NCBI RefSeq assembly: GCF_007655305.1 | Contig: NZ_VLOG01000029.1 | Location: forward strand, 62,001-126,000 | Direction of reading: 5' to 3' | DNA: 64,000 nucleotides | DNA from: Algoriphagus algorifonticola | GTDB lineage: Bacteria > Bacteroidota > Bacteroidia > Cytophagales > Cyclobacteriaceae | In this document: piece after piece, positions 1 through 64,000 of the stretch | How the letters are laid out: the number at the start of each line of letters is the position of its first letter | How positions within the stretch are numbered: position 1 is the first letter of the stretch | The notes under the pieces: model-generated | Seen by the model: the letters and a program-made list of their open reading frames with translations, nothing else | Database searches by the model: none | What the model was told of the DNA's origin: nothing | Translations under genes and position numbers: made by a program

Positions 1-10
1 ATGCTCTTTC

Positions 11-54
11 TTAAATAAAAAATAAATCCCCCAGAGGCAGGCTTTGGGGGATTT
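11..54 (-). terminator. Rho-independent terminator after the DUF4494 gene
   Basis: Perfect 9-bp stem (AAATCCCCC at 24-32 with GGGGGATTT at 46-54) and a 13-nt loop. Read on the minus strand it is followed by a T-rich stretch (complement of 11-23). It lies just downstream of the minus-strand gene ending at 67. Confidence 0.8.
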
Positions 55-66
55 GTAAGAGAGGTT

Positions 67-561
67 TTAATCTTCTTCCTCCGCTTCTTGTTCCAGAGGT
101 TTGAAATTTCCCGGAGGCAAAGCCAGTTCCTCATCTTTTTCATAAGGGAAGACTTCTACAATTGGGCTTTCAGTGATGTCAGGCACTCGGAAACTTACCA
201 GCATATTGCTGAGACTTTCCTGAATTCTATCGAATGCTTGTTTGACATCTTCAGCAGTGACTATCATGTATTGTGTCACCTTTTTTTCTTTGCCACTTTC
301 TCCATCTGCTACCAAGTAGGTGATTTTGCACTTGTGCCATAGATCTGCATCCTCGTAGAAGAACACATCCACTATATTACTCTTGCTAATTCCAGTCACC
401 TGAAAGTCTCCACGAATCTGAGAGCCAAGTCTATCGTATAAAATTGCCTCAGCTTCAGTAAAAGACACAGCATCTACCAGGTACTGCTCGGATATATTTT
501 TGAGCAAGCCCTGCTCATTTTCTTTTGCATATTTTACTTTGCACAAAAACCAAGTTCTCAT
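67..561 (-). CDS. DUF4494 domain-containing protein
   Basis: A 164-residue acidic, soluble protein with no signal peptide or membrane segment. The N-terminus (MRTWFLCKVKY) and the paired motifs around FTEAEAIL and TAEDVKQAF match the DUF4494 family as I know it, which is largely confined to Bacteroidota and has no established function. The protein appears to hold two similar halves, each with a beta-rich 'K-I/V-x-Y' strand followed by an alpha-helical 'x-EAE/EDV' segment, and it ends in a Glu/Asp-rich tail. It stands alone, divergent from the patatin gene and closed by its own hairpin terminator. Family assignment is fairly sure; function is unknown. Confidence 0.8.
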   Translation of the reverse strand: MRTWFLCKVKYAKENEQGLLKNISEQYLVDAVSFTEAEAILYDRLGSQIRGDFQVTGISKSNIVDVFFYEDADLWHKCKITYLVADGESGKEKKVTQYMIVTAEDVKQAFDRIQESLSNMLVSFRVPDITESPIVEVFPYEKDEELALPPGNFKPLEQEAEEED

Positions 562-728
562 ATCATTCTAATTTGAGCCTGAAGGTAAAAGTTATAGATC
601 GAAAGGCCATATTCGGAAAGGAGAAAATAAATGGCTTTGAGAAAGTAGAATTTTAATACATTGATATTCAATAGGCTGAGTTTTAATTTTTTTCCCTTTT
701 AAGAAAAAACGTATCTTTTATCAGTCAT

Positions 729-2984
729 ATGAAAGATAAATTCTGGAATAGTCTTCCCATCCAACTTTTCTTGTTGCACCTCAAGAAAAATCTGGCCTTA
801 ATTCTGGTTTGGGTCCTGCTATTGGCAATTACCTTTGAAGGTTTTGGAGTGGTATTAGGAATCCCGTTTTTATTCTTGGATCCAGAATACTTACATGAGG
901 TTTCTTGGTTGAGCTTTATGTTGATGGGGATTGGATTCGCAGTCTTTACCATGGCCTATCACATGACAACTTATATTATTGATAGCCGGGAGTTTCCTTT
1001 TTTGGCAGTTATCAATAAGCCTTTTATTCATTTTTGCGTCAATAATTCCATTGTTCCTACCATTTTCTATGCCTGCTATTGCTTTAGGTTTGTAGAGTTC
1101 CAACTTCAGAATAATCTTCAAACAGAATGGCAGGTTGCCGGGTATTTTGGTGGGTTTACCTTAGGAAGTATTCTTTCCTATAGTTTGATTTTCGGATACA
1201 TTGCCTTTACCAATAAAGATTTTTTTATTCTGTTTGCCGGTTCAGTGGATAAGCGCCTGAGAAAAGTAAGACTTACCCGTGCTAATGTCCTGAGTAGATA
1301 TAAAGACCTCAAATCCAAGAAAGGTCAAGTACACTATTATCTCAATCTCAAATTAAGACTGGTTCCTGTACGACCGGATATTGCGAGGTTTGAAAGTGGG
1401 AAATTACTAAGGGTATTTGATCAGAATCATCTCAATCTATTTCTGATTCAGATTTTTCTAATAATCTTCGTTTTATTCTTAGGCTTTTTCAAAGAAGAAC
1501 CCATACTTCAACTACCCGCAGCCACGTCAGCAACTTTGTTACTTGCAATTTTGGTGATGTTGGTAGGAGCGGTCAGTTTTTGGCTGAGGAGTTGGGCTAC
1601 AGTAATTGTTTTTTCAGTTATTTTATTAGCCAATTATTTCTCCAACTTTCCTTTCCTAAATCGGCCTCATGAAGCTTTTGGGATGAATTATCAGACAGAA
1701 AAAGCTTCCTATACGCTGGATAAACTCAATGAAATCCTGCATCCAGACACGGTACTAAAGGATAGGCTCAACACTGAAAAAATCCTTGATAATTGGAAAG
1801 GAAACCTAGTAGAAGAAAAACCAAAAATGGTTTTGATTGCTGCTAGCGGTGGAGGTCAGCGAGCTGCACTTTGGACATTATCAGTCTTGCAAAATTTATA
1901 TGCTATCAATGATGGTGAAGTAATTAAACATACAGAGTTATTCACTGGTGCTTCTGGCGGGGTTCTGGGAGAGGCTTTTTTTAGAGAAATTTACCTCAGG
2001 TCCTTGGACGATCCTTCCGTCAACCCAACAGATTCTTTGTATCTGGATCAAATGTCGGCTGATAATCTCAACCCAATTATCTTTTCCTTACTAGTCAATG
2101 ATCTTTTGATCAGAAATCAATATTTCAAATATAATGATAGGCGTTATCTGAAGGATAGGGGATATGCTTTTGAAAATCAGTTGAATATCAATACTGATGG
2201 CGTCATGGATAAACCGTTGCATGCTTATAAGGAGCCTGAAGAAAGCGGAAAAATCCCTCTCTTACCAGTCACTTCCCTGATTACCAATGATGGAAGAAAG
2301 CTGGTTATCTCTCCTCATTCCATGTCTTATTTGGGTACTTCTATGATGGGGAAGTTGGGTTTGGATGAAAAAAAACAAAGCATAGATTTCTTGCGATTTT
2401 TCAGAGAGCAGGATGCAGAAGACATACGCTTTCTTTCTGCATTGAGAATGAGCGCTACCTTTCCCTTTATTACTCCCAATGTGCAATTGCCTTCTGAGCC
2501 TGTTATGGAGACAATGGATACAGGATTATCAGATAATTTTGGAATTCAGGATGCCTTGAGATTTACTTATGTTTTTCAAAAATGGATAGCTGAAAATACC
2601 TCTGGTGTAGTATTGATTACAATTAGGGATTCAGAAAAATCAACTGAGATTCCAGAAAGTCCTGTTCCCCGAATTTTTGAGAAGGTATTCAACCCATTGA
2701 AAAATATTTATTCCAATTGGGACAATGTTCAAACCATTCAAAATGAGGTTCTATTCAATTATATGGCAGAGTCTATGGCTTTTCCATTGGAAAAAATTGA
2801 GTTTGAATATGCTCCAGAGCTAGTTCAGGCTGAAGAACTCACAGGCAGTCAACAAACCATGCAAAGGGCTTCCTTGAACTGGAGATTAACAGCGAGAGAA
2901 AAGCAATCTATTTTGTTAAGTATCTATTCTCCTAAAAATCAGAATTCCCTTCAGCGTGTCAGTGAGATTTTCTCTAAAAAATAA
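729..2984 (+). CDS. Patatin-like phospholipase with N-terminal membrane domain
   Basis: 751 residues. The first ~300 residues contain several hydrophobic helices (around 15-45, 55-80, 95-115, 130-155, 235-255 and 265-310), so the enzyme is anchored in the inner membrane. The C-terminal part is a patatin/PNPLA fold: an oxyanion-type Gly-rich loop (ASGGGQRAAL, ~residue 375), the nucleophile elbow GASGG with catalytic Ser near 407, and the dyad Asp in DTGLSDNFG near 597. In canonical patatins this last motif is DGG/DGA, so the DTG is a variant. Patatins hydrolyse acyl esters of phospholipids or related lipids; the substrate here cannot be told. It is monocistronic, with a strong terminator right after the stop. 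The family call is secure, the role in lipid turnover is inference. Confidence 0.85.
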   Translation: MKDKFWNSLPIQLFLLHLKKNLALILVWVLLLAITFEGFGVVLGIPFLFLDPEYLHEVSWLSFMLMGIGFAVFTMAYHMTTYIIDSREFPFLAVINKPFIHFCVNNSIVPTIFYACYCFRFVEFQLQNNLQTEWQVAGYFGGFTLGSILSYSLIFGYIAFTNKDFFILFAGSVDKRLRKVRLTRANVLSRYKDLKSKKGQVHYYLNLKLRLVPVRPDIARFESGKLLRVFDQNHLNLFLIQIFLIIFVLFLGFFKEEPILQLPAATSATLLLAILVMLVGAVSFWLRSWATVIVFSVILLANYFSNFPFLNRPHEAFGMNYQTEKASYTLDKLNEILHPDTVLKDRLNTEKILDNWKGNLVEEKPKMVLIAASGGGQRAALWTLSVLQNLYAINDGEVIKHTELFTGASGGVLGEAFFREIYLRSLDDPSVNPTDSLYLDQMSADNLNPIIFSLLVNDLLIRNQYFKYNDRRYLKDRGYAFENQLNINTDGVMDKPLHAYKEPEESGKIPLLPVTSLITNDGRKLVISPHSMSYLGTSMMGKLGLDEKKQSIDFLRFFREQDAEDIRFLSALRMSATFPFITPNVQLPSEPVMETMDTGLSDNFGIQDALRFTYVFQKWIAENTSGVVLITIRDSEKSTEIPESPVPRIFEKVFNPLKNIYSNWDNVQTIQNEVLFNYMAESMAFPLEKIEFEYAPELVQAEELTGSQQTMQRASLNWRLTAREKQSILLSIYSPKNQNSLQRVSEIFSKK

Positions 2985-3008
2985 AAAGGAGTTTTTAGCT
3001 CCTTTTTT
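2983..3008 (+). terminator. Rho-independent terminator after the patatin gene
   Basis: AAAAAGGAG (2983-2991) pairs with CTCCTTTTT (2999-3007) and is followed by further T. The A-tract on the other side makes it potentially bidirectional, serving the convergent gene that ends at 3018. Confidence 0.85.
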
Positions 3009-3017
3009 GCTTTCAAA

Positions 3018-3497
3018 TCAATAGGCTAAGCCTAATTTTTTATAAATAAAATGCATCAACCAAGCGGGGCCTATCATTAGAAATTGGACGTCCTTCAGAA
3101 AGGATGGCTTTTTTCCTTCTACTTTATGTCCATAAAACTGAAAAATCCAGGCGATAACAAAAATACTCAAGCTGATCATCCAGAGCTTTCCGGGGAATAA
3201 GATGTCTAGAAAGTTGGCCAAAGCCAGGCACAGAGCCGAGAAAAATAACATTCCTAATGATAGTGGTGCTGATAGTGTTACATAATAAACCAATACCAAG
3301 AAAAGGATAATGGTTGCCCAATTAGCAAAATTTCCCAATAATGGAAGGTACTCGGGAAGGGGACCCTCAGGTATGCTGAAAATCAACCCAACTATGCTGA
3401 AAAATATAGCCGGAACACAAATCCAGTGAATTAATTTATTGGTCGGATTCTGATGGCTAAGGCCATATTCATGCAGGAGTTCATCAATTTTTCTCAT
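3018..3497 (-). CDS. Mpo1-like (DUF962/YGL010w) integral membrane protein
   Basis: 159 residues. It begins with the family signature 'LL-x-EY-x-x-SHQNPTNKLIHWICVP' (His residues near 15 and 24), followed by about four hydrophobic helices and a C-terminal helix ending in a short cytosolic tail. The family includes yeast Mpo1, an Fe(II)-dependent dioxygenase that alpha-oxidises 2-hydroxy fatty acids in phytosphingosine breakdown, and the conserved His residues are thought to bind iron. Many Cytophagales make sphingolipids, so a related role is possible but not shown. It is convergent with the patatin gene and divergent from the FAD oxidoreductase. Family assignment is good; substrate unknown. 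Confidence 0.8.
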   Translation of the reverse strand: MRKIDELLHEYGLSHQNPTNKLIHWICVPAIFFSIVGLIFSIPEGPLPEYLPLLGNFANWATIILFLVLVYYVTLSAPLSLGMLFFSALCLALANFLDILFPGKLWMISLSIFVIAWIFQFYGHKVEGKKPSFLKDVQFLMIGPAWLMHFIYKKLGLAY

Positions 3498-3572
3498 AGC
3501 TATTTGGGTTTTTTGGCATCTTTGATTTTAAATTACAAATTCTCTATTTCAAAATTTATAAACTGAACCAAA

Positions 3573-4703
3573 ATGTTTAGCTATTGGGAGTCAAAAAACT
3601 TTTTTAATCATGATCTGATTGTGGTGGGGGCAGGATTTGTGGGCCTTTCTACTGCTATTCATTTCAAGCGCAAAAATCCGAAAGCCAGTGTTTTGATTTT
3701 GGAAAGAGGAATTTTTCCAGTTGGAGCCAGTACCAAAAATGCTGGTTTTGCATGTTTTGGATCCTTAACAGAAATATTGGATGATTTTTGGAGTATGACC
3801 CAAGATGAGGTGGTGGAGTTGGTGAATAGAAGATATAAAGGACTTCAAAAGATCAGAAAAGAATTTGGGGATAAGGCCTTGGCGTATAAGCATAATGGAG
3901 GTTTTGAACTAATAGAAGAGGATCAGCTTGAAGCAGTTGAACAGATTCCTGAAATCAATCAACTTCTTGAAAAAAGCTTTGGAGGAAAAGTTTTCTCCAA
4001 GGTCAAGAAGTTTGAGAAAATGGGTTTCTCAGATAAAATCAAGATGGTGGTGAAAAATAAATTCGAAGGTGAGTTAGATCCTGCCAAATACCTGAGTTGC
4101 CTTTGGAACTTAGCTGGTGAATTGGGGGTCAAAATCGTAACTGGTGTAGAGGTACTGGAAATTGAAAAAGACACTGGAAGAATATTGGCTACCGATAAGT
4201 CTGAAAATCCGTTTTTTGAATTTTTCGGAGGTCAGGTTGCCATTTGCTCCAATGCATTTACCAAAAAAATCTGGAAGGAGTCTGAAATGGAACCGGGAAG
4301 AGGTTTGGTGATGGTTTCTAAGCCTTTAGAGTTTGAAATTCCTTGGAAGGGATGTTTCCATTTGGATAAGGGCTATGTGTATTTTAGGGCAGTAGATGGA
4401 AGACTCTTGCTGGGAGGCGCCAGAAATGTAGATTTTGAAGGAGAAAAAACAACCGAAAATAAAGTAAATCCCAAAATCAAGCAGCATTTGATAAAATTGG
4501 CAGAAGAGGTGATTTTTCCTGGAAAGGCTATCGAATGGGATAGAGAATGGACAGGAATCATGGCTTTTGGAGCTAAAAAGTCTCCATTGATACAGCAAGT
4601 AGGACTTAAAACAGCAGCCGGGGTAAGACTTGGAGGAATGGGAGTAGCCTTAGGATGGCAGGTAGGAAAAGAACTTAGCGACCTTTTGAGAAAAGGGAAT
4701 TGA
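3573..4703 (+). CDS. FAD-dependent oxidoreductase (DAO family)
   Basis: 376 residues. The N-terminal Rossmann motif DLIVVGAGFVGLSTAI (GxGxxG near residue 20) binds the FAD ADP moiety, with the ribose-binding Glu in LILERG. The 'GAST-KNAGFACFGS' segment resembles the conserved flavin loop of D-amino-acid oxidase-like enzymes such as glycine oxidase and sarcosine oxidase. A C-terminal FAD loop (GVRLGGMGVALGWQVG) closes the fold. There is no signal peptide, so it acts in the cytoplasm. The substrate is unknown; family members oxidise secondary or primary amines of small amino acids. nhaC follows 45 bp downstream on the same strand, so co-transcription is possible. Confidence 0.85.
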   Translation: MFSYWESKNFFNHDLIVVGAGFVGLSTAIHFKRKNPKASVLILERGIFPVGASTKNAGFACFGSLTEILDDFWSMTQDEVVELVNRRYKGLQKIRKEFGDKALAYKHNGGFELIEEDQLEAVEQIPEINQLLEKSFGGKVFSKVKKFEKMGFSDKIKMVVKNKFEGELDPAKYLSCLWNLAGELGVKIVTGVEVLEIEKDTGRILATDKSENPFFEFFGGQVAICSNAFTKKIWKESEMEPGRGLVMVSKPLEFEIPWKGCFHLDKGYVYFRAVDGRLLLGGARNVDFEGEKTTENKVNPKIKQHLIKLAEEVIFPGKAIEWDREWTGIMAFGAKKSPLIQQVGLKTAAGVRLGGMGVALGWQVGKELSDLLRKGN

Positions 4704-4748
4704 TTTTTTTTGGTTAGATTCAAGACTTCAATCACCAATTACTGATTA

Positions 4749-6200
4749 ATGCAAGAGAATATTCGAGCTCCCAAAGTGCTGGATGCACTGATTCCACTCA
4801 TTTTTTTGATAGTTCTGCTGGTTCTCAATATCCGTGTTTTTGGTACGGATGGACTGTCAGGTTCCAATCAAATTGTCTTGATTTTATCTGCTGGAGTCGC
4901 TGCCTTAGTTGCTATTTACAGACTTGGATTCCATTGGGAAACCTTGCAAGATGGCATGGTGAAAAGCATTAGCTCGGCCATGTCCAGTATTCTGATTTTG
5001 TTTCTAATTGGTGCTTTAGCCGGTACTTGGCTGCTATCGGGAATAGTTCCTGCGATGATTTATTATGGTCTTCAGGTCCTAAACCCAACCATATTTTTAT
5101 TTGCTGCCTGTATAGTCAGTGCTGTTGTTTCAGTTTCTACCGGGAGTTCCTGGACTACTGTTGCCACTGTAGGTGTAGCGCTTTTAGGAATTGGCAAGGC
5201 CCTGGGTTTTGAGGAAGGAATTATTGCCGGCGCTATTATCTCAGGTGCTTATTTTGGGGATAAAATGTCGCCGCTTTCGGATACAACCAATCTTGCTCCA
5301 GCAATGGCTGGTACTGATTTATTTACCCATATCAAGCATATGGCTAAAACAACGGTTCCATCCATCACCATTACTTTTATCATTTTCATCATTATAGGCT
5401 TCAATTATGAAACAAATGGCTCTGTCGATGATGTGAAGGCAATTTCTCAGGTGATTCAGGAAAACTTTAATATCAACGGCTGGTTATTCATCGTGCCCTT
5501 GGTGGTTTTGGTTTTAATCGTGAAAAAAGTACCTGCAATTCCTGCTTTGTTGGTTGGAGCTCTACTAGGTGGAGTATTTGCAATTATATTTCAACCTGAA
5601 ATAATTGCCTTGATTGCTGATGAAGGTGGCTCGTACGCTTATTTGAGTTTTAAGGCAGTGATGATGTCGCTTTACGGAGAGATATCTGTTGTGACCAGCA
5701 ATGATGTAGTGAATGAATTATTGGTGACCAGAGGAATGGGAGGGATGCTTAATACCATTTGGTTGATTATCTGTGCGATGATCTTTGGAGGTATTATGGA
5801 AGTAAGTGGCATGCTACGGGTTTTGGCTGAGGCCGTAATTCAGAAGGTTCACCGAGTGGGATCTCTTATAGCTTCTACCGCAGCAACTTGTGTGTTCTTT
5901 AATATTACCACTTCAGATCAGTATTTGGCGATCTTGGTTCCGGGTAGGATGTATGCAGATGTGTATAAAAAGAGAGGATTGAAACCTGAAAACCTGAGCA
6001 GAACATTGGAGGATTCAGCAACTGTTACTTCTGTGTTGGTTCCATGGAATACTTGTGGAGCAACTCAGGCTTCGGTATTGGGAGTGGCTACATTAGTGTA
6101 TGCACCTTATTGTTTTTTCAATATTATTAGCCCATTTATGACCATTCTTTATGGGTATTTGAACATTGGTATTAATTATTACGAGGAGGAAGAAGTTTAG
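4749..6200 (+). CDS. nhaC: NhaC family Na+/H+ antiporter
   Basis: 483 residues with about eleven to twelve hydrophobic helices over the whole length. Conserved NhaC-like segments are seen: STGSSWTTVATVG (helix ~140), the GAIISGAYFGDKMSPLSDTT loop (~165-185) and the late NITTSDQYLAILVPG plus SVLVPWNTCGA motifs. NhaC exchangers use the proton gradient to expel Na+ at the inner membrane. Relatives such as MleN couple malate/lactate exchange to Na+/H+, so the exact substrate is open. The 3' end lies 4 bp before the start chosen for the next gene, suggesting co-transcription with the exonuclease gene. Confidence 0.88.
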   Translation: MQENIRAPKVLDALIPLIFLIVLLVLNIRVFGTDGLSGSNQIVLILSAGVAALVAIYRLGFHWETLQDGMVKSISSAMSSILILFLIGALAGTWLLSGIVPAMIYYGLQVLNPTIFLFAACIVSAVVSVSTGSSWTTVATVGVALLGIGKALGFEEGIIAGAIISGAYFGDKMSPLSDTTNLAPAMAGTDLFTHIKHMAKTTVPSITITFIIFIIIGFNYETNGSVDDVKAISQVIQENFNINGWLFIVPLVVLVLIVKKVPAIPALLVGALLGGVFAIIFQPEIIALIADEGGSYAYLSFKAVMMSLYGEISVVTSNDVVNELLVTRGMGGMLNTIWLIICAMIFGGIMEVSGMLRVLAEAVIQKVHRVGSLIASTAATCVFFNITTSDQYLAILVPGRMYADVYKKRGLKPENLSRTLEDSATVTSVLVPWNTCGATQASVLGVATLVYAPYCFFNIISPFMTILYGYLNIGINYYEEEEV

Positions 6201-6204
6201 TGGC

Positions 6205-6807
6205 ATGATTCCATTTCGGATTAGCAAAGATGAAGTAAACGCTCTTCCTTTAGGGCAGTTTGAAGGCGAAATTTACCTGATTGACCAGGCAGATGATGTG
6301 CAGGAGGTAGTCGATTTTCTCGAGGATCAACCTATGTTGGGTTTTGATACCGAGACCAAGCCATCCTTCAAAAAAGGTATCATCAATCAAGTTTCCTTAT
6401 TGCAGCTTTCCACGCCAGAGCAGGCATTTCTATTTCGTTTGAATGAGGTGGGTTTTCCGGACTCGGTCAGAAATCTTTTGGAAAAGGAAAATATCGTCAA
6501 AATTGGTGCTGCTGTGCATGATGACATCAAAGCATTGGGCAAGTTGACGGATTCTTTTTATCCCAATTCATTTTTCGATTTGAATGATGAACTCAAGAAA
6601 GTGGGCTTTCACAATGTGGGGGTAAGAAATCTTTGCGCTATGGTCTTGGGAATGAGAATATCTAAATCAGAGCAGGTTTCGAATTGGGAGGCAGAGGAAC
6701 TGACCGAGAAGCAGCAGAGATATGCAGCCACAGATGCCTGGGCATGTTTGGAGATATTCAAAAAGCTAAGAAAGGATGGGTATTTGGACGCTTTATTCAA
6801 GTCCTAA
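6205..6807 (+). CDS. 3'-5' exonuclease domain protein (RNase D-like, DEDDy)
   Basis: 200 residues from the ATG at 6205. An upstream in-frame start would overlap nhaC and add 13 residues that do not look conserved; an AG-rich stretch (6183-6195) precedes the chosen ATG. All DEDDy exonuclease motifs are visible: Exo I GFDTET (~residue 46), Exo II in VKIGAAVHDDIKAL, and Exo III YAATDAW with catalytic Tyr and Asp (~179-183). There is no HRDC domain, so it is shorter than true RNase D (~370 aa) and resembles stand-alone single-domain nucleases. It trims RNA or DNA 3' ends in the cytoplasm. It overlaps the convergent yigZ-like gene by 15 bp. Confidence 0.87.
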   Translation: MIPFRISKDEVNALPLGQFEGEIYLIDQADDVQEVVDFLEDQPMLGFDTETKPSFKKGIINQVSLLQLSTPEQAFLFRLNEVGFPDSVRNLLEKENIVKIGAAVHDDIKALGKLTDSFYPNSFFDLNDELKKVGFHNVGVRNLCAMVLGMRISKSEQVSNWEAEELTEKQQRYAATDAWACLEIFKKLRKDGYLDALFKS

Positions 6808-7410
6808 AATTTCAATATCCTGACTTTCCTCTAAAAATTCTAATACAGAGGGCCTAAGCTTTTCCCGGAATTCTAAAGTCATCTCGCAGTCTAATTCCAT
6901 TTTTTGGTGTAAAATCTCCAAGTCCAATCTCTTGACCAGCTTCATCACCTCGTTCATAGCTGGATAGGGGAATTTGATTTGAACCTGCTCTTTTACAAGT
7001 TCTTCTATGATTTCATTTTCTTCTATAGCCAAACTGGCAGAGGTCTTATAAGCTTGGATCAATCCGCTTACTCCTAGTTTGGTTCCTCCAAAATACCGAA
7101 CCACTACAATCAAAATATTGGTTAGATTGTTGGATCTTATTTGCCCAAGGATAGGATCTCCTGCGCTATGATTGGGTTCCCCATCGTCCGAGGCCCTGAA
7201 AATATCTCCATCACGTCCCAGCACATAGGCAAAACAATGGTGTCTGGCATCGTAGTACTTTTTTCTCAATTCAGCCTGTTGCTCTTTGATTTCCTCCTCG
7301 GTTTTAACAGGAAAAGCATAGTAATGGAATTTGCTGTTTTTATCCTTGTATAGCCCGGAGGAAATCTTGGCAATGGTCAAAAAACTGTCTTTATCTATAT
7401 TCTCTTCCAA
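6793..7410 (-). CDS. yigZ: YigZ/IMPACT family protein
   Basis: 205 residues. The N-terminal UPF0029 domain is recognised by ARHHCFAYVLG, DDGEPNHSAGDPILGQI and the VVRYFGGTKLGVSGLIQAY block, and the C-terminal ~75 residues match the DUF1949 ferredoxin-like domain. The family is related to eukaryotic IMPACT, a regulator of the GCN2 kinase, and the bacterial role is poorly defined (nucleic acid binding has been proposed). The start codon is TTG at 7410, since an in-frame TAA lies a few codons upstream and no ATG is available. It is divergent from the cupin gene and convergent, with a 15-bp overlap, with the exonuclease gene. Confidence 0.87.
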   Translation of the reverse strand: MEENIDKDSFLTIAKISSGLYKDKNSKFHYYAFPVKTEEEIKEQQAELRKKYYDARHHCFAYVLGRDGDIFRASDDGEPNHSAGDPILGQIRSNNLTNILIVVVRYFGGTKLGVSGLIQAYKTSASLAIEENEIIEELVKEQVQIKFPYPAMNEVMKLVKRLDLEILHQKMELDCEMTLEFREKLRPSVLEFLEESQDIEILGLE

Positions 7411-7508
7411 GGTTCTAAATTATTCGAGACTTCGAAATTAGAAAATTAACGCATTGTAATCCCTTTTCCCTTTGAATTGTCTTAATTTTACATCTCTTGA
7501 ACAGAGCA

Positions 7509-7928
7509 ATGCAATTACATATCAATAAGGGAAAAGTACAATTTCTCGATTTAGGAGGAAAAGTGAACCTAGGGGGGCAATTGCATTTTTGGGAAAAAAA
7601 CGACCTATTCCCAAAAGGAATTCAGCGATGCTTTTGGATTACTGCTGTTCCTGAAAATGAAAGTCGGGGAAATCATGCGCATTGGAAAGAGTCTCAGGTA
7701 TTGGTAGCAATGCATGGGGTTATTCAGGTAGAAGTACATCAACCCGGACAACAAGCTCAATCTTTTACATTGGATCAACCTGGAAAAGGGCTTTTCGTGC
7801 CACCTATGCATTGGGTAAAAACTTCATTTAGCACTGATGCAGTTTTACTCGGCATGTCTGATAGAGAGTTTTCTGAGTCTGATTACATTCGTGACCTAGC
7901 ATATTTTGAAAGCCTTGGATCAGGATAG
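7509..7928 (+). CDS. WxcM-like cupin protein (sugar 3,4-ketoisomerase type)
   Basis: 139 residues from the ATG at 7509; a TTG four codons upstream is possible. The motifs CFWITAVPENESRGNHAHWKES and a carboxy-terminal SDYIRD match the WxcM/FdtA/QdtA cupin family, which isomerises dTDP-4-keto-6-deoxyglucose to the 3-keto sugar or acts as a related epimerase domain. The HAH pair sits where catalytic His residues lie in FdtA. It is followed on the same strand by a GNAT/FemAB-like transferase and a GT2 gene, so it probably takes part in an envelope glycan pathway. The first ~20 residues (FLDLGGKVNLGGQLHFWE) also fit the family. The exact sugar is unknown. Confidence 0.78.
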   Translation: MQLHINKGKVQFLDLGGKVNLGGQLHFWEKNDLFPKGIQRCFWITAVPENESRGNHAHWKESQVLVAMHGVIQVEVHQPGQQAQSFTLDQPGKGLFVPPMHWVKTSFSTDAVLLGMSDREFSESDYIRDLAYFESLGSG

Positions 7929-7938
7929 AACGAAGCAT

Positions 7939-8835
7939 GTGACATTTCAGCGTGAGGCTGTAAAAATTGAATCCAAAGATTATTTTTTGGCGGGGGAGGT
8001 ATTAGCCGATTTTCTTGAAGCCTTCGATTTTACTATTTATAAAAAAGACAAGCTAAAGGGTTGGATTTCATTTCGGATTACTTCTGATTACCATGCTATT
8101 TCCTTACCTAAAGCTCCCATGGGTGGCATTTGGCTTGAAAGAGGATTAGACTCTCAAGTGATTGAAGATTTTATCGCCTATGTTTTGGAAGAGCTGAAAA
8201 GCTTTGACGTCAAGCAGGTCAAAATTATTCAAGCCCCCAAACCTTACTCAGAAGATGCAGACCTGATCAATTATCTTCTATATCATTCAGGATTTGTCCA
8301 GGAAAAGCTTCAGGCTCATCATTTTTTTTGTGGAACCAAAAGAATGAAAAAATTCATTCAGTCTGAGTCAGCCTCATTTTCAAAGAAGTTGAAGAATCAG
8401 AAATTAGAGCTTTGCATAAGTTCTATTCAAAACTTTAATTTCTTACAAGAGATTGTTTCTTGGAATAAAAGAAGAGGTTATCAAGTAAATTTGGAAGAGT
8501 CCCGACTGATTCAGCAAGTCTCAAGTTTTCCTGAAAGGTATTTCCTGATTTCCTTAAAAAATGAAGGAATTGCTCAAGCTCATTCTTTGGCTGTCAAACT
8601 GAGTAGCAATAGTATGTACTATTATCTCTCGGCTGTAGATCCCAATACCAAATTCAAGCATCTAGGCGACTTGCTTCTTTGGGGGCTATTTCAACTGGCT
8701 GTTGATGAAAAGGTAGAATTTATTGATCTTGGATCCTCGGAAACAGATTCAGGAGCCAATCATAGCCTGATGTTCTTTAAAGCAAAATTTTCAAATGATG
8801 TATTCAATAAAATAATCTGGATTAAGGACATATGA
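7939..8835 (+). CDS. FemAB/GNAT-like acyltransferase
   Basis: No ATG lies near the N-terminus. I chose GTG at 7939 (298 aa), 10 bp after the upstream stop and preceded by AGGATAG; a TTG at 7906 would overlap the previous gene by 23 bp. The C-terminal half shows the pattern of BioF2-like/FemAB N-acetyltransferases: 'GIAQAHSLAV', 'YYYLSAVDPN', then a Lys/His and 'GDLLLWGLFQLA', and a final 'EFIDLGSSETDSGANHSLMFFKAKF' block. Such enzymes move acyl or aminoacyl groups onto sugars or peptides. Its place between the WxcM-type cupin and a GT2 suggests acylation of an amino-sugar, which is inference. The following gene overlaps by 4 bp (ATGA), indicating an operon. Confidence 0.65.
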   Translation: MTFQREAVKIESKDYFLAGEVLADFLEAFDFTIYKKDKLKGWISFRITSDYHAISLPKAPMGGIWLERGLDSQVIEDFIAYVLEELKSFDVKQVKIIQAPKPYSEDADLINYLLYHSGFVQEKLQAHHFFCGTKRMKKFIQSESASFSKKLKNQKLELCISSIQNFNFLQEIVSWNKRRGYQVNLEESRLIQQVSSFPERYFLISLKNEGIAQAHSLAVKLSSNSMYYYLSAVDPNTKFKHLGDLLLWGLFQLAVDEKVEFIDLGSSETDSGANHSLMFFKAKFSNDVFNKIIWIKDI

Positions 8836-9788
8836 AGATGAGTAAATCTGGAAAAGTTGTCATCATTTGCATTGCTTACAACCATGAAGACTGGATCAAG
8901 GAGAGCTTAGAGAGCGTCGCCATGCAGGACTATTATAACAAAGAACTGCTGATCATAGATAATGGAAGTAAGGATAAAACCAAAGAGAAAATTCGAGAAT
9001 GGGTAGCTCAATACACTGGTTTATTCCCGGTCGAGACTTTGTATTTGAATGAAACCAAGCCTTATTGTGCTTTATTCAACAAAGTGCTATTTCAAACCGA
9101 TGCTGAGTTTGTGGTTGATTTGGCGGGAGATGATGTATTTTATCCTGATCATATTTCCAACTCTATCCAAGAATTGGAAAAAGATCCCTATGCAGCCTTT
9201 GTATTTTCAGATGCCTACATTTTTGAACCGGATGGGTCCATTCATACTTTTTATAAAAGAAATAATTTCGGTGAGCTATCAGAAGTAATTGAATTGGGGA
9301 TTATTTATGAGACGCTTTTACAAAGAAGTTTTATCTGTGCGCCTACGGTTGTATTTAATGCAGCTATTTTAAAAAAGGAGGGAGGCTATGATCCTGATCT
9401 CTATTATGAAGATTTTGACATCCAATTGAGATTAGCCAGAAAATATAATCTTTTGTTTTCTGATCATATAGGCGTCTTGAAAAGAAAGCTGTATAGTTCT
9501 ATGTCTGGAAATCAATACCAGCGCTATGGTTCTAAGATGTTGCCCAGCACTTTGAAAGTTTGTGAAAAAGCTTTGGAAATGAATAGGACTCCATCCGAAA
9601 ATAAAGCTTTGGGAAAAAGATTGCAGTATGAATTGAAACACGCCCTCTGGTCAGGAAACTTCCAAGTAGCAGAAGGTCTTGTTCAATTGGGTGAAAAGAC
9701 AGGGTTAAAGACGCCTATTTTCAGTATCTACAAGCTTTGGACGAAAGTAAAATTGGATCTTTCCTGGCTGTACGTTAGGGCAACCTAG
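8832..9788 (+). CDS. Family 2 glycosyltransferase
   Basis: 318 residues. It shows a GT-A fold: the start VVIICIAYNHEDWIKESLES, the nucleotide-binding IIDNGSKDKT, and the metal-binding acidic motif LAGDDVF near residue 98, followed by the acceptor-side region YDPDLYYEDFDIQL with the likely catalytic ED near 195. No membrane helix is seen, so it works on the cytoplasmic face. The start ATG overlaps the upstream stop (ATGA), so translation is probably coupled; a second ATG at 8838 is also possible. With the two preceding genes it makes a small glycan-modification cluster. It overlaps the convergent M16 gene by 4 bp at the 3' end. Confidence 0.87.
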   Translation: MKMSKSGKVVIICIAYNHEDWIKESLESVAMQDYYNKELLIIDNGSKDKTKEKIREWVAQYTGLFPVETLYLNETKPYCALFNKVLFQTDAEFVVDLAGDDVFYPDHISNSIQELEKDPYAAFVFSDAYIFEPDGSIHTFYKRNNFGELSEVIELGIIYETLLQRSFICAPTVVFNAAILKKEGGYDPDLYYEDFDIQLRLARKYNLLFSDHIGVLKRKLYSSMSGNQYQRYGSKMLPSTLKVCEKALEMNRTPSENKALGKRLQYELKHALWSGNFQVAEGLVQLGEKTGLKTPIFSIYKLWTKVKLDLSWLYVRAT

Positions 9789-11053
9789 CCTACAATTACT
9801 TGGGTGAGCTGTTGATCCTTGAAATACTTTTGACCGATTTTCAGGATATCCTCTGCAGTAAATCTCTTCAAGAAGCTTAATTTTTGTTGGTAAAAATCTA
9901 AGTCTAGGTCAGAGTGGTGAACCGCTCTAAACCTATCCATCAAATCAAAAGCAGAACTGAATTTGGAAAGCATTTGTCCGATTTGGTAGTTTCGTACAAT
10001 CTCCAATTCATCCTGTCCTAAGGGCTCTTGACACAATAATTGTACTTCGTGTTCGATTTCCCGGATCACCTCATCGGTGAATGCCTTTTGTACATCCGCC
10101 GCAATTACAAAGTAATTGATATCGCCAATTTCGGCGAGACTGGAGTAAATCCCATAAGTATGGCCTTTGTCTTCCCGGATATTTTTGATCAGTCTTGATC
10201 CGAAATATCCCCCCAAAATGGTATTGAAAACTGACAAAGAAATAAAATCGGGATGCGTTTTTGGGATCGAAAATTTTCCAACCCGGATACTGCTCTGCAC
10301 AGAACTTTCCTTAATTTCATGAAAACTGTCAATCGGTTCAGGTTGAGGTAGTAAAATGGGTTCCAATCCTTTTCTATTCGGAATTTGCTCCAAGAATTCT
10401 ATTAACTTTTCCCATTCTGAACTCGAGAAGTTTCCCGTAACAAATATTTCCAGGTTTTGCCAAAGAAGCTGTGAGGAGTAGAAATGAAGTTGCTCTTGCT
10501 TGATTTCATCAACGTGTTCAAAATCAATCTCCACTCCATAAGGGTGGTTTTTTCCGAAAAGCGATTGCCTAAATAATTGACTAGCTCGGGATGCAGTTTT
10601 TTCTTTCTCCAGTTGAATACTCAATCTTCTCTGAGATTTTCTTTTTGCCAGCATTTCCAAAGGGAAAGTTGGAGTCTCTATCATTTCCAAGAAAAGAGGA
10701 AGTATTTCGAAAATATGAAGTTTAGTGCTCAAGATGCTCATGCCTTCATGCCCAAAAGTAAGAATGGGAGAGATCTCACTGGCATGAAAATCCAAAAAGT
10801 TAGCGATTTGTTCAGCATCTCTTTTTTGAGTGCCTTCAGCTAACATTTGAAGTGTAAAGGAAGGCAACAATGTTTGAGAAAGGGGAAGATTTGCTCTTTG
10901 TCCTTTACCAATAACTTCGATTTTCACCGCATCCAAATTGGGCGTAGGCATATGAAAAACATTGGCTCCTGATTGGAGAATTTGTTTTTCAGGCTCTATC
11001 AAATCAAAATCATCCGGAATTCTAAATTCCGGAGCAAGACTTCTGTCTAGCAT
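9785..11053 (-). CDS. M16 family peptidase-like protein lacking the zinc motif
   Basis: 422 residues from the ATG at 11053, 6 bp after the porV stop. The two-domain M16 architecture is clear. The position of the HxxEH zinc motif is occupied by 'LQMLAEGTQKRD', so the Zn ligands are missing, whereas the late substrate-binding R/Y block (GGYFGSRLIKNIREDKGHTYG, ~residues 275-297) is retained. This is the pattern of the non-catalytic subunit in two-component M16 proteases (mitochondrial processing peptidase alpha-like or bacterial paired M16B). Usually a catalytic partner is encoded next door, but none lies within this window. No signal peptide is evident. It is the last gene of the porU-porV transcription unit. 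Confidence 0.85.
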   Translation of the reverse strand: MLDRSLAPEFRIPDDFDLIEPEKQILQSGANVFHMPTPNLDAVKIEVIGKGQRANLPLSQTLLPSFTLQMLAEGTQKRDAEQIANFLDFHASEISPILTFGHEGMSILSTKLHIFEILPLFLEMIETPTFPLEMLAKRKSQRRLSIQLEKEKTASRASQLFRQSLFGKNHPYGVEIDFEHVDEIKQEQLHFYSSQLLWQNLEIFVTGNFSSSEWEKLIEFLEQIPNRKGLEPILLPQPEPIDSFHEIKESSVQSSIRVGKFSIPKTHPDFISLSVFNTILGGYFGSRLIKNIREDKGHTYGIYSSLAEIGDINYFVIAADVQKAFTDEVIREIEHEVQLLCQEPLGQDELEIVRNYQIGQMLSKFSSAFDLMDRFRAVHHSDLDLDFYQQKLSFLKRFTAEDILKIGQKYFKDQQLTQVIVG

Positions 11054-11059
11054 CACAAA

Positions 11060-12274
11060 TTAATTGTTGGGAATAGTGTAAAGTAAAGAGAATCTTAACG
11101 TCTCTGCCAATGGATGGTTCTGAGTCTGTGGGACTAAATACGAAAAATCAAAGCCGAGTTTATTCAAGTCAAATCCAACCCCCATGGTGAAATACCTTCT
11201 TCCTCCTTTAGTTGGATTTTCATAAAAATATCCTGTGCGAAGAGAAAACTTATCATTATAAGTGTATTCAGCACCGAAAGAAACGGTTACTTCCTGCATT
11301 TCTTCGGAAAAACCATCTGGAGCATCTGCAAAGGATCCAAACATCCCGGAGATCAAAGCTCTATTTGGGTCTTTACCTCTGGAAATGATCAGGTTTCCAT
11401 TCTCATCTGTGGCTAGAGAACCGTCAGGATTGGTTTGATATACAGGTGGAGTAGGTACTAAAAGCTTGTTGAAATCCAATGCGAATGTGATTGCATTCAT
11501 TTCGTTAATATCTATGCTGTATGCCGTACCTATTCTCAAGTTGGTAGGGATGTAATCTAGATCATCTGCACTGTTATAGGTGATTTTAGGGCCAATATTG
11601 GAAATGTTGACTCCCCATGACCACGTACCTTCTTTAGAGCCTGCAAGAATAGGCTTACTGTAGTATAAACCTACATCAGTTCCAACACTGACTCCCGGTC
11701 TACTTTCACTGCCTCCAACTGAGGATATACTGCCAGATAGATTGGAATGAATAAATCGAGCTGAAATACCCAAACCCAAATTGGCAGAAAGTTTTCTCGA
11801 ATAAGTTGCCCCTAAAGCAATATCTCTCGGGTTAAATTCACCCAATTCATTTCCTCTTCCATCAGTCAACTGGATATCACCCATGTTGAAATAGCGAAGG
11901 TCAAATCCGAATGCTGAGTTTTCATCAATTTTAAAAAAACCGGTTAGATAGCTCAAGGACATATCATTCACCAATTTTCCCAGCCAAGGAGAATAAGAGA
12001 GTGAAAAACCCATTTGATCTTCTACGAAGGCAAGTTTACCACTATTCCAGTGAGCTGAATTAGCATCAGGACGCGTAGCTACACCCACATCCCCCATGGC
12101 AGAATGCCGGGAATCCGGAGCAAAATTTAAAAATGGAACGGCTGTAGTAATCACTCTCCGATCTGGATCTTGGCCGGAAATGACAACAGAATTCTGTGCT
12201 TGAGCTGAATATCCCATTAACACGAACGCTCCCGCGAGTAATCCAATCTGCTTCCTAATGGCTTCTAATTTCAT
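11060..12274 (-). CDS. porV: Type IX secretion outer-membrane protein PorV (LptO)
   Basis: 404 residues with a signal peptide (cleavage after ...GYSAQA, ~residue 26) and a FadL-like beta-barrel of about 14 strands. Family hallmarks are the N-terminal 'TTAVPFLNFAPDSRHSAMGD' followed by 'GVATRPDANSAHWNSGKLAF', and the C-terminal strand ending in '...RFSLLYTIPNN'. PorV escorts T9SS cargo from the SprA/Sov translocon to the PorU sortase and is part of the attachment complex in the outer membrane. The start codon overlaps the porU stop (ATGA), so the two are translationally coupled. Identification is strong from motif and neighbour. Confidence 0.93.
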   Translation of the reverse strand: MKLEAIRKQIGLLAGAFVLMGYSAQAQNSVVISGQDPDRRVITTAVPFLNFAPDSRHSAMGDVGVATRPDANSAHWNSGKLAFVEDQMGFSLSYSPWLGKLVNDMSLSYLTGFFKIDENSAFGFDLRYFNMGDIQLTDGRGNELGEFNPRDIALGATYSRKLSANLGLGISARFIHSNLSGSISSVGGSESRPGVSVGTDVGLYYSKPILAGSKEGTWSWGVNISNIGPKITYNSADDLDYIPTNLRIGTAYSIDINEMNAITFALDFNKLLVPTPPVYQTNPDGSLATDENGNLIISRGKDPNRALISGMFGSFADAPDGFSEEMQEVTVSFGAEYTYNDKFSLRTGYFYENPTKGGRRYFTMGVGFDLNKLGFDFSYLVPQTQNHPLAETLRFSLLYTIPNN

Positions 12275-15200
12275 TCAATAACAATTTTACCGCTTGTAAA
12301 GTCCATAGAACCGTCAAGCTCTGACTGAAGCGTTACTCTGTAAATATAAGTTCCTTTTGCTGGATATTTGGTTTGATTTTGTAAAAAAATCCAAGTCAAA
12401 TCCCCAATAATCTGTTTGGCTTCCACTAAACGCTGATTTTCTGCGAATAGTATCCTTCCTTCTAAATTTATTATTTCCAGCCTAATAAGCAGGTTTTCGC
12501 CTGGCCGATTATGCTTTATTTCAAAGTTAGTTAAAGTTTTAGCCGGATTCGGAAAAACTTTTTGATCCAAGATTTGAAGCCTATTACTTCCTTCGACCAG
12601 CACCTCTATCATCTCAGTGCTTCCGTTCCCTACCAAGTCAAAGGCTTTGATTTCTAGACTGTTTTTTCCTTCTTTCAATCCAGAAATTTCCATCACCACT
12701 TCTCCCTTTGTATAGCTACCAGATAGGCTATGAAAGAGCTTGTTTAGGGAAATCTCCTGCTCATCGTTAATAACTAGGAGTAATTGCTTTCCTTCCCTTA
12801 ATCCTGTAATGTCAATGCCAGAACTATCTGTAAAACTGAAAATTGCGGATAAAGTTGTAGATGCAAAACTAAAAGGAGCTTGGGACTGATTTTCTAGCTG
12901 TATTTCTATTTGGGGTCCCTCTTCATCTTGAAGTTCATTCGCTTGCCCTCCGCTCTCTACTTTTTCAATCCCCCAGGCATCTTTCCCACTTTCTTCATCT
13001 TTGGCGTAAATGCGGAAATTACTGCTTTCGAAGTTTTCTGCCAAGAGGGGAGGCAGCAGTAATTTTCCCTGAATTTTCCCATTTCTAACTTGTCCTTTTC
13101 CTTTGAAATAAATCAGACTTTCTTCAGGGAATTCAAGAGCAGCACTTTCATCTCCCAGCGTTTTGATTGCCTGCTGAGGACCTCTGTAGTCAATTTCAAA
13201 TTCACCGCTAAAGCCTGAAACCAGCTGCTGAGAAGTATTGATGATCTCTGCCTCATAGCTGACTTCCTGAAGGGGTGCTATTTGTTCTGTGTCATTTCCT
13301 GCCTTATCCATTAATGAAACAAGCCGGATAGAATGATTAGGTCTCGCCAACCTCATACTTGGATCTCCAAGCAGTGAGAAATTTCTATTGAGAGCCCCAT
13401 TCAAACTCTGATTTTTGGTGTTTTTGAAAATGGTACCCAAGTCTTGAAATTCCTCATTCTCTTTTCTAAAAACTTCTTGAATAAAGGCTTGATTGAGAGA
13501 AAAATTAACACTGCTAAAAACCGGTCGGCCTGTAGTTAATAACCCGATTGCCCCTTTACCTCTGGCAATTAAGAGTTCTTCAGCCGATGAACGCAGAAAT
13601 GGACTATCATGCCTCCCAAATTCACAAGTAGCAGTTATCCAAAGTGGCAAATGCTTCATCTGAGGCCAGTTTGCGATATCTTCTACCCGAAAGACTTCTT
13701 CAGCAGTTAAGGTCGTTTCATTCCCATGCCCTATATAATTCAGAAATAAGGTTCCTTCTTCCAATGTTTTTTTTAGAGCTTCTTTGGCTTTCGGAGATCT
13801 TTGAGTAGTTCCATTTCTTACCTGCTCAAACCTGTCTAAGTAGATCTTATTTTGAAAATAAGCCGGATAATTCTGCTTGAGAAAACTAGCATGGGATTCC
13901 GCATCTCTCAAATGGATGTTGTTATCTGCATCATCCGCCATAAAAGAGATGTTTCTATGCCAGTCTCCTAGTAGAGGCTGCGATTCATATTGGATGATTT
14001 TATTGATCAGCACAGAGGCCTCCTGGAGATTGATCACGGGTAGCCTCCCAATTCCTATCTGCATAGGTTCATCTCCTTCACGGCTCTCTTCCCAGATTCC
14101 TTGCCCCATTTCCACTAGGCCGAAAAAATCATCAGAGCTATAGGTGGTCAATGGATTGAGGCTATTCCTACTACTGTAAGTGGGGACAATATTCGGTCTT
14201 CCACCAAATTTGGATTTGTAGTCAAATGTACCCTTACCAAGGAAAAGCACATTTTTTAAGTTGCCTCCTTTATGATAATGATAAGCTATAAAATCTCTAA
14301 TGGCCACCACATCCCTATTTCCATATCCGAAGGAATCATAAATATCTTTGGTGATTACCACCTCTGCTAAAACACCCATACTCAATTTATGAGTTCTGAG
14401 TCTTTCAGCTTCCGAGTAAAAGGCTTCGGATGTGATGATCAGTAATTCGGGCCAAAATGTATCAGCTCGAAGTTCGGATGAAATAGGACTAACCTTGTCA
14501 ATCGAAGGAATTTCAGTTGAATTTGCTACGGCAATTTTTTTGGAGGTAATTGTTCGGGTTGAGTTGGAGGCAAAGGATTTGGGTTGGAAAAAATCACTGA
14601 CATCCCAGACTAATAAGTTGGCATCCGAAATAGTGTAGAGAGATCCTTCTAATGAAAAATAAACTCCAGTTTTCAAATTGGAAGTTGAAAAAGGTACTCC
14701 GATTTGAATATGCTCGAAGTAAGCTCTGGCATTTGGATCTGAACTGGTTAATCCAAGTTCAATGGTTCTCAGCTCATTGCCTGCGGGTCTTAATTCGGAT
14801 TTAAAAGGTTTTTCTCTGCCTTTGATTCCATAAGTTGTATTGGGAATGGGATCTATTTGGGTAGAGAAAAAGCTTTGTCCACTCTCAGATAATCTAAGCT
14901 CGGAGCTGGATAATGATTGGGCCATGATAATCCCATTTACTTTCCAAGCAGCATTTGTATTGCCTGATTTCCTAATCGGAATAGATCGAATATTCCCCGT
15001 AGAAACTGGGGCTGAATACCAAGTTCTTCCTGAATTGAGAAGATTATTCTCTTCTCCTTTGACAGCAGACCATTGATAAAGAATAGAAGCTGAGACTTCT
15101 GAGTTGCTGGCAGAAAGGGACTCTATTCGTTTAGGACTTGTCTTTTTTCCTATCAAATATGAAAGTGTGTCACGGTAAATATGATGCTGGTAAGAAAGAT

Positions 15201-15516
15201 TATTTTCCGGATCAATAAAAAAACCATGTGGGCCTTGCAGATAGACTAGCAGTTCATTTCCAGCAAGTAAAGTTGGGATTTCCCTTAGTGAAAGCGATTT
15301 ATCGTCTAATTGCTGAGGTAAAGAGCCAGGATATCCATAGATCGCTACTTCTGATAAATTTGCTGCTCCAATCTGAGTAAGGAGAGAAGGGTTAATTTTA
15401 TAAATCCCTTCTTTTGTGACTTCAAATTTGAATAAAGGGCTTTGGGCAAAAAGTATTTGCGGTAAACTGCATACTAGCAGCAGAAAGAAAAAAAATATTC
15501 TGGAATTTAAATTCAT
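12271..15516 (-). CDS. porU: Type IX secretion sortase PorU (C25 gingipain-like peptidase)
   Basis: 1081 residues from the ATG at 15516, which overlaps the pssA stop by one base (TAATG); an upstream in-frame start would add 30 unrelated residues inside pssA. A signal peptide (FFFFLLLVCSLPQILFAQS) is followed by a large N-terminal beta region and a caspase-like C25 domain. The catalytic His is in NYIGHGNETT (~597) and the Cys in ITATCEFGRHD (~630). Ig-like modules and a C-terminal T9SS sorting-type domain (KVFPNPAKTLTNFEI) follow. PorU removes the C-terminal signal of T9SS cargo and attaches it to anionic LPS at the cell surface. It is co-transcribed with porV. Confidence 0.94.
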   Translation of the reverse strand: MNLNSRIFFFFLLLVCSLPQILFAQSPLFKFEVTKEGIYKINPSLLTQIGAANLSEVAIYGYPGSLPQQLDDKSLSLREIPTLLAGNELLVYLQGPHGFFIDPENNLSYQHHIYRDTLSYLIGKKTSPKRIESLSASNSEVSASILYQWSAVKGEENNLLNSGRTWYSAPVSTGNIRSIPIRKSGNTNAAWKVNGIIMAQSLSSSELRLSESGQSFFSTQIDPIPNTTYGIKGREKPFKSELRPAGNELRTIELGLTSSDPNARAYFEHIQIGVPFSTSNLKTGVYFSLEGSLYTISDANLLVWDVSDFFQPKSFASNSTRTITSKKIAVANSTEIPSIDKVSPISSELRADTFWPELLIITSEAFYSEAERLRTHKLSMGVLAEVVITKDIYDSFGYGNRDVVAIRDFIAYHYHKGGNLKNVLFLGKGTFDYKSKFGGRPNIVPTYSSRNSLNPLTTYSSDDFFGLVEMGQGIWEESREGDEPMQIGIGRLPVINLQEASVLINKIIQYESQPLLGDWHRNISFMADDADNNIHLRDAESHASFLKQNYPAYFQNKIYLDRFEQVRNGTTQRSPKAKEALKKTLEEGTLFLNYIGHGNETTLTAEEVFRVEDIANWPQMKHLPLWITATCEFGRHDSPFLRSSAEELLIARGKGAIGLLTTGRPVFSSVNFSLNQAFIQEVFRKENEEFQDLGTIFKNTKNQSLNGALNRNFSLLGDPSMRLARPNHSIRLVSLMDKAGNDTEQIAPLQEVSYEAEIINTSQQLVSGFSGEFEIDYRGPQQAIKTLGDESAALEFPEESLIYFKGKGQVRNGKIQGKLLLPPLLAENFESSNFRIYAKDEESGKDAWGIEKVESGGQANELQDEEGPQIEIQLENQSQAPFSFASTTLSAIFSFTDSSGIDITGLREGKQLLLVINDEQEISLNKLFHSLSGSYTKGEVVMEISGLKEGKNSLEIKAFDLVGNGSTEMIEVLVEGSNRLQILDQKVFPNPAKTLTNFEIKHNRPGENLLIRLEIINLEGRILFAENQRLVEAKQIIGDLTWIFLQNQTKYPAKGTYIYRVTLQSELDGSMDFTSGKIVIE

Positions 15517-16205
15517 TAAGTCTTCAACGCATTTTCCGCCAAGGAGAGTCCTAAGTATGCAAGAATAATGATCGGAATTCCCCCCAATCCAAGCCAAGCG
15601 ATACAAATAATTCCCAATCCAATCAACACAAACCTAAATACATTATCCGAGAGCGAAAAGTTCTTGAATTTCAGGGCAATCAGTGGAATTTCACTCACTA
15701 ATAAAATCGAAAACACCCATGCAATAATGATCAAAGTCCAGGGATTGGAAAGTGAGTTTGCTATCAAAAACCATTTCTCAGCCAGGTAGGGTAGCGTACT
15801 GATAAACAAAGCATTTGCCGGAGTAGGAAGTCCAATAAAACGATCACTTTGTCTGGTGTCTATATTAAATTTTGCCAGGCGTATGGCTGACATTAAGGGA
15901 ATGATCAAGGTCAGATATGGCAAGTAAGTGCTGGTGGTTGCCTCAGAAGTAAGTTGATACAGAATGAAGCCTGGTAATACTCCAAATGATACACAGTCCG
16001 CTAAGGAGTCTAATTGTTTTCCCAGTTCACCTGAAACTTTTAATAGGCGAGCAGCAAACCCATCGAAAAAGTCGAAAACAGCGGATAAGACTATGAAGTA
16101 TGCGCCGGAAAGAACATTTCCGTTTAAGACAATGCTAATCCCAATCACTCCCGAAAGGAGATTCAACAGGGTTAAGCCATTAGGAATATGTTTTAAAAAT
16201 TTCAA
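15516..16205 (-). CDS. pssA: CDP-diacylglycerol-serine O-phosphatidyltransferase
   Basis: 229 residues. The CDP-alcohol phosphatidyltransferase motif is intact as 'FDGFAARLLKVSGELGKQLD' plus 'SLADCV' (~residues 47-72), i.e. DGxxAR...GxxxDxxxD. There are about six to seven hydrophobic helices. It makes phosphatidylserine from CDP-diacylglycerol and serine at the inner membrane, the route to phosphatidylethanolamine. The start codon is TTG: the conserved KxIPNxLTLLNL N-terminus begins right there, and the TTGA overlap with the stop of the MBL gene supports coupled translation. porU begins at its stop codon. Family certain; serine as acceptor is the usual assignment for this subgroup. Confidence 0.9.
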   Translation of the reverse strand: MKFLKHIPNGLTLLNLLSGVIGISIVLNGNVLSGAYFIVLSAVFDFFDGFAARLLKVSGELGKQLDSLADCVSFGVLPGFILYQLTSEATTSTYLPYLTLIIPLMSAIRLAKFNIDTRQSDRFIGLPTPANALFISTLPYLAEKWFLIANSLSNPWTLIIIAWVFSILLVSEIPLIALKFKNFSLSDNVFRFVLIGLGIICIAWLGLGGIPIIILAYLGLSLAENALKT

Positions 16206-16855
16206 TAGCTCGCGTTTTTGCCTACAAAAGGGTTGTAAATCTTTTCAAATTCTATGGAGGTTTCCGGTCCGTGACCAGGATATACGGTGGTATCTTCCGG
16301 CAGGCTGAAAAGCTCACTTTTAATTTTCTCCAAGAGTAAATCATGATCTCCTCCCGGAAGGTCTGTTCTTCCAATACTTCCTCTAAAAAGTGTATCGCCT
16401 GCAATACAGATTTTACTGGTAGGATGATAAAACACCACGTGACCGGGAGCATGTCCAGGAACGAATAATACTTGTAATTCTTCCTGTCCAACCGAAATTT
16501 CCTTTCCCGGACTCATATATCCATCCGGTTCAATTCCCCTGTAGGCAGGAAATCCGTAATTGGGTGCAAGAACCTTGGCCGAATTCAAAACAGGAATCTC
16601 ATTTTCATGAATCAATAATGGAATGCTGTACGTTTGCTCAACCCACTCATTCCCCAAGACATGGTCTACATGGCAATGGGTATTTAGTAACAGTTCAGGT
16701 TTTAAATTCTCCTGAATAATAAAGTCATATAATTCTTTTTTCTCTTCAGGTTCGTAACAACCAGGGTCTATAATGGCAGCGGAGCCTTTTTCATCATAGA
16801 TGATATAAGTGTTTTCCTGAAAAGGATTGAATGTGAAGCGCTTAATTTTCAACAT
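16202..16855 (-). CDS. MBL-fold hydrolase (glyoxalase II/YcbL-like)
   Basis: 217 residues. The metallo-beta-lactamase signature THCHVDHVLG (~residues 60-69) gives the first Zn ligands; further ligands are in PGHAPGH (~134), GDTLFRGSIGR (~153) and the final YPGHGPET (~194). The 'GRTDLPGGDHDLL' loop is typical of the short YcbL/hydroxyacylglutathione hydrolase-like subgroup, shorter than classical glyoxalase II (~250 aa). It probably hydrolyses thioesters in the cytoplasm; the physiological substrate is unclear. It is the first gene of the minus-strand operon leading to pssA, porU and porV, and it is divergent (55 bp) from the FAD oxidoreductase gene. Confidence 0.85.
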   Translation of the reverse strand: MLKIKRFTFNPFQENTYIIYDEKGSAAIIDPGCYEPEEKKELYDFIIQENLKPELLLNTHCHVDHVLGNEWVEQTYSIPLLIHENEIPVLNSAKVLAPNYGFPAYRGIEPDGYMSPGKEISVGQEELQVLFVPGHAPGHVVFYHPTSKICIAGDTLFRGSIGRTDLPGGDHDLLLEKIKSELFSLPEDTTVYPGHGPETSIEFEKIYNPFVGKNASY

Positions 16856-16910
16856 GGTTTTTGTATTTCCATTTGAAACAAATTAAGGAATAAAACCTTT
16901 ATTTTGGGTT

Positions 16911-17957
16911 ATGGAAACAGATTTTTTGCTCATAGGTCAAGGTTTGGCAGGTTCTGCATTAGGATATAGACTAAAGAAAGCCGGATTTAAAATCAAGCTT
17001 TTGGATCAGCCTGATTTAAATCAATCTACCAAAATTGCTGCCGGCCTATACAATCCCGTTACGGGGAGAAAAATGGTTAAAACATGGAATGCTGACCAGT
17101 TATTTCCAGAGATTGAACCTTTTTATCAGGAGTTGGAGCAGGTTACTAAAAAAAGCTTTCTTCGCCCGATCAATATCTACCGGCCTTTCCTTTCCATAGA
17201 AGAACAGAATGAATGGATGGGAAATAGTGCAGATCCAGGATTTTCCAAATACATCCAAAAAATATATCAAGAATCCCAGTCTGAATTTTTAAAGGATCCA
17301 TACGGTGGGGTTTTGCTGAAAAATTCAGGTTGGCTGGATAGTAAAGCTTTCATGGAAGCCATGAGCGAATATTTCGGAGAGGACCTCATTTTGGATTATT
17401 TACAGGAAGATCAACTCCAATTTCAAGAAGGATTTTGGAATTATGGAGACCTTAAGGCCAGGTCTGTTATTTATTGCAATGGGGTGGCGGCCAATCAGTC
17501 TAAATTTTTCGGTTTTCTACCTTTTGCTCCGGTGAAAGGAGAAATTTTAGAGGTGAAGCAAGATTTTTGCCCGGATTACATCGTAAATAGAGGTGTGTTT
17601 AGGGTTCACTTAGGCGATGGAATTCACAGAGTGGGTTCTACCTATACTTGGCATGACTTGGATCATGGGCCAACTGAACGGGCAAAAAATGAATTGACTG
17701 AGCGCCTAGCTGGATTAGTTCAGCTGCCAGTTGAAGAATATGTCAGCCACAAGACAGGAATTAGGCCGGCGACTAAGGATAGAAAACCTTTTTTAGGAAA
17801 ACATCCTGACTTGCAGAGCGTTTACATATTTAATGGTTTTGGTGCTAAAGGAGTGTCATTGATCCCTTTTTACAGTCAAGTCATGGTGAATCACCTTACA
17901 CGATCCACTCCTATTCCAAGTGAGGTAGCGATCACTAGGTATTTTAATTATATTTAG
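16911..17957 (+). CDS. FAD-dependent oxidoreductase (DAO family, glycine-oxidase-like)
   Basis: 348 residues. The FAD-binding start DFLLIGQGLAGSALGYRLKK and LLDQPD, the conserved 'AAGLYNPVTGRKMVKTW' block and the C-terminal 'YIFNGFGAKGVSLIPFYSQ' loop are all seen. The 'NPVTGR' type of motif resembles the oxidase domain of MnmC-like and glycine-oxidase-like proteins. There is no signal peptide. Substrate unknown. Only 18 bp separate it from the downstream outer-membrane protein gene, so the two may be co-transcribed although their roles are not obviously related. It is not closely similar to the DAO-family gene at 3573. Confidence 0.83.
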   Translation: METDFLLIGQGLAGSALGYRLKKAGFKIKLLDQPDLNQSTKIAAGLYNPVTGRKMVKTWNADQLFPEIEPFYQELEQVTKKSFLRPINIYRPFLSIEEQNEWMGNSADPGFSKYIQKIYQESQSEFLKDPYGGVLLKNSGWLDSKAFMEAMSEYFGEDLILDYLQEDQLQFQEGFWNYGDLKARSVIYCNGVAANQSKFFGFLPFAPVKGEILEVKQDFCPDYIVNRGVFRVHLGDGIHRVGSTYTWHDLDHGPTERAKNELTERLAGLVQLPVEEYVSHKTGIRPATKDRKPFLGKHPDLQSVYIFNGFGAKGVSLIPFYSQVMVNHLTRSTPIPSEVAITRYFNYI

Positions 17958-17975
17958 ACATTATCTGGGTATAGA

Positions 17976-20900
17976 ATGCAAATAAAGTTGACGCGATTAA
18001 TTCTTTTTTTAGGCCTCTGGCTAAGCGCCGGAATGGCTTTAGCACAATTTGATCAAGAGCGCTTCGGGAAAAACCGAGTGCAGCATAAGGAATTCGAATG
18101 GTACTTTTATTCCTCCAATAATTTTGAGGTTTATTATTACGATCGTGGAGGCGCCAATGCCAAAATGGCTATTGAATATTTGGAGTCAGAGTTCCAGAGA
18201 CTCACTCAAATGATCGGCTATGTAGCCTACACCAAGCCTAAAATTTACATTTACAATACTCCTGAAGAGCTGCTTCAAAGCAACCTTAATTTGAATAAGC
18301 AGGAGTTTAGCGAAGAGGGGCAAACTAATTTCAGTAGGTTAATTGCAGAAGTAGCATACAAAGGCGAAGTGGATCTTTTTAAAGAAGACCTGATATACGC
18401 CACTTCCAAAGTTATCATCCAGGAAATGTTGTATGGTGCATCTGTAGCTGATGCATTTCAGTCTAATTTGATGAATGCCTTTCCGGAATGGTACGTAGAA
18501 GGTATTTCTTTATACCTAGCGAAAGGATGGAGTAGGGAAATGGATGATTATATCAGACATTATCTCAGAGAGGAAGAAAACCCGAAAATTCTCAAATTGA
18601 CTGATATCGAGGCGGCTTTGGTAGGTCAATCCGTTTGGAACTATATAGCGGAACGCTATGGAAGAAGGTATATTTCCAGCATACTCAATCTTTCCAGAAT
18701 CAACAGAAATGAGGAAAATAGTATAGCCAATACAGTAGGTTTGAACTACAAAACATTCAAAGAAGATTGGCGAAAGTATTACCTCACTATCAATGAGCAG
18801 GTAAGCCAAACCTTCCAGGATATTTCCAGCAACTCAGCGATTGCTGAAACCTCTCCGAGAATAGAAGGTGTCATCAATGATATTAAATTCAGTCCGGATG
18901 GATTGAACTTGGCTTATGTGATCAATAATGGCGGAAAGTTTAAAGTTCAGGTAAGAGAAGTTACCTCTGGACTCGAGCGAACTCTTTTTACAGGTGGGGC
19001 GGTCTATGAAGATCAGGACCCTAACTTCCGAGCTCCGGTCATAGCTTGGAGAGATTCAGCTAATCTAGCCATAGCATCTTTCAAAAGAGGGTTGACCACA
19101 TTGAGACTGCGCTCCATTGACGGAAGCACCCAAGACAAGATTTTCCTCAGAAATATCAACCAAATTTTGAGCTTGGATTTTAATAGTACAGGAAGAAATA
19201 TGGTTCTTTCAGCCATTTCTAATGGAAAAACAGATATCTACACACTTAATACCAGAGGACAGGGAAGAAGGTTGACAAACGATGAGTTTGATGATTTGAC
19301 CCCAATGTTTTTGAATGATTCTACCATTATTTATTCTTCTAATTTCACCGAAAAGTCTGATTCCACTGCAGAGCAAAGAACTAACCTGAAAGATTTCCTG
19401 GATAGTTATAATCTATTTTTATTGGAAGTAAGAGACACGATTCGAATTAGCAGACTGACCAATGCCTTGAGTAAGAATGTGAGACCTAGAAAAGTCAATA
19501 GCAACTCAGTGGTATTTTTATCAGACCTGAGTGGTATTAATAACTTGATGAGACTCAATGTAGGAAATCAGGTTGCAAGTCAGATTTCAGGTTATGATAA
19601 AAGTTTAGAGTCTTTCGATGTCAATTCGAGAATGAATAAAATAGCATTCTCGGTTCGGGATGGAAAAGAGAGTTTTCTAATCTTGCAAAATTACAGTAGC
19701 ACTGATCGCTTTACTCCGAGTACTCCGAGAGTACAGTTGGAGCAGGCAAAAAGCCTGAATGAAAGAATGGCTGCGAGACGGCTATTAGAGGCTCCTAAGG
19801 AAGATACGACCCGAGTTCAGCGAACAACAGCTCCGCTAACTGTTCCTATGCCAGCGGAGGAAGTGAAAATGGACACAGTGGCCAGCAACACAACTTCCTC
19901 AATTAATCTGGATAGGTTAAGATTCCAGAAAGGGAACGGGGTAAATACAGAGAATTATAGATTTGACTCATTACCTAGTCCTCAGCAAGGTTTGGAGCAA
20001 GCCAATGCCCAGGAAAACAGAGTCAATTTGCTTGAATCTTTTAGAAAGCAAAGTCTTCAAAAAAGGGTAACTGGGCCTAGAAGAATGGAGCCACAATTCT
20101 TCACGAATAATATCAATACCCGATTTATTGTCGATCCATTAAGGGGTTTTGGAATAAGCCTTCATGGAAAAATGACCGATTTATTGGATAATCATTCTTT
20201 TCAGGGTGGGGTAACTCAAGCTTTGGACTTCAGGTCTGGAGGCGATTTGTACTTCGAATATGAATATTTGAAAAGTAGACTTGATTTCCGTGGAAGGTTT
20301 GATAGAAGATCTATCCGCATCACAGAAGGGGATATTACTTTCCAAAAGTATATTCTTTCCAAAGTAGAGACTGGAGTTGCCTATCCTTTAAATGTCAACG
20401 CCAGAGTATACGTCGCTCCTTTCCTTGCAAAGACTCAGTATTTCAATTTGAATTCCGATTCCCTGATTTTGGGTTCCAACTCACCAGCAAATCGCTTTGA
20501 TGTAAATTATGCTGGTGCAAAGGCGGAATTCGTTTATGATAAGACCCAGCAAATCGGTTTGTATTCTCAAACTGGCCTGAAGGGTAAAGTTGGTTTCATG
20601 CACTATCAAGGCTTAAATAATTCCTCCAGAAGCTTCAGTAATTTTTACTTGGATATCAGGAATTACCAAAGAATACATAAAAATATCGTATTGGCATCCA
20701 GATTATATGCAGGGTCATTCTTTGGCAATAATCCTCAAACCTATTTGGTCGGAGGAATGGATAACTGGTTGTTCAATGAATTCTACCGACCACCTTCCAA
20801 CAGACCCGAAGCATCGCCAGTAAGAAATCCGAATGGTGCGGAAAATTCAAATATTTTATTTGCAGATTTTGTGGACTTGAGAGGATACGATTACGATGAA

Positions 20901-21275
20901 ATAAGGGGTAATAAGGTGATTACTTTTACCACAGAGCTTCGAATCCCTATTTTCTCTTATCTCACCAGAGGAAATATCACATCCAACTTCATCAGGAACT
21001 TCCAGCTTGTTGGGTTCTATGATATAGGCTCAGCTTGGAACCAGTCTGCTCCATGGGAGCGGGTAAATGATCAGAATACTGAAGTGATCAACACTGAGGG
21101 GTCGCCTTTTACTATAGTTTTGAATAATTTTAATAACCCATGGTTGCAAAGTTATGGAGCTGGACTACGCACAGTGCTCCTTAATTACTATGTCAAACTG
21201 GATGTAGCGCGACCTATCAGAAATTATGAGGCTGAAGATTTAAAGTTCTATGTAACTTTAGGCTATAATTTCTAA
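17976..21275 (+). CDS. Surface protein: pseudo-peptidase + TolB-like propeller + C-terminal beta-barrel
   Basis: 1099 residues with a signal peptide (cleaved after ...GMALAQ, ~24). Residues ~40-270 resemble a gluzincin 'peptidase MA-like' domain, but the HExxH site reads QEMLY while the later PEWYVEG motif is kept, so it is probably not a protease. Residues ~290-570 hold PD40/TolB-type propeller repeats (IKFSPDGLNLAYVIN; LAIASFKRG; TIIYSSN). After a Gln/Arg-rich linker (~580-690), residues ~700-1099 show an Omp85-like barrel ending: GGMDNWL, 'LRGYDYDEIRGN', FYDIGSAWN and a terminal aromatic residue (LGYNF). It is likely in the outer membrane. The function is unknown; homologs are often auto-named TolB because of the propeller. 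Confidence 0.75.
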   Translation: MQIKLTRLILFLGLWLSAGMALAQFDQERFGKNRVQHKEFEWYFYSSNNFEVYYYDRGGANAKMAIEYLESEFQRLTQMIGYVAYTKPKIYIYNTPEELLQSNLNLNKQEFSEEGQTNFSRLIAEVAYKGEVDLFKEDLIYATSKVIIQEMLYGASVADAFQSNLMNAFPEWYVEGISLYLAKGWSREMDDYIRHYLREEENPKILKLTDIEAALVGQSVWNYIAERYGRRYISSILNLSRINRNEENSIANTVGLNYKTFKEDWRKYYLTINEQVSQTFQDISSNSAIAETSPRIEGVINDIKFSPDGLNLAYVINNGGKFKVQVREVTSGLERTLFTGGAVYEDQDPNFRAPVIAWRDSANLAIASFKRGLTTLRLRSIDGSTQDKIFLRNINQILSLDFNSTGRNMVLSAISNGKTDIYTLNTRGQGRRLTNDEFDDLTPMFLNDSTIIYSSNFTEKSDSTAEQRTNLKDFLDSYNLFLLEVRDTIRISRLTNALSKNVRPRKVNSNSVVFLSDLSGINNLMRLNVGNQVASQISGYDKSLESFDVNSRMNKIAFSVRDGKESFLILQNYSSTDRFTPSTPRVQLEQAKSLNERMAARRLLEAPKEDTTRVQRTTAPLTVPMPAEEVKMDTVASNTTSSINLDRLRFQKGNGVNTENYRFDSLPSPQQGLEQANAQENRVNLLESFRKQSLQKRVTGPRRMEPQFFTNNINTRFIVDPLRGFGISLHGKMTDLLDNHSFQGGVTQALDFRSGGDLYFEYEYLKSRLDFRGRFDRRSIRITEGDITFQKYILSKVETGVAYPLNVNARVYVAPFLAKTQYFNLNSDSLILGSNSPANRFDVNYAGAKAEFVYDKTQQIGLYSQTGLKGKVGFMHYQGLNNSSRSFSNFYLDIRNYQRIHKNIVLASRLYAGSFFGNNPQTYLVGGMDNWLFNEFYRPPSNRPEASPVRNPNGAENSNILFADFVDLRGYDYDEIRGNKVITFTTELRIPIFSYLTRGNITSNFIRNFQLVGFYDIGSAWNQSAPWERVNDQNTEVINTEGSPFTIVLNNFNNPWLQSYGAGLRTVLLNYYVKLDVARPIRNYEAEDLKFYVTLGYNF

Positions 21276-21286
21276 AACCACCACAC

Positions 21287-22168
21287 ATGATTAAATCTAT
21301 GACCGGCTTCGGAAATGCCGGATGGGAGAATGAGGAGTTTATGATTCACGTTGAGGTTAAGTCTCTCAATTCAAAATTTCTAGACTTGTCTATTCGGAGT
21401 CCCCGTCAGTTTTCAGATAAAGAATTGGAGATTCGAAATCTGACTCAAGCCGTTCTGGAAAGAGGTAAAGTAGGAATCTCAATTGAGTTTTTAGCTAAAA
21501 ATACTTCTGATATCCCTGTTAGTATCAACGAGGAGCTTTTTAAGGCTTATTATTCCAAGTTTCAGGAGCTTTCTGAGACAGTGGGAGCAAATACTGCGGA
21601 GGTATTCAAACTAGCATTACAGGCTCCTTCTGTAATCACAAATACCAATACTGATGAAAGTGACACTGAGGCTGAATGGGCATTGGTGAAAAAAGTGATC
21701 GAAGAGGCATTGGCAAAATGTGATGAATTTAGGTCTGATGAAGGCAAGGTGCTTGAGCAAAAACTTTTGGAAAATATAGAAGCTATTGCTGGAGGACTTG
21801 AAAAAGTGAAAGCAGAGGAGGGGCAGAGAAAAGAAAAAATCAAACAGCGAATTCGCGGACACTTCCAAGAATGGTTGGATGAAAATGATTTCGATAAAAA
21901 TCGTTTTGAGCAGGAGTTGATCTACTATTTCGAGAAGCTGGATATCAATGAGGAAATAGTAAGATTAGATACACATCTCAAATATTTCAGAAAAAGCCTA
22001 AAAGAAGAATCCAATCAGGGAAAAAAACTGGGATTTATCAGTCAGGAAATAGGAAGAGAAATCAACACTATTGGTTCCAAAGCGAATGATGCAGGCATAC
22101 AGCAATACGTCATCTTGATGAAAGATGAACTTGAAAAAATTAAGGAACAATCCATGAATGTTTTATAA
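21287..22168 (+). CDS. yicC: YicC family endoribonuclease
   Basis: 293 residues. The start MIKSMTGFGNAG and 'EVKSLNSKFLDLSIRSPR' are diagnostic of YicC, as is the C-terminal DUF1732 block 'RLDTHLKYFRKSL...GKKLGFISQEIGREINTIGSKAND'. The central part is a long charged helical region (~150-220). In E. coli YicC affects stationary-phase survival and has been reported as a ribonuclease acting on the RyhB sRNA. It starts 11 bp after the beta-barrel protein gene and ends in a strong terminator, so it closes the transcription unit. Identification is firm. Confidence 0.92.
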   Translation: MIKSMTGFGNAGWENEEFMIHVEVKSLNSKFLDLSIRSPRQFSDKELEIRNLTQAVLERGKVGISIEFLAKNTSDIPVSINEELFKAYYSKFQELSETVGANTAEVFKLALQAPSVITNTNTDESDTEAEWALVKKVIEEALAKCDEFRSDEGKVLEQKLLENIEAIAGGLEKVKAEEGQRKEKIKQRIRGHFQEWLDENDFDKNRFEQELIYYFEKLDINEEIVRLDTHLKYFRKSLKEESNQGKKLGFISQEIGREINTIGSKANDAGIQQYVILMKDELEKIKEQSMNVL

Positions 22169-22193
22169 AAAAGGGCTGAAAAGCCCTTTTTTT
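22167..22193 (+). terminator. Rho-independent terminator after yicC
   Basis: AAAAAAGGGCT (22167-22177) pairs with AGCCCTTTTTT (22182-22192) across a GAAA tetraloop and runs into a T tract. It overlaps the yicC stop codon. Confidence 0.9.
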
Positions 22194-22286
22194 ATGAGTT
22201 CGATTTGTTTAATTCTCGATATCTTCTCTTATATAAATATATAGAAAATACAGTTCAATATATTCTCAAAGTATAAGATCACTCAA

Positions 22287-22321
22287 CCTTCTGTCTGCCG
22301 TCTTCTGTCTTCCATCTCAAT
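22287..22321. repeat. Degenerate tandem heptamers (TCTTCTG type)
   Basis: Five 7-nt units in strict register from 22287: CCTTCTG, TCTGCCG and then three more of TCTTCYR type. They lie in the gap between yicC and the D-aminoacylase-like gene. The same type of heptamer recurs in other intergenic gaps of the window (51458, 56774, 57238, 61434). Confidence 0.6.
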
Positions 22322-22365
22322 TATAAAGGAAGAATTAATATCTATCGGTATCCCAGAAAGAGATA

Positions 22366-23931
22366 TTAATCCACCCTATTCTTTCTCAGAATTTTTCCGG
22401 GTCTGATGTCTTGAAACTCACCTTGATCTACTATAAGTCGACCGTTGACCAAAACAAATTGAACTCCAGTAGGATATTGATGCGGGTCAGTAAATGTAGA
22501 GCGATCAATAATCTTTTCAGGATCGAAAATGGTTAAATCTGCAAAATTGCCTTTTTTGATAATTCCCCGCTCTTGAATCCCCAGTCTCTGAGCAGAAAGT
22601 CCGGTCATTTTATGGATTGCGGTAGGGAGGTCTAAAATGTTTTTTTCCCTTACATAGTATCCTAAAATCCTTGGGAAGGTTCCATAGGCTCTTGGATGAG
22701 GATGTCCGTCTCCGGGCTGTGATAGCCTCCCATCCGAACCAATCATCGTCATAGGATGCTTCATGATTCTTTCTACGTCGGCTTCGTCCATTGCATGGTA
22801 AATGGTGCCGGTTCCACCGTTTAGTTGGGCCTGAACCACCAGTTCAGCTCCATTTTCCACAGTGGGCTCCATTCCTTCCAATATTGCCCAATCATGAAGA
22901 GTTTTACCCTCCAATTCTTTTCTCCAAGATACTCTTGAAAATTGGATCCTTCTCAAATCATTCCCTCCACGGTCATTCAGGATATTGAATATGATTCCTG
23001 ATTTGATACTGTCTTTTAAGATGGGGTCTTGCACTCTATTGGAAAATTCGCTTCCCTCCAAGGCCCAGCTAGGAATCAATACACTGATTCCGGTATGGGA
23101 AGCTGCATAAGGATACTGATCCATCATGATATCCAATCCTTCCTTTCTAGCGGAATCCACCAAGCTCAGTGTTTTCACGCTAGCCCCCCACATTTTGACC
23201 CCAATGGCTTTATGGTGGGTTAGAACAACAGGGATTTCAGCTTCTTTCGAAATCAAAATCGCTTCTTGTACAGCATCAATCAGTCCTAATCCTTCTTCTC
23301 TAAGGTGTGAAGTATAAATTCCCTGATAGGAAGAAGCCACTTTGGAAAGACTGATGATCTCATCCACTTTAGCAAATGTGCCTGGTAAATATTTTAACCC
23401 GGTGGACATTCCGAATGCGCCTTCTTTCATCGCCATCTCTACGTAGTTTTTCATAGAGTCCATTTGAGAAAGAGTAGGGGCTTGGTCGACATTTCCCATT
23501 ACCTCTCTTCGAATGGTATTATGCCCGATTAGATAGGCTAAATTTGGCCCTATCCCTAGTTGCTCTAATGAATCCAGATAAGAACCGAATGGCCAAGGCC
23601 CTCCTCCATCCGGCCCGCCTAATGCGAGCGTAACTCCCTGCATAATCAAACTTTTGGCATCCGGCATTTCCATGATAGGTTCCAAGTGTGTATGCATATC
23701 AATAAATCCAGGACTTACCATCAATCCTGAGGCATCTATGATAGTTTTTGCTTCTACATTTTTCAGGTCACCAATTTCTACAATTCGTTCATCTAGAATA
23801 CCAATATCGGCTTGAAAGGACTCTGAACCGGTTCCATCCAGAATGGTACCGTTGATGATGATAAGATCATACTTATCAGATTTACAAGATATCAGGGAGA
23901 GAAAAAAGAGAAGGATGAGACAGTTTTTCAT
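22366..23931 (-). CDS. N-acyl-D-amino-acid deacylase-like amidohydrolase lipoprotein
   Basis: 521 residues with a lipobox (FFLSLISCKS, Cys16), so the protein is anchored at the periplasmic membrane face or outer membrane. It is an amidohydrolase: composite beta-sandwich start 'DLIIINGTILDGTG', metal motif GFIDMHTHLE (~77), further ligands in IGHN (~142) and 'LTHHKAIG' (~242), and a late Asp in MIGSDGRLS (~396). The C-terminal 'GNFADLTIFDPEKI...YPTGVQFVLVNG' block is typical of D-aminoacylase/N-acyl-D-glutamate deacylase relatives. It would release D-amino acids from N-acylated forms; a true substrate is not deducible. Monocistronic. Confidence 0.87.
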   Translation of the reverse strand: MKNCLILLFFLSLISCKSDKYDLIIINGTILDGTGSESFQADIGILDERIVEIGDLKNVEAKTIIDASGLMVSPGFIDMHTHLEPIMEMPDAKSLIMQGVTLALGGPDGGGPWPFGSYLDSLEQLGIGPNLAYLIGHNTIRREVMGNVDQAPTLSQMDSMKNYVEMAMKEGAFGMSTGLKYLPGTFAKVDEIISLSKVASSYQGIYTSHLREEGLGLIDAVQEAILISKEAEIPVVLTHHKAIGVKMWGASVKTLSLVDSARKEGLDIMMDQYPYAASHTGISVLIPSWALEGSEFSNRVQDPILKDSIKSGIIFNILNDRGGNDLRRIQFSRVSWRKELEGKTLHDWAILEGMEPTVENGAELVVQAQLNGGTGTIYHAMDEADVERIMKHPMTMIGSDGRLSQPGDGHPHPRAYGTFPRILGYYVREKNILDLPTAIHKMTGLSAQRLGIQERGIIKKGNFADLTIFDPEKIIDRSTFTDPHQYPTGVQFVLVNGRLIVDQGEFQDIRPGKILRKNRVD

Positions 23932-24009
23932 GGTCTTTAATTGTATTCATCCTGAAAATAAGGGAAATAAAAAATAGAATATGCCCTTTCATCATTTTTG
24001 GAAAAAGTA

Positions 24010-24028
24010 AAAGGGCCGGAGCCCCTTT
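24010..24028 (-). terminator. Hairpin terminator after the second tonB gene
   Basis: AAAGGG (24010-24015) pairs with CCCTTT (24023-24028), extendable by GC with one bulge. On the minus strand it is followed by a T-rich run. It lies directly beyond the stop at 24030. Confidence 0.65.
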
Positions 24029-24029
24029 A

Positions 24030-24701
24030 TTAATTCAGTCTGAATTTGATTGGCATAACCATTCTTGAGCGGACAGGTAAACCTCCCATTTTTCCGGGAT
24101 TCCAATTGGGCGAACCCTCGATTACTTTGATAGCCTCTTCATCACAACCTCCACCTATGGATCTCATGATTTCTACATCCTGTACAGAACCATCCTTGTT
24201 GATTACAAAGCGCACCAAAACAGTGCCCTCAATACCCATTCTCCTTGCTTGTGGAGGGTATTTCAAATTGTCTCGTAGGTATTTGTACCAGGCTTCCATT
24301 CCACCTTTAAATGAGGCTTGAACTTCTGTAAAGTCTCGAATTTCATCCGCCTCGTCTATTATTGGCGGTCCCTCAGATAAAATGACATCAGGGATTTTAT
24401 CAGTTTCCTGAGTATTGATATCTATGGGAATTTGGAGGTCTTCAATTTCGATGTCATTGGGTTGCTCCTTCAGAACAGGCGGTGCTTTAGGCGGGGGAGG
24501 AGGAGGTGTTTGTATGGTAAGTGGGATATCTATTAACTCCCAAGCCTGTTGGGTATTGGGGATTTCTTTGATAGGTCCACTTTGGTTGCTTTTCCATTCA
24601 AATGCTGCCAGAGTCAGACCTATGCTAGTTGCCAATCCAAAATTCAGCAAAGTTCCAGACCATCTCCTGATGTCTGCTTTTGGTTTCTTTTTCAGTTCCA
24701 T
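24030..24701 (-). CDS. tonB: TonB family energy transducer (paralog 2)
   Basis: 223 residues: a short cytoplasmic N-terminus, one membrane helix (LLNFGLATSIGLTLAAFEW, ~17-35), a periplasmic Pro-rich tract (QTPPPPPPKAPP, ~62-73), an acidic linker, and a C-terminal TonB_C domain. The latter has 'ARRMGIEGTVLVRFVINKDG' and 'VEIMRSIGGGCDEEAIKVI'. TonB transmits inner-membrane proton-motive force from ExbB/ExbD to TonB-dependent outer-membrane receptors. The Cys in GGGCDEEA is typical of Bacteroidota TonB. It is clearly related to the next gene at 24862, a tandem duplication with a terminator between them, so the two are probably expressed separately. Confidence 0.9.
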   Translation of the reverse strand: MELKKKPKADIRRWSGTLLNFGLATSIGLTLAAFEWKSNQSGPIKEIPNTQQAWELIDIPLTIQTPPPPPPKAPPVLKEQPNDIEIEDLQIPIDINTQETDKIPDVILSEGPPIIDEADEIRDFTEVQASFKGGMEAWYKYLRDNLKYPPQARRMGIEGTVLVRFVINKDGSVQDVEIMRSIGGGCDEEAIKVIEGSPNWNPGKMGGLPVRSRMVMPIKFRLN

Positions 24702-24816
24702 GTGTAATATGATTTGTGGTTAAAAATGAATTACCAAAGAATTTACACATTAAAAGATTGGGATTTAGTGATTTAAGAGAAATTAACTATGTTAAAAGGT
24801 ATAAAAAATTGGCATT

Positions 24817-24843
24817 AAAAAAGCCCAGACAATGCTGGGCTTT
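24817..24843 (-). terminator. Rho-independent terminator after the first tonB gene
   Basis: AAAGCCCAG (24820-24828) pairs with CTGGGCTTT (24835-24843). On the minus strand it is followed by a run of T (complement of 24816-24822). It separates the two tonB paralogs. Confidence 0.85.
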
Positions 24844-24861
24844 CTTGATATTTTTAATTGA

Positions 24862-25539
24862 TTAGCTCAATTTAAATCTAATAGGTAGTCTCATACGAGT
24901 TCTTACCGGACGACCTCTTTGCTTACCTGGAGTCCATTTAGGTGCGTTTTTCACAACCTCAACAGCTTCCTCATCGCAACCGCCACCGATTCCTCTCAAA
25001 ACTTCAACGTCTTGGATTGAACCGTCAGTATTAATAACGAACACTACGATAACTGTACCTTCGATACCCATTCTTCTTGCTTGAGTTGGGTATTTTAGAT
25101 TTTTGGATAGATACTGATTCCAGCCTGACATACCACCCGGTGGCTGAGGCTGAGTTTCTACCACGTCAAAGATTTCGTCTGCTTTTTCTTCTACTGGAGC
25201 TTCAGCAATAACAACTTCTTTGATTACAGTTTGCTCTTTAACGTCAACGTCAAAGTTTACCTCAATTTTTTCCTCGATTTCAACCTCATCAGGAATTTCC
25301 TGGATGATAGGCTGCTCCACTGGTGGTGGAGGTGGTGGAGGTGGTTGTTCGGTAATAGGAATATCGAGCAGCTCTTCAAAGTTGTCATCTGTCATGCCTA
25401 GATCTTTCAAGGCACCATCATCAAATGACTTCCATTCGAAAGCAGCAAGTGTTGCTCCTACAGCCAATGCCAAACCCAAATTCAGGAACATTCCTGTCTT
25501 TTTGGTTAAATCAGCACTGGGAGTCTTTTTTGCTTCCAT
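24862..25539 (-). CDS. tonB: TonB family energy transducer (paralog 1)
   Basis: 225 residues with the same layout as its neighbour: a membrane helix (FLNLGLALAVGATLAAFEW), a Pro tract of eight residues (~67-75), a long Glu/Val-rich linker (VEIEEKIEVNFDVDVKEQ) and a C-terminal TonB domain ending 'GRPVRTRMRLPIRFKLS'. It is more acidic in the linker than paralog 2. It transduces energy to outer-membrane receptors with ExbBD. The upstream neighbours vanZ-like, gcvH and sprA run in the same direction; a 68-bp gap before the start could hold its own promoter. Identification is firm; which receptors it serves is unknown. Confidence 0.91.
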   Translation of the reverse strand: MEAKKTPSADLTKKTGMFLNLGLALAVGATLAAFEWKSFDDGALKDLGMTDDNFEELLDIPITEQPPPPPPPPVEQPIIQEIPDEVEIEEKIEVNFDVDVKEQTVIKEVVIAEAPVEEKADEIFDVVETQPQPPGGMSGWNQYLSKNLKYPTQARRMGIEGTVIVVFVINTDGSIQDVEVLRGIGGGCDEEAVEVVKNAPKWTPGKQRGRPVRTRMRLPIRFKLS

Positions 25540-25606
25540 GTTGAGTTTGATTATATAGGTTAAATGATTTCTTATTCAGTCTAACAATTGTAAGGATAAT
25601 GATGCA

Positions 25607-25975
25607 CTAATCCAAGCGATTTTGTATGGAGAGAGTCTTAAAATATGCTAATATTCCCAATAAAACCCCTATTTGATTGACAATCAAGTCAAATACATCA
25701 AAGGATCGGTTGGGAACAAACAACTGCCCCAGTTCAAAAGCAAAGGATGGTAATACCACAAAACCCAATAGAATTGGCATATTTAGTTTCTGAAATCCTT
25801 GTTTTTTCTTTTGAAATCTAATGCCAGCCCATAGAAAAGCTAAGATCGCAAATGAAAGTACATGGATTAATTTGTCCTGAAAATCGAAAGCATCTATTTC
25901 AGGGAATTTATCTCCGGGTGTCAGCATGGCAATTGCCAAAATCAACAACCAAGAAATTGCAAAAACTAAACGCAA
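25607..25975 (-). CDS. VanZ-like membrane protein
   Basis: 122 residues with four hydrophobic helices. VanZ-family residues are visible: 'MLTPGDKFPEI', 'DKLIHVLSFAILAFLWAG', 'FELGQLFVPNRSFDVFDLIVNQIGVLLG'. The family takes its name from the teicoplanin resistance gene vanZ, but most members are small membrane proteins of unknown function. The start is TTG at 25975; the first ATG would cut into helix 1. It lies 9 bp downstream of gcvH and is probably co-transcribed with it. Family fair to good; no function is implied. Confidence 0.8.
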   Translation of the reverse strand: MRLVFAISWLLILAIAMLTPGDKFPEIDAFDFQDKLIHVLSFAILAFLWAGIRFQKKKQGFQKLNMPILLGFVVLPSFAFELGQLFVPNRSFDVFDLIVNQIGVLLGILAYFKTLSIQNRLD

Positions 25976-25984
25976 AATTGAGAA

Positions 25985-26365
25985 TTAATTTTTCCCAACT
26001 AATTCTGAGTATTCCTCACTGCTCATCAAATCAGAAGGCAGGTCACCACTGATTTTCACCTTGACCATCCAGCCATTTTCATAAGGTGATTCGTTGACCA
26101 ACTCAGGAGAGCTTTCCAGTTCTTCATTGAATTCAAGGATTTCACCACTCAATGGCATAAATAGATCAGATACAGTTTTTACAGCTTCTACTGTTCCAAA
26201 AACCTCACCTGCTTCTATTGTCTCTCCTACAGTTTCAACTTCTACATAGACAATATCGCCCAACTCGGACTGTGCAAATTCTGTGATTCCGATGATAGCA
26301 ACATCACCATCTATTTTCACCCACTCGTGATCTTTGGTGTACTTTAATTCTTGAGGAAAATTCAT
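25985..26365 (-). CDS. gcvH: Glycine cleavage system H protein
   Basis: 126 residues from the ATG at 26365, the usual family length; an upstream in-frame ATG would add 10 non-conserved residues. The conserved [10 protein letters not shown] start and the lipoylation site VEAVKTVSD with acceptor Lys63 are present, followed by the '[25 protein letters not shown]' block. The lipoyl arm shuttles the aminomethyl group between the P, T and L proteins of glycine cleavage; gcvT and gcvP are not in the window. It sits between sprA and the vanZ-like gene, an order I recall from other Bacteroidota. Confidence 0.95.
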
Positions 26366-26424
26366 GTTCGGTAAATTTTTTATAAGGGAGTCCAAAAATA
26401 AGATGATTCCCTTCTTTAAAAAAT

Positions 26425-29400
26425 CTATTGAGATAAATTAAATCGTAATTGTCCACCAAAGGCTGTAGAAGCTCGCTTAAATGCAGTGGTTACACGTGGA
26501 TCATTGATAGTTCGGTCAAAATAAATAGTCAGATTCAGGTTTTGGTTAATGACATAGCCAATCGTCGGTCTGATCTGAATGTTCAAGTTTCCATTAGTGA
26601 CTGTGCTGCTCTCCTCAATTTTTCTTTGCACCTGTCTCGTGTCCACAACTTTCATATCCATTCTTAGCGTCAAATCATTTTTCAGGATAGTTTCTCTTCC
26701 CTGTATTTTAAATGGAATCTTCATTCCTGATTTGATATAGCCAATATTGATCCCAAAATCATTGGAGCGCTGCTCTGTGACTTGCGCGTTGGAGAAGTTC
26801 AAACCTAAATTCCGTTCTTTATTATAATTGACAGTGATATTCAAACGGTTTTTGGTCAATAAATCAACACCAATCAATGGTGAAAACCTTTCTGTAAGGA
26901 CTACCTGGTTGAGGACATAGATAGGAATAAATAAACCCTCGTCATTGATTTCATTTGGGAGCCTGGTTTGTTGCAAGGTATTAAACAGCTCCAACCCCTG
27001 CTGATACTGCAATGAATTGGAGAAGTTGCTGGCATCATAAGTAGAGGCATAGCCGTGGGAAATATTGATGCTGCTGAAAATATCGCTTAGGCCTTTCAGT
27101 CTTGACAAACCGGTATAATTGACTCTCCAGTTAGGGACAGGGATTTTCGGGAATGGATTCAAATCAAACTCATTTGGATCTTTTCCTTTATAGGCAGCCA
27201 AGAAAGATGGTACTAATACATCCTGACCGTTAATTCCATACTCTCCAGCAGCAGGATTGGCAGCATCCAGCCTGGATTTGAAAATGGCTCTATTGGATTC
27301 AAATTGACTGAAAATAGCTGAGTTGTTTCGTTCATCATCTCTGGCAAAACTCGTCCCTAGCAGAATGGTAGTTACCGAATATGACTGCATGTTTCTCGTA
27401 GGGCTGATGGATAAATATTCCCCTGGATTCTCCATGGAGTTCCTGAATATTTCTTGGTAATCCCCAACTTCCCGTTTATCAGCATTCAGTGTAATCGTGA
27501 AATCTCGAACAGGCCTCACCAAAGCCCCAAATCTCATGTTTACGGCTCTATTTTGTCTGAAAGGTTGGGTTAACTCGGCGCTTGGAGCCATGACTCCCCG
27601 CATGGCTAATTCTGTTCTTATTCTAGGATCTTGGCTTCCAAAAAGGAAGGCTAACCCAGGATTGGTAAAGGCCCTGTCCATTCCCAATAATCCTGTATTG
27701 GGAAGATAACCTGGGAGGAAGGTTCCTTCAATCACCCCATAATTGAAAGTTACTTCCTTCACCATCATTAGTAACTTCAATATTTTATTGGTAAAAGGGG
27801 TTCCAATCGTATCCTCAGCATTGACAGTATTTCTGCCAGGTATGCTCGGTCTCGCAGGAGCATTCAGCGCTGAAAGCTTTTTGTTTTTGTTGTAAAGTCG
27901 TACTAAATCCAATTTCCCGTTGATAGTTTGCTCACGGGTATTTTGAATAGTATTTCCCAAGGTATCTCTTTGGCCTATGGCTCCAGTAAGCCAAGAATAA
28001 GTGGTATTGTATCGGTAATCTGAGCGCACCCAATCTAGAGCAGGTATCTTCGAGAATGGAATGGTGTAGTTTAGATTGACCGTATGATTATAATTAGTCC
28101 TTCTTCCAAAATTCCAAAAATTGGTTCGGACAGAGTCTATCTTTTCCTGTGTGTCCAAATCTCCCTGGGGTTCATCGATGACAGCCATCACAGTGCCGGT
28201 ATAATCCACCCTTAGATTTTTGGTCAAATCCCAATTCAAGGTGTAGAACCTATTCATGAAAAATGACTTTTGGAATAAAGGATCCACTCCACTGGTACTC
28301 AATTGATCATTTCTGTATTGTGATCTCAGGAATCTTCTATCTACATCCAGCCTTGCAAGTATCAGGCTTGGGGAAAGGTTCAGATTGAAATCTTTGATCA
28401 ATGATAAGTAAGGTTTGTTGAGAGCCCCTGAGCTTTTGAAAGGCTCGAAATTCAGAGGCTTGGGTGAATAAGAATAGGTAACATTTCCCCTGTTCGTTTT
28501 GAAATCGTATTGCTGTATTTGTGCGTTGGTTTGAGATACCATTCCTACAGCGTAGGAAAAGGAGAAATTACTGATATCATAAAAACGTGCCGGAGCCTCA
28601 GGATTGGATTTGAGTTTTCGGACATTATTGAAACTGATATTTTTTCGATTTAATTGATCCAAAGCAATTTGCCTGTATTCATCCCGTTCATCATCAGTTT
28701 CAAATTTCCTCAGTGCCAATTCAAATGGCACATCAGGATTTAATGGGTCATATTCAGGTCGGGTAGTTGAATTTTCCACACTGAAATACATAGGAATGCT
28801 CACTCCCAATTGCTCTGGAAGAAGCTTGTCTACATTGACATTGGTGGAAATATCGTATTGAGTAGTAGCCTGTCTAGCTCTTTGAGAAAGACGGGTTTCC
28901 AGCCCTCCAAAGCCAATGCTATTATGTCTTATGGATGCCGAAACCACGGCCAAGTCAGCAATTTTGGCATTGATATAAGCATTGGCAGCCCAGCCATTGG
29001 ATTTGGTAAATCCTGTTACTCTCAATTCATTGGCCCAAATACAAACACTTCTACTTCCTCCCACTCCGGTACCTGGATTTCTCACCCCGATCATGCTGCC
29101 TTGGGTTTGATTCAGTTCAGGCCGACCTACCACAGTCACTTTATATTGCCTTACTGTTTTAGAGTAGGGGAGATTGAGCGGAACTCTCATATTATCCCGC
29201 TCAATTTTTACGTCCACAATTTCTTGAATGGCGATGTCAATCTCGTTTTCCAGTGGCCAAATCTGCCTTGGATCTCTCGTTCCCTTTGGAGTAATAATCA
29301 AAGGAACTTCTATTTCATAATAGTTATCTGTATAATCTGTCCCAATTCTCAGGAATGCCGTCAATTCACCATCCAAAGCATCTTCACTGTCCGCATGGAA

Positions 29401-32400
29401 GAACATTTTGATTCGCTCAAACTGAACCAAATCCAAAGTGACATTTTTAAATACTGCACGGGCATCTCGGGCTGCTAAATCTTCCACGCAAACTCTCAAA
29501 GACTGCTCATTCAATCTTCTCTCAACAGTGGAAGTATTGTCTCTGTCTCTGACAATTCCTGGAGGGAGTACATAAGGGCTTTGGGTATCACTTCCCTGCG
29601 AATTTTCCTCAATCCCTACCACATCCACAGTGACATTGGAATTGTCTGGCTCAGGAATTTCAAAAAATCCTCTCTCAAAAAGAGATTCCTGGAATACTCT
29701 CCATTGACTTCCAATCATTCTAAAATTAGCCATACGAAGTACAACTGGCTGACTAAATCCCGTCAAATAGGTACGCATCCATCGAATAGACTTGAATCCT
29801 GTGATATCACCCTGTGTGCGGTCAGGCTGGCGAACCGGAATTCTAAAGAGGTACCAATTCACAGTTTCTCCAGCCTCAGTATGGGTTACTTTGTCTACAA
29901 TATAATTTTGACCTACTTCCAGATTGCCGGGTCTTAAGTCTATTTCGTACTCGTAATAATTTTCAAGTTCGTTGATGGTATTATCGGTATTCAAATCCTC
30001 GTTGTCAGGATTGTTGGATCCTGAAGGGGTGTAAGGTAAATTTTGGTTGGCGGTAACTGGAGAGTTTCCTTCCATACCATTAAATTTCTTGTAACGCTCC
30101 AGAATTTTGACATTGTTTTGGTCAAACTGCTCGTCCAAATAGTACTGAAAAAGATCTCCGGAAACGTCCTGTCTGATTTGATTCAAAGCCTGTGGAGTTA
30201 CGCTCAGCCTATCCAAAAACCTGGATTGGAAAAATGCAGCCTCATCTTCATTTTTCAAGCCATCCAATCCTACATCCTGATTTTGTCTGGCTGTTTCAGA
30301 GTTATCAAATGCCGGAAGCAAAAACTGTTTTCTTGTAATTCTTCCCCATTCATTGATTCGGGTTTCTGAAGGATCTCCATCTGCAGGCAATCCATTTTCA
30401 AAGGCATGGCTTCCATCTTTCATGATGTCCTCAGAAATGTCTCCCAAATTCAAGAATAACTTTCCCCCCGTGGTGTTATTGGTATTGAAAATTCCATCCA
30501 GAACTCGTCCATTTTCACCTTGAATAAATGGGTCCAAAAGCCAGAATTCCACATATTCTATATTGGTTCTATCAAAATCCACTTCCGTGGTAATAGCTCT
30601 CGTTACCCCTCCGTAATTCAGTTCCGGATTAGGTAAAAGTCCTTCAGCAGTAAGGTTAGGATTGTAATTATACATCCCTCTTTCACTTGGGAAATAGGCC
30701 ATTTCAAAAAGCGGCTCAGGAGTGATAATCACATCTCTATCCTGTTGAGGAAAAATTTCCTGAGGAACTACTCTTCTAACATAGTGGTTTCGGCGATCTT
30801 CCCGAGTGATGTTGGAAGGCACTCCCGGTCCATTTTCTCTATAGAAAATATTGTCAATATTGTACCAAGCCACTCTTGCTCTTCTGTAGGCAGCTCCGAG
30901 ATTATCTTCAGTTTGATTACTTAAATCAAATCTATTGTCCGGAGTAGCAGGAGTGGAGGCTAGCTTCCAGTTTTGGTTCGCTGCACCGCCCAAATTGAAT
31001 GGAGTGATTGCTGCTTCGAAATCGTCAATATATGATGCTTGTTCTCCATTGACCCTATTGGATGTACCCGGAATCAAATGCGCAAACTCACCGCTGATTT
31101 GAACCAAGGATGTTTCTTTGGTATCAGTAAATGGCAATGCATCAGCCAGCTTGGTCAAGAATCTTGACTCATCTGAGAAATTGGCATCCAATCCCCAAAG
31201 GCTATTCCTCAGAGTCTCATTACCGGTAGCTATTCTGGTGACATTAGGCCTTTCATTCAGATAAAGGAATGTACCGCCAACATTGAACTTGTCATTAAAT
31301 AGGTAATCCAAACGGGTACCGAGCAAACTTCGTGTCTGGAATGAAACCAAATCTGCCTTTTCAAAGCTGATATTTAATTGCTTTCCGGATTCTAAAATCG
31401 CATTATTGATGATAACAAGTCGACCTACATTGTAATCAATAGTAAAGTCTACTCCCTCGGTTAGAGGAATATTACCAGCCATGACTATGACTGATCCAGG
31501 AGAAATATTCAATCCCGGTAACTGAATTTCACTGGCCGAACCTGCAGTCAATCTACCTTTAATAAAATATTTATTCAGTCTAGTAACTAGCTCGGCATCT
31601 GCTTGGGTGGTAGCGTAAAGCGTATCGTAAACATACTTTTCTCTCAAAACCGCCTCACTCGGAAGGAATTGGGAGGCAAGATTGGAGCCGAAAGGTTCCA
31701 GTTTAGGGAATATCAATAGCCCCCGACTGGAAATCATCGTCAGTCCTTCTACAAAATCAAAGTTTCCATCTGGAGCCGGGTCATTTTGTGGATTGAGATT
31801 ATCTAAGCCCGTCAATCGAATCAGAGGGACATCTTTTACATTTTGGCCTTCTAAAAGGGAAGGGTTGTCCAAGCCTGTTCTATCATCTCTATAGATCACC
31901 TGAAGTTGGAAGCCATCTCTCAAAATTTGACTGGCATTGAGACTATAGACGTTTTTCATCATCAAATCCCAGGTTGGAACTCGGGTATTGATTCTTGCAG
32001 GTCTTAATAATTTGAGGAAAATCAACTCATCTTCTTGCCTGTTCTGGTAATCTTCTGTTAGTTCTCCGACTTTGTATACCTGACCATTATAGGTGTATTC
32101 GTAAGAAACAGCCAAGACTTCGTCATTTTGAAGTCTTCTAAAAAGTGAGATATAACCTAATTGAGGATTGAAAAAATACTCTGATTGTTCCAGTCTTCTG
32201 GCTCCGTTGATTTGCTCGAAGTCAACACCTTTTCTCAGCCCCAATGAACTTTCAATAGCTCGTGAACCTGTATCAAAAGGTCTAAAGGATGGGTTGTTTG
32301 CAATATTTTCAAAAAGCTGATTAGCTCTGTTTCCTGCCGGAGCATTAGGGTCTCCCGGGCCTACGTTTGGATTATTTGGGTTCAAAAGCCTGCGTCCTTC

Positions 32401-33561
32401 GCCTAGATCCATGAAAGCAGCGAAATTCCTCAGGGTTTCAGTATTGGCTGCCCGGTTCATGATATACACCTCAATTCTGGTAATATTCACTCCCGATAAG
32501 ACCTGAGGCAATCCTCTCAGCCAGCGCTCATAATTATCTCTAAAAAAGTGAGAAAGGAAAAAGTGTCGGTTTTCATCATAGCGGGAAGCCTGAATTTCAA
32601 AGGATCTCCCCTGACCATTTGCATCGATCACCAAATTATCCCTCCGTCCTCTTTGAGTGGATGCCACAGCAGTGACGTTTAGCCTACCAAATTGCATTTG
32701 GGTTTTAACACCAAATAGATTTTGAGCTCCCTGAATTAGTCTATTTTGAACCGGCATAGAAACGTTACCGATTTCTATGGACTGAATGATATCTTCTTCA
32801 AAGCCGTTGAACTCTAATTTCATTTGATTTTGGAAATCAAAGGAATTGTTTGAGTCAAAGTTTGCGGCGATTTTCATTTTTTCACCCAAAGAGCCATTGA
32901 CAGCCATTTGAATTTGTTGATCAAAATTGAATCCCCCATTACGCTGCTGCCTGATTGGAAGTGTAGGGTTATCTATTCTTCTGAATATGGCTCCAAAATC
33001 CAGATTGACGTAACCTGTAGGAGTGATGTTGATTTCACTGCCACCAAAAATTCGGTCAAAGTTAGGACTTACTGTCAGGGGAGGTATCAATCCTCTTCCT
33101 TCTACAGCACTTTCTCCATCTCCACCTCTAGCACGGCTTCTCCAATAATCTTGTCTGACTTTATATTCCTGAATTTTTGAGAATTGGTCAAAATCGTACT
33201 CTTGTTCATTCCCAACACGGGTACTGTCAAGTTCATCTACAATATTATATCTCAGGGTAGAGTCAATTTTGACCTCTACATTTTGATCAATGATGGGGCT
33301 CGGTAAAAAAGGAGAGGAGGGACGTAAATAAGGGTTCCTACTGGGGAATAAAGGATTGGTCCTCATGTTTTGCCAAAGCAAAAACGAGGGAGACATTCGT
33401 CTCTTGTTGAGTGAGTCGATTCGAGTCTGTGTCGTGTCGGCCTCTGTTTGTTGGGCCTGAGTGGGTGATAAACTCAGAAACAATCCAAACAGGATGAAGC
33501 AAACAGGCCAACTGCCTCGAGACCTTCCCCTGCAAAAAGTCAGTATCCTCCGAAAGTTCAA
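26425..33561 (-). CDS. sprA: T9SS outer-membrane translocon SprA (Sov)
   Basis: 2378 residues, about the usual size of SprA/Sov. A hydrophobic signal segment ([18 protein letters not shown]) is followed by the SprA N-terminal region '[26 protein letters not shown]', central motility/SprA domains (e.g. [20 protein letters not shown] and [13 protein letters not shown]) and an extended barrel ending '[11 protein letters not shown]'. SprA forms the very large single-chain beta-barrel through which T9SS cargo crosses the outer membrane, with PorV capping the lateral opening. The only start before the signal segment is TTG at 33561 (in-frame TAA five codons upstream); a GGAGG lies 10 nt inside, so a slightly later non-ATG start cannot be excluded. 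It lies 12 bp after ruvA. Confidence 0.95.
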
Positions 33562-33573
33562 TCCAAGTTTAAA

Positions 33574-34170
33574 TTATGTGGTCTTTAAAGATGCTTTAAT
33601 TAAATCTTCTAAAGAAATTTCTCCAGTGGTTTTTTTGAGCACCTGAGTGATATTTTTCTCCGCAGCCGCTTTTGGAAAACCTAAAGTAATTAAGGCTTGT
33701 AACGCCTCCTCACGTAATTTATTGCTTGATTTTAAAAATCCCAAAGAACTAGTAGAAACATCTGATCCGGATTTGCTGACTTTGTCTTTCAACTCAAGAA
33801 TAATCCGCTGAGCGGTCTTAGCACCAATTCCTTTGACATGTTGAATAGTAGCTACATCACCAGCTAATATTGCCTGTTCGATTTCTTCGGAGCTCAAAGA
33901 TGACAGAATCATTAAGCCGGTATTTGGTCCTACTCCGTTGATCGAAATCAGCAATAAAAAAAGACGCTTTTCATCCTCCTCTTTAAATCCGTAGAGTGTG
34001 TGAGCATCTTCCTTAATATGTAAAAAGGTGAGGAGCCTGATTTGCTCCTCATCCTTGATTTTACTGTATGTCTGAAGGGAAATTTTGACATGATATCCAA
34101 TTCCTCCTACGTCAATGATCACATAGGTAGGGTCTTTGAAAACCAATTTTCCTCTCAAATAATCTATCAT
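33574..34170 (-). CDS. ruvA: Holliday junction branch migration protein RuvA
   Basis: 198 residues, normal length. The OB-fold N-terminal domain (MIDYLRGKLVFKDPTYVIID, VGGIGYHVKIS), the helix-hairpin-helix centre (LLISINGVGPNTGLMIL and VKGIGAKTAQRIILELKDK) and the C-terminal domain III (EEALQALITLGFPKAAAEKNI) are all present. RuvA tetramers bind four-way junctions and load the RuvB motor in recombinational repair. The start overlaps the maeB stop (ATGA). ruvB and ruvC are not in the window, as is common in Bacteroidota. Confidence 0.96.
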   Translation of the reverse strand: MIDYLRGKLVFKDPTYVIIDVGGIGYHVKISLQTYSKIKDEEQIRLLTFLHIKEDAHTLYGFKEEDEKRLFLLLISINGVGPNTGLMILSSLSSEEIEQAILAGDVATIQHVKGIGAKTAQRIILELKDKVSKSGSDVSTSSLGFLKSSNKLREEALQALITLGFPKAAAEKNITQVLKKTTGEISLEDLIKASLKTT

Positions 34171-36437
34171 GGTCTACCTGCAATTTGTGCATCCACTACC
34201 GCTATAGCCACCATGTTGACTATCTCTCGGATGGAACTACCTAACTGTAGAATATGTACAGGCTTGTTCATACCCAACAAAATCGGCCCAATTGCTTCAG
34301 CATTTCCTAGTTCAGCCAAAAGCTTGTATGCGATATTTCCAGATCCCAAATCTGGGAAAATCAGGGTATTGGCCTTTTTGTTGATCAATTGGGAGAATGG
34401 ATAAACATCTCTTTGGATCTCTTCATTCAAAGCCACGTTTGCCTGCATTTCACCTTCTATGATCAAGCCTGGGAATCTCTGTTTTGCCATGGCAGTTGCT
34501 TTTGCCATTTTCTCGGCGATTTCCCCTTTAGCTGATCCAAAATTGGAGTAAGATAAAACAGCAACTCTAGGCTCAATATTGAAGAATCGAACCGCGTCTG
34601 CAGTCAATCCAATGATTTCCACCAATTCTTCCGCTGTTGGATTCAGGTTTACTGTTGCATCCGCAAAGAAGTAAGGGCCTTTATCGGTATTCATGATATA
34701 CATCCCGGCCACTCTCTTGGTTTTATCCTTTACTCCAATTGTATGAAGTGATGGAAGAATAGTCTTTGGATAATCTCTAGTCAAACCTGAGATGAATGCA
34801 TCCGCCAAACCAGTTTCCACCATCATGGCACCAAAGTAGTTTCTTTGAGTTACGAGTCTGGAGGCGTCAGCCAAGGTCATACCTTTTCTTTGACGTTTTT
34901 TATACAGAATATCTGCAAACTGAGAAAGCTTCTCGCTTTCCTCCAATGGATCAATGATTGTTACATTTTGCAGATCTAATGAGTTTTCTTCGATCAAAGT
35001 CAAGATTTTAGCTCTGTTACCAAGCAATATCGGGTTGGCTATTTTCTCATCCCGAATGATCTGGGCAGCCTTCAATATTTTGCGGTTATCGGCTTCTGCG
35101 AATACGACTTTCTTAGGATCTTTCTTAGCTCTGGAAATAACCACTGACATCAATCGCTGATCGATACCAATTCTTTCCTGCAGTTCCAGTTCGTAAGCTG
35201 CCCAATCTTTAATTGGATTCTTAGCAACTCCTGAGTCCATTGCCGCCTTAGCTACTGCCGGAGCAATAGTGGTGATTAGTCTTGGATCAAGTGGTTTTGG
35301 AATCAAATAGAATCGACCAAACCCTAGTTTACTTTCACCATAAGCTTTGTTAACGATATCTGGAACTGGCTCCTTCGCCAACTTGGCGATTGCTTTGGCA
35401 GCTGCCAATTTCATTTCTTCATTGATTGCGGTAGACCTTACATCCAAAGCTCCTCTGAAGATATATGGGAATCCCAATACGTTATTTACCTGATTAGGAT
35501 GGTCAGATCGGCCAGTAGCCATGATCACATCCTCTCTAGCTTCAATTGCCAAATCATAGGCAATTTCCGGATCAGGGTTGGCTAGCGCAAATACAATTGG
35601 ATTTGCAGCCATCAATTTGATTTGGTCCTGGGATACAATATTACCTGCCGAAAGACCTAAAAATACATCTGCTCCTGCAAGTGCATCACTCAAAGTGCGC
35701 AAGTCTCTATGGGTAGCAAATTCTTTCTTGATATCATCCAATTCTGGTCTATCCTGACGGATTACACCTTCTTTGTCACACATCACCAAGTTTTCACGCT
35801 TCACGCCCAATGACATGTAGAATCGGGTACAGGAAACAGCTGATGCTCCAGCACCATTTACCACCAACTTGATTTCGGAAATATCTTTTTCAACTATTTC
35901 CAAAGCGTTGAGAAGTGCAGCTCCGGAAATAATTGCTGTTCCATGCTGATCATCGTGCATGACAGGAATGTTCATTTCCCGCTTAAGAGTCTGCTCGATT
36001 TCAAAGCATTCAGGAGCCTTGATATCTTCCAGGTTGACTCCCCCGAAAGTAGGCTCTAAGGATCGGATAATTTCGATTAATTTTTTTGGATCCTTTTCAT
36101 TGATCTCTATGTCAAAAACGTCAATTCCTGCGAATTTTTTAAAAAGAACGCCTTTTCCTTCCATTACGGGTTTGGAAGCCTCTGGCCCAATATCTCCCAA
36201 TCCCAGCACCGCAGTACCGTTTGAGATGACAGCGACAAGATTTCCTTTAGCCGTGTATTTGTAGACATTTTCTACATCAGCCTCAATTTCCTTACATGGT
36301 TCAGCTACTCCTGGAGAATAAGCCAAAGCCAAGTCCATTTGACTGGAAAGGGGTTTGGACGGGATTACTTCAATTTTCCCGGGAGAACCTTGAGTGTGAT
36401 AATTTAGTGCGTCCTCCTTGCGAATTTTAATTGCCAT
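34167..36437 (-). CDS. maeB: NADP-dependent malic enzyme (MaeB-type, with phosphotransacetylase-like domain)
   Basis: 756 residues. The N-terminal ~425 residues are malic enzyme: 'DLALAYSPGVAEPC', 'VISNGTAVLGLGDIGPEASKPVMEGK', the metal site 'INLEDIKAPECF'-like segment (VNLEDIKAPECF), 'MHDDQHGTAII' and the dinucleotide fold LVVNGAGASAV. The C-terminal ~325 residues are a phosphate acetyltransferase-like domain (VVFAEADNRKILKAAQI...ILLGN; IFPDLGSGNIAYKLL), which in this family is regulatory (acetyl-CoA inhibition in E. coli MaeB) rather than catalytic. It decarboxylates malate to pyruvate with NADPH production in the cytoplasm. It is followed by ruvA with a 4-bp overlap. Confidence 0.95.
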   Translation of the reverse strand: MAIKIRKEDALNYHTQGSPGKIEVIPSKPLSSQMDLALAYSPGVAEPCKEIEADVENVYKYTAKGNLVAVISNGTAVLGLGDIGPEASKPVMEGKGVLFKKFAGIDVFDIEINEKDPKKLIEIIRSLEPTFGGVNLEDIKAPECFEIEQTLKREMNIPVMHDDQHGTAIISGAALLNALEIVEKDISEIKLVVNGAGASAVSCTRFYMSLGVKRENLVMCDKEGVIRQDRPELDDIKKEFATHRDLRTLSDALAGADVFLGLSAGNIVSQDQIKLMAANPIVFALANPDPEIAYDLAIEAREDVIMATGRSDHPNQVNNVLGFPYIFRGALDVRSTAINEEMKLAAAKAIAKLAKEPVPDIVNKAYGESKLGFGRFYLIPKPLDPRLITTIAPAVAKAAMDSGVAKNPIKDWAAYELELQERIGIDQRLMSVVISRAKKDPKKVVFAEADNRKILKAAQIIRDEKIANPILLGNRAKILTLIEENSLDLQNVTIIDPLEESEKLSQFADILYKKRQRKGMTLADASRLVTQRNYFGAMMVETGLADAFISGLTRDYPKTILPSLHTIGVKDKTKRVAGMYIMNTDKGPYFFADATVNLNPTAEELVEIIGLTADAVRFFNIEPRVAVLSYSNFGSAKGEIAEKMAKATAMAKQRFPGLIIEGEMQANVALNEEIQRDVYPFSQLINKKANTLIFPDLGSGNIAYKLLAELGNAEAIGPILLGMNKPVHILQLGSSIREIVNMVAIAVVDAQIAGRP

Positions 36438-36458
36438 ATAAGCCGAATTATTTGGGTT

Positions 36459-37556
36459 TTAGGCCCCTTGATCCGGAATCCAGCTTACATCTGTATTGAG
36501 CAAAATGGTTTCAATTTCACGAAGGGCGTCCCGATGAACTTCATTGGGATAAAATACAAAGCCTTCAATGTAGTATAATTTACCCTTTTTCTCATCAACC
36601 ATGAGATAACCCAGGTAAGAACCGCCCATACTGATGTTGTTGGTCTTCCAAGAAGCCCTTATTTCGGTGGTAAAATTATCATTTATCACCATGTTTCGGA
36701 AAGCTGGAACGATTTGTTTTTCAGTTACTACATAAGAGGTAGGATCGTCAGGATCGCCAAAAATATGATTTCTTGCTACTGAGTCTCTGATTTTCAGGAT
36801 GTTTTCCGGAAAAGTCTGCTCTTCTGAGACATAATCTTCTACATGAAAAAACAGGCTGATATCTGCACGATTGGCGGTAGGGGTTGGCTGTCTTACCCAT
36901 AAAAAGTTAGGAACAGACTTGGCAACTTGGTAAGAAGCGGGAATATTGATCTGTATCCCTAAGTTTTTCTCTGCCTCTGCATTGGCAGCTGTATTTTTTC
37001 TGGCTAGGATGATTTTTTCCAATCTGCCTCTTTCTCTTACCTCGAAAAGGTTCTGTAATCTATCTCCGTTCTTTTTTAGATTTTTTACCAGTTGCTCTTC
37101 CGTATTTCCAAAAAGGTATAATACCTCCTGACCAACTGCATATTCATCCTCAACTCTTAAGGAATATAATGAAGGGTCATTCAGGGCCTTTTCTTTGGAC
37201 TCTTTTGAAAACTGAGCATTGATTACCTGAGAAGATGAGCCTCTATCATCAAAAGTGGTTACATAAATGAGGTTAGTGGACATTTTGAGCATTCTGGTCA
37301 TTGCTCGTGGATCCACGGTGTTTACTTTGAACTTGCTCTCAGATCTTACCATGCCTGGCAAGTCTGCCTCAAAAATGTCTTTTAATGCATCTCCAACAGG
37401 TCCTGCATACTTGGCAGAATCTATTACTAAGATGATTTCCCCGATAGAACCCCGGGCTTTAGGTTTGGTACTGTTGGAATTGCTTCCTTCGCTTGAGCAG
37501 GAAATCAATAAAGTTCCTAGCAAAAGAATTCCTATAATTTGTGAAAGGGTTTTCAT
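36459..37556 (-). CDS. DUF4837 family lipoprotein
   Basis: 365 residues with a lipoprotein signal (ILLLGTLLISCSSEG, Cys20) and a Ser/Asn-rich linker. The body matches DUF4837: 'GEIILVIDSAKYAGPVGDALKDIF' near 42-65, then 'PGMVRSESKFKVNTVDP', 'LILARKN'-like and 'WVRQPTP' segments. The family is a Bacteroidota-specific periplasmic lipoprotein of unknown function. It lies 21 bp upstream of maeB on the same strand and 138 bp downstream of the lytic transglycosylase gene. No catalytic motif is recognisable. Confidence 0.82.
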   Translation of the reverse strand: MKTLSQIIGILLLGTLLISCSSEGSNSNSTKPKARGSIGEIILVIDSAKYAGPVGDALKDIFEADLPGMVRSESKFKVNTVDPRAMTRMLKMSTNLIYVTTFDDRGSSSQVINAQFSKESKEKALNDPSLYSLRVEDEYAVGQEVLYLFGNTEEQLVKNLKKNGDRLQNLFEVRERGRLEKIILARKNTAANAEAEKNLGIQINIPASYQVAKSVPNFLWVRQPTPTANRADISLFFHVEDYVSEEQTFPENILKIRDSVARNHIFGDPDDPTSYVVTEKQIVPAFRNMVINDNFTTEIRASWKTNNISMGGSYLGYLMVDEKKGKLYYIEGFVFYPNEVHRDALREIETILLNTDVSWIPDQGA

Positions 37557-37694
37557 TCAGATTTGGTTTGATTCTTGGGAGATTCAAAATAAATACTTTC
37601 CAATCGGAAACCTGAATGCAAGCCCATCTTTTGGCCTTTGTTAAAAAAAATTAACAGTTTCCGGAGCTTTCAAGCCCCTGATATCAAAATTGTA

Positions 37695-39098
37695 TTATCC
37701 GATGATAAGTTTTTGACCTGGCTTGATATTGTTTGAATTCAAATTATTCAGGCGTTTGAGCTGCTCCACTGTTAGGTTTGCATGTCTCTTAGAAATAATC
37801 CAAAGGGAATCTCCTGGCTGCACTGTGTAAGTTCTTTGTCCATTTGAATTGGTACTTGCCTGTGCTATTCCTCCTGAGTTGGAACCCGAAGAGGTGTAGA
37901 GTGTAAGGGTTTGTCCGACGCGGATCAAGTTGCCGGAAATCCCATTCCAAGCTCGGATTTGAGAAACTGTCACACCATGTCTACTGGCAATTGTTCCTAA
38001 AACATCTCCAGATCTTACTCGATAGGTAATTCCATTTCTCTGGATTTCCTCTGCTATAGATTCCACAGACTGTACTATAAGTTTATCTCCAGCGGCCAAA
38101 TCTAGGGGTGCATTACCCAAAGAATCACTGATCCAAGCCAGATTTTCCTTTACAAAAAGGGCTTTCGATTTTGGGATTCGGATCGCCATGCTTCTATTGG
38201 CTTCCGGAATTTGTCTGGTTTTGATGGAAGGATTCAACTTCTCCAAATCAGGGATACAGAGGTTGGTCAATTCAGCCAGCTTATCCAGTGTCATTACCCG
38301 ATCAAACCTGATTTTTTCATATGCAGGGGAGTAGGTAGGCTCTTCAAGATGAAAGTTATGTTCTTCCAAATGATTTAAGATGTACAGCATAGCCTGAAAC
38401 TGCGGTACGTATCCGCGGGTTTCTCTTGGTAGGTAATTGTAAATTTCCCAGAATGTCTTTTTTCCTCCTGATCGTCTGATGGCTTTTCTTACATTGCCGG
38501 GACCACAATTGTAAGCAGCCATGGCTACTTCCCAATCTCCAAACATTCTATACAAGGACTTCAAGTATTTTGCCGCCGCATCAGTGGACATTTCAGGATC
38601 CATGCGATCATCCACATAAGGATTGACATCCATTCCATACATTCTTCCAGTGGCTGGCATAAATTGCCACAAGCCCATGGCCCCAACCCTAGATCTAATC
38701 TGAGGATCCAAACCCGACTCTATGATGGAGAGGTATTTTATTTCTTCAGGCATATCATGCTTGCGCATGGTTGCATCAAAAAGTGGGAAAAAGAGATCTT
38801 TTCTGGCCAAAACCATTTTGGTGTAATCTCTATTTCTAACCGTGAAATATTGGATAAATGAAAAAATTCTATCATTCAGCTCAAAAGGCATATCGGTTTT
38901 CATTGCCTTAATTCGCTTATCTATCTGATCGTATGTGAAGTCAGGAATGTATTCATAATGATAATTTGGCTGCACATCATCTTCTGAAAAGGGAGCAGCA
39001 GCAATAAGCTCATCGTCCTGTGAATAAGCATTTGTCAGGAAAATCAAACAAGAAAAAACTGAAAGTGTGATTGTTCTGAACAAAGTCTTTTTCATCAT
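37695..39098 (-). CDS. mltD: LysM lytic transglycosylase (MltD-like)
   Basis: 467 residues with a signal peptide (ending ...LTNAYSQ, ~26). The SLT domain carries the catalytic Glu in YLSIIESGLDP (~125) and the family block 'SRVGAMGLWQFMPATGRMYGM', then 'AMAAYNCGPGNVRKAI'. The C-terminal part has two LysM modules (TYRVRSGDVLGTIASRHGVT at ~355 and TYTVQPGDSLWIISKRHANL at ~422) that bind peptidoglycan, preceded by a more degenerate LysM-like stretch. It cleaves the MurNAc-GlcNAc bond to give 1,6-anhydro products. It is 10 bp downstream of gatA, and with the EnvC-like gene upstream the locus is oriented to cell-wall remodelling. Confidence 0.92.
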   Translation of the reverse strand: MMKKTLFRTITLSVFSCLIFLTNAYSQDDELIAAAPFSEDDVQPNYHYEYIPDFTYDQIDKRIKAMKTDMPFELNDRIFSFIQYFTVRNRDYTKMVLARKDLFFPLFDATMRKHDMPEEIKYLSIIESGLDPQIRSRVGAMGLWQFMPATGRMYGMDVNPYVDDRMDPEMSTDAAAKYLKSLYRMFGDWEVAMAAYNCGPGNVRKAIRRSGGKKTFWEIYNYLPRETRGYVPQFQAMLYILNHLEEHNFHLEEPTYSPAYEKIRFDRVMTLDKLAELTNLCIPDLEKLNPSIKTRQIPEANRSMAIRIPKSKALFVKENLAWISDSLGNAPLDLAAGDKLIVQSVESIAEEIQRNGITYRVRSGDVLGTIASRHGVTVSQIRAWNGISGNLIRVGQTLTLYTSSGSNSGGIAQASTNSNGQRTYTVQPGDSLWIISKRHANLTVEQLKRLNNLNSNNIKPGQKLIIG

Positions 39099-39108
39099 GA
39101 GAATGGGT

Positions 39109-40536
39109 TTAGTCGGTTAATTGAGTTAGATAATTACTAAATGCATAAAGCTCCGCTTCTTTAAACGAATTTGCAATGACTTGTAGTCCAATTGGCATGC
39201 CATTTTTATCTCTTCCATTTGGAATGGAGATAGCCGGAACACCTGACACGGATGCTTGCACAGTAAATAAGTCTTCTAAATACATGGCAACAGGATCATC
39301 ACTATGCTCACCAAATTTGAAAGCAGTAGATGGCGTAGTCGGCAACAAAATATAATCAAAATCCTGCAAAAGATTTTCAGTATATTCTTTAATTAATCTT
39401 CTGACTTTCTGTGCTTTAGTGAAGTACGCATCATAATAACTGGCGCTGAGGACAAAAGTTCCCAACATGATCCGTCTTTTCACTTCTTCCCCGAATCCCT
39501 CCGTTCTGGTCAGTTTATACATGCTTTCCAAATTATGAGCATTGGGACTGCGGTAACCGTATTTTACCCCATCAAAACGGGAAAGATTGGAGCTGGCTTC
39601 TGCTGTGGTTAAAATGTAATAAGTAGGAAGAATGTAGTCTAGCAAAGGGAAGCTAACCTCTTCTACCTCATGACCTTCTTCCCTAAGTTGATCCAGTACT
39701 TTGAGAGTTTGCTCTTTAATTTCCGGCTGTAGTGCAGGTGACTCAATAGTCTCTTTCAGGTAAGCTACTTTAGCCTTTTTCTCGAAATGTAATAATTGAG
39801 AGTAAGGGAAAATTGGTTTTCTCGAGGAGGTATTATCAAACTCATCATGGCCGGCAATGACCTCCATGATCAGGGCATTGTCTTTTACAGACTTTGAAAA
39901 AATACCAATTGTATCGAAAGAGGAGGCATAAGCAATCAAACCCCATCTTGAAATTCTGGAATAGGTAGGCTTCATGCCTATAACTCCTGTGAATGCTGCA
40001 GGTTGACGAACGGAACCGCCGGTATCTGTTCCCAGTGAAGCTGTGCATAAATTCGCCTGTACAGCTACTGCAGACCCCCCTGAGGATCCTCCCGGTACGC
40101 GGGATTCGTCTTGAGCATTAAGAACTTTGCCATGGACAGAGTTTTCATTGGAACTTCCCATTCCAAATTCATCACAATTGAGACGGCCTATGATGATGGC
40201 GTCTTCCTGTATGAGTCTCTGAACTGCTGTGGAGGTGAATTGGGCTTCGAAGCCCTTGAGTATTGCTGAGGAAGCGTTGGATTCATGTCCTTCATAGCAC
40301 AATACATCTTTGATACCAATTACCATCCCAGCAAGTTTCCCCGCTTTTCCTAAGGCAATTTTCTCATCGATTTGCTTGGCTTTTTCTAAAGAGGATTGCT
40401 CATAAACTTCGACGAAGGCGTTGAGATGCGCCTTCGTCTGAATGTTTTGTAAATAATGACCGACAATCGTCTGACAATCAGTCTCTTTTTTATCGAGCGA
40501 TTTTTTGATTTCCTCGAATGAAATGAATCGTTCCAA
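39109..40536 (-). CDS. gatA: Aspartyl/glutamyl-tRNA amidotransferase subunit A
   Basis: 475 residues. It is an amidase-signature enzyme: Lys in VIGIKDVLCY (~74), cis-Ser in 'GTDTGGSVRQPAAF' (~170) and the nucleophilic Ser in 'VPGGSSGGSAVAVQ' (~150). GatA releases ammonia from glutamine for transamidation of misacylated Glu-tRNA(Gln) or Asp-tRNA(Asn); gatB and gatC are elsewhere, as is usual in this phylum. The start is TTG at 40536, because an in-frame TAA lies two codons upstream and no ATG precedes the conserved N-terminus. A perfect 10-bp inverted repeat sits inside the gene at 40411-40438. tatA lies 19 bp upstream. Confidence 0.94.
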   Translation of the reverse strand: MERFISFEEIKKSLDKKETDCQTIVGHYLQNIQTKAHLNAFVEVYEQSSLEKAKQIDEKIALGKAGKLAGMVIGIKDVLCYEGHESNASSAILKGFEAQFTSTAVQRLIQEDAIIIGRLNCDEFGMGSSNENSVHGKVLNAQDESRVPGGSSGGSAVAVQANLCTASLGTDTGGSVRQPAAFTGVIGMKPTYSRISRWGLIAYASSFDTIGIFSKSVKDNALIMEVIAGHDEFDNTSSRKPIFPYSQLLHFEKKAKVAYLKETIESPALQPEIKEQTLKVLDQLREEGHEVEEVSFPLLDYILPTYYILTTAEASSNLSRFDGVKYGYRSPNAHNLESMYKLTRTEGFGEEVKRRIMLGTFVLSASYYDAYFTKAQKVRRLIKEYTENLLQDFDYILLPTTPSTAFKFGEHSDDPVAMYLEDLFTVQASVSGVPAISIPNGRDKNGMPIGLQVIANSFKEAELYAFSNYLTQLTD

Positions 40537-40555
40537 AGCTTATTGGCTTAAGGGA

Positions 40556-40753
40556 TTACTTTTTCTTGTCTTTCAGTCCCTCTTCGAGATCGTTTTGAAT
40601 ATCCTTGGTAGCATCTTTGAATTCTCTGATTCCGCGGCCTAGGCCTCTTGCTAATTCAGGGATTCTTTTTGCTCCAAATAATAGGAGAATGACCAAGATG
40701 ATCAAAATGATCGAGCCACCGCCCATGTTTTGAATAAAACCCAATGTTGTCAT
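40556..40753 (-). CDS. tatA: Sec-independent translocase TatA/E
   Basis: 65 residues from the ATG at 40753; an upstream in-frame ATG would add 10 residues not seen in the family. One N-terminal membrane helix (GGGSIILIILVILLLFGAKRIPELARGLG), with the FGAKRIPEL hinge typical of TatA, leads into an amphipathic helix and a Lys-rich tail. TatA oligomers form the pore of the twin-arginine pathway with TatC, which is not in this window. It lies between the EnvC-like gene and gatA, a common Bacteroidota arrangement. Confidence 0.93.
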   Translation of the reverse strand: MTTLGFIQNMGGGSIILIILVILLLFGAKRIPELARGLGRGIREFKDATKDIQNDLEEGLKDKKK

Positions 40754-40863
40754 GATTAATTTGTTTAGGGTAAATGTGGTCACAAAGATATAACTGTCAT
40801 CGGCTTAGACAAAGAAGCTTTGCGACTCTATGAATCTTTTTCTTGAATATACGAATTTTATAG

Positions 40864-42105
40864 CTATTTCGATGTGATCCAGGTGGCTGGATCCATTTTT
40901 TGAAGACCTTTCCAAGTCTGGAAATGAACTTCAGCTTCGCCGTTTGCATCCGTAGCAACAGTACCAATTACGTCTTTTGCTTTGACAGTTTGACCTGATT
41001 TTACAGAAACGGACTTAAGCTTGCTATATAAGGTATAATACTCTCCGTGCTTGATCAATACCGTTTCCCCATAGCCCGGCATGGAGGCTACTTTGGCTAC
41101 TGTTCCATCGAATACCGTTCTCACATTAGAGTTGGGTTGGGTACGAATGTTCAATCCATCACTCGGCACTGTGATACCTTTCAAAGTCGGGTGTGGATTA
41201 TCACCAAATGTCTGGGTTACAAACCCTGTTTCTACAGGCCATGGAAGTCTGCCTTTATTTCCTGCAAAAGAACTGGAAAGCGCAGCTACTTCCGGAGTCA
41301 TCGGCATGCTGCTTCCAGCTGATTTGGTGGCTTTACTGTTTTCTTTTCTGGCAGCAGCTTCTGCAAGACGGATTTCATCCTCAATTGCCTTTCTGATCAT
41401 GGATTCCAACTGCTGTTGCTGCTTTTTGGTAGCAGTTATCTGCCTCTTAATGGAAGTTTCTTTCCTGGTCAGTGTATTGACCATGGTCTGCTGTTCCTTT
41501 CGGAGTTCCTCTAGTTTGGCTCTTTCCAACCTTTCCTCAGCCAATACTTTTTCCTTGTCTGACTTTCTCAGATCTAATTCAACTCTGATTTCCGCCAGTT
41601 CTGCTGCTACTTTTTGAATTTGTTCGGCCTGTTGTTTTCTGCTATCAGAATATTGCTTGAGGTATTTCAATCGCATATACAGTTGATTGAAACTTGAGGA
41701 ACTAAAAACGAAAGCTACAATGGATAAGCTTCTATTCAACTTGGAAGCATTGTAGACCATTCTTCCATATTCGGCTTTAAGGTCTTTGAGTTGCTGTTCT
41801 AAGCTGGCAATTCTGCTTTCTGTGGTGGAGATTTCTTGATTCAGGAGTTTTACTTCCCGGTCTAGTGTATTGACCAAGCGGTTTTGGGTCTGAAACTGCT
41901 GCGTGATCGCGTTTAGCTCCCCAATCGTATTCTTTTTAGTAGCTGCGGTTTGCTTAAGAATTGCATCAAACTCCCGCAATTTGGCCTGAACTTCGGCTTT
42001 TTCCCTTTCCAATTCCTCCCGGGTTTTGCTCGTTTGAGCAAGAGCCTCCATTGAGAAAAAGGCTAAAAGAACAAGAGTAATTACTACAACGAACTGCTGA
42101 CGCAT
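40864..42105 (-). CDS. envC: EnvC-like murein hydrolase activator (degenerate LytM/M23)
   Basis: 413 residues with a signal peptide (ending ...MEALAQ), a long coiled coil (~25-250, rich in Glu/Lys/Gln) and a C-terminal LytM domain. The zinc site is degenerate: the HxGxD ligand motif reads 'PSDGLNI', and the last HxH reads 'AEVHFQ', so it is probably not a peptidase. This is the pattern of EnvC, which is held by FtsEX and activates cell-separation amidases; ftsEX is not in this window. It lies 7 bp after the DUF4292 lipoprotein gene and upstream of tatA. Assignment to the activator class is inference from the missing ligands and coiled coil. Confidence 0.88.
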   Translation of the reverse strand: MRQQFVVVITLVLLAFFSMEALAQTSKTREELEREKAEVQAKLREFDAILKQTAATKKNTIGELNAITQQFQTQNRLVNTLDREVKLLNQEISTTESRIASLEQQLKDLKAEYGRMVYNASKLNRSLSIVAFVFSSSSFNQLYMRLKYLKQYSDSRKQQAEQIQKVAAELAEIRVELDLRKSDKEKVLAEERLERAKLEELRKEQQTMVNTLTRKETSIKRQITATKKQQQQLESMIRKAIEDEIRLAEAAARKENSKATKSAGSSMPMTPEVAALSSSFAGNKGRLPWPVETGFVTQTFGDNPHPTLKGITVPSDGLNIRTQPNSNVRTVFDGTVAKVASMPGYGETVLIKHGEYYTLYSKLKSVSVKSGQTVKAKDVIGTVATDANGEAEVHFQTWKGLQKMDPATWITSK

Positions 42106-42112
42106 GCTGATT

Positions 42113-42853
42113 CTAAAATCTAAATGGGAAACTCAAAGGTTCTGACTGTGGGTTGATGGACACCCATTCCAAATTAATGATGGTGTTCTGACTTCCTTCC
42201 GGAAGCTTGTAAGCCAATTTATAAAGCACTTCCGATGGAAAAGCCTGACCATTTACATCCTGAAAAGAAGCATAGCTAGCCAGTAAACTTCCCCTGTCAT
42301 CCAAGGAATTGCTGACCAATTCAGAAACCTTTGCGACATTCACGTCCACCTTGCTAAAGTAGCGGACCTGTTCTCGTACCTGAGTTAACTCAAAGGACTT
42401 TCCAACTCGAACTAATCGATCCTGGTAATCAAAAGGATGAGGGGGATTTGCCCAAAACATGTTTTGAAATAAATCCAGTGATAGACTCAGTCCGTAGAAA
42501 TTTTCAAATTCCGCGAAAGTCAAATTAATATCTTCCTTTCCGATTCGGTCTTTGATCTGAATTTTATCATTGGTAATCAATCCCCGAACTGCTTCCATGC
42601 CCATTCCCGGAGAAATTGTAAACCAAAGCACACTGTCCTTTTTTGCTCTCAAGCTTAAAGTACCCCGGGTGATTTTTCCGGATTCTTCTTCAATGATGAC
42701 CTTTGCCTTGGCATTGATAAAATCATATTCAGCATAGGATGGAGCGAATTCACTCATTTTTCCATCTGACTCAAAAGGGATCACCTTTTTGGAACAGGCA
42801 TTCAAAAAAATCACTGCCATTCCCAGAAAAAAGATTTTCAAAAGTCTACTCAT
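42113..42853 (-). CDS. DUF4292 lipoprotein (LolB-like fold)
   Basis: 246 residues with a lipobox (AVIFLNACSKK, Cys20). The remainder is beta-rich and follows the DUF4292 pattern 'ANAKAKV', 'LSLRAKKDSVLWFTISPGMGMEAVRGLIT', and 'WVSINPQSEPLSFPFRF' at the end. The family resembles LolA/LolB-like half-barrels that carry lipids or lipoproteins, so a role in lipoprotein or lipid handling is possible but unproven. The start overlaps the TPR gene by 8 bp, and the EnvC-like gene follows within 7 bp, marking one operon. Confidence 0.8.
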   Translation of the reverse strand: MSRLLKIFFLGMAVIFLNACSKKVIPFESDGKMSEFAPSYAEYDFINAKAKVIIEEESGKITRGTLSLRAKKDSVLWFTISPGMGMEAVRGLITNDKIQIKDRIGKEDINLTFAEFENFYGLSLSLDLFQNMFWANPPHPFDYQDRLVRVGKSFELTQVREQVRYFSKVDVNVAKVSELVSNSLDDRGSLLASYASFQDVNGQAFPSEVLYKLAYKLPEGSQNTIINLEWVSINPQSEPLSFPFRF

Positions 42854-44573
42854 GGTATTTTCCTTCTTTTATTTTCAAAGGTAGTTTTTCTGAAGCCTCC
42901 GGACTGTCGGCTGCTTTTTTCCAAAATGAAATCGCTTCGTTTTTGTCTCCTAAATGGTAGAGAATATCTCCATAATGCTCCAACATAACTCCGCTAGGCT
43001 TGCTTTCGAATTCTAAGGCTTGAGCCATGTATTTCTTAGCTCCCTCATAATCCCCTAATTGAAACAATACCCATGCGTACGTATCCAAAAAAGTGCCATT
43101 GTCTGGAAATTTCTTAATTACTTTTTCAGACATGGTCTTGGCCTTTTCCAGATCCTTTTTTTCCAAGGAGAGAAAATAAGCGTAATTATTTAGGACTTGT
43201 TCGTCATTGGGGTTGAGCACCAAGGCTTTTTCAAAAAACTGAAATGCTGAATCCTTTTTCCCAAGGTTATAAAGGGAGCTAGCCAAGGAACCAAAAGCCA
43301 CCTGATCCAGTTGGGGATTTTTGTTCGCATTGAGTTCAATGGCTTTATTCAAAGATTCAACAGCAGCAGAATCTTTTTTTACAGCAGATTTCACAATTCC
43401 ATCATAAAACCAGAATTCAGGATTTTTAGGAAATTCATCCACACCCATGGTAGTGTATTTTTCAGCCTCTTGGAAATCCGGATTTTCTCCAAAAGAACCG
43501 AGGATGATCTGCTCCAGCAGTTTGGCATTTTTTGCCTTAAGGTCTAAGGATTGCTTAAAGTATTTTCTTGCTTCTTCCTGGTTTCCGTTTTTGGCCTCTC
43601 TTTCTCCCAAAGCTTCAAAAATTGCAGCGTTTGCAGGTTGTGTTTTGATCATGAAACCGGCTAAGCTATCCAGTAATATCTCTCTTTCAGGAGTTTTAAA
43701 TTCATTGAGAAGAGAAACGAAAGCTCTGGATTTTACTTCAGGGTCTAAATCCGGACTGGCAAAAGCACGAATGAGATATTCATTTGATTTTTGAATCTGA
43801 CCTTTCTCTTTTAACAAAGAATGGGCAGCCATTTGTAATTCTGGCTGATTGGGATATTTGCTGATTTCCTCATTAACCAGATTTAGCGCATTATCCACCA
43901 GATTGTTATTGTAAAGAATCTCTACCAAGCCCAAAACATAATTTGGATTTCCTGGTCTAGCTTCGATTAGACGTTCTCCTTCTTCTATTGCCTTTGCTAA
44001 GTTGTTGTTTCTGAGGTAGATTCTTTGTTTTTGAACCGTAATCGGCTCCATGATTCCATAGTATTCCTCAGCTCTGTCCAATACTACCAATGCCCTGGCG
44101 AACTCACCTGCATTCAATAGAATAGAGGCTAAATCCAGATTGTACTGCTGGTTGCTCTCCCCATCGGCAGTCAGCCTGTCCAAGATATCAGCAGCTTTCA
44201 GGGGTTGCTTGAGATTGGTGTAGATTTCAGCAACCATCAAGGCATAATACTTATTTTCATCGTCCAGTTGCACCGCCTTTAGAGCAAATGGAAGAGCCTT
44301 TTCTGGCTGATTCGCTCTGGTGTAAACCTCTGCAATTTTATAGTTGATTGCAGGCTCATCCGGACTCAATTCCTCGGATTTTTGCAGGTAAAAAAAGGCT
44401 TTCTCCAAATCACCCAGATTCATCTGCTTGGTGCCTTCGATAAAATATCTACTGGCTAAAGCTTCGTTTTTTTGCTGCTTGCGCTCTTTTTTGGAGAGCT
44501 TTTGCTGGCTAAAACCATCCCAAGCAAACAGGGATAGGGAAATATATAGAATTAGGAATTTCTTGGAACTCAC
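42846..44573 (-). CDS. Periplasmic tetratricopeptide repeat protein
   Basis: 575 residues from a GTG at 44573 that gives a good signal peptide (KKFLILYISLSLFAWDGFSQ); the only earlier option is a TTG ten codons upstream. More than ten TPR units follow (for example DLEKAFFYLQKSEELSPDEP, 'PEKALPFALKAVQLDDENKYY', and a late DEQVLNNYAYFLSLEKKDL), typical of a scaffold that binds other envelope proteins. The last units (~460-575) are the most regular. It is the first gene of the operon with the DUF4292, envC and tatA genes. Function unknown beyond protein-protein interaction. Confidence 0.83.
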   Translation of the reverse strand: MSSKKFLILYISLSLFAWDGFSQQKLSKKERKQQKNEALASRYFIEGTKQMNLGDLEKAFFYLQKSEELSPDEPAINYKIAEVYTRANQPEKALPFALKAVQLDDENKYYALMVAEIYTNLKQPLKAADILDRLTADGESNQQYNLDLASILLNAGEFARALVVLDRAEEYYGIMEPITVQKQRIYLRNNNLAKAIEEGERLIEARPGNPNYVLGLVEILYNNNLVDNALNLVNEEISKYPNQPELQMAAHSLLKEKGQIQKSNEYLIRAFASPDLDPEVKSRAFVSLLNEFKTPEREILLDSLAGFMIKTQPANAAIFEALGEREAKNGNQEEARKYFKQSLDLKAKNAKLLEQIILGSFGENPDFQEAEKYTTMGVDEFPKNPEFWFYDGIVKSAVKKDSAAVESLNKAIELNANKNPQLDQVAFGSLASSLYNLGKKDSAFQFFEKALVLNPNDEQVLNNYAYFLSLEKKDLEKAKTMSEKVIKKFPDNGTFLDTYAWVLFQLGDYEGAKKYMAQALEFESKPSGVMLEHYGDILYHLGDKNEAISFWKKAADSPEASEKLPLKIKEGKYHE

Positions 44574-44610
44574 GGATAATAGGATAATGGGATCAAAACA
44601 CAAACATAAT

Positions 44611-44650
44611 GCCTTTTACGAAAAGGCTTAAGAGAAAGCAGGTTTTCTCT
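44611..44650. repeat. Two adjacent perfect hairpins between TPR and flippase genes
   Basis: GCCTTTT (44611-44617) pairs with AAAAGGC (44621-44627) with an ACG loop, and AGAGAAA (44631-44637) pairs with TTTCTCT (44644-44650) with a 6-nt loop. They lie in the gap between the flippase gene (ends 44699) and the TPR gene. They may terminate flippase transcription, but neither has a clear T tract on the minus strand. Confidence 0.5.
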
Positions 44651-44698
44651 GGATTTCTCTTGGCAAACAAATTTTTGCAAAAAATGATCCCGAATTTT

Positions 44699-46198
44699 CT
44701 AGCCTCTTCTTTTTACAAGGTTTTTTAACGTTTCTTTTTCCCAAATGAAAATTAAAATTGCAAATGGGATGATGATGGCATTTTTGATGAAAAAGTCTAA
44801 AACCGAATTGTCTGTGCTCAGATAGAATCCTCCGTAACTTAAGCCGAAAGCCAATATCAGGTAAAAGAGTCCTTTACCCGTTTGGTAGGGGATGGGGTAA
44901 TATTTCTGCCCAAAATAAAAGCAAAGAATACACATCAAAAGGTAGCAGAGTAGGGTGCTCATTGCTCCTCCCATGTAGCCATAAACCGGAACAAAAATCC
45001 AGACCACCAAAATGCTAACCAAGGCTCCAGCCAGAGTGATCCAAAAGCTGTACTTGGTTTGATCAGTGACTTTAAACCAAATGGACAAGTTGAAGTAAAT
45101 GCCCAATAGCAAGTAACCCATTAATAGAATAGGTACAATAAACAAACCTGCTTCATAACCAGAGCTTCGAAGCACCATAGGGCCAAGCCAGAATAAATTC
45201 ACAGAAATAGCAATCATCAGCAAGCTGCAGAAAATGATGAAAGCATGCATCACTTTTGCATAGATGGCCGGAGAGTTTTTGTTTTCTGATTCCCTGAAGA
45301 AAAATGGTTCTGCCGCGTATTTAAATGCCTGAATTACCAGGTTCATCAGAATCGCTAATTTGAAATTCGCTCCAAAAACACCTCCAGCTCCCCGGCTGCT
45401 CAATCCAGGATAGAAATTTTCCGGTAGTATGTATTCAAACAATAATCGGGAAACGAGTTCATTAGTTACACCTGCCAAACCCATGAAAAGCAAGGGCAGG
45501 GCATAATTCCACATGGGTCGAAGTATTGTTTTTTCCAGTCGAAAAGAAAAAAGACCCGCTTTCCACCAAACAAAGGGAATAATCAATCCATTGGCGAAGA
45601 GATTGGCTAGGAGAATATATTCCACTCCCCAGTCCAACCTATATCCTAAGAACCCATCGGAAATCAGACCCGATTCGATCCATTGAGGAAATAAGATGAT
45701 GAGGACAATGTTGAGCGCAACATTGAGAAATATATTGATCAGCTTGGCAGAGGCGAAGGAAATAGCTTTGTTGTCCAACCGAAGTTTGGCAAATGGAATA
45801 GCCAAAATCGCATCGAAGGATAAAATCAAGGCAGTCCACCTGAATAAATAGGCCTGTCCTGGATAATCCATCCACTCAGCTAAGAAAGGGGCCAATAAAT
45901 AAAGTCCCGAACCTAATAATAAGGTGGATAAAATGAGTAGCGATTGGCTGTTGGAATACACTCTATGGGAATCCAGGTTTTTTCCTGTGGCAAATCGAAA
46001 AAAGCTCGTTTCCATCCCATAGGTGAAAACGATATTCATAAAACCGATCAGCGCATAGATGCTTGTAAATGAACCCAGCGATTCCTTACTGAGATACTGG
46101 GTGTAGACTATGATCAGTAAAAAATTAATGGACCGGCCCAAAATGCTGCTCAGTCCATAAATCGCGGTTTGCCCGGCCAGTTTTTTTAAATTACTCAT
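44699..46198 (-). CDS. Polysaccharide/lipid flippase (oligosaccharide flippase family)
   Basis: 499 residues with about fourteen hydrophobic helices over the full length and no signal peptide. The start 'AGQTAIYGLSSILGRSINFLLIIVYTQYLS' and 'SLGSFTSIYALIGFMNIVFTYGMETSFFRFA' match the Wzx-like/MATE-MOP superfamily flippases that move lipid-linked sugars across the inner membrane. Two GT genes lie within a few kilobases but not in the same operon, so its substrate is open. It sits 15 bp downstream of the enoyl-CoA hydratase gene. Confidence 0.86.
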   Translation of the reverse strand: MSNLKKLAGQTAIYGLSSILGRSINFLLIIVYTQYLSKESLGSFTSIYALIGFMNIVFTYGMETSFFRFATGKNLDSHRVYSNSQSLLILSTLLLGSGLYLLAPFLAEWMDYPGQAYLFRWTALILSFDAILAIPFAKLRLDNKAISFASAKLINIFLNVALNIVLIILFPQWIESGLISDGFLGYRLDWGVEYILLANLFANGLIIPFVWWKAGLFSFRLEKTILRPMWNYALPLLFMGLAGVTNELVSRLLFEYILPENFYPGLSSRGAGGVFGANFKLAILMNLVIQAFKYAAEPFFFRESENKNSPAIYAKVMHAFIIFCSLLMIAISVNLFWLGPMVLRSSGYEAGLFIVPILLMGYLLLGIYFNLSIWFKVTDQTKYSFWITLAGALVSILVVWIFVPVYGYMGGAMSTLLCYLLMCILCFYFGQKYYPIPYQTGKGLFYLILAFGLSYGGFYLSTDNSVLDFFIKNAIIIPFAILIFIWEKETLKNLVKRRG

Positions 46199-46212
46199 GG
46201 GGAGTCAGGGAA

Positions 46213-46998
46213 TTACTCTCCCTTAAACACAGGCTTTCTTTTTTCTAAAAACGCGCTTGTTCCTTCTTTGTAATCACCTGATTTAACACATCGGGCAAAA
46301 CTATTTGCCTCAGTCTGGTAGCCATTTTCCTCAGCTAAATAGACTGCATTCACGCAGTCTACGATCATCCCGATAGCCAAAGGAGCTTTGGACATGATTT
46401 TACCGATGATTTCTTCGGCTTTAGCCATTGCATCATTTTTGGTTGGGAGTACATGGTTGACAAGCTTGAGACTCAGGGCCTCGTCTGCACCTATCATATC
46501 TCCCGTCATCATCAATTCATTAGCTTTGCCTCTGCCAACCAAAATGGTCATTCTTTGCGTTCCGCCGTATCCCGGGATAATTCCCAGATTCACTTCAGGC
46601 TGTCCAAATTTCGCATTGGCAGTGGCAATTCTCATGTGGCAAGCCATCGCTAACTCACAGCCACCTCCTAAAGTATAGCCGTTGGTTACGGCAATTACCG
46701 GCTTGTGGCAATTTTCTATCATGGAAAAAATTTCCTGACCGTTTTCCGCAAATTTTCTAGCATTTACCTCATTCAATTCGGCTATTTCGCTGATGTCAGC
46801 GCCTGCTACGAAGGCCTTTTCTCCAGCGCCCGTCAAGATGACTGCTTTGATGCTTTTGTCATCGATGACTTGGTCAAAAATCTCTCTCAACTCTTCCAAG
46901 GTGGCAAAGTTGAGGGCATTCATTTTATCCTCTCTATTGATGGTAAGGTAAAGAACTCCATCTTTTTCCTCGGTCAGAATATTTCGATAATCTCCCAT
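46213..46998 (-). CDS. Enoyl-CoA hydratase/isomerase (crotonase) family protein
   Basis: 261 residues, normal length. The CoA-binding and oxyanion regions are seen in AFVAGADISEIAELN (~68) and 'AVTNGYTLGGGCELAMACHMRIA' (~105-127), and the catalytic Glu pair is in 'CELAMAC' and 'GQPEVNLGIIPGYGGTQ' (~137-152). The C-terminal 'EGTSAFLEKRKPVFKG' is also typical. It hydrates 2-enoyl-CoA to 3-hydroxyacyl-CoA in fatty-acid or related degradation; the specific pathway is not evident from neighbours. It is divergent from icd with a 201-bp gap. Confidence 0.92.
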   Translation of the reverse strand: MGDYRNILTEEKDGVLYLTINREDKMNALNFATLEELREIFDQVIDDKSIKAVILTGAGEKAFVAGADISEIAELNEVNARKFAENGQEIFSMIENCHKPVIAVTNGYTLGGGCELAMACHMRIATANAKFGQPEVNLGIIPGYGGTQRMTILVGRGKANELMMTGDMIGADEALSLKLVNHVLPTKNDAMAKAEEIIGKIMSKAPLAIGMIVDCVNAVYLAEENGYQTEANSFARCVKSGDYKEGTSAFLEKRKPVFKGE

Positions 46999-47157
46999 AA
47001 ATTATTTTTTGAGTAGCAAACAAATATACGAGCAGGGTACTCAATCCCAAATTCCCTTTGGGAAATTTCCTAGCTCAAGATCTGATTCCAAATTGATTTT
47101 ATGGATATCATCAATCTAATTTAGTCATTTTCAAAGGCCCATCCGCCATTTTTTATT

Positions 47158-47165
47158 TACTTTTG
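47158..47165 (+). promoter_or_regulatory. Bacteroidota-type -7 box upstream of icd
   Basis: TACTTTTG matches the TAnnTTTG -7 consensus of Bacteroidota promoters exactly, 34 bp before the icd ATG. A matching TTTG -33 box at the expected spacing is not evident, so this is a tentative call. Confidence 0.4.
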
Positions 47166-47199
47166 CACTGGTAAAATAAAAACTAAATCCACAATATAT

Positions 47200-48654
47200 A
47201 TGTCTTCAAAAAAGAAAATCACCGTAGCCTATGGTGATGGTATTGGGCCAGAAATCATGAAAGCAACACTGAATATCCTGGATGCAGCAGGTGCGCAACT
47301 GGAATATGATGTGATTGAAATCGGTGAACAAGTATACTTAAAGGGAATTTCCTCTGGTATGGAACCTAAATCATTTGATTCACTTCGTGAGACCAAAGTA
47401 TTTTTGAAGTCACCAATCACCACTCCTCAAGGTGGTGGATTTAAGTCCCTGAATGTGACTACCAGAAAGTCATTCGGGCTATATGCTAACGTAAGACCTT
47501 GTAAGGCATATTCTCCATTTATTAAAACCCACTTCCCAAAAACAGACTTGGTTATCATTCGTGAGAATGAGGAAGATTTGTACGCGGGAATCGAGCATAG
47601 ACAGACTCAGGAGGTATACCAAACTTTGAAATTGGTATCCGAGCCTGGTTCCGAGAAAATCATCCGTTACGCTTTTGAATACGCTAAAAAGTATGGCAGA
47701 AAGAAAGTGACTTGTATGACCAAGGACAATATCATGAAATTGGCCGATGGTCTTTTCCACAAGAAATTTGATGAGGTAGCAAAAGAATACCCTGAGATCC
47801 AGACGGAACATAAAATCATCGATATCGGAACAGCTTTAATTGCTGAAAGACCGGAAATTTTTGATGTGATCGTGACTTTGAACTTGTACGGAGATATTAT
47901 TTCCGACGTAGCAGCTCAGGTTACAGGTTCTGTAGGGCTAGGCGGTTCTGCAAACGTTGGTGCGGAAGTAGCCATGTTTGAAGCGATCCACGGTTCTGCT
48001 CCTGATATCGCAGGAATGGGCATTGCCAACCCTTCAGGTTTGTTGAATGGTGCTATCATGATGTTGGTGCACATCGGCCAACCTGAAATTGCTGAGAAGA
48101 TTTCTAACGCTTGGATGAGAACTTTGGAAGATGGTATCCACACCGGAGATATTTATCAGGAAGGTTTGTCCAGCAAGAAAGCAAGTACTCAGGAATTTGC
48201 TCAGGCGGTAATCGAAAGATTGGGTCAAAAGCCTCAGAAGATGGCTGAAGCTTCTTTCGACAAAGAAGCGACTGAGCCAATGAACATCAAATTGAGTCCA
48301 AAAACTAAGTCAAAGAAAGAATTAATCGGGGTGGACGTATTCATCGATTGGGATGAGGACAACAGAGACCCTAATGTAATTGGAGAAAGATTGAGAAAAG
48401 CGAATGCTGACGGTCTTCAGTTGCAATTGATCACCAATAGAGGGGTGAAGGTATTCCCTGAGGGAATGAAAGAAACCTTCTGTACTGATCACTGGAGATG
48501 TAGATTTAAAACTGCTGATCAAAGAGTGATTTCCCATGACACAGTGTTGGAATTGCTAAAGCAAATCCAAGGATTAGGCTTTGACTTTATCAAAACCGAG
48601 CACCTTTATACATTCGACGGTGCGAGAGGTTATTCTTTGGCACAAGGAGAATAA
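47200..48654 (+). CDS. icd: Isocitrate dehydrogenase (Thermus-type; NAD-type cofactor motif)
   Basis: 484 residues. Start motif VAYGDGIGPEIM, substrate residues in TTRKSFGLYANVRP, 'VIIRENEEDLYAGIEH' and the metal-binding 'LNLYGDIISDVAAQVTGSVG' identify a beta-decarboxylating dehydrogenase. A ~140-residue C-terminal extension (from ~345) is shared with the Thermus thermophilus enzyme. The adenine-site motif reads HGSAPDIAG with Asp269-Ile270, the residue pair linked to NAD preference; NADP enzymes have Lys-Tyr there. It therefore probably makes NADH in the TCA cycle. It is monocistronic with its own terminator and a -7 box. Confidence 0.92.
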   Translation: MSSKKKITVAYGDGIGPEIMKATLNILDAAGAQLEYDVIEIGEQVYLKGISSGMEPKSFDSLRETKVFLKSPITTPQGGGFKSLNVTTRKSFGLYANVRPCKAYSPFIKTHFPKTDLVIIRENEEDLYAGIEHRQTQEVYQTLKLVSEPGSEKIIRYAFEYAKKYGRKKVTCMTKDNIMKLADGLFHKKFDEVAKEYPEIQTEHKIIDIGTALIAERPEIFDVIVTLNLYGDIISDVAAQVTGSVGLGGSANVGAEVAMFEAIHGSAPDIAGMGIANPSGLLNGAIMMLVHIGQPEIAEKISNAWMRTLEDGIHTGDIYQEGLSSKKASTQEFAQAVIERLGQKPQKMAEASFDKEATEPMNIKLSPKTKSKKELIGVDVFIDWDEDNRDPNVIGERLRKANADGLQLQLITNRGVKVFPEGMKETFCTDHWRCRFKTADQRVISHDTVLELLKQIQGLGFDFIKTEHLYTFDGARGYSLAQGE

Positions 48655-48681
48655 TCATCATCAAGTACATATTATAATTTT

Positions 48682-48713
48682 GAAAGGGGGAGGATTTCTT
48701 CCCCTTTCTTTTT
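48682..48713 (+). terminator. Rho-independent terminator after icd
   Basis: GAAAGGGG (48682-48689) pairs with CCCCTTTC (48701-48708), followed by TTTTT. It lies 28 bp after the icd stop. Confidence 0.85.
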
Positions 48714-48743
48714 GTCCTATAATTTTTCCAAATTCGGATTCCT

Positions 48744-50111
48744 ATGGATCAAAAACTTTCCAAACGAGTTTTAATTATCACCTATTACTGGCCACCCAGT
48801 GCCGGTTCTGGAGTTCAGCGTTGGTTGAAATTTGCCAAGTACCTTCCGGATTCAGGATGGGAACCTGTCATTTTTACTCCCGAAAATCCCGATTTTGATC
48901 TGAAAGATCAATCTCTTTTGAGGGAAATTCCAGAATCACTGGAAGTGATGAAGTTTCCGATTTGGGAACCTTATTCCTTACTGGATAAACTCCGGGGAAA
49001 GGGGAAAACGCATCCAGCCAGAATCATGGAGCAGAAGAAAAAGGGAATGCTGGAAAAGGCAGCAATCTGGTTAAGGGCCAATTTTCTTGTACCTGATCCT
49101 AGAGTTTTTTGGGTAAAGCCTTCAGTGAGATTTCTCTCAGAATTAGTCAAAGGTGGACAATTTGAGGCAATCATTACGACAGGACCTCCGCACTCCATGC
49201 ATTTGATTGGGAGAGAATTGAAACGCAAGACCGGAGTTAAATGGATTGCTGATTTCAGAGATCCTTGGTCGGAATGGGAGTTTTTGGATACCATGCCGAT
49301 GAGCCCAAACATTCGTAAAAAGCATCAAAGGCTGGAAAAGTCTGTACTGAAAGAAGCAGATGAGATATTGACCATTTCGCCTACTTTTCAGAAGGACCTA
49401 GAGCGACTTTCCAGGAGGAAGGTCCGCCTACTCACCAATGGATTTGATCCTGGCGATTTACCGAAAGGATTTCAGCCAAAGCAGAAGAAAGATGGGGAAC
49501 TTCATTTGGTCTATACGGGAATTATCGATGCGATCAGAAATCCACTTCCTTTATTTAAAGCTTTGAAAGAGGAATTTTCCACCACAGAGGACAAGGTGAA
49601 ATTTACCTTTGTTGGGAGGGTAAGCGAGCAAGTGAAAAAATTTGTGGAGGCAGACACTTGGCTAAAATCCATTGTGGATTTTGCAGGTTATGTTTCCCAT
49701 CAAAAGGTATTTGAATTTTATGCCGAAGCGGACGCTTTGGTTTTGATTTTAACCGATACCAAAAATGCCAAAGGTAATATTCCCGGAAAATTATTTGAAT
49801 ATTTAGCGATCGGAGTACCAGTTTTGGCTTTGGGTGATTCAAAAGGAGATTCGGCAGCAATACTTCAAAATACCGGAATGGCTCAGGTAGTTTCCCATGA
49901 GAATCATGTTCAGATACAAATAGCCTTGCGGAAACTGATGGATGAAAACATGCAGTATGAATCCGAAGGCATGCCCAATCAATATTCCAGAAAATATCTT
50001 TCCGCGCAATTAGCAGAGATTTTAGATGAAATGCCCATGAGGAAAAATCTCACACAACTTGTCCCGAACTTGTTTCGGGAGGGGGATGATTATCCTGGGC
50101 ATTCCATCTGA
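48744..50111 (+). CDS. Glycosyltransferase family 4-like protein with repeat-derived C-terminus
   Basis: 455 residues. A GT-B fold: N-terminal 'LIITYYWPPSAGSGVQRWLKFAK', 'GPPHSMHLIGRELKRKTGVKWIADFRDPW' and the C-terminal nucleotide-sugar domain with 'PGKLFEYLAIGVPVLALGDSKGD' (~345-368). It adds an unidentified sugar on the cytoplasmic face. The last ~25 residues (from MRKNLTQ at ~432) are encoded by the first copy of a tandem repeat cassette starting at 50037, including a palindrome that reads LVPNLFRE. The true catalytic domain therefore ends at about residue 430, and the tail looks like a read-through into intergenic repeat. The DegT gene follows 147 bp downstream. Confidence 0.85.
   Translation: MDQKLSKRVLIITYYWPPSAGSGVQRWLKFAKYLPDSGWEPVIFTPENPDFDLKDQSLLREIPESLEVMKFPIWEPYSLLDKLRGKGKTHPARIMEQKKKGMLEKAAIWLRANFLVPDPRVFWVKPSVRFLSELVKGGQFEAIITTGPPHSMHLIGRELKRKTGVKWIADFRDPWSEWEFLDTMPMSPNIRKKHQRLEKSVLKEADEILTISPTFQKDLERLSRRKVRLLTNGFDPGDLPKGFQPKQKKDGELHLVYTGIIDAIRNPLPLFKALKEEFSTTEDKVKFTFVGRVSEQVKKFVEADTWLKSIVDFAGYVSHQKVFEFYAEADALVLILTDTKNAKGNIPGKLFEYLAIGVPVLALGDSKGDSAAILQNTGMAQVVSHENHVQIQIALRKLMDENMQYESEGMPNQYSRKYLSAQLAEILDEMPMRKNLTQLVPNLFREGDDYPGHSI
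50062..50080. repeat. Palindrome P1 of cassette copy A
   Basis: TCCCGAA (50062-50068) pairs perfectly with TTCGGGA (50074-50080), loop CTTGT. It lies inside the glycosyltransferase coding end and is the counterpart of the palindrome at 50177. Confidence 0.85.
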
Positions 50112-50176
50112 CCTCTAAAAATCAAAATATAAACAGATGAAATCGAGCATGAGGGAAAACCTCACACACAGGCATG

Positions 50177-50192
50177 CCCCGATGTATCGGGG
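50177..50192. repeat. Palindrome P1' of cassette copy B
   Basis: CCCCGAT pairs perfectly with ATCGGGG around a GT loop. It occupies the same place in copy B as the palindrome at 50062 does in copy A, with both arms changed together. Confidence 0.85.
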
Positions 50193-50203
50193 AAGTGGTG
50201 CGA

Positions 50204-50222
50204 CCTGCCTGCCGCAGGCAGG
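50204..50222. repeat. GC-rich palindrome P2' of cassette copy B
   Basis: CCTGCCTGC pairs with GCAGGCAGG around a single C (19 nt, 9-bp stem). It is far more GC-rich than its surroundings. Copy A has at this place a short GGAT/ATCC hairpin (50084-50095). Confidence 0.85.
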
Positions 50223-50258
50223 GATTCCATCTGACCACTGAAAAACAAATTATAACAG

Positions 50259-51341
50259 ATGAAAATACCCTTTCTTGATTTAAGTAAGATTCCGAATGAA
50301 ATTCAACTGAAGCTGCAAGAGAAGTTTGCTGAGCTTTTGAAAAGAGGAGTTTATTCTTTCGGTCAGGAGGTGGAGAGTTTTGAATCTGAAGTCAAAGACT
50401 TTTTAAATACCTCTCATGCAATAAGTTGCGCCAATGGAACCGACGCTTTGGAATTGGCAATCAGGGCATTGAATATAGGTTCGGGGGATGAGGTGATCCT
50501 TCCTGCTATGACTTGGGTAAGTACAGCGGAAGCCGTGATTATGGTAGGGGCTAAACCTATCTTTTGGGATACGGATGAAAATGGACTTTTGGCTAAGGAC
50601 TGGACCAAGGCCGTCACCCCAAAAACCAAGGCTGTGATCCCGGTTCATTTATATGGGCAGATGCTGGAGATGAATAATTTGATGGTCAAAGCCAAACACC
50701 ATCATTTGAAAGTTGTTGAAGATGCAGCCCAAGCATTTGGATCTTTTTACGATGGGAGCTTTGCCGGAACTTGGGGGGATGTAGGATGCCTGAGTTTTTA
50801 TCCGACAAAGAATCTGGGTGCTTTAGGTGAGGCAGGCATGTGCTTATGTCAGGATGCTGGCTTGGCGGAGCGGATAAGGTTGATCAGCAATCACGGGCAA
50901 CCAGAAAGAGATCAGCATAATTTGGTGGGAAGAAACAGTCGGGTGGATACTTTGCAGGCTGCCTTTTTGAGAATTTTTCTGGAGGATTTTTTCAAGCATC
51001 AGCAGTTAAGAAAGGAATTTGCGGGAATTTACTGCGAAGAACTATCAGGTTTACCAGATCTTGAACTGCCTTTTAATTTCCAAGATCCAAGTTCGAATAT
51101 GCATTTATTTGTGGTCAAGTCTCCAAGAAGAGATTCTTTGAAGCAATACTTGGAAGAGCATGGGGTAGGAACAGCTATTCATTATCCTACCATTTTGCCT
51201 GATATGGTTCCTTACGAACAACAGGGTAATTATATGAATGCAAGAAAATTAAGTAAGGAATGTCTTTCCTTGCCTTTGAACCCCTGGATGAAAAAAGAGG
51301 AGGTTTATACTGTTTGCAAATTGATTAAAGACTTTTTTTAA
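50259..51341 (+). CDS. DegT/DnrJ/EryC1/StrS aminotransferase family protein
   Basis: 360 residues. Fold type I PLP enzyme: 'ANGTDALELAI' (~58-68), Asp in VVEDAAQAFGS (~155) and the Schiff-base Lys184 in 'SFYPTKNLGALGEAG'. The C-terminal substrate part holds 'VGRNSRVDTLQAAFL' and 'YPTILPDM'. The family transaminates keto-sugars attached to nucleotides for LPS or capsule amino-sugars, or acts as sugar dehydratase. It follows the GT gene, suggesting a joint glycan role. The start codon sits at the very end of repeat cassette copy B. No clear terminator follows. Confidence 0.9.
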   Translation: MKIPFLDLSKIPNEIQLKLQEKFAELLKRGVYSFGQEVESFESEVKDFLNTSHAISCANGTDALELAIRALNIGSGDEVILPAMTWVSTAEAVIMVGAKPIFWDTDENGLLAKDWTKAVTPKTKAVIPVHLYGQMLEMNNLMVKAKHHHLKVVEDAAQAFGSFYDGSFAGTWGDVGCLSFYPTKNLGALGEAGMCLCQDAGLAERIRLISNHGQPERDQHNLVGRNSRVDTLQAAFLRIFLEDFFKHQQLRKEFAGIYCEELSGLPDLELPFNFQDPSSNMHLFVVKSPRRDSLKQYLEEHGVGTAIHYPTILPDMVPYEQQGNYMNARKLSKECLSLPLNPWMKKEEVYTVCKLIKDFF

Positions 51342-51597
51342 AGTAAACCTAAGCAAGATCAACATGCACCGCTCTTTATAATTTCATATTAAAATCTGGT
51401 TTTGCCAATTAGTTGAAAATCGGCTTACTATCAGCCAAAAGGATCAGATTCCGGAAGCTTCGGTCTTCGGTCATCTGTCTTCCAGCCAGATCATCAAAGC
51501 AAAAATGGCGAATGGAATTATATCGAATAACCAGATAATCTAACACCGAATTTGCAAAGGGTTCTGAAAATTCCAATTCAATTTCCTATTTTCAAAA
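51342..51597. other. Intergenic DNA between DegT and DUF819 genes
   Basis: 256 bp without a convincing ORF. It contains a heptamer array (51458-51485) and otherwise AT-rich sequence that probably holds the DUF819 promoter; I see no clear -7 box. Confidence 0.6.
51458..51485. repeat. Degenerate tandem heptamers (CTTCGGT type)
   Basis: Four 7-nt units in register: CTTCGGT twice, followed by CATCTGT and a CTTCCAG unit. An 18-bp run (AAGCTTCGGTCTTCGGTC, 51456-51473) is the exact reverse complement of a segment at 61436-61453. Confidence 0.65.
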
Positions 51598-52731
51598 ATG
51601 CCTTTTAACCAAAACCCGCTGTTTGTTTCCGGAGCGTTATGTGTTGCAGTTTTTTTTGCGATTTGGTTAACCCGATTTTCATGGGGAAAAACCGTAGGAA
51701 CCCCCATTTTGGTGATTTTAATCTGTGCCATTTTATCCAATGTGGGAATCATTCCCAGTGCCATGGGCGGTCATGTGGTTTATAATGGGGTTTTCAATTA
51801 TTTGGCACCTTTAGGGATTTTTATTGCCCTTTTGGAAGTTGATTTGAAAAGTATTAAGAAAGCCGGACTGCCTCTTTTATTGATGTTTGGATTGGGTACA
51901 CTAGGAACAGTCATCGGTGTATTTGTAGCTTGGTTCGTGGTTCAGCCTCAATCCGAAATAGGAGATATGGCTTCTGCTGTGGCGGGCATATTTACAGGAA
52001 CTTACATCGGGGGAAGTATCAATTTCAATGCGGTGGCCTTAAGCTACGGGGTCAATGAAAATGGGACTTTGTATGCTGCAACTACTGTAGTGGATAACTT
52101 AATCGGAACACCTTGGATCATTGCTACTTTGATTTTGCCTAGGTATTTGCAAAAACTTTTCCCTCGAAAAAAGCTGCAATCCGCCAAGCAGTCTCAACAA
52201 ATTCCAACTGTAGAGTACATTTCTCTTTCCTCCTTGGCCTCCATTTTAGCCTTAGGCTTTTTAGCCATGGCTATCAGCAGAGTTTTGGAATATTATATTC
52301 CTCAAATTCCTGAAATCATCACTTTAACGACCATTGCCCTGATTCTCGCACAGTTTCCCTCAGTGCAGCAGTTGCACGGGAAGCATACTTTGGGATTTTT
52401 CTTTATTCTGGTATTTCTGGCAGTCATCGGAACCCTCTGTGATGTTGGCGCAATTTCTGGAGTAGGGTCTTTGGCTGGTACTTTAATCTTGTTTGTAGGC
52501 TTACTGGTGCTGATTCATGGTGTCGTGATTTTCGGTTTGGGAGCCTTATTCAAAATGGATTGGGATGTAATAGCTGTGGCCTCTCAAGCTAATGTGGGAG
52601 GGAATACTACCGCCATTGCAGCTGCGGAAAGTTTGGACAGGCCGGATTTATTGATTCCCGGTGTTTTGGTTGGAAGCTTGGGTAATGCCCTAGGAACCTA
52701 TTTAGGTTTTATGGTGGCGGGGATATTGTAG
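51598..52731 (+). CDS. DUF819 family membrane protein
   Basis: 377 residues with about ten hydrophobic helices. The pattern 'LFVSGALCVAVFFAIWLTRF...GTPILVILICAILSNVGIIP', 'APLGIFIALLEVDLKSI' and 'SQANVGGNTTAIAAAESL', with an internal 'GTYIGGSINFNAVALSYGV' (~140-158), is that of DUF819 (YjcL-like). The family is distantly related to secondary carriers and has no known substrate. The two Gly-rich NxxA motifs in separate halves suggest an inverted-repeat transporter. Monocistronic; convergent with ogt, whose stop lies 4 bp downstream. Confidence 0.82.
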   Translation: MPFNQNPLFVSGALCVAVFFAIWLTRFSWGKTVGTPILVILICAILSNVGIIPSAMGGHVVYNGVFNYLAPLGIFIALLEVDLKSIKKAGLPLLLMFGLGTLGTVIGVFVAWFVVQPQSEIGDMASAVAGIFTGTYIGGSINFNAVALSYGVNENGTLYAATTVVDNLIGTPWIIATLILPRYLQKLFPRKKLQSAKQSQQIPTVEYISLSSLASILALGFLAMAISRVLEYYIPQIPEIITLTTIALILAQFPSVQQLHGKHTLGFFFILVFLAVIGTLCDVGAISGVGSLAGTLILFVGLLVLIHGVVIFGLGALFKMDWDVIAVASQANVGGNTTAIAAAESLDRPDLLIPGVLVGSLGNALGTYLGFMVAGIL

Positions 52732-52735
52732 TATA

Positions 52736-53278
52736 TTAATTAAACAGCTGAATCTGTCCAGGCTTGGAAAATTGCTGAATGCCTTCCAGTCTGAGAAGTT
52801 TCTTCTTGGCTTCCAATCCTCCTGCATAACCCACTAAATTTCCATCCGAACCTATAATTCTATGACAAGGGACAATGATGGATATTGCATTAGCTCCATT
52901 GGCTGATGCAACAGCCCGAATGGCATCCGGGTTTTGGAGTTGTTGTGATAAGGCTAAATAGCTTTTGGTTTCTCCAAAAGGAATGTGAGCCAAGGCATTC
53001 CAAACCGATTTTTGAAAATCAGACCCGACAAAATGCAAGGGCAATTCGAAAGTTTTTCTCTCGGAATTGAAGTACTCATTTAACTGGACTACGGCTTTTT
53101 CCAAAACAGGATGACTCCCTTCCTGATATGCTGCATTTAATCCGCTTTGAATTCGCTGATCTATAGTCTGTCGCATTTTTCTGTACTTCCAGTCGCAAAG
53201 GCAAAGTTGATCCTCGAAAACTCCCAAGAGAAGCTCTCCCACAGGAGATTGATAGGTTTGAGTAATGATTGTTCTCAT
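52736..53278 (-). CDS. ogt: Methylated-DNA-protein-cysteine methyltransferase
   Basis: 180 residues. The active-site Cys138 lies in 'ISIIVPCHRIIGSDGNLVGYAGG' (PCHR motif), preceded by the DNA-binding helix (SQQLQNPDAIRAVASANGAN). The enzyme removes O6-alkyl groups from guanine in a suicidal transfer. It lacks the Ada N-terminal regulatory domain, so it is Ogt-like. It is 1 bp downstream of the NTF2-like gene's stop and probably co-transcribed with it. Confidence 0.95.
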   Translation of the reverse strand: MRTIITQTYQSPVGELLLGVFEDQLCLCDWKYRKMRQTIDQRIQSGLNAAYQEGSHPVLEKAVVQLNEYFNSERKTFELPLHFVGSDFQKSVWNALAHIPFGETKSYLALSQQLQNPDAIRAVASANGANAISIIVPCHRIIGSDGNLVGYAGGLEAKKKLLRLEGIQQFSKPGQIQLFN

Positions 53279-53279
53279 T

Positions 53280-53708
53280 TTAAGGTCTTCTATATGCTTG
53301 ACGAGCCAAAAGTTTCCATTCCCCTTCTTCCTTTACCCAAACCAGCATCACTCCTAAATTGAGTTTCCTAAGTTCCCCATCAACCCAGATGGATCCATTG
53401 ACCAAGTGTCTTACAATGCCCAAATCTTCTGAGGCATAGCTGATTTCCTGTTCACTGATGTCCCAAGTTTCATAATCGTTGATTTTCTCTTCGAATATTT
53501 TCAGAAATGCCTTTTGACTCTCAATTACCCCACCGCTATGTCCATAGCTCAGTTGTGTAGAGGTGAGAGCTCGGAGCTTTTCCACGTTTTCTGAGAGAAG
53601 TGCCTGCGTCAGCTCATTCATTTTCCCCTCCAATTCAGAGCTGGATTGAGCGAATAATGGTGCATTACAGCAATATAGAAAAGCGAAAATCAGCAGGCAT
53701 TTTTTCAT
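53280..53708 (-). CDS. Secreted NTF2-like (DUF4440/SnoaL-type) protein
   Basis: 142 residues with a signal peptide (CLLIFAFLYCCNAPLFAQS). The remainder has the cone-shaped NTF2 pattern 'KMNELTQALLSENVEKLRAL', 'YGHSGGVIESQKAFLKIF' and the final strand pair 'GVMLVWVKEEGEWKLLARQAYR'. The family ranges from enzymes to ligand-binding domains, so no function can be assigned. The export signal places it in the periplasm. It is immediately upstream of ogt on the same strand. Confidence 0.78.
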   Translation of the reverse strand: MKKCLLIFAFLYCCNAPLFAQSSSELEGKMNELTQALLSENVEKLRALTSTQLSYGHSGGVIESQKAFLKIFEEKINDYETWDISEQEISYASEDLGIVRHLVNGSIWVDGELRKLNLGVMLVWVKEEGEWKLLARQAYRRP

Positions 53709-53764
53709 AAGGAATAAGTTTTCATCAAGTTAATAAATTCCATGCCCTCAGAAGTAGGAGCTAT

Positions 53765-55219
53765 TTATTCTACGACAGCTTCTGCCTCAATTTCAACCAA
53801 ATATTCATCTCCAATCAATTCCGCTCTAACCATGGTATTGGCAGGTTGGATCTCTGCAAAGCGTTCTCCATGAGCTCTGGCCACAGCTTCCCAATCATCA
53901 ATATTTCTGATAAAGATTCTGGTTCTGATCACATCTTCCAATTTTCCTCCCAAAGCCTGAATAGCCCCTTCCAATTTGTCAATGATAAAATGTGTTTGGG
54001 CAGCAGGATCTGATCCGCCCATGGCAAATGAACCATGAGTAGCTGTGGTACCTGAAACGGAGATCCGATTTCCTTTTCTCACAGCTCTGCTAAAGCCTGC
54101 AATATCTTCCCAAATCGTTCCGCTGAGCGCTTTGGTTCTTCCATCTTTTCCTTTCACAGTTGGATAGGCGGCAGGAAAAGACTCTACATGATGGCTTAAG
54201 TCTCCCGAAGCAGTCAAAAAAGGAGGTTTTCTATACTCGTCCCCACAATCTCCAGGGATTGGATCAAAGGTATTCAAGACCTCCTTAATTTTTTCTTTGT
54301 CCTGATCTTCGATTTGTAGTTTAAAAAGCTTTTGATTGTCCTCAATGTGAGCACTTTTTCCAAGTCTGGCTCCGATGATGACTCCTCCTACGGCCGTCTG
54401 ATCCATCATATATCTGCTGGCCACATTAGCAAGGCCTACCTCCTGTTTCTTTGCAACTTGGTCTAAGACCTGAAGTAAATCCTGGAGTTTATTCCAGCCA
54501 CCGATCTGATCCACAAATCGCTTGTACTTCATCTGAGACCAAGTCAGCTCTTCATTCAATAAAGGCTCTTCTTTTCCCAGCCATTTTTCTGAAAGAAATC
54601 CACCTCCAACGGTTCCAAATGCCAATAATTTGATGTCATGCTTCAAGCAAAGTTCGGTCATCCTCCCTGCAGCTCTTTGATCCAAAAGAGAATAACAAAC
54701 CTGATTTGATACCACCTTGATGCCTGAATTAACCACAATATTTAGATGTGCGGTGTCGAAATTGGTTAAGCCCAAATGCTTGATCAGTCCTTCTTCTTTC
54801 AGTTCCTGCAACCAAAAAAGACAATCCACCCAAGAAGGATGTGAATATTGCCAAGCATGAAATTGCATCAGATCGATTTGCTCAGAATGCATTCTTGTCA
54901 AGGCTCTTTCCACTGCTTCTCTTACCTGATCCTTGGTAATGTTTCCGGGAGATGGAACCCATTTGGTAAAGAACTGAGCGTTTTCTTTTCCGTAGCTTTG
55001 AAGGTAGGTGCCAGTGATTTCCTCGGCCGAACCATAATGATCCGCCATATCAAAAGTGGTAAAACCAGCTTCTGCATAGGATTTCATAGCTTTTGCAGCT
55101 TCATGGGGATTCACCTTGTTTCCATCTCTTTCCAGATCTGCGATTTGCCATAATCCAGTCAAAACAGGACATATATTCAACCCGGGAGCCAGTTCTATAG
55201 TGTTATTTTCTTTGCTCAT
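53765..55219 (-). CDS. Aldo/keto reductase fused to a RidA-like domain
   Basis: 484 residues. Residues ~10-320 form an aldo/keto reductase TIM barrel: catalytic Asp57 and Tyr62 in FTTFDMADHYGS, Lys in QFFTKWVPS (~87), and His in LMQFHAWQYSH. Residues ~350-484 are a YjgF/RidA (Rid family) domain: 'RISVSGTTATHGSFAMGG', 'QTHFIIDKLEGAIQALGGKLEDVIRTRIFI', 'PANTMVRAEL-IG-DEYLVEIEAEA'. Rid enzymes hydrolyse reactive enamines/imines. The fusion implies coupling of carbonyl reduction to imine or enamine handling, which is inference. The gene starts 15 bp after the permease gene. Confidence 0.88.
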   Translation of the reverse strand: MSKENNTIELAPGLNICPVLTGLWQIADLERDGNKVNPHEAAKAMKSYAEAGFTTFDMADHYGSAEEITGTYLQSYGKENAQFFTKWVPSPGNITKDQVREAVERALTRMHSEQIDLMQFHAWQYSHPSWVDCLFWLQELKEEGLIKHLGLTNFDTAHLNIVVNSGIKVVSNQVCYSLLDQRAAGRMTELCLKHDIKLLAFGTVGGGFLSEKWLGKEEPLLNEELTWSQMKYKRFVDQIGGWNKLQDLLQVLDQVAKKQEVGLANVASRYMMDQTAVGGVIIGARLGKSAHIEDNQKLFKLQIEDQDKEKIKEVLNTFDPIPGDCGDEYRKPPFLTASGDLSHHVESFPAAYPTVKGKDGRTKALSGTIWEDIAGFSRAVRKGNRISVSGTTATHGSFAMGGSDPAAQTHFIIDKLEGAIQALGGKLEDVIRTRIFIRNIDDWEAVARAHGERFAEIQPANTMVRAELIGDEYLVEIEAEAVVE

Positions 55220-55233
55220 AATTTTTAAAGGAC

Positions 55234-56703
55234 TTAATCAGGTAATTCTGAGAATCGTTTTGCTACATCTACTCCTGACTTTTTCAGTTGAGTCCATTGA
55301 TAGGCGAATAACAGGGATGCGATTAGCAAAACCAAAAGGTAGACCCAAGTACTATGGAAGTACCAATCACTTACCTGAGCATTTAGATCTTTTGAAATAT
55401 GGATAATGAGGAATGTTGCCAAAAACAGCATGCCTAAAATGGCCAATATTCTTTGAACCTTTCGGTTTTTGATGGTTTTGATTTCTCTAGCCAAAGTTGG
55501 ATTTCGAAAGGGCAAGAAAAACAGGGAACAGCTCATCAGTAAGAAATTGATCAGCATGGAAGTTACCATAATGTCTATTCCCAAAAAGAAATCCCCTGCA
55601 AAATGACTTCCCAATACTCCAATACTTGCCATAATTCCGCTGAGAATTAAGGCAGCATAAGGCGTTTGGAGCCGAGGATGTATCAGTGAAAGCCTGGCTG
55701 GAAATATCCCGTCTTCTGCCCAGGAAAAAACTAGTCTGGATACGGATAAAATCATAGCCGGTAAATCATTCAATAAGGCTATGGCAGCCCCGGCGAGAAT
55801 CAAGATTCCTAAAGTTGGATGGAGAACATAACTCAGAACACCTGCTGCAGAAATATCTTTTTGCATCGCTTCCTGGGCTACAAACTGCCAAGGCACTGTA
55901 TGGTAGACTGCATAGGTAAATGCAAGGTAGAAAATACCTACGCCCAATATGGCCAATGCAATGGCTTTAGGAAGATTTTTGGCAGGGTTTTTTGCCTCCC
56001 CTCCGGCCTGGGCTATGGAATCAAAGCCGATGAAGCTCGAAAATAAAAGAGCGGCCGCAGTTAAAAATGTACCCCAACTGAATTCCGCATCGATTAGGGA
56101 AATGCTTCTATTTTCTTTTTCTGAAAGTGCTTGCAGAAAATCCTGATGCTCAAAACTCAATCCTGAGAAAATAACCACAGCACCCAAGGCAAACATTAAA
56201 AGCATCAATGGAATGAGGGTTCGCTCATAAAACTTAAGTCCTCGGATATTGATCAAGGTGAAAAACCAAATCAGAAAAAGAGCTAAACCGACTCTTACAA
56301 GTCCAATTTCCAGAAAACCTGCAACTGAAGTCCAAGCCAAAGCCAAAGCCACATCCCGAAAAAAGGGGATGACTACATAAGCAATGACCCCGATTACGAT
56401 AGATAGCCCAAACCACTGGGAAAAACTGGCGATAAATCCCAGATAGGGGTGTAAAGATCTGCTGGCATACAAGTAAGATCCTCCTGCTCTAGGCATGGCC
56501 GTACTGAGTATGGCATAGGCAAAAGCAGCTAAAAGTGCTGGAATGGCCGCAAATAAGAATGCGGGGATGACGTAAGGCCCGATTCCCGGTACATTCCTTT
56601 GAATCATAAAGGGTACTACATAGATAGATGCTCCAATCATGGAGCAAATTCCGGTAGCTGCCAAGCCCAACAAACCCAGCTGTCTTTTGAGGTGATTTTC
56701 CAT
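55234..56703 (-). CDS. APC superfamily amino acid permease
   Basis: 489 residues, about twelve hydrophobic helices. The N-terminal 'LGLLGLAATGICSMIGASIYVVPF' with the GASIY helix-breaking motif and 'PRAGGSYLYASRSLHPYLGF' are typical of APC amino acid transporters; 'GFDSIAQAGGEAKNPAKNLPKAIA' is the conserved helix VI-VII loop. Substrate unknown. It is followed within 15 bp by the reductase-RidA fusion, so the two may be co-expressed and the permease could import an amine or amino acid. A second member of the same superfamily begins the window's right edge. Confidence 0.88.
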   Translation of the reverse strand: MENHLKRQLGLLGLAATGICSMIGASIYVVPFMIQRNVPGIGPYVIPAFLFAAIPALLAAFAYAILSTAMPRAGGSYLYASRSLHPYLGFIASFSQWFGLSIVIGVIAYVVIPFFRDVALALAWTSVAGFLEIGLVRVGLALFLIWFFTLINIRGLKFYERTLIPLMLLMFALGAVVIFSGLSFEHQDFLQALSEKENRSISLIDAEFSWGTFLTAAALLFSSFIGFDSIAQAGGEAKNPAKNLPKAIALAILGVGIFYLAFTYAVYHTVPWQFVAQEAMQKDISAAGVLSYVLHPTLGILILAGAAIALLNDLPAMILSVSRLVFSWAEDGIFPARLSLIHPRLQTPYAALILSGIMASIGVLGSHFAGDFFLGIDIMVTSMLINFLLMSCSLFFLPFRNPTLAREIKTIKNRKVQRILAILGMLFLATFLIIHISKDLNAQVSDWYFHSTWVYLLVLLIASLLFAYQWTQLKKSGVDVAKRFSELPD

Positions 56704-56773
56704 AGGTGAATTGATTCCGAAAATAGGAGAAGAATCAAGGAATCAAAAATGGAATGGTTTAAAAGGTAGGTCT

Positions 56774-56836
56774 AAGATGGAAGATGGGAGACCGAAGGTG
56801 GGAGACAGAAGATCGAAGAAGAAAGGATGACCGAAG
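56774..56836. repeat. Long degenerate tandem heptamer array (AAGATGG/GAGACCG type)
   Basis: Nine 7-nt units in strict register (56774-56836), for example AAGATGG twice, GAGACCG, GAGACAG and AAGATCG. It is the reverse-strand form of the CTTCGGT heptamers elsewhere in the window. It lies in the 565-bp gap upstream of the permease gene. Confidence 0.7.
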
Positions 56837-56850
56837 ACCTTGCCTATTGA

Positions 56851-57024
56851 TTAAACCCGGATTATGCATTAGAATCTGTAGTGAGAGATCAAACCGCAAT
56901 AAAATCAAGCATTTGGCGAATGAAGCATAGCAACGCTACGGTGATTGAGCTAAATGCAGCAAAGCGATTGATTTTGAAGCGGTTTGGACTCGTAATAAGA
57001 AGTCTAATGCATATTTCGGGTTAA
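56851..57024. repeat. 174-bp nested palindromic (MITE-like) element
   Basis: The ends are imperfect inverted repeats: 56851-56876 carries TTAA, CCCG and ATGCATTAGA, mirrored at 57001-57024. Further in, AAACCGC (56891-56897) pairs with GCGGTTT (56979-56985), AAAATCAA (56901-56908) with TTGATTTT (56969-56975 region), and GCATTT (56909-56914) with AAATGC (56952-56957). The centre is TAGC-AAC-GCTA (56928-56938). The stem centre lies almost exactly at the middle of the element. There is no ORF. The structure suggests a miniature inverted-repeat element or a long structured RNA. I do not recognise a named family. Confidence 0.7.
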
Positions 57025-57120
57025 AAGAAGTATTGAAGTTGAATTCAAGAGAATATCGTCTGTGAGCATTTTTTACAATTGAACATATGAGGGATTTCAA
57101 ATAAATGTCCTGTCCCTAAT

Positions 57121-57215
57121 TGAGTTTACATTTCCAAAGGGGGATTTGCTTCTTGTCTCCTTCAAAGGTTGCGTTTCAAAAAATACTTCAACCTCGCCTG
57201 AGACATATAAGAAGC
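57121..57215. repeat. Dispersed degenerate intergenic repeat, copy 1
   Basis: Begins TGAGTTTACATTTCCAAA and contains, in order, TTGTCTCC, CTCGCC and CATAT. The same succession is found at 58739-58795, and the first part also at 58329-58351. Confidence 0.5.
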
Positions 57216-57237
57216 ATTGAATTTTAATTCCTGCAAA

Positions 57238-57265
57238 CACCGGACATCGGTCATCTGACACCGGA
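57238..57265. repeat. Degenerate tandem heptamers (CACCGGA type) next to THI5-like stop
   Basis: Four 7-nt units: CACCGGA, CATCGGT, CATCTGA and CACCGGA again. It abuts the stop codon of the minus-strand gene ending at 57268. Confidence 0.6.
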
Positions 57266-57267
57266 CA

Positions 57268-58173
57268 CTAAACTAAGTCAACCCTAATCAAGTCAGAGCT
57301 TTTAAATGCCTGTTTTTCCAATCCTTTGCTTCTTAACCAATCCAAAAAGGTTTGCACAGAATCCAAATCCATTTTTCCCCAAGAATCCTCATTGCCCAAA
57401 TGAGGAGCTGAATACTTGAGGCATTTCAATAGATCTATATCGGCATCATTTTCAGCCAAGTGATTTTTTAGAATGGCAATGGCTTCCTGCGGATTTTCTT
57501 TGGACCAGAGAAACCCCTTTTTGCTGGCTTGAAGAAATTTAGCATAGAGCTCAGGTTTCAAGTCGATTTTCTCCCTGCTTCCAGCAATGACAGGAGAATA
57601 AGAGTAGGGGATGCCGTAATCACTCATTTTGAAATAATTGAACTCATAATTCATTTTTTCGGCAACCACACCTTCCCAATTTATAAAAATCCAGGTTGAG
57701 TCTGCATTCCCCTCAATCAGTCTATCCCAAATGCCTAACTTTTCAGGATAGCTGATTTTCAAATCTCCTTTTCCTCCATCATTCCTAATCATTTCTTTGA
57801 CGATGGCATCTTCGTACTTTGCCTCATATGAAGCGTAAGATTTTCCATCCATATCCTTGGGGGAATTGATGTGGCTTTCTTTTCTTACGGCAATAGCACT
57901 CAGATCTTCCTGAAAAATGGCTGCTATACCCAATAGTGGAAAGCTATTTTCCTTGGTTCTATAGCTGATCAAGCTTTCCATGGGACAAAGAGCCAGATCA
58001 GCTTTACCTAATTCCACTTTTTTAGCAGGTGTGAGCGCATAATCATCTTCAGAAGGACTGATCAAATTCACATCTAGATCATATTCCTTAAAAAAGCCTT
58101 GATTTTGGGCTACAAAAAAGCCGATATGATTGATGTTTGGGGTCCAATCGAGTGCAAGGTTTATTTTCCTCAT
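57268..58173 (-). CDS. THI5/NMT1-like substrate-binding protein without signal peptide
   Basis: 301 residues from the ATG at 58173; an upstream in-frame start adds 14 residues that do not make a signal peptide. 'NLALDWTPNINHIGFFVAQNQGFF' and 'EYDLDVNLISP' identify the NMT1/THI5 family. In fungi, Thi5 makes the thiamine pyrimidine using an active-site His and a CCCFC motif; here the His position reads MESLISY and no CCCFC is present. Bacterial ThiY-type members bind a pyrimidine precursor in the periplasm but need a signal peptide and ABC partners, none of which are seen here. It may be a cytoplasmic binding protein or enzyme; I cannot say which. Confidence 0.75.
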   Translation of the reverse strand: MRKINLALDWTPNINHIGFFVAQNQGFFKEYDLDVNLISPSEDDYALTPAKKVELGKADLALCPMESLISYRTKENSFPLLGIAAIFQEDLSAIAVRKESHINSPKDMDGKSYASYEAKYEDAIVKEMIRNDGGKGDLKISYPEKLGIWDRLIEGNADSTWIFINWEGVVAEKMNYEFNYFKMSDYGIPYSYSPVIAGSREKIDLKPELYAKFLQASKKGFLWSKENPQEAIAILKNHLAENDADIDLLKCLKYSAPHLGNEDSWGKMDLDSVQTFLDWLRSKGLEKQAFKSSDLIRVDLV

Positions 58174-58328
58174 ATTGAAAATATTTTTAGGTTTTGGGAA
58201 TAAAAAAAGATCCACAATAAAGTGAACCTAAAACTAAAAGCACTCCCTTTCAAAAAGGTTTGAAAAAAACCAAGAAATGGAGCGATGAAGAGGATTTTTA
58301 TTAAATGAGTATGTTATTAGTCTTAAAC

Positions 58329-58351
58329 TGAATTTACATTTCCAAACGGGG
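58329..58351. repeat. Dispersed degenerate intergenic repeat, copy 2 (partial)
   Basis: Reads TGAATTTACATTTCCAAA then CGGGG; 21 of 23 bases equal the start of copy 1 at 57121. The later part differs. Confidence 0.5.
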
Positions 58352-58518
58352 AAATAGACACTAATCCAAATGAGGGATTAATACTTTTTCATGAAAACAA
58401 CTTTGTTTTAAAAATCCCTTTCAAACCCTTCCTTGTTTTTCTGGATTTGCCGAGATTTATTTCTTCCATACCTCAGGCATGGTGGAGATAAGCTTTGACT
58501 TTTCACTACCTAGCTTTG

Positions 58519-58531
58519 ATCCCTACGGGAT
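58519..58531. repeat. 13-nt hairpin ATCCC-TAC-GGGAT
   Basis: Perfect 5-bp stem with a 3-nt loop. It is of the same 5-3-5 form as the hairpins at 58568, 58647 and 58973, with a different stem sequence. Confidence 0.6.
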
Positions 58532-58567
58532 TATTTGGAACTAGTAATCTCCAATGATTTACCGAAA

Positions 58568-58614
58568 GTCGCAAAGCGACGATTGATTTTATAGCCAGAG
58601 ATTTTAATCTCTGG
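58568..58614 (+). repeat. Compound hairpin element A
   Basis: GTCGC-AAA-GCGAC (58568-58580), a 14-nt spacer (58581-58594) and CCAGAGATTTTAATCTCTGG (58595-58614), a perfect 9-bp stem with a TT loop. The reverse complement of element B at 58939-58985 has the same layout with other stem sequences. Confidence 0.7.
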
Positions 58615-58646
58615 AAATCTTAAGTTGATAATAATAAATTGAAAGA

Positions 58647-58659
58647 GTCCCATAGGGAC
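58647..58659. repeat. 13-nt hairpin GTCCC-ATA-GGGAC
   Basis: Perfect 5-bp stem and 3-nt loop, 33 bp after compound hairpin A. Confidence 0.6.
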
Positions 58660-58738
58660 GGCCGATATTTAATGTCGACTAATGGTGCCTCATTTTCCTT
58701 ATAGTTGAGCTGCCACTAGAGTATATCTCTTCCTAAAC

Positions 58739-58795
58739 TTAATTTCTATTTCCAAAGAAAAGATTGTCTCCAATCTCGCCGAAGGCATATCTTGT
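58739..58795. repeat. Dispersed degenerate intergenic repeat, copy 3
   Basis: TTAATTTCTATTTCCAAAG, then TTGTCTCC, CTCGCC and CATAT in the same order as in copy 1 at 57121. Confidence 0.5.
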
Positions 58796-58814
58796 TTAAT
58801 ATCTTCTATTCCAA

Positions 58815-58861
58815 TATTTCGCCGCAGGCCGTATTTCTATTCATTTTTATTGTATTACCTA
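58815..58861. repeat. 47-bp direct repeat, copy 1
   Basis: TATTTCGCCGCAGG followed by GTATTTCTATT and TGTATT. Copy 2 lies 198 bp downstream at 59013-59059 with about eight differences. The two flank compound hairpin B. Confidence 0.7.
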
Positions 58862-58938
58862 CCCATCTTGCTGGCAATGAGATATTATTTCCAAACCAAA
58901 CTCCTTCGCCAGCGCTGGGAAAAAGGGTTGATTAAGGT

Positions 58939-58985
58939 CCAGGGGTTAAAACCCCTGGCTATTTTATTTTTCGCTCCTTTGGAGC
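58939..58985 (-). repeat. Compound hairpin element B (inverted relative to A)
   Basis: CCAGGGGTTAAAACCCCTGG (58939-58958), a 14-nt spacer, and GCTCC-TTT-GGAGC (58973-58985). Read on the minus strand it matches element A in order, stem lengths and spacer length. The CCAGRGRTT stem differences are compensated on the other arm. Confidence 0.7.
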
Positions 58986-59012
58986 TTTTGATGGGTGACG
59001 GTTACTTAGGTG

Positions 59013-59059
59013 TATTTCGCCGCAGGAAGTATTTCTATTTATTTCCACTGTATTTCTTA
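59013..59059. repeat. 47-bp direct repeat, copy 2
   Basis: Matches 58815-58861 with a few changes (GGAAG for GGCCG, and small differences at the end). It lies 10 bp before the stop of the GH3 gene. Confidence 0.7.
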
Positions 59060-59069
59060 AAAACTCCAT

Positions 59070-61337
59070 TTACTGAATAGAAATCTGAGCCCCAAGACTG
59101 GTATTCGAACTTCCACCAACATAAATGTCAAAAGCTCCTGGCTCTACAATATAATTCCCCTGATTGTCATAAAAACCCAAATGACTTTCATCCAATTCAA
59201 AAGTAATTGTTCGAGTCTGTCCTGCTTCAATCAGTGTTTTTTCAAAAGCCTTCAGTTCCTTGTTGGGTCTGGTTACCGATGCCACGATATCATGAATATA
59301 AAGCTGAATCACCTCTTCACCAGGTCGCTCACTTTCATTTTTTACATCTACCGAAACAGTCACTTTTCTTCCCTCATTAGAAACTTTCAGGCCGGAATAG
59401 GTAAAATTACTATAGCTCAAACCATGTCCGAAGGGATAGAGCGGATCATTGCTGATGTCAGAGTAATGGGACCAGAAAACCACATCACCTCCCGGAGGAG
59501 TTGGTCTTCCTGTGCTTTTTTGGTTGTAATAAATGGGCACCTGTCCCACAGATCTTGGGAATGACATAGGTAGCTTACCGGAAGGATTATAGTCTCCAAA
59601 AAGCACTTGCGCAATCGCATTGCCACTTTGACTTCCCAAATGCCAAACCTGAAGGATAGCAGGGATATTTGCATCCGCCCAACTCAAATCCAGCGGACGA
59701 CCACTCATATTGACTAACACTGATTTTGGGTTAACCTTTTGGATTTCCTCCATCAGCTCTTGCTGCACTTCCGGCAAACCAATATCAGACCGACTTCTTG
59801 CTTCCCCTGATTGAAAACCATTTTCTCCCAAAACCAAAAGCACTACATCCGCATTGGCAGCCACTCTTTTTGCTTCCGCAAAGCCAGTCTTGTCATCGGT
59901 ATTAATTTTTACCTCTGTGATAAAAGCCGTAGGGCCAAGGATCAAATCAGCTCCTTTCGCATATTGATAGCTGTTTCCGGGATAGTTTTGCAAACCTTCT
60001 AAAACCGAAACAGCAGAATTGCTAACTGCCTCTGCTCTCCAGTTCCCAATCGGACTGTCTTTATCATCTGCCAAGTCACCTATGACGGCGATTCGCATTC
60101 CCTCTTTCTTCAATGGAAGAATCTGCTCTTCATTTTTTAGCAGAACAATGGATTTTTTGGCCATTTCCAATACTCCCTGAATATGTTCTTCACTTCCAAT
60201 GATCTCTTTTTCTCTTTCATCATTGCAATACTTGTAGGGATCAGCAAATAAGCCCAATTCGTATTTGATTCTCAGAATTCTCCGAACAGCGTCATCTATC
60301 AGCTTTTCATCAACTTCTCCCGATTCTACCAACTTCTTTAATTCATTCAGATAGATATAAGACTCCATGTCCATATCCGAACCAGCAGTTACAGCATAGG
60401 CGGCAGCAGCAGCACTATCGATCGCAAATCCATGAGGAATCATCTCAGCGATAGAACCCCAATCTGAAACCACAAAGCCATCAAATCCCCATTTTTCCTT
60501 GAGTATTTCTCTTTGTAAAAAAGCATTGCCAGTGGCTGGAATTCCATTCAAATCATTGAAGGCATTCATAAATGTTCTTGCCCCGGCATCCAAAGCAGCT
60601 TTGAAAGGAGGTAAAATGATATTGTACAAAGTGGAGGTACCTACATCCACCGAATTGTAATCCCTACCGCTTTCGGAAAAACCATATCCTGCAAAATGCT
60701 TCACGCAGGCAGCTAATGTCAAAGGATCCGAAAGATTTTCTCCCTGATAGCCTTTCACTCGGGCAATGGCAATCTGTCCGCCCAAATAAGGATCTTCCCC
60801 GGCACCTTCCATCACTCTTCCCCAACGTGCATCCCTGCCAATATCTACCATGGGAGCAAAAGTCCAGTTGATCCCAGCAGCGGCAGCCTCTCTGGCACCA
60901 ATTTCGGAGGATCTACGGATGGCTTCCATATCCCAACTTGCAGCTTCTGCCAAAGGAATGGGGCTCATGGTCTGAAACCCATGAATCATATCATAGCCTA
61001 TAATCAGAGGTATGCCCAAGCGACTTTCTTCCACTGCGATTTTTTGTACTTTTCTCACTTCTTCCACTCCAGTCACATTGAGCATGGAGCCTACCAAACC
61101 CTTTCGAAGATTTTCATATTTCATGGCCGCAGCCCCTTCCTGGGGAGTAGGTCCGGTTATTTCCCAGAAACCATTGTACTGATTCATCTGACCTATTTTT
61201 TCTTCCAAAGTCATGATGGATAGCAAACTGTCAATATTCTCTTCATATGGGCTTTCTGAAGAGCTGGAACTTGAGTTGCTGCCTGAGTTGCAGGCAAAAA
61301 TCAAAGCAAGTAAAAGGAAGAAGGGTATATTTTTCAT
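59070..61337 (-). CDS. bglX: GH3 beta-glucosidase lipoprotein (BglX-type)
   Basis: 755 residues with a lipobox (LLLALIFACNSG, Cys16) and a Ser-rich linker. The GH3 N-terminal TIM domain has 'IPLIIGYDMIHGFQT', 'FAPMVDIGRDARWGRVMEGAGEDPYL' and the catalytic nucleophile Asp in 'GFDGFVVSDWGS' (~290); the C-terminal sandwich follows, then a fibronectin III-like domain (~650-755; 'YPFGHGLSYSNFTYSGLKV'). Length and order match E. coli periplasmic BglX. It would cleave terminal beta-glucosides at the periplasmic or outer-membrane face. It seems monocistronic and stands beside a repeat-rich gap. Confidence 0.92.
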   Translation of the reverse strand: MKNIPFFLLLALIFACNSGSNSSSSSSESPYEENIDSLLSIMTLEEKIGQMNQYNGFWEITGPTPQEGAAAMKYENLRKGLVGSMLNVTGVEEVRKVQKIAVEESRLGIPLIIGYDMIHGFQTMSPIPLAEAASWDMEAIRRSSEIGAREAAAAGINWTFAPMVDIGRDARWGRVMEGAGEDPYLGGQIAIARVKGYQGENLSDPLTLAACVKHFAGYGFSESGRDYNSVDVGTSTLYNIILPPFKAALDAGARTFMNAFNDLNGIPATGNAFLQREILKEKWGFDGFVVSDWGSIAEMIPHGFAIDSAAAAAYAVTAGSDMDMESYIYLNELKKLVESGEVDEKLIDDAVRRILRIKYELGLFADPYKYCNDEREKEIIGSEEHIQGVLEMAKKSIVLLKNEEQILPLKKEGMRIAVIGDLADDKDSPIGNWRAEAVSNSAVSVLEGLQNYPGNSYQYAKGADLILGPTAFITEVKINTDDKTGFAEAKRVAANADVVLLVLGENGFQSGEARSRSDIGLPEVQQELMEEIQKVNPKSVLVNMSGRPLDLSWADANIPAILQVWHLGSQSGNAIAQVLFGDYNPSGKLPMSFPRSVGQVPIYYNQKSTGRPTPPGGDVVFWSHYSDISNDPLYPFGHGLSYSNFTYSGLKVSNEGRKVTVSVDVKNESERPGEEVIQLYIHDIVASVTRPNKELKAFEKTLIEAGQTRTITFELDESHLGFYDNQGNYIVEPGAFDIYVGGSSNTSLGAQISIQ

Positions 61338-61597
61338 GGCTAGCTTGGGTTCAGAATAAAATTGGGGTAAACATTAATTACTTCTCATCCTAAAATTCAT
61401 CAGAAGCCAAATTCTCTTTGATAAGTGGGCTTAAAGACCGAAGACCGAAGCTTGTATTAATTGTACTTCAAGCCGTTTTCTAAGCCTTTTAAAATGGTCA
61501 CGGGTGAAAAATGGATATGCTTAAAATTAGAAGTTTATTTTGAAAATAGGATAGAATAGCCTCTAAACCAAGAGGAATAAACTACATCAAAAATTCA
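61338..61597. other. 260-bp intergenic DNA
   Basis: No convincing ORF. It contains a short heptamer array (61434-61454) and AT-rich DNA upstream of the GH3 gene, where its promoter should be. I see no clear -7 box. Confidence 0.55.
61434..61454. repeat. Degenerate tandem heptamers (AAGACCG type)
   Basis: Three 7-nt units: AAGACCG twice and then AAGCTTG. An 18-bp part (61436-61453) is the reverse complement of one at 51456-51473. Confidence 0.65.
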
Positions 61598-62473
61598 TCA
61601 GGAGATTTCGAAAGGCTCTATATGAATCAAAACATGGCCTAACTCGGGTAATTCACTTTTCAAAGTATCCTGAAGTTGATGGGCGATATCATGACCTTCT
61701 CTTACGGTCAGATTTCCATCTACATTAGCATGCAGGTCCACATGATATTTCATGCCGGCTTTTCGGATGTAGCACTTCTCGGTCCCATTGACTCCCTGCA
61801 CTTGGGAAGCAATTCTTCTGATTTCTTTAGTTAATTCTTCATGGATATCCTCATCCATCACTTCGCTTAATGCAGGCCGGAATATATGGTAACAGTTGTA
61901 CAATATAAAGGCTACGGCAATCAGGGCGGCATAGTCATCCGCAACTTCAAATCCTTCACCGCCAAAAATTGCAATCAAGATTCCTATAAAAGCTGCGACG
62001 GAAGTAATCGCATCACTTCTATGATGCCAGGCTTCCGCTTTAAGGGAGCTGCTTTTGAGTTTTTTGCTCCTGTTATTCACCAATTGAAAGGATATTTCCT
62101 TCCAAAGAATAATGGCTCCCAGTACCCATAAAGTCCAGGATTTGGGGCTTGGGTGGGGGGTGAGGATATTTTGTACAGCTTGGTAGGCGATGGTTGCGGC
62201 AGAAACAATCAGAAAACCAACCACCAAAAAAGTGATTAGAGGCTCTGCTTTTCCATGCCCATAGGGATGATTATCATCGGCTGGTCTTGCGGCATATCGA
62301 ATTCCGATCAGGACTAGGATACTTGCAAAAACATCTACGACAGATTCAATAGCATCAGCGATCAGGGCAAAAGAATTCCCGAAGAAGCCTGAGAAAAACT
62401 TGATTACTGCCAGCGCAGCATTGCCAAGCATACTAAAAATCACTGTTCGTATTGCCAGATTTTGTCGAGCCAT
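61598..62473 (-). CDS. Cation diffusion facilitator (CDF) family transporter
   Basis: 291 residues from the ATG at 62473; the longer in-frame start at 62590 would run through repeat sequence and add a Pro/Asn-rich leader absent from the family. Six hydrophobic helices. The metal sites are seen in helix II, ALIADAIESVVDVFA, and helix V, 'AWHHRSDAITSV'. The C-terminal cytosolic domain (~205-291) is metal-sensing, with 'GMKYHVDLHANVDGNLTVREGHDIAHQLQ'. It exports Zn2+, Fe2+, Co2+ or Mn2+ in exchange for H+; the ion is not deducible. Monocistronic. Confidence 0.92.
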   Translation of the reverse strand: MARQNLAIRTVIFSMLGNAALAVIKFFSGFFGNSFALIADAIESVVDVFASILVLIGIRYAARPADDNHPYGHGKAEPLITFLVVGFLIVSAATIAYQAVQNILTPHPSPKSWTLWVLGAIILWKEISFQLVNNRSKKLKSSSLKAEAWHHRSDAITSVAAFIGILIAIFGGEGFEVADDYAALIAVAFILYNCYHIFRPALSEVMDEDIHEELTKEIRRIASQVQGVNGTEKCYIRKAGMKYHVDLHANVDGNLTVREGHDIAHQLQDTLKSELPELGHVLIHIEPFEIS

Positions 62474-62508
62474 GGGGCGAAGGTAGTGATTAATGGAATT
62501 ATTGTGAG

Positions 62509-62580
62509 GAGAGTAATCGTGTAATTGAGGAATGAGTAATTGGGAGGGGGGATAGTTATTGGTTATTGAGTTATTAGGCG
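62509..62580. repeat. Octamer-type repeat block 1 (GAGTAATC/TTATTGAG)
   Basis: GAGTAATCGTGTAATTGAGG, then GAGTAATTGGG and TTATTGG, TTATTGAG, TTATTAG. It shares two stretches with block 2 at 62713: AGAGTAATCGTG and the TTATTGGTTATTGAGTTAT run. The unit length is about 8 and is less regular than the heptamers. Confidence 0.55.
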
Positions 62581-62594
62581 AGCGAGCCAATTTC

Positions 62595-62622
62595 TGTTCA
62601 GAGTTCAGTGTTCATAGTTGTT
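62595..62622. repeat. Degenerate tandem heptamers (GTTCAG type)
   Basis: Four 7-nt units in register from 62595: TGTTCAG, AGTTCAG, then TGTTCAT and an AGTTGTT unit. Confidence 0.6.
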
Positions 62623-62672
62623 ACCCGCTTGAATGGATTGTTATAGCAATGGAGAAAAGTCAGCCGCATTTC

Positions 62673-62707
62673 CTTCGATATTCGATGTTCGGCGTTCGAT
62701 ATTAATT
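62673..62707. repeat. Degenerate tandem heptamers (TTCGAT type)
   Basis: Five 7-nt units from 62673, including CTTCGAT, ATTCGAT and GTTCGGC, running into ATTAATT. Confidence 0.6.
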
Positions 62708-62712
62708 GGGAA

Positions 62713-62783
62713 GAGTAATCGTGGGAAGGGAGTTATTGGTTATTGAGTTATCAGGGATGGGTAATCGAGTAATTGTGCAATTG
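62713..62783. repeat. Octamer-type repeat block 2
   Basis: AGAGTAATCGTGGG, GAGTTATTGGTTATTGAG and then GGTAATCGAGTAATTG; a rearranged version of block 1 at 62509. Confidence 0.55.
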
Positions 62784-62793
62784 AAAGAGTGGT

Positions 62794-62807
62794 TGTTCAG
62801 CGTTCAG
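62794..62807. repeat. Short heptamer pair (GTTCAG type)
   Basis: TGTTCAG and CGTTCAG in register, close in sequence to the array at 62595. Confidence 0.5.
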
Positions 62808-62877
62808 GCTCGTTTAAATGGTCTGTCCGAATGTTTGAGGTTCGCATTCCCCTCCTAATTCGTAAATCCACCCTCCC

Positions 62878-63999
62878 TCACTTCCCTTTTCTCCCAACCC
62901 AATACAATCCGGTTCCGATTGCTACAAACATGGCGGTCATCCATACGGAGGTCCAGCTGACTTGGAACATCAGCCAGATACAGGCAAGTATTCCTAAAAC
63001 AGGAATTAGCTTTCCTCCTTTTAAAATAAATCTACCGGGTCCTTTGAATCTTGGTCTGAGGACTGGCACAGCCGCACAACTCATCCCAAATAGAAAAAGT
63101 CTGGCTAATACAGTCAAGGCTGCTAAGAAGGTAAAGGAACCCATAGCCGCTAAAGCAAAGGCAGAAATACCAAAGAAGATCACGGAGTTGGAAGGGGTGA
63201 GGTATTTGGGGTGCACCTGCCCAAACCAAGCGGGAAGGGAGTTCTCTAGCGATAAGGCATAAGTTACCCGGGTTGCAGAAAACATGGAACTGATCAGGTT
63301 GGCTATCACGGAAGTTGCCACGCCTATCATCAAAATCACGGCTCCAATTTCTCCAAATAGGGCGGAAGAAGCATCTAAAAGGGGAGTGGTGGAACTCGCC
63401 AAATCAGGAACTGCCGCTTGGGAAACCAATTGAATCAGCATATATAAAATGGCCACAATTCCCAATCCCAAAAGTAAGCCCAAAGGCATATCACGCTCTG
63501 GCCTTTTGGCTTCACCTGCAGGTACTACAGCCCCTTCAAAGCCCACAAATGCATAGATTAAGAGTAATGCGGCCTTTCCTAAATCGGAACCTGCAGGTAG
63601 GGGAGAGTTGAATCTGGGAATCACATCAGTTCCCAGCATGGTAAATCCTCCGAAGATCAAGCCTATCAGCACTGCGAATTTGATCACAGTGAATAGGGTC
63701 ATGGTTCGGATAGACTCCAGTGAACCTAGCACATTAATCAAACTTAACCCTAAGCAAGTCACAGCAAGGGAAATTAGCCTGCCGCTTCCTTCACCCGCTA
63801 TAGGAAAAAAGTAGGCGATGCTGTCTGTTAATAAAACTGTATTTGCGGCAAAGGAGATTAATCGGGCTAGGTAATACAACCAGCCTCCCTGAAAACCCAC
63901 GAACTTGCCGAAGGCTAGGGTTCCATATTTGATAGGTCCTCCCGTTCCTCTAAAGTAGCTCCCCAACTCTGCAAAGCAGAGAATGATAGGAAGCATCAA
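62878..63999 (-). CDS. APC superfamily amino acid permease (N-terminus outside window)
   Basis: The 373 residues visible are cut at the right edge; the true start and first helix lie beyond 64000. The visible part has about ten hydrophobic helices. Conserved APC segments are ILCFAELGSYFRGTGGPIKY at the edge and 'IYAFVGFEGAVVPAGEAKRPERDMPLGLLLG' in the middle (helix VI-VII loop), with 'TRVTYALSLENSLPAWFGQVH' further on. It is an amino acid or amine transporter in the inner membrane; the substrate is unknown. It is in the same superfamily as the permease at 55234 but not a close copy. Confidence 0.87.
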   Translation of the reverse strand: MMLPIILCFAELGSYFRGTGGPIKYGTLAFGKFVGFQGGWLYYLARLISFAANTVLLTDSIAYFFPIAGEGSGRLISLAVTCLGLSLINVLGSLESIRTMTLFTVIKFAVLIGLIFGGFTMLGTDVIPRFNSPLPAGSDLGKAALLLIYAFVGFEGAVVPAGEAKRPERDMPLGLLLGLGIVAILYMLIQLVSQAAVPDLASSTTPLLDASSALFGEIGAVILMIGVATSVIANLISSMFSATRVTYALSLENSLPAWFGQVHPKYLTPSNSVIFFGISAFALAAMGSFTFLAALTVLARLFLFGMSCAAVPVLRPRFKGPGRFILKGGKLIPVLGILACIWLMFQVSWTSVWMTAMFVAIGTGLYWVGRKGK

Positions 64000-64000
64000 A

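Follow-up and report, generated by a model that had tools for sequence, protein, structure and literature searches.

Compound hairpins in an Algoriphagus genome as probable REP-like mobile DNA linked to subclass 1.2 TnpA_Y1 transposase genes

In a stretch of 64,000 nucleotides from Algoriphagus algorifonticola (hereafter, the window), one intergenic gap contains two oppositely oriented compound hairpins, elements A and B. Our preferred reading, to which we assign a probability of roughly three in four, is that these elements are REP-like mobile DNA and that element A is a solo right-end unit of a locus encoding a TnpA_Y1 transposase of subclass 1.2. The observations behind it are the sequences, their copies, the covariation of the stems, a linkage of element and gene that holds in both directions, and, at a single site in another genus, the presence or absence of the element together with its partial erosion. 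Subclass 1.2 TnpA would be the protein that binds, cuts and moves the units. For element B, only the architecture that it has in common with A and its similarity to an Rfam family suggest the same reading.

Two compound hairpins in one intergenic gap

The gap that holds elements A and B is bordered by two minus-strand frames, one of 315 codons (57268-58215) and one of 755 codons (59070-61337); judging by eye, we take the latter to be a beta-glucosidase-like gene. Read on the plus strand, element A consists of GTCGC-AAA-GCGAC, a 14-nt spacer and CCAGAGATT-TT-AATCTCTGG, while element B has the inverse order, with CCAGGGGTT-AA-AACCCCTGG followed by a spacer of the same length and GCTCC-TTT-GGAGC; the compound hairpins are accordingly assigned to the minus (58568-58614) and plus (58939-58985) strands (Table 1). 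A sequence-only reading of the window had described these parts, their lengths, order and positions, and in this it was accurate to the letter. It had, however, drawn the limits of element A too narrowly: the unit is longer and includes an additional small hairpin that had been missed.

The exact, perfectly paired geometry (9-2-9, 14 nt, 5-3-5) occurs at two places in the 64 kb, which are elements A and B only, and was not found in 150 first-order Markov resamples of the window. A looser geometry scan gives 16 places in the window, compared with an average of 3.6 over 10 resamples; it is therefore the exact geometry that is informative. A broad pattern of linker and stem was dropped, having matched 1045 places compared with 615 for a reversed control pattern. 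When folded as single-stranded DNA, the region of element A has z scores of -3.8 (minus strand) and -3.6 (plus strand), and that of element B has a z score of -2.2 on either strand.

Table 1. Positions of the proposed units, their parts and the Rfam matches in the window
Feature	Positions	Strand	Basis
Element A unit, about 105 bp, three hairpins	58567..58671	-	BLAST homologues in this genome and the same genus, common borders
First small hairpin of unit A, GTCCC-TAT-GGGAC	58647..58659	-	Sequence, folding, homologue alignment
Large hairpin of unit A, 9-2-9	58595..58614	-	Sequence, folding, geometry scan, covariation
Linker of unit A, 14 nt, CTATAAAATCAATC on the minus strand	58581..58594	-	Recurrent C(T/A)A start in relatives
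Second small hairpin of unit A, GTCGC-TTT-GCGAC	58568..58580	-	Sequence, folding, covariation
RF01687 match, 28.1 bits, E 1.1e-3 (element A)	58567..58614	-	Rfam scan of 57000-60000
Element B unit, second subfamily, beginning with palindrome CCAGCGCTGG at 58909-58918	58908..58993	+	13 full-length homologues aligned
Large hairpin of unit B, 9-2-9	58939..58958	+	Sequence, folding, geometry scan, covariation
Linker of unit B, 14 nt	58959..58972	+	Sequence, homologue alignment
Small hairpin of unit B, GCTCC-TTT-GGAGC	58973..58985	+	Sequence, covariation
RF01687 match, 35.5 bits, E 1.1e-5 (element B)	58939..58986	+	Rfam scan of 57000-60000

Subfamilies and copies of the elements

Elements A and B had been taken for two copies of one element. 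Judged by their separate homologues, they are instead members of two different repeat subfamilies, which also rules out the pair as a single inverted-repeat unit. Using the window region as a BLAST query, we found A-like units with common borders on contigs C43, C4 (twice) and C5 of this genome. With a covariance model of 23 elements, this genome's own copies included, and 150 of 1588 candidates scored, we identified at least 33 places in the genome at E up to 1; at least 12 of these have E < 1e-5. This is consistent with the REPtron feature of short palindromic elements present in several intergenic copies, although so low a copy number counts against the REP-like reading. Sorted by eye, the matches comprise (i) A-type units (GTCCC...CCAGAGATT...GTCGC); (ii) B-type units (CCAGCGCTGG...GCTCC); and (iii) a third type with ATGCC-TAC-GGCAT. 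The expectation that other copies with the same 14-nt spacer exist was thus correct. Fourteen of the 15 best-scoring places inspected do not overlap any frame of at least 100 codons; the exception is element B itself, located inside a 123-codon stop-to-stop frame that we take as spurious. A-type units without a gene (C22, C43, C62, C5) are more numerous than the two gene copies on C4.

Within the genus, A homologues were detected by BLAST at six places in four of 30 genomes, and B-type units in nine of 72 genomes, this one counted. The latter occupy 28 places, of which 13 were aligned full-length, the others being partial matches.

Repeat matches are located at or very near the ends of contigs C5, C36, C37, C40, C55 and C57; the repeats have therefore probably caused breaks in the assembly, so that the copy number is an underestimate. 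In several copies, a GC-rich palindrome (CCCGCCC..GGTGGGG or CCTGCC..GGCGGGG) is inserted at a shared position on the large hairpin's 3' side, which looks like a preferred insertion site (L046 on C4, at about 1365-1395, 2345-2375, 2470-2500 and 2747-2778; L024, L025; L379). The window also contains a second repeat family of about 47 nt (58760-58861 and 59013-59059), with the core TATTTCGCCGCAGG..GTATTTCTATT (also TATCTTGCCGAAGGCATATCTTG) and a tiny GCC-GAA/GCA-GGC palindrome, which forms long arrays on C24 (L047, 1570-2500) and elsewhere.

Covariation of the stems

From the two elements alone, it had been proposed that the stems carry compensatory changes with pairing kept, and that such covariation implies something that preserves the folded structure. 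Homologues picked by BLAST similarity alone confirm the covariation and support the interpretation. Among the 11 rows of the A family, pairing holds in 96.4% of 194 cells, with eight two-sided changes, one wobble change and seven unpaired cells; among the 13 rows of the B family, it holds in 97.8% of 182 cells, with eight two-sided changes, no wobble and four unpaired cells. Wobble thus accounts for one of the 376 cells pooled. None of 500 shuffles reached the observed paired percentage, two-sided cell count or covariation score, for A and B alike. Two coarser measures were matched more often, namely how many pairs show a two-sided change (reached by 185 of 500 shuffles for B and by three of 500 for A) and how many further pair types occur (70 of 500 for B, 46 of 500 for A). 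A wider alignment of 23 rows shows 98.4% pairing and 89 two-sided changes; as its rows were selected for pairing, its covariation is inflated, and the BLAST-chosen sets are the fair test.

Similarity to Acido-Lenti-1

Both elements match Rfam family RF01687 (Acido-Lenti-1) at scores below its gathering threshold of 37 bits (Table 1). With 150 of 432 candidates scored, the family has at least 34 matches in this genome at E up to 10, one of which exceeds the cutoff (C24, 42.3 bits). A 2010 paper lists Acido-Lenti-1 among candidate RNAs, with Acidobacteria and Lentisphaerae as its carriers (PMC2864571), and Rfam classes it as gene/sRNA. According to the available text of a 2026 paper, its function is little known and a regulation of nearby proteases is suggested (PMC13298647); the name also occurs in PMC10059132. 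In the open-licence literature, the only co-mention of Acido-Lenti-1 and 'transposase' that we found is in PMC2864571. RF01687 and elements A and B have a two-hairpin architecture in common; compared with Acido-Lenti-1 as described in the available text of PMC2864571, the elements studied here occur in another phylum, adjoin a transposase gene and include an extra hairpin outside the model.

The transposase genes

The check for a REP/RAYT-like system that the sequence-only reading had recommended was positive in that IS200-like transposase genes are present, two of them with the element A family on their 3' side. Seven Y1_Tnp matches were found in this genome, none on the contig of the window. 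Two of the genes are neighbours on C4 and differ at 12 of 153 residues. An A unit follows each of these tnpA genes, its first hairpin 16 nt past the gene end, and a unit of the third type, in reverse orientation, precedes each. Elsewhere in the genus, such a gene stands beside the unit at three of the six A-homologue places, the first hairpin being located 13 nt past the last codon; one of these three genes is split between reading frames. At the fourth place, a weak Y1 match lies some 1.1 kb off, and the remaining two have no Y1 match. For element A, the two C4 genes and these three places display the REPtron feature of a TnpA_Y1 gene flanked by cognate elements. For element B, none of the 28 B-type places has a Y1 gene within 1.5 kb, nor has any of the six B-type places covered in the examination of the A-homologue loci.

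All three proteins tested match Pfam Y1_Tnp and exceed the cutoff of the NCBIfam IS200/IS605 model, in which the subclasses are not separated; two of the three match the NCBIfam REP-associated model with scores under its cutoff. Solved IS200/IS605 transposases are matched by a profile of 16 relatives. The proteins contain the motifs DHVH, WQ and YI-NQ--HH, the signature of TnpA_Y1 subclass 1.2, and by this Y---Q--HH motif fall outside the class 2 (TnpA_REP) subclasses. Table 1 of Quentin et al. 2018 enters subclass 1.2 as REP 'no', and the available text describes it as new and without IS properties (PMC6006769).

A tree was computed from 66 rows, 65 of them different since one C4 gene was entered twice, after rows shorter than 100 aa had been dropped (L078 and L255 among them). 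Twelve IS200-type (subclass 1.1) rows are separated from the rest with support of 100/99, accompanied by long-branch warnings; the genes studied here are thus set apart from subclass 1.1 by tree group as well as by motif. Genes that adjoin compound elements fall into two clades: clade I, with 11 rows and an MGQSL-like start, and a second clade of five rows, two of which are the C4 gene entered twice. In row L086, HH is replaced by HY.

Two further subclass 1.2 genes of this genome (L057, 1126-1593 on C9; L058, 898-1341 on C33) have their own, different hairpin sets, the C9 gene being surrounded by GCTTC-TCC-GAAGC hairpins. At L275 (1577-2049), a subclass 1.2 gene split between frames adjoins an RF01687 match; its hairpins are intact, while the transposase is decaying.

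Linkage of element and gene in both directions

Among 148 genomes of the family, RF01687 was detected in 55 (E up to 0.01) and Y1_Tnp in 120 (E up to 1e-5). A Y1 gene is present in 52 of the 55 RF01687-positive genomes, compared with 68 of the 93 RF01687-negative ones; the three genomes with RF01687 and no Y1 match are G057, G099 and G119. Proceeding from element to gene, we found a Y1 ORF within about 1.5 kb of nine of the 29 best RF01687 loci outside this genome (one of these ORFs is weak and one is in two pieces). In a phylum-wide draw of 395 genomes, 49 contained RF01687 (E up to 1e-5), and outside the family a subclass 1.2 gene, in one case split, lies within about 1.5 kb of six of the 29 best loci. 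The chance expectation, estimated from about four Y1 genes per 5 Mb, is approximately 0.1 per set of 29.

In the opposite direction, a clade-I search yielded 30 best loci, 27 with E < 1e-57, and RF01687 (E up to 0.05) was found beside half of them (15/30; 8/15 and 7/15). Excluding five genomes that had been selected by the element leaves ten of 25 loci with RF01687, which is absent at the other 15 of these independent loci. RF01687 was not found beside any of 14 subclass 1.1 loci, which were picked by score and of which 12 were placed in the tree. In a plasmid search for subclass 1.2 genes, no acidobacterial record appeared among the matches listed (40 of 214).

Simple hairpins around Y1 genes

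A larger set of 80 subclass 1.2 loci, 20 of which were submitted for the tree, consists of the best 80 of 585; the loci are interrelated and come mostly from Bacteroidota, with a few from Ignavibacteria, Balneolaceae and other groups. Strict compound elements reach 2.34 per 10 kb within 500 bp of these genes, compared with at most 0.15 beyond 2 kb, and only ten of the 80 loci have one within 1.5 kb, some of them weak. Counted alone at the same loci, the 5-3-5 hairpin reaches 56.8 per 10 kb within 250 bp, compared with about 3 beyond 2 kb. Among 66 loci with full flanks, 61 have a 5-3-5 hairpin within 500 bp, and 35 have one on both sides. In the intergenic DNA of the 80 loci, the density is 71.6 per 10 kb beside subclass 1.2 genes and 5.5 beside other genes. 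The spacing of successive hairpins peaks at 50-54 nt (71 of 211), and their orientation as judged by the loop is mirrored, with 90 reverse, 31 forward and 30 undecided upstream, and 81 forward, 41 reverse and 45 undecided downstream.

At the ends of known insertion sequences, small hairpins of this sort are expected beside the gene. A 5-3-5 hairpin lies no more than 500 bp away at ten of the 14 subclass 1.1 loci, where the density in the nearest 250 bp is 32.7 per 10 kb; in a second subclass 1.2 set, drawn from the family, the corresponding values are 11 of 16 loci and 22.5 per 10 kb. Single 5-3-5 hairpins mark Y1 loci in general and, since they stand beside subclass 1.1 genes too, only the compound RF01687 form separates the classes here. 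The GT[AG]G foot of canonical REPs is absent, the base before the stem being G in 1-2% of 314 hairpins; in downstream copies, T--C is favoured at the position before the stem. Near the genes, stems with a single mismatch show a weak excess of G-T over A-C (18 versus 4 above background), which would fit RNA and the recognition of one DNA strand alike.

Presence and erosion at one orthologous site

For the window copies, a comparison with empty sites failed: the flanking genes match only 67-74% and lie at different places in the genus. Because these genes are so poorly matched in their own genus, we turned to another genus of the same class, in which one orthologous site, between what we take by eye to be two cell-wall genes, was followed through 59 genomes and inspected at 30 loci. 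Three of the 30 species lack the element, with clean gaps of 20-22 nt; the other 27 have some element, in two cases of another type. Among these 27, the small hairpin retains the perfect 5-3-5 form in 15 and is imperfect in 12; by eye, about half of the latter keep a 4-bp stem, the others being broken, part-deleted or absent. The large hairpin of the common type has a stem of at least 6 bp in 18 of 25, and in some its letters have changed together (L338, L340). A piece of about 50 nt of this element matches many other places in its genus.

The two loci with a different type (AACCC-GAA-GGGTT; L332 and L352), one of which (L352) also contains a common-type remnant, suggest repeated insertion at one place. 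That a discrete unit is gained or lost, and that it decays in part, is in keeping with mobile insertions. The persistence of the large hairpin is also compatible with selection on the structure, with insertion more than once or with inheritance from long ago.

Discussion

Several known systems resemble the one described here. REP/BIME elements with RAYT (TnpA_REP), as in E. coli, are likewise short, dispersed intergenic hairpins in pairs and arrays and, in the available accounts, flank a low-copy HuH-Y1 gene with more than one subfamily per gene locus (PMC6006769, PMC8266576). Unlike these, the present hairpins lack the GT[AG]G foot and are often paired about 50 nt apart, A and B carry a large hairpin inside the unit, and the transposase is of subclass 1.2, the one that Table 1 of PMC6006769 marks REP 'no'. 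Subclass 2.6 (mostly Bacteroidetes) and class 3 TnpA_Y1 genes, described in the available text of the same paper as having 'atypical secondary structures', are also accompanied by genome-repeated hairpins other than GTAG; their tyrosine motifs (YIH[QN]NP and YV[VI][AENY]EQ) differ from the YI-NQ--HH found here. Palindromic CGTC-tagged REPs, reported in Bacteroidetes too, and the TIR-flanked TIRYT genes provide a further parallel in that the TIRs flank Y1 genes; as described in the available text, however, these REPs have 8-9 bp stems, loops of mostly 4-5 nt and no adjoining transposase (PMC3733652). The present elements, with 5-bp stems, 3-nt loops and a link to tnpA, lie outside the CGTC REP definition.

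Insertion sequences of the IS200/IS605 type (subclass 1.1) have a homologous HuH-Y1 transposase and small hairpins near the gene, and the elements could be remnants of one, left as end fragments after the gene had decayed or departed. The matches of the three tested proteins and of the 16-relative profile to IS200/IS605 transposases speak for this, as does a unit that flanks its gene in the manner of an IS end; moreover, the small hairpins beside subclass 1.1 genes weaken the REP-like reading and raise this alternative. We nevertheless consider it unlikely, given a protein group and motif distinct from the 12 subclass 1.1 rows (with the reservation about long branches), the lack of RF01687 at all 14 subclass 1.1 loci, the excess of solo A-type units over gene copies, and the different, mirrored unit types on the two sides of the C4 genes, which recur in arrays. 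As to gene and ends moving as one unit, we found the two tandem C4 copies and solo ends elsewhere.

That the elements specify a structured small RNA, transcribed and acting through its two hairpins (for example by binding a protein or in trans), with the nearby transposase incidental, appears to us somewhat less likely still. The Rfam class, the sub-threshold matches of A and B, the real covariation, the weak G-T excess and the protease regulation suggested in the available text of PMC13298647 can be cited in its favour, and the frequent retention of the large hairpin at the orthologous site raises it slightly. Against it stand the two-way linkage to one transposase subclass, the opposite orientation of A and B in a single gap, a promoter scan at chance level (two found versus 2.5), the near absence of wobble intermediates in BLAST-chosen copies, and an orthologous site at which the element is missing from three of 30 species and the small hairpin is imperfect in 12 of 27. 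We likewise regard it as improbable that the hairpins are bidirectional terminators or stabilizers of mRNA 3' ends that spread through their usefulness between genes. The region does contain five terminator-like sites where 0.8 are expected, four of them these hairpins, and the elements lie downstream of the 59070-61337 gene; most tails, however, are of mixed bases rather than clean T runs, and multi-hairpin units with common borders across species would not be expected of terminators. Because of these tails, and of a hairpin density beside the 80 subclass 1.2 genes that is 13 times that at other gene ends of the same loci, termination was rejected as the main function.

IS200/IS605 and REP transposases act on single-stranded hairpins and cleave near their feet, as the available text of PMC8266576 describes. 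If the elements are REP-like mobile DNA, their short 5-3-5 hairpins would fold when the strand is single, for example in the lagging-strand template, and TnpA would bind them, cutting and rejoining beside them by means of its tyrosine. The end units might then be copied or moved, free of the gene, into intergenic DNA, as proposed for REP/BIME and TnpA_REP, and many fixed copies would subsequently decay. Such binding and cutting of the units would lead to covariation without fixed letters, mirrored ends, arrays by the gene and solo copies; compensatory stem changes would arise because a unit moves on only while its hairpins pair, whatever the letters.

Extending this beyond the window, we think it fairly probable that subclass 1.2 supplies the transposase for a large and unrecognised class of REP-like elements built from 5-3-5 hairpin pairs, in several lineages with a large variable hairpin inside, and that Acido-Lenti-1, at least in Bacteroidota, is their DNA rather than an RNA gene. 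In the open-licence literature, we found no paper in which REP-like elements are connected with either Acido-Lenti-1 or subclass 1.2. RepRanger (2025) gives REP counts for some Bacteroidota, and its main text does not contain the word transposase (PMC12306157); the available text of Nunvar 2010 does not mention Bacteroid-, Cytophag-, Flavobacter- or Acidobacter- (PMC2817692).

If this is true, Acido-Lenti-1 ncRNA annotations in Bacteroidota should be understood as mobile-element DNA, and arguments that the copies regulate adjoining genes (such as that in the available text of PMC13298647) would need a new basis; strong covariation of stems is, by itself, no proof of RNA. An orphan Rfam family would gain an identity that can be tested, and a likely substrate would be at hand for an orphan subclass of transposases. 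As subclass 1.2 is close to the IS200 transposases, the system may also show an insertion sequence turning into a REP system.
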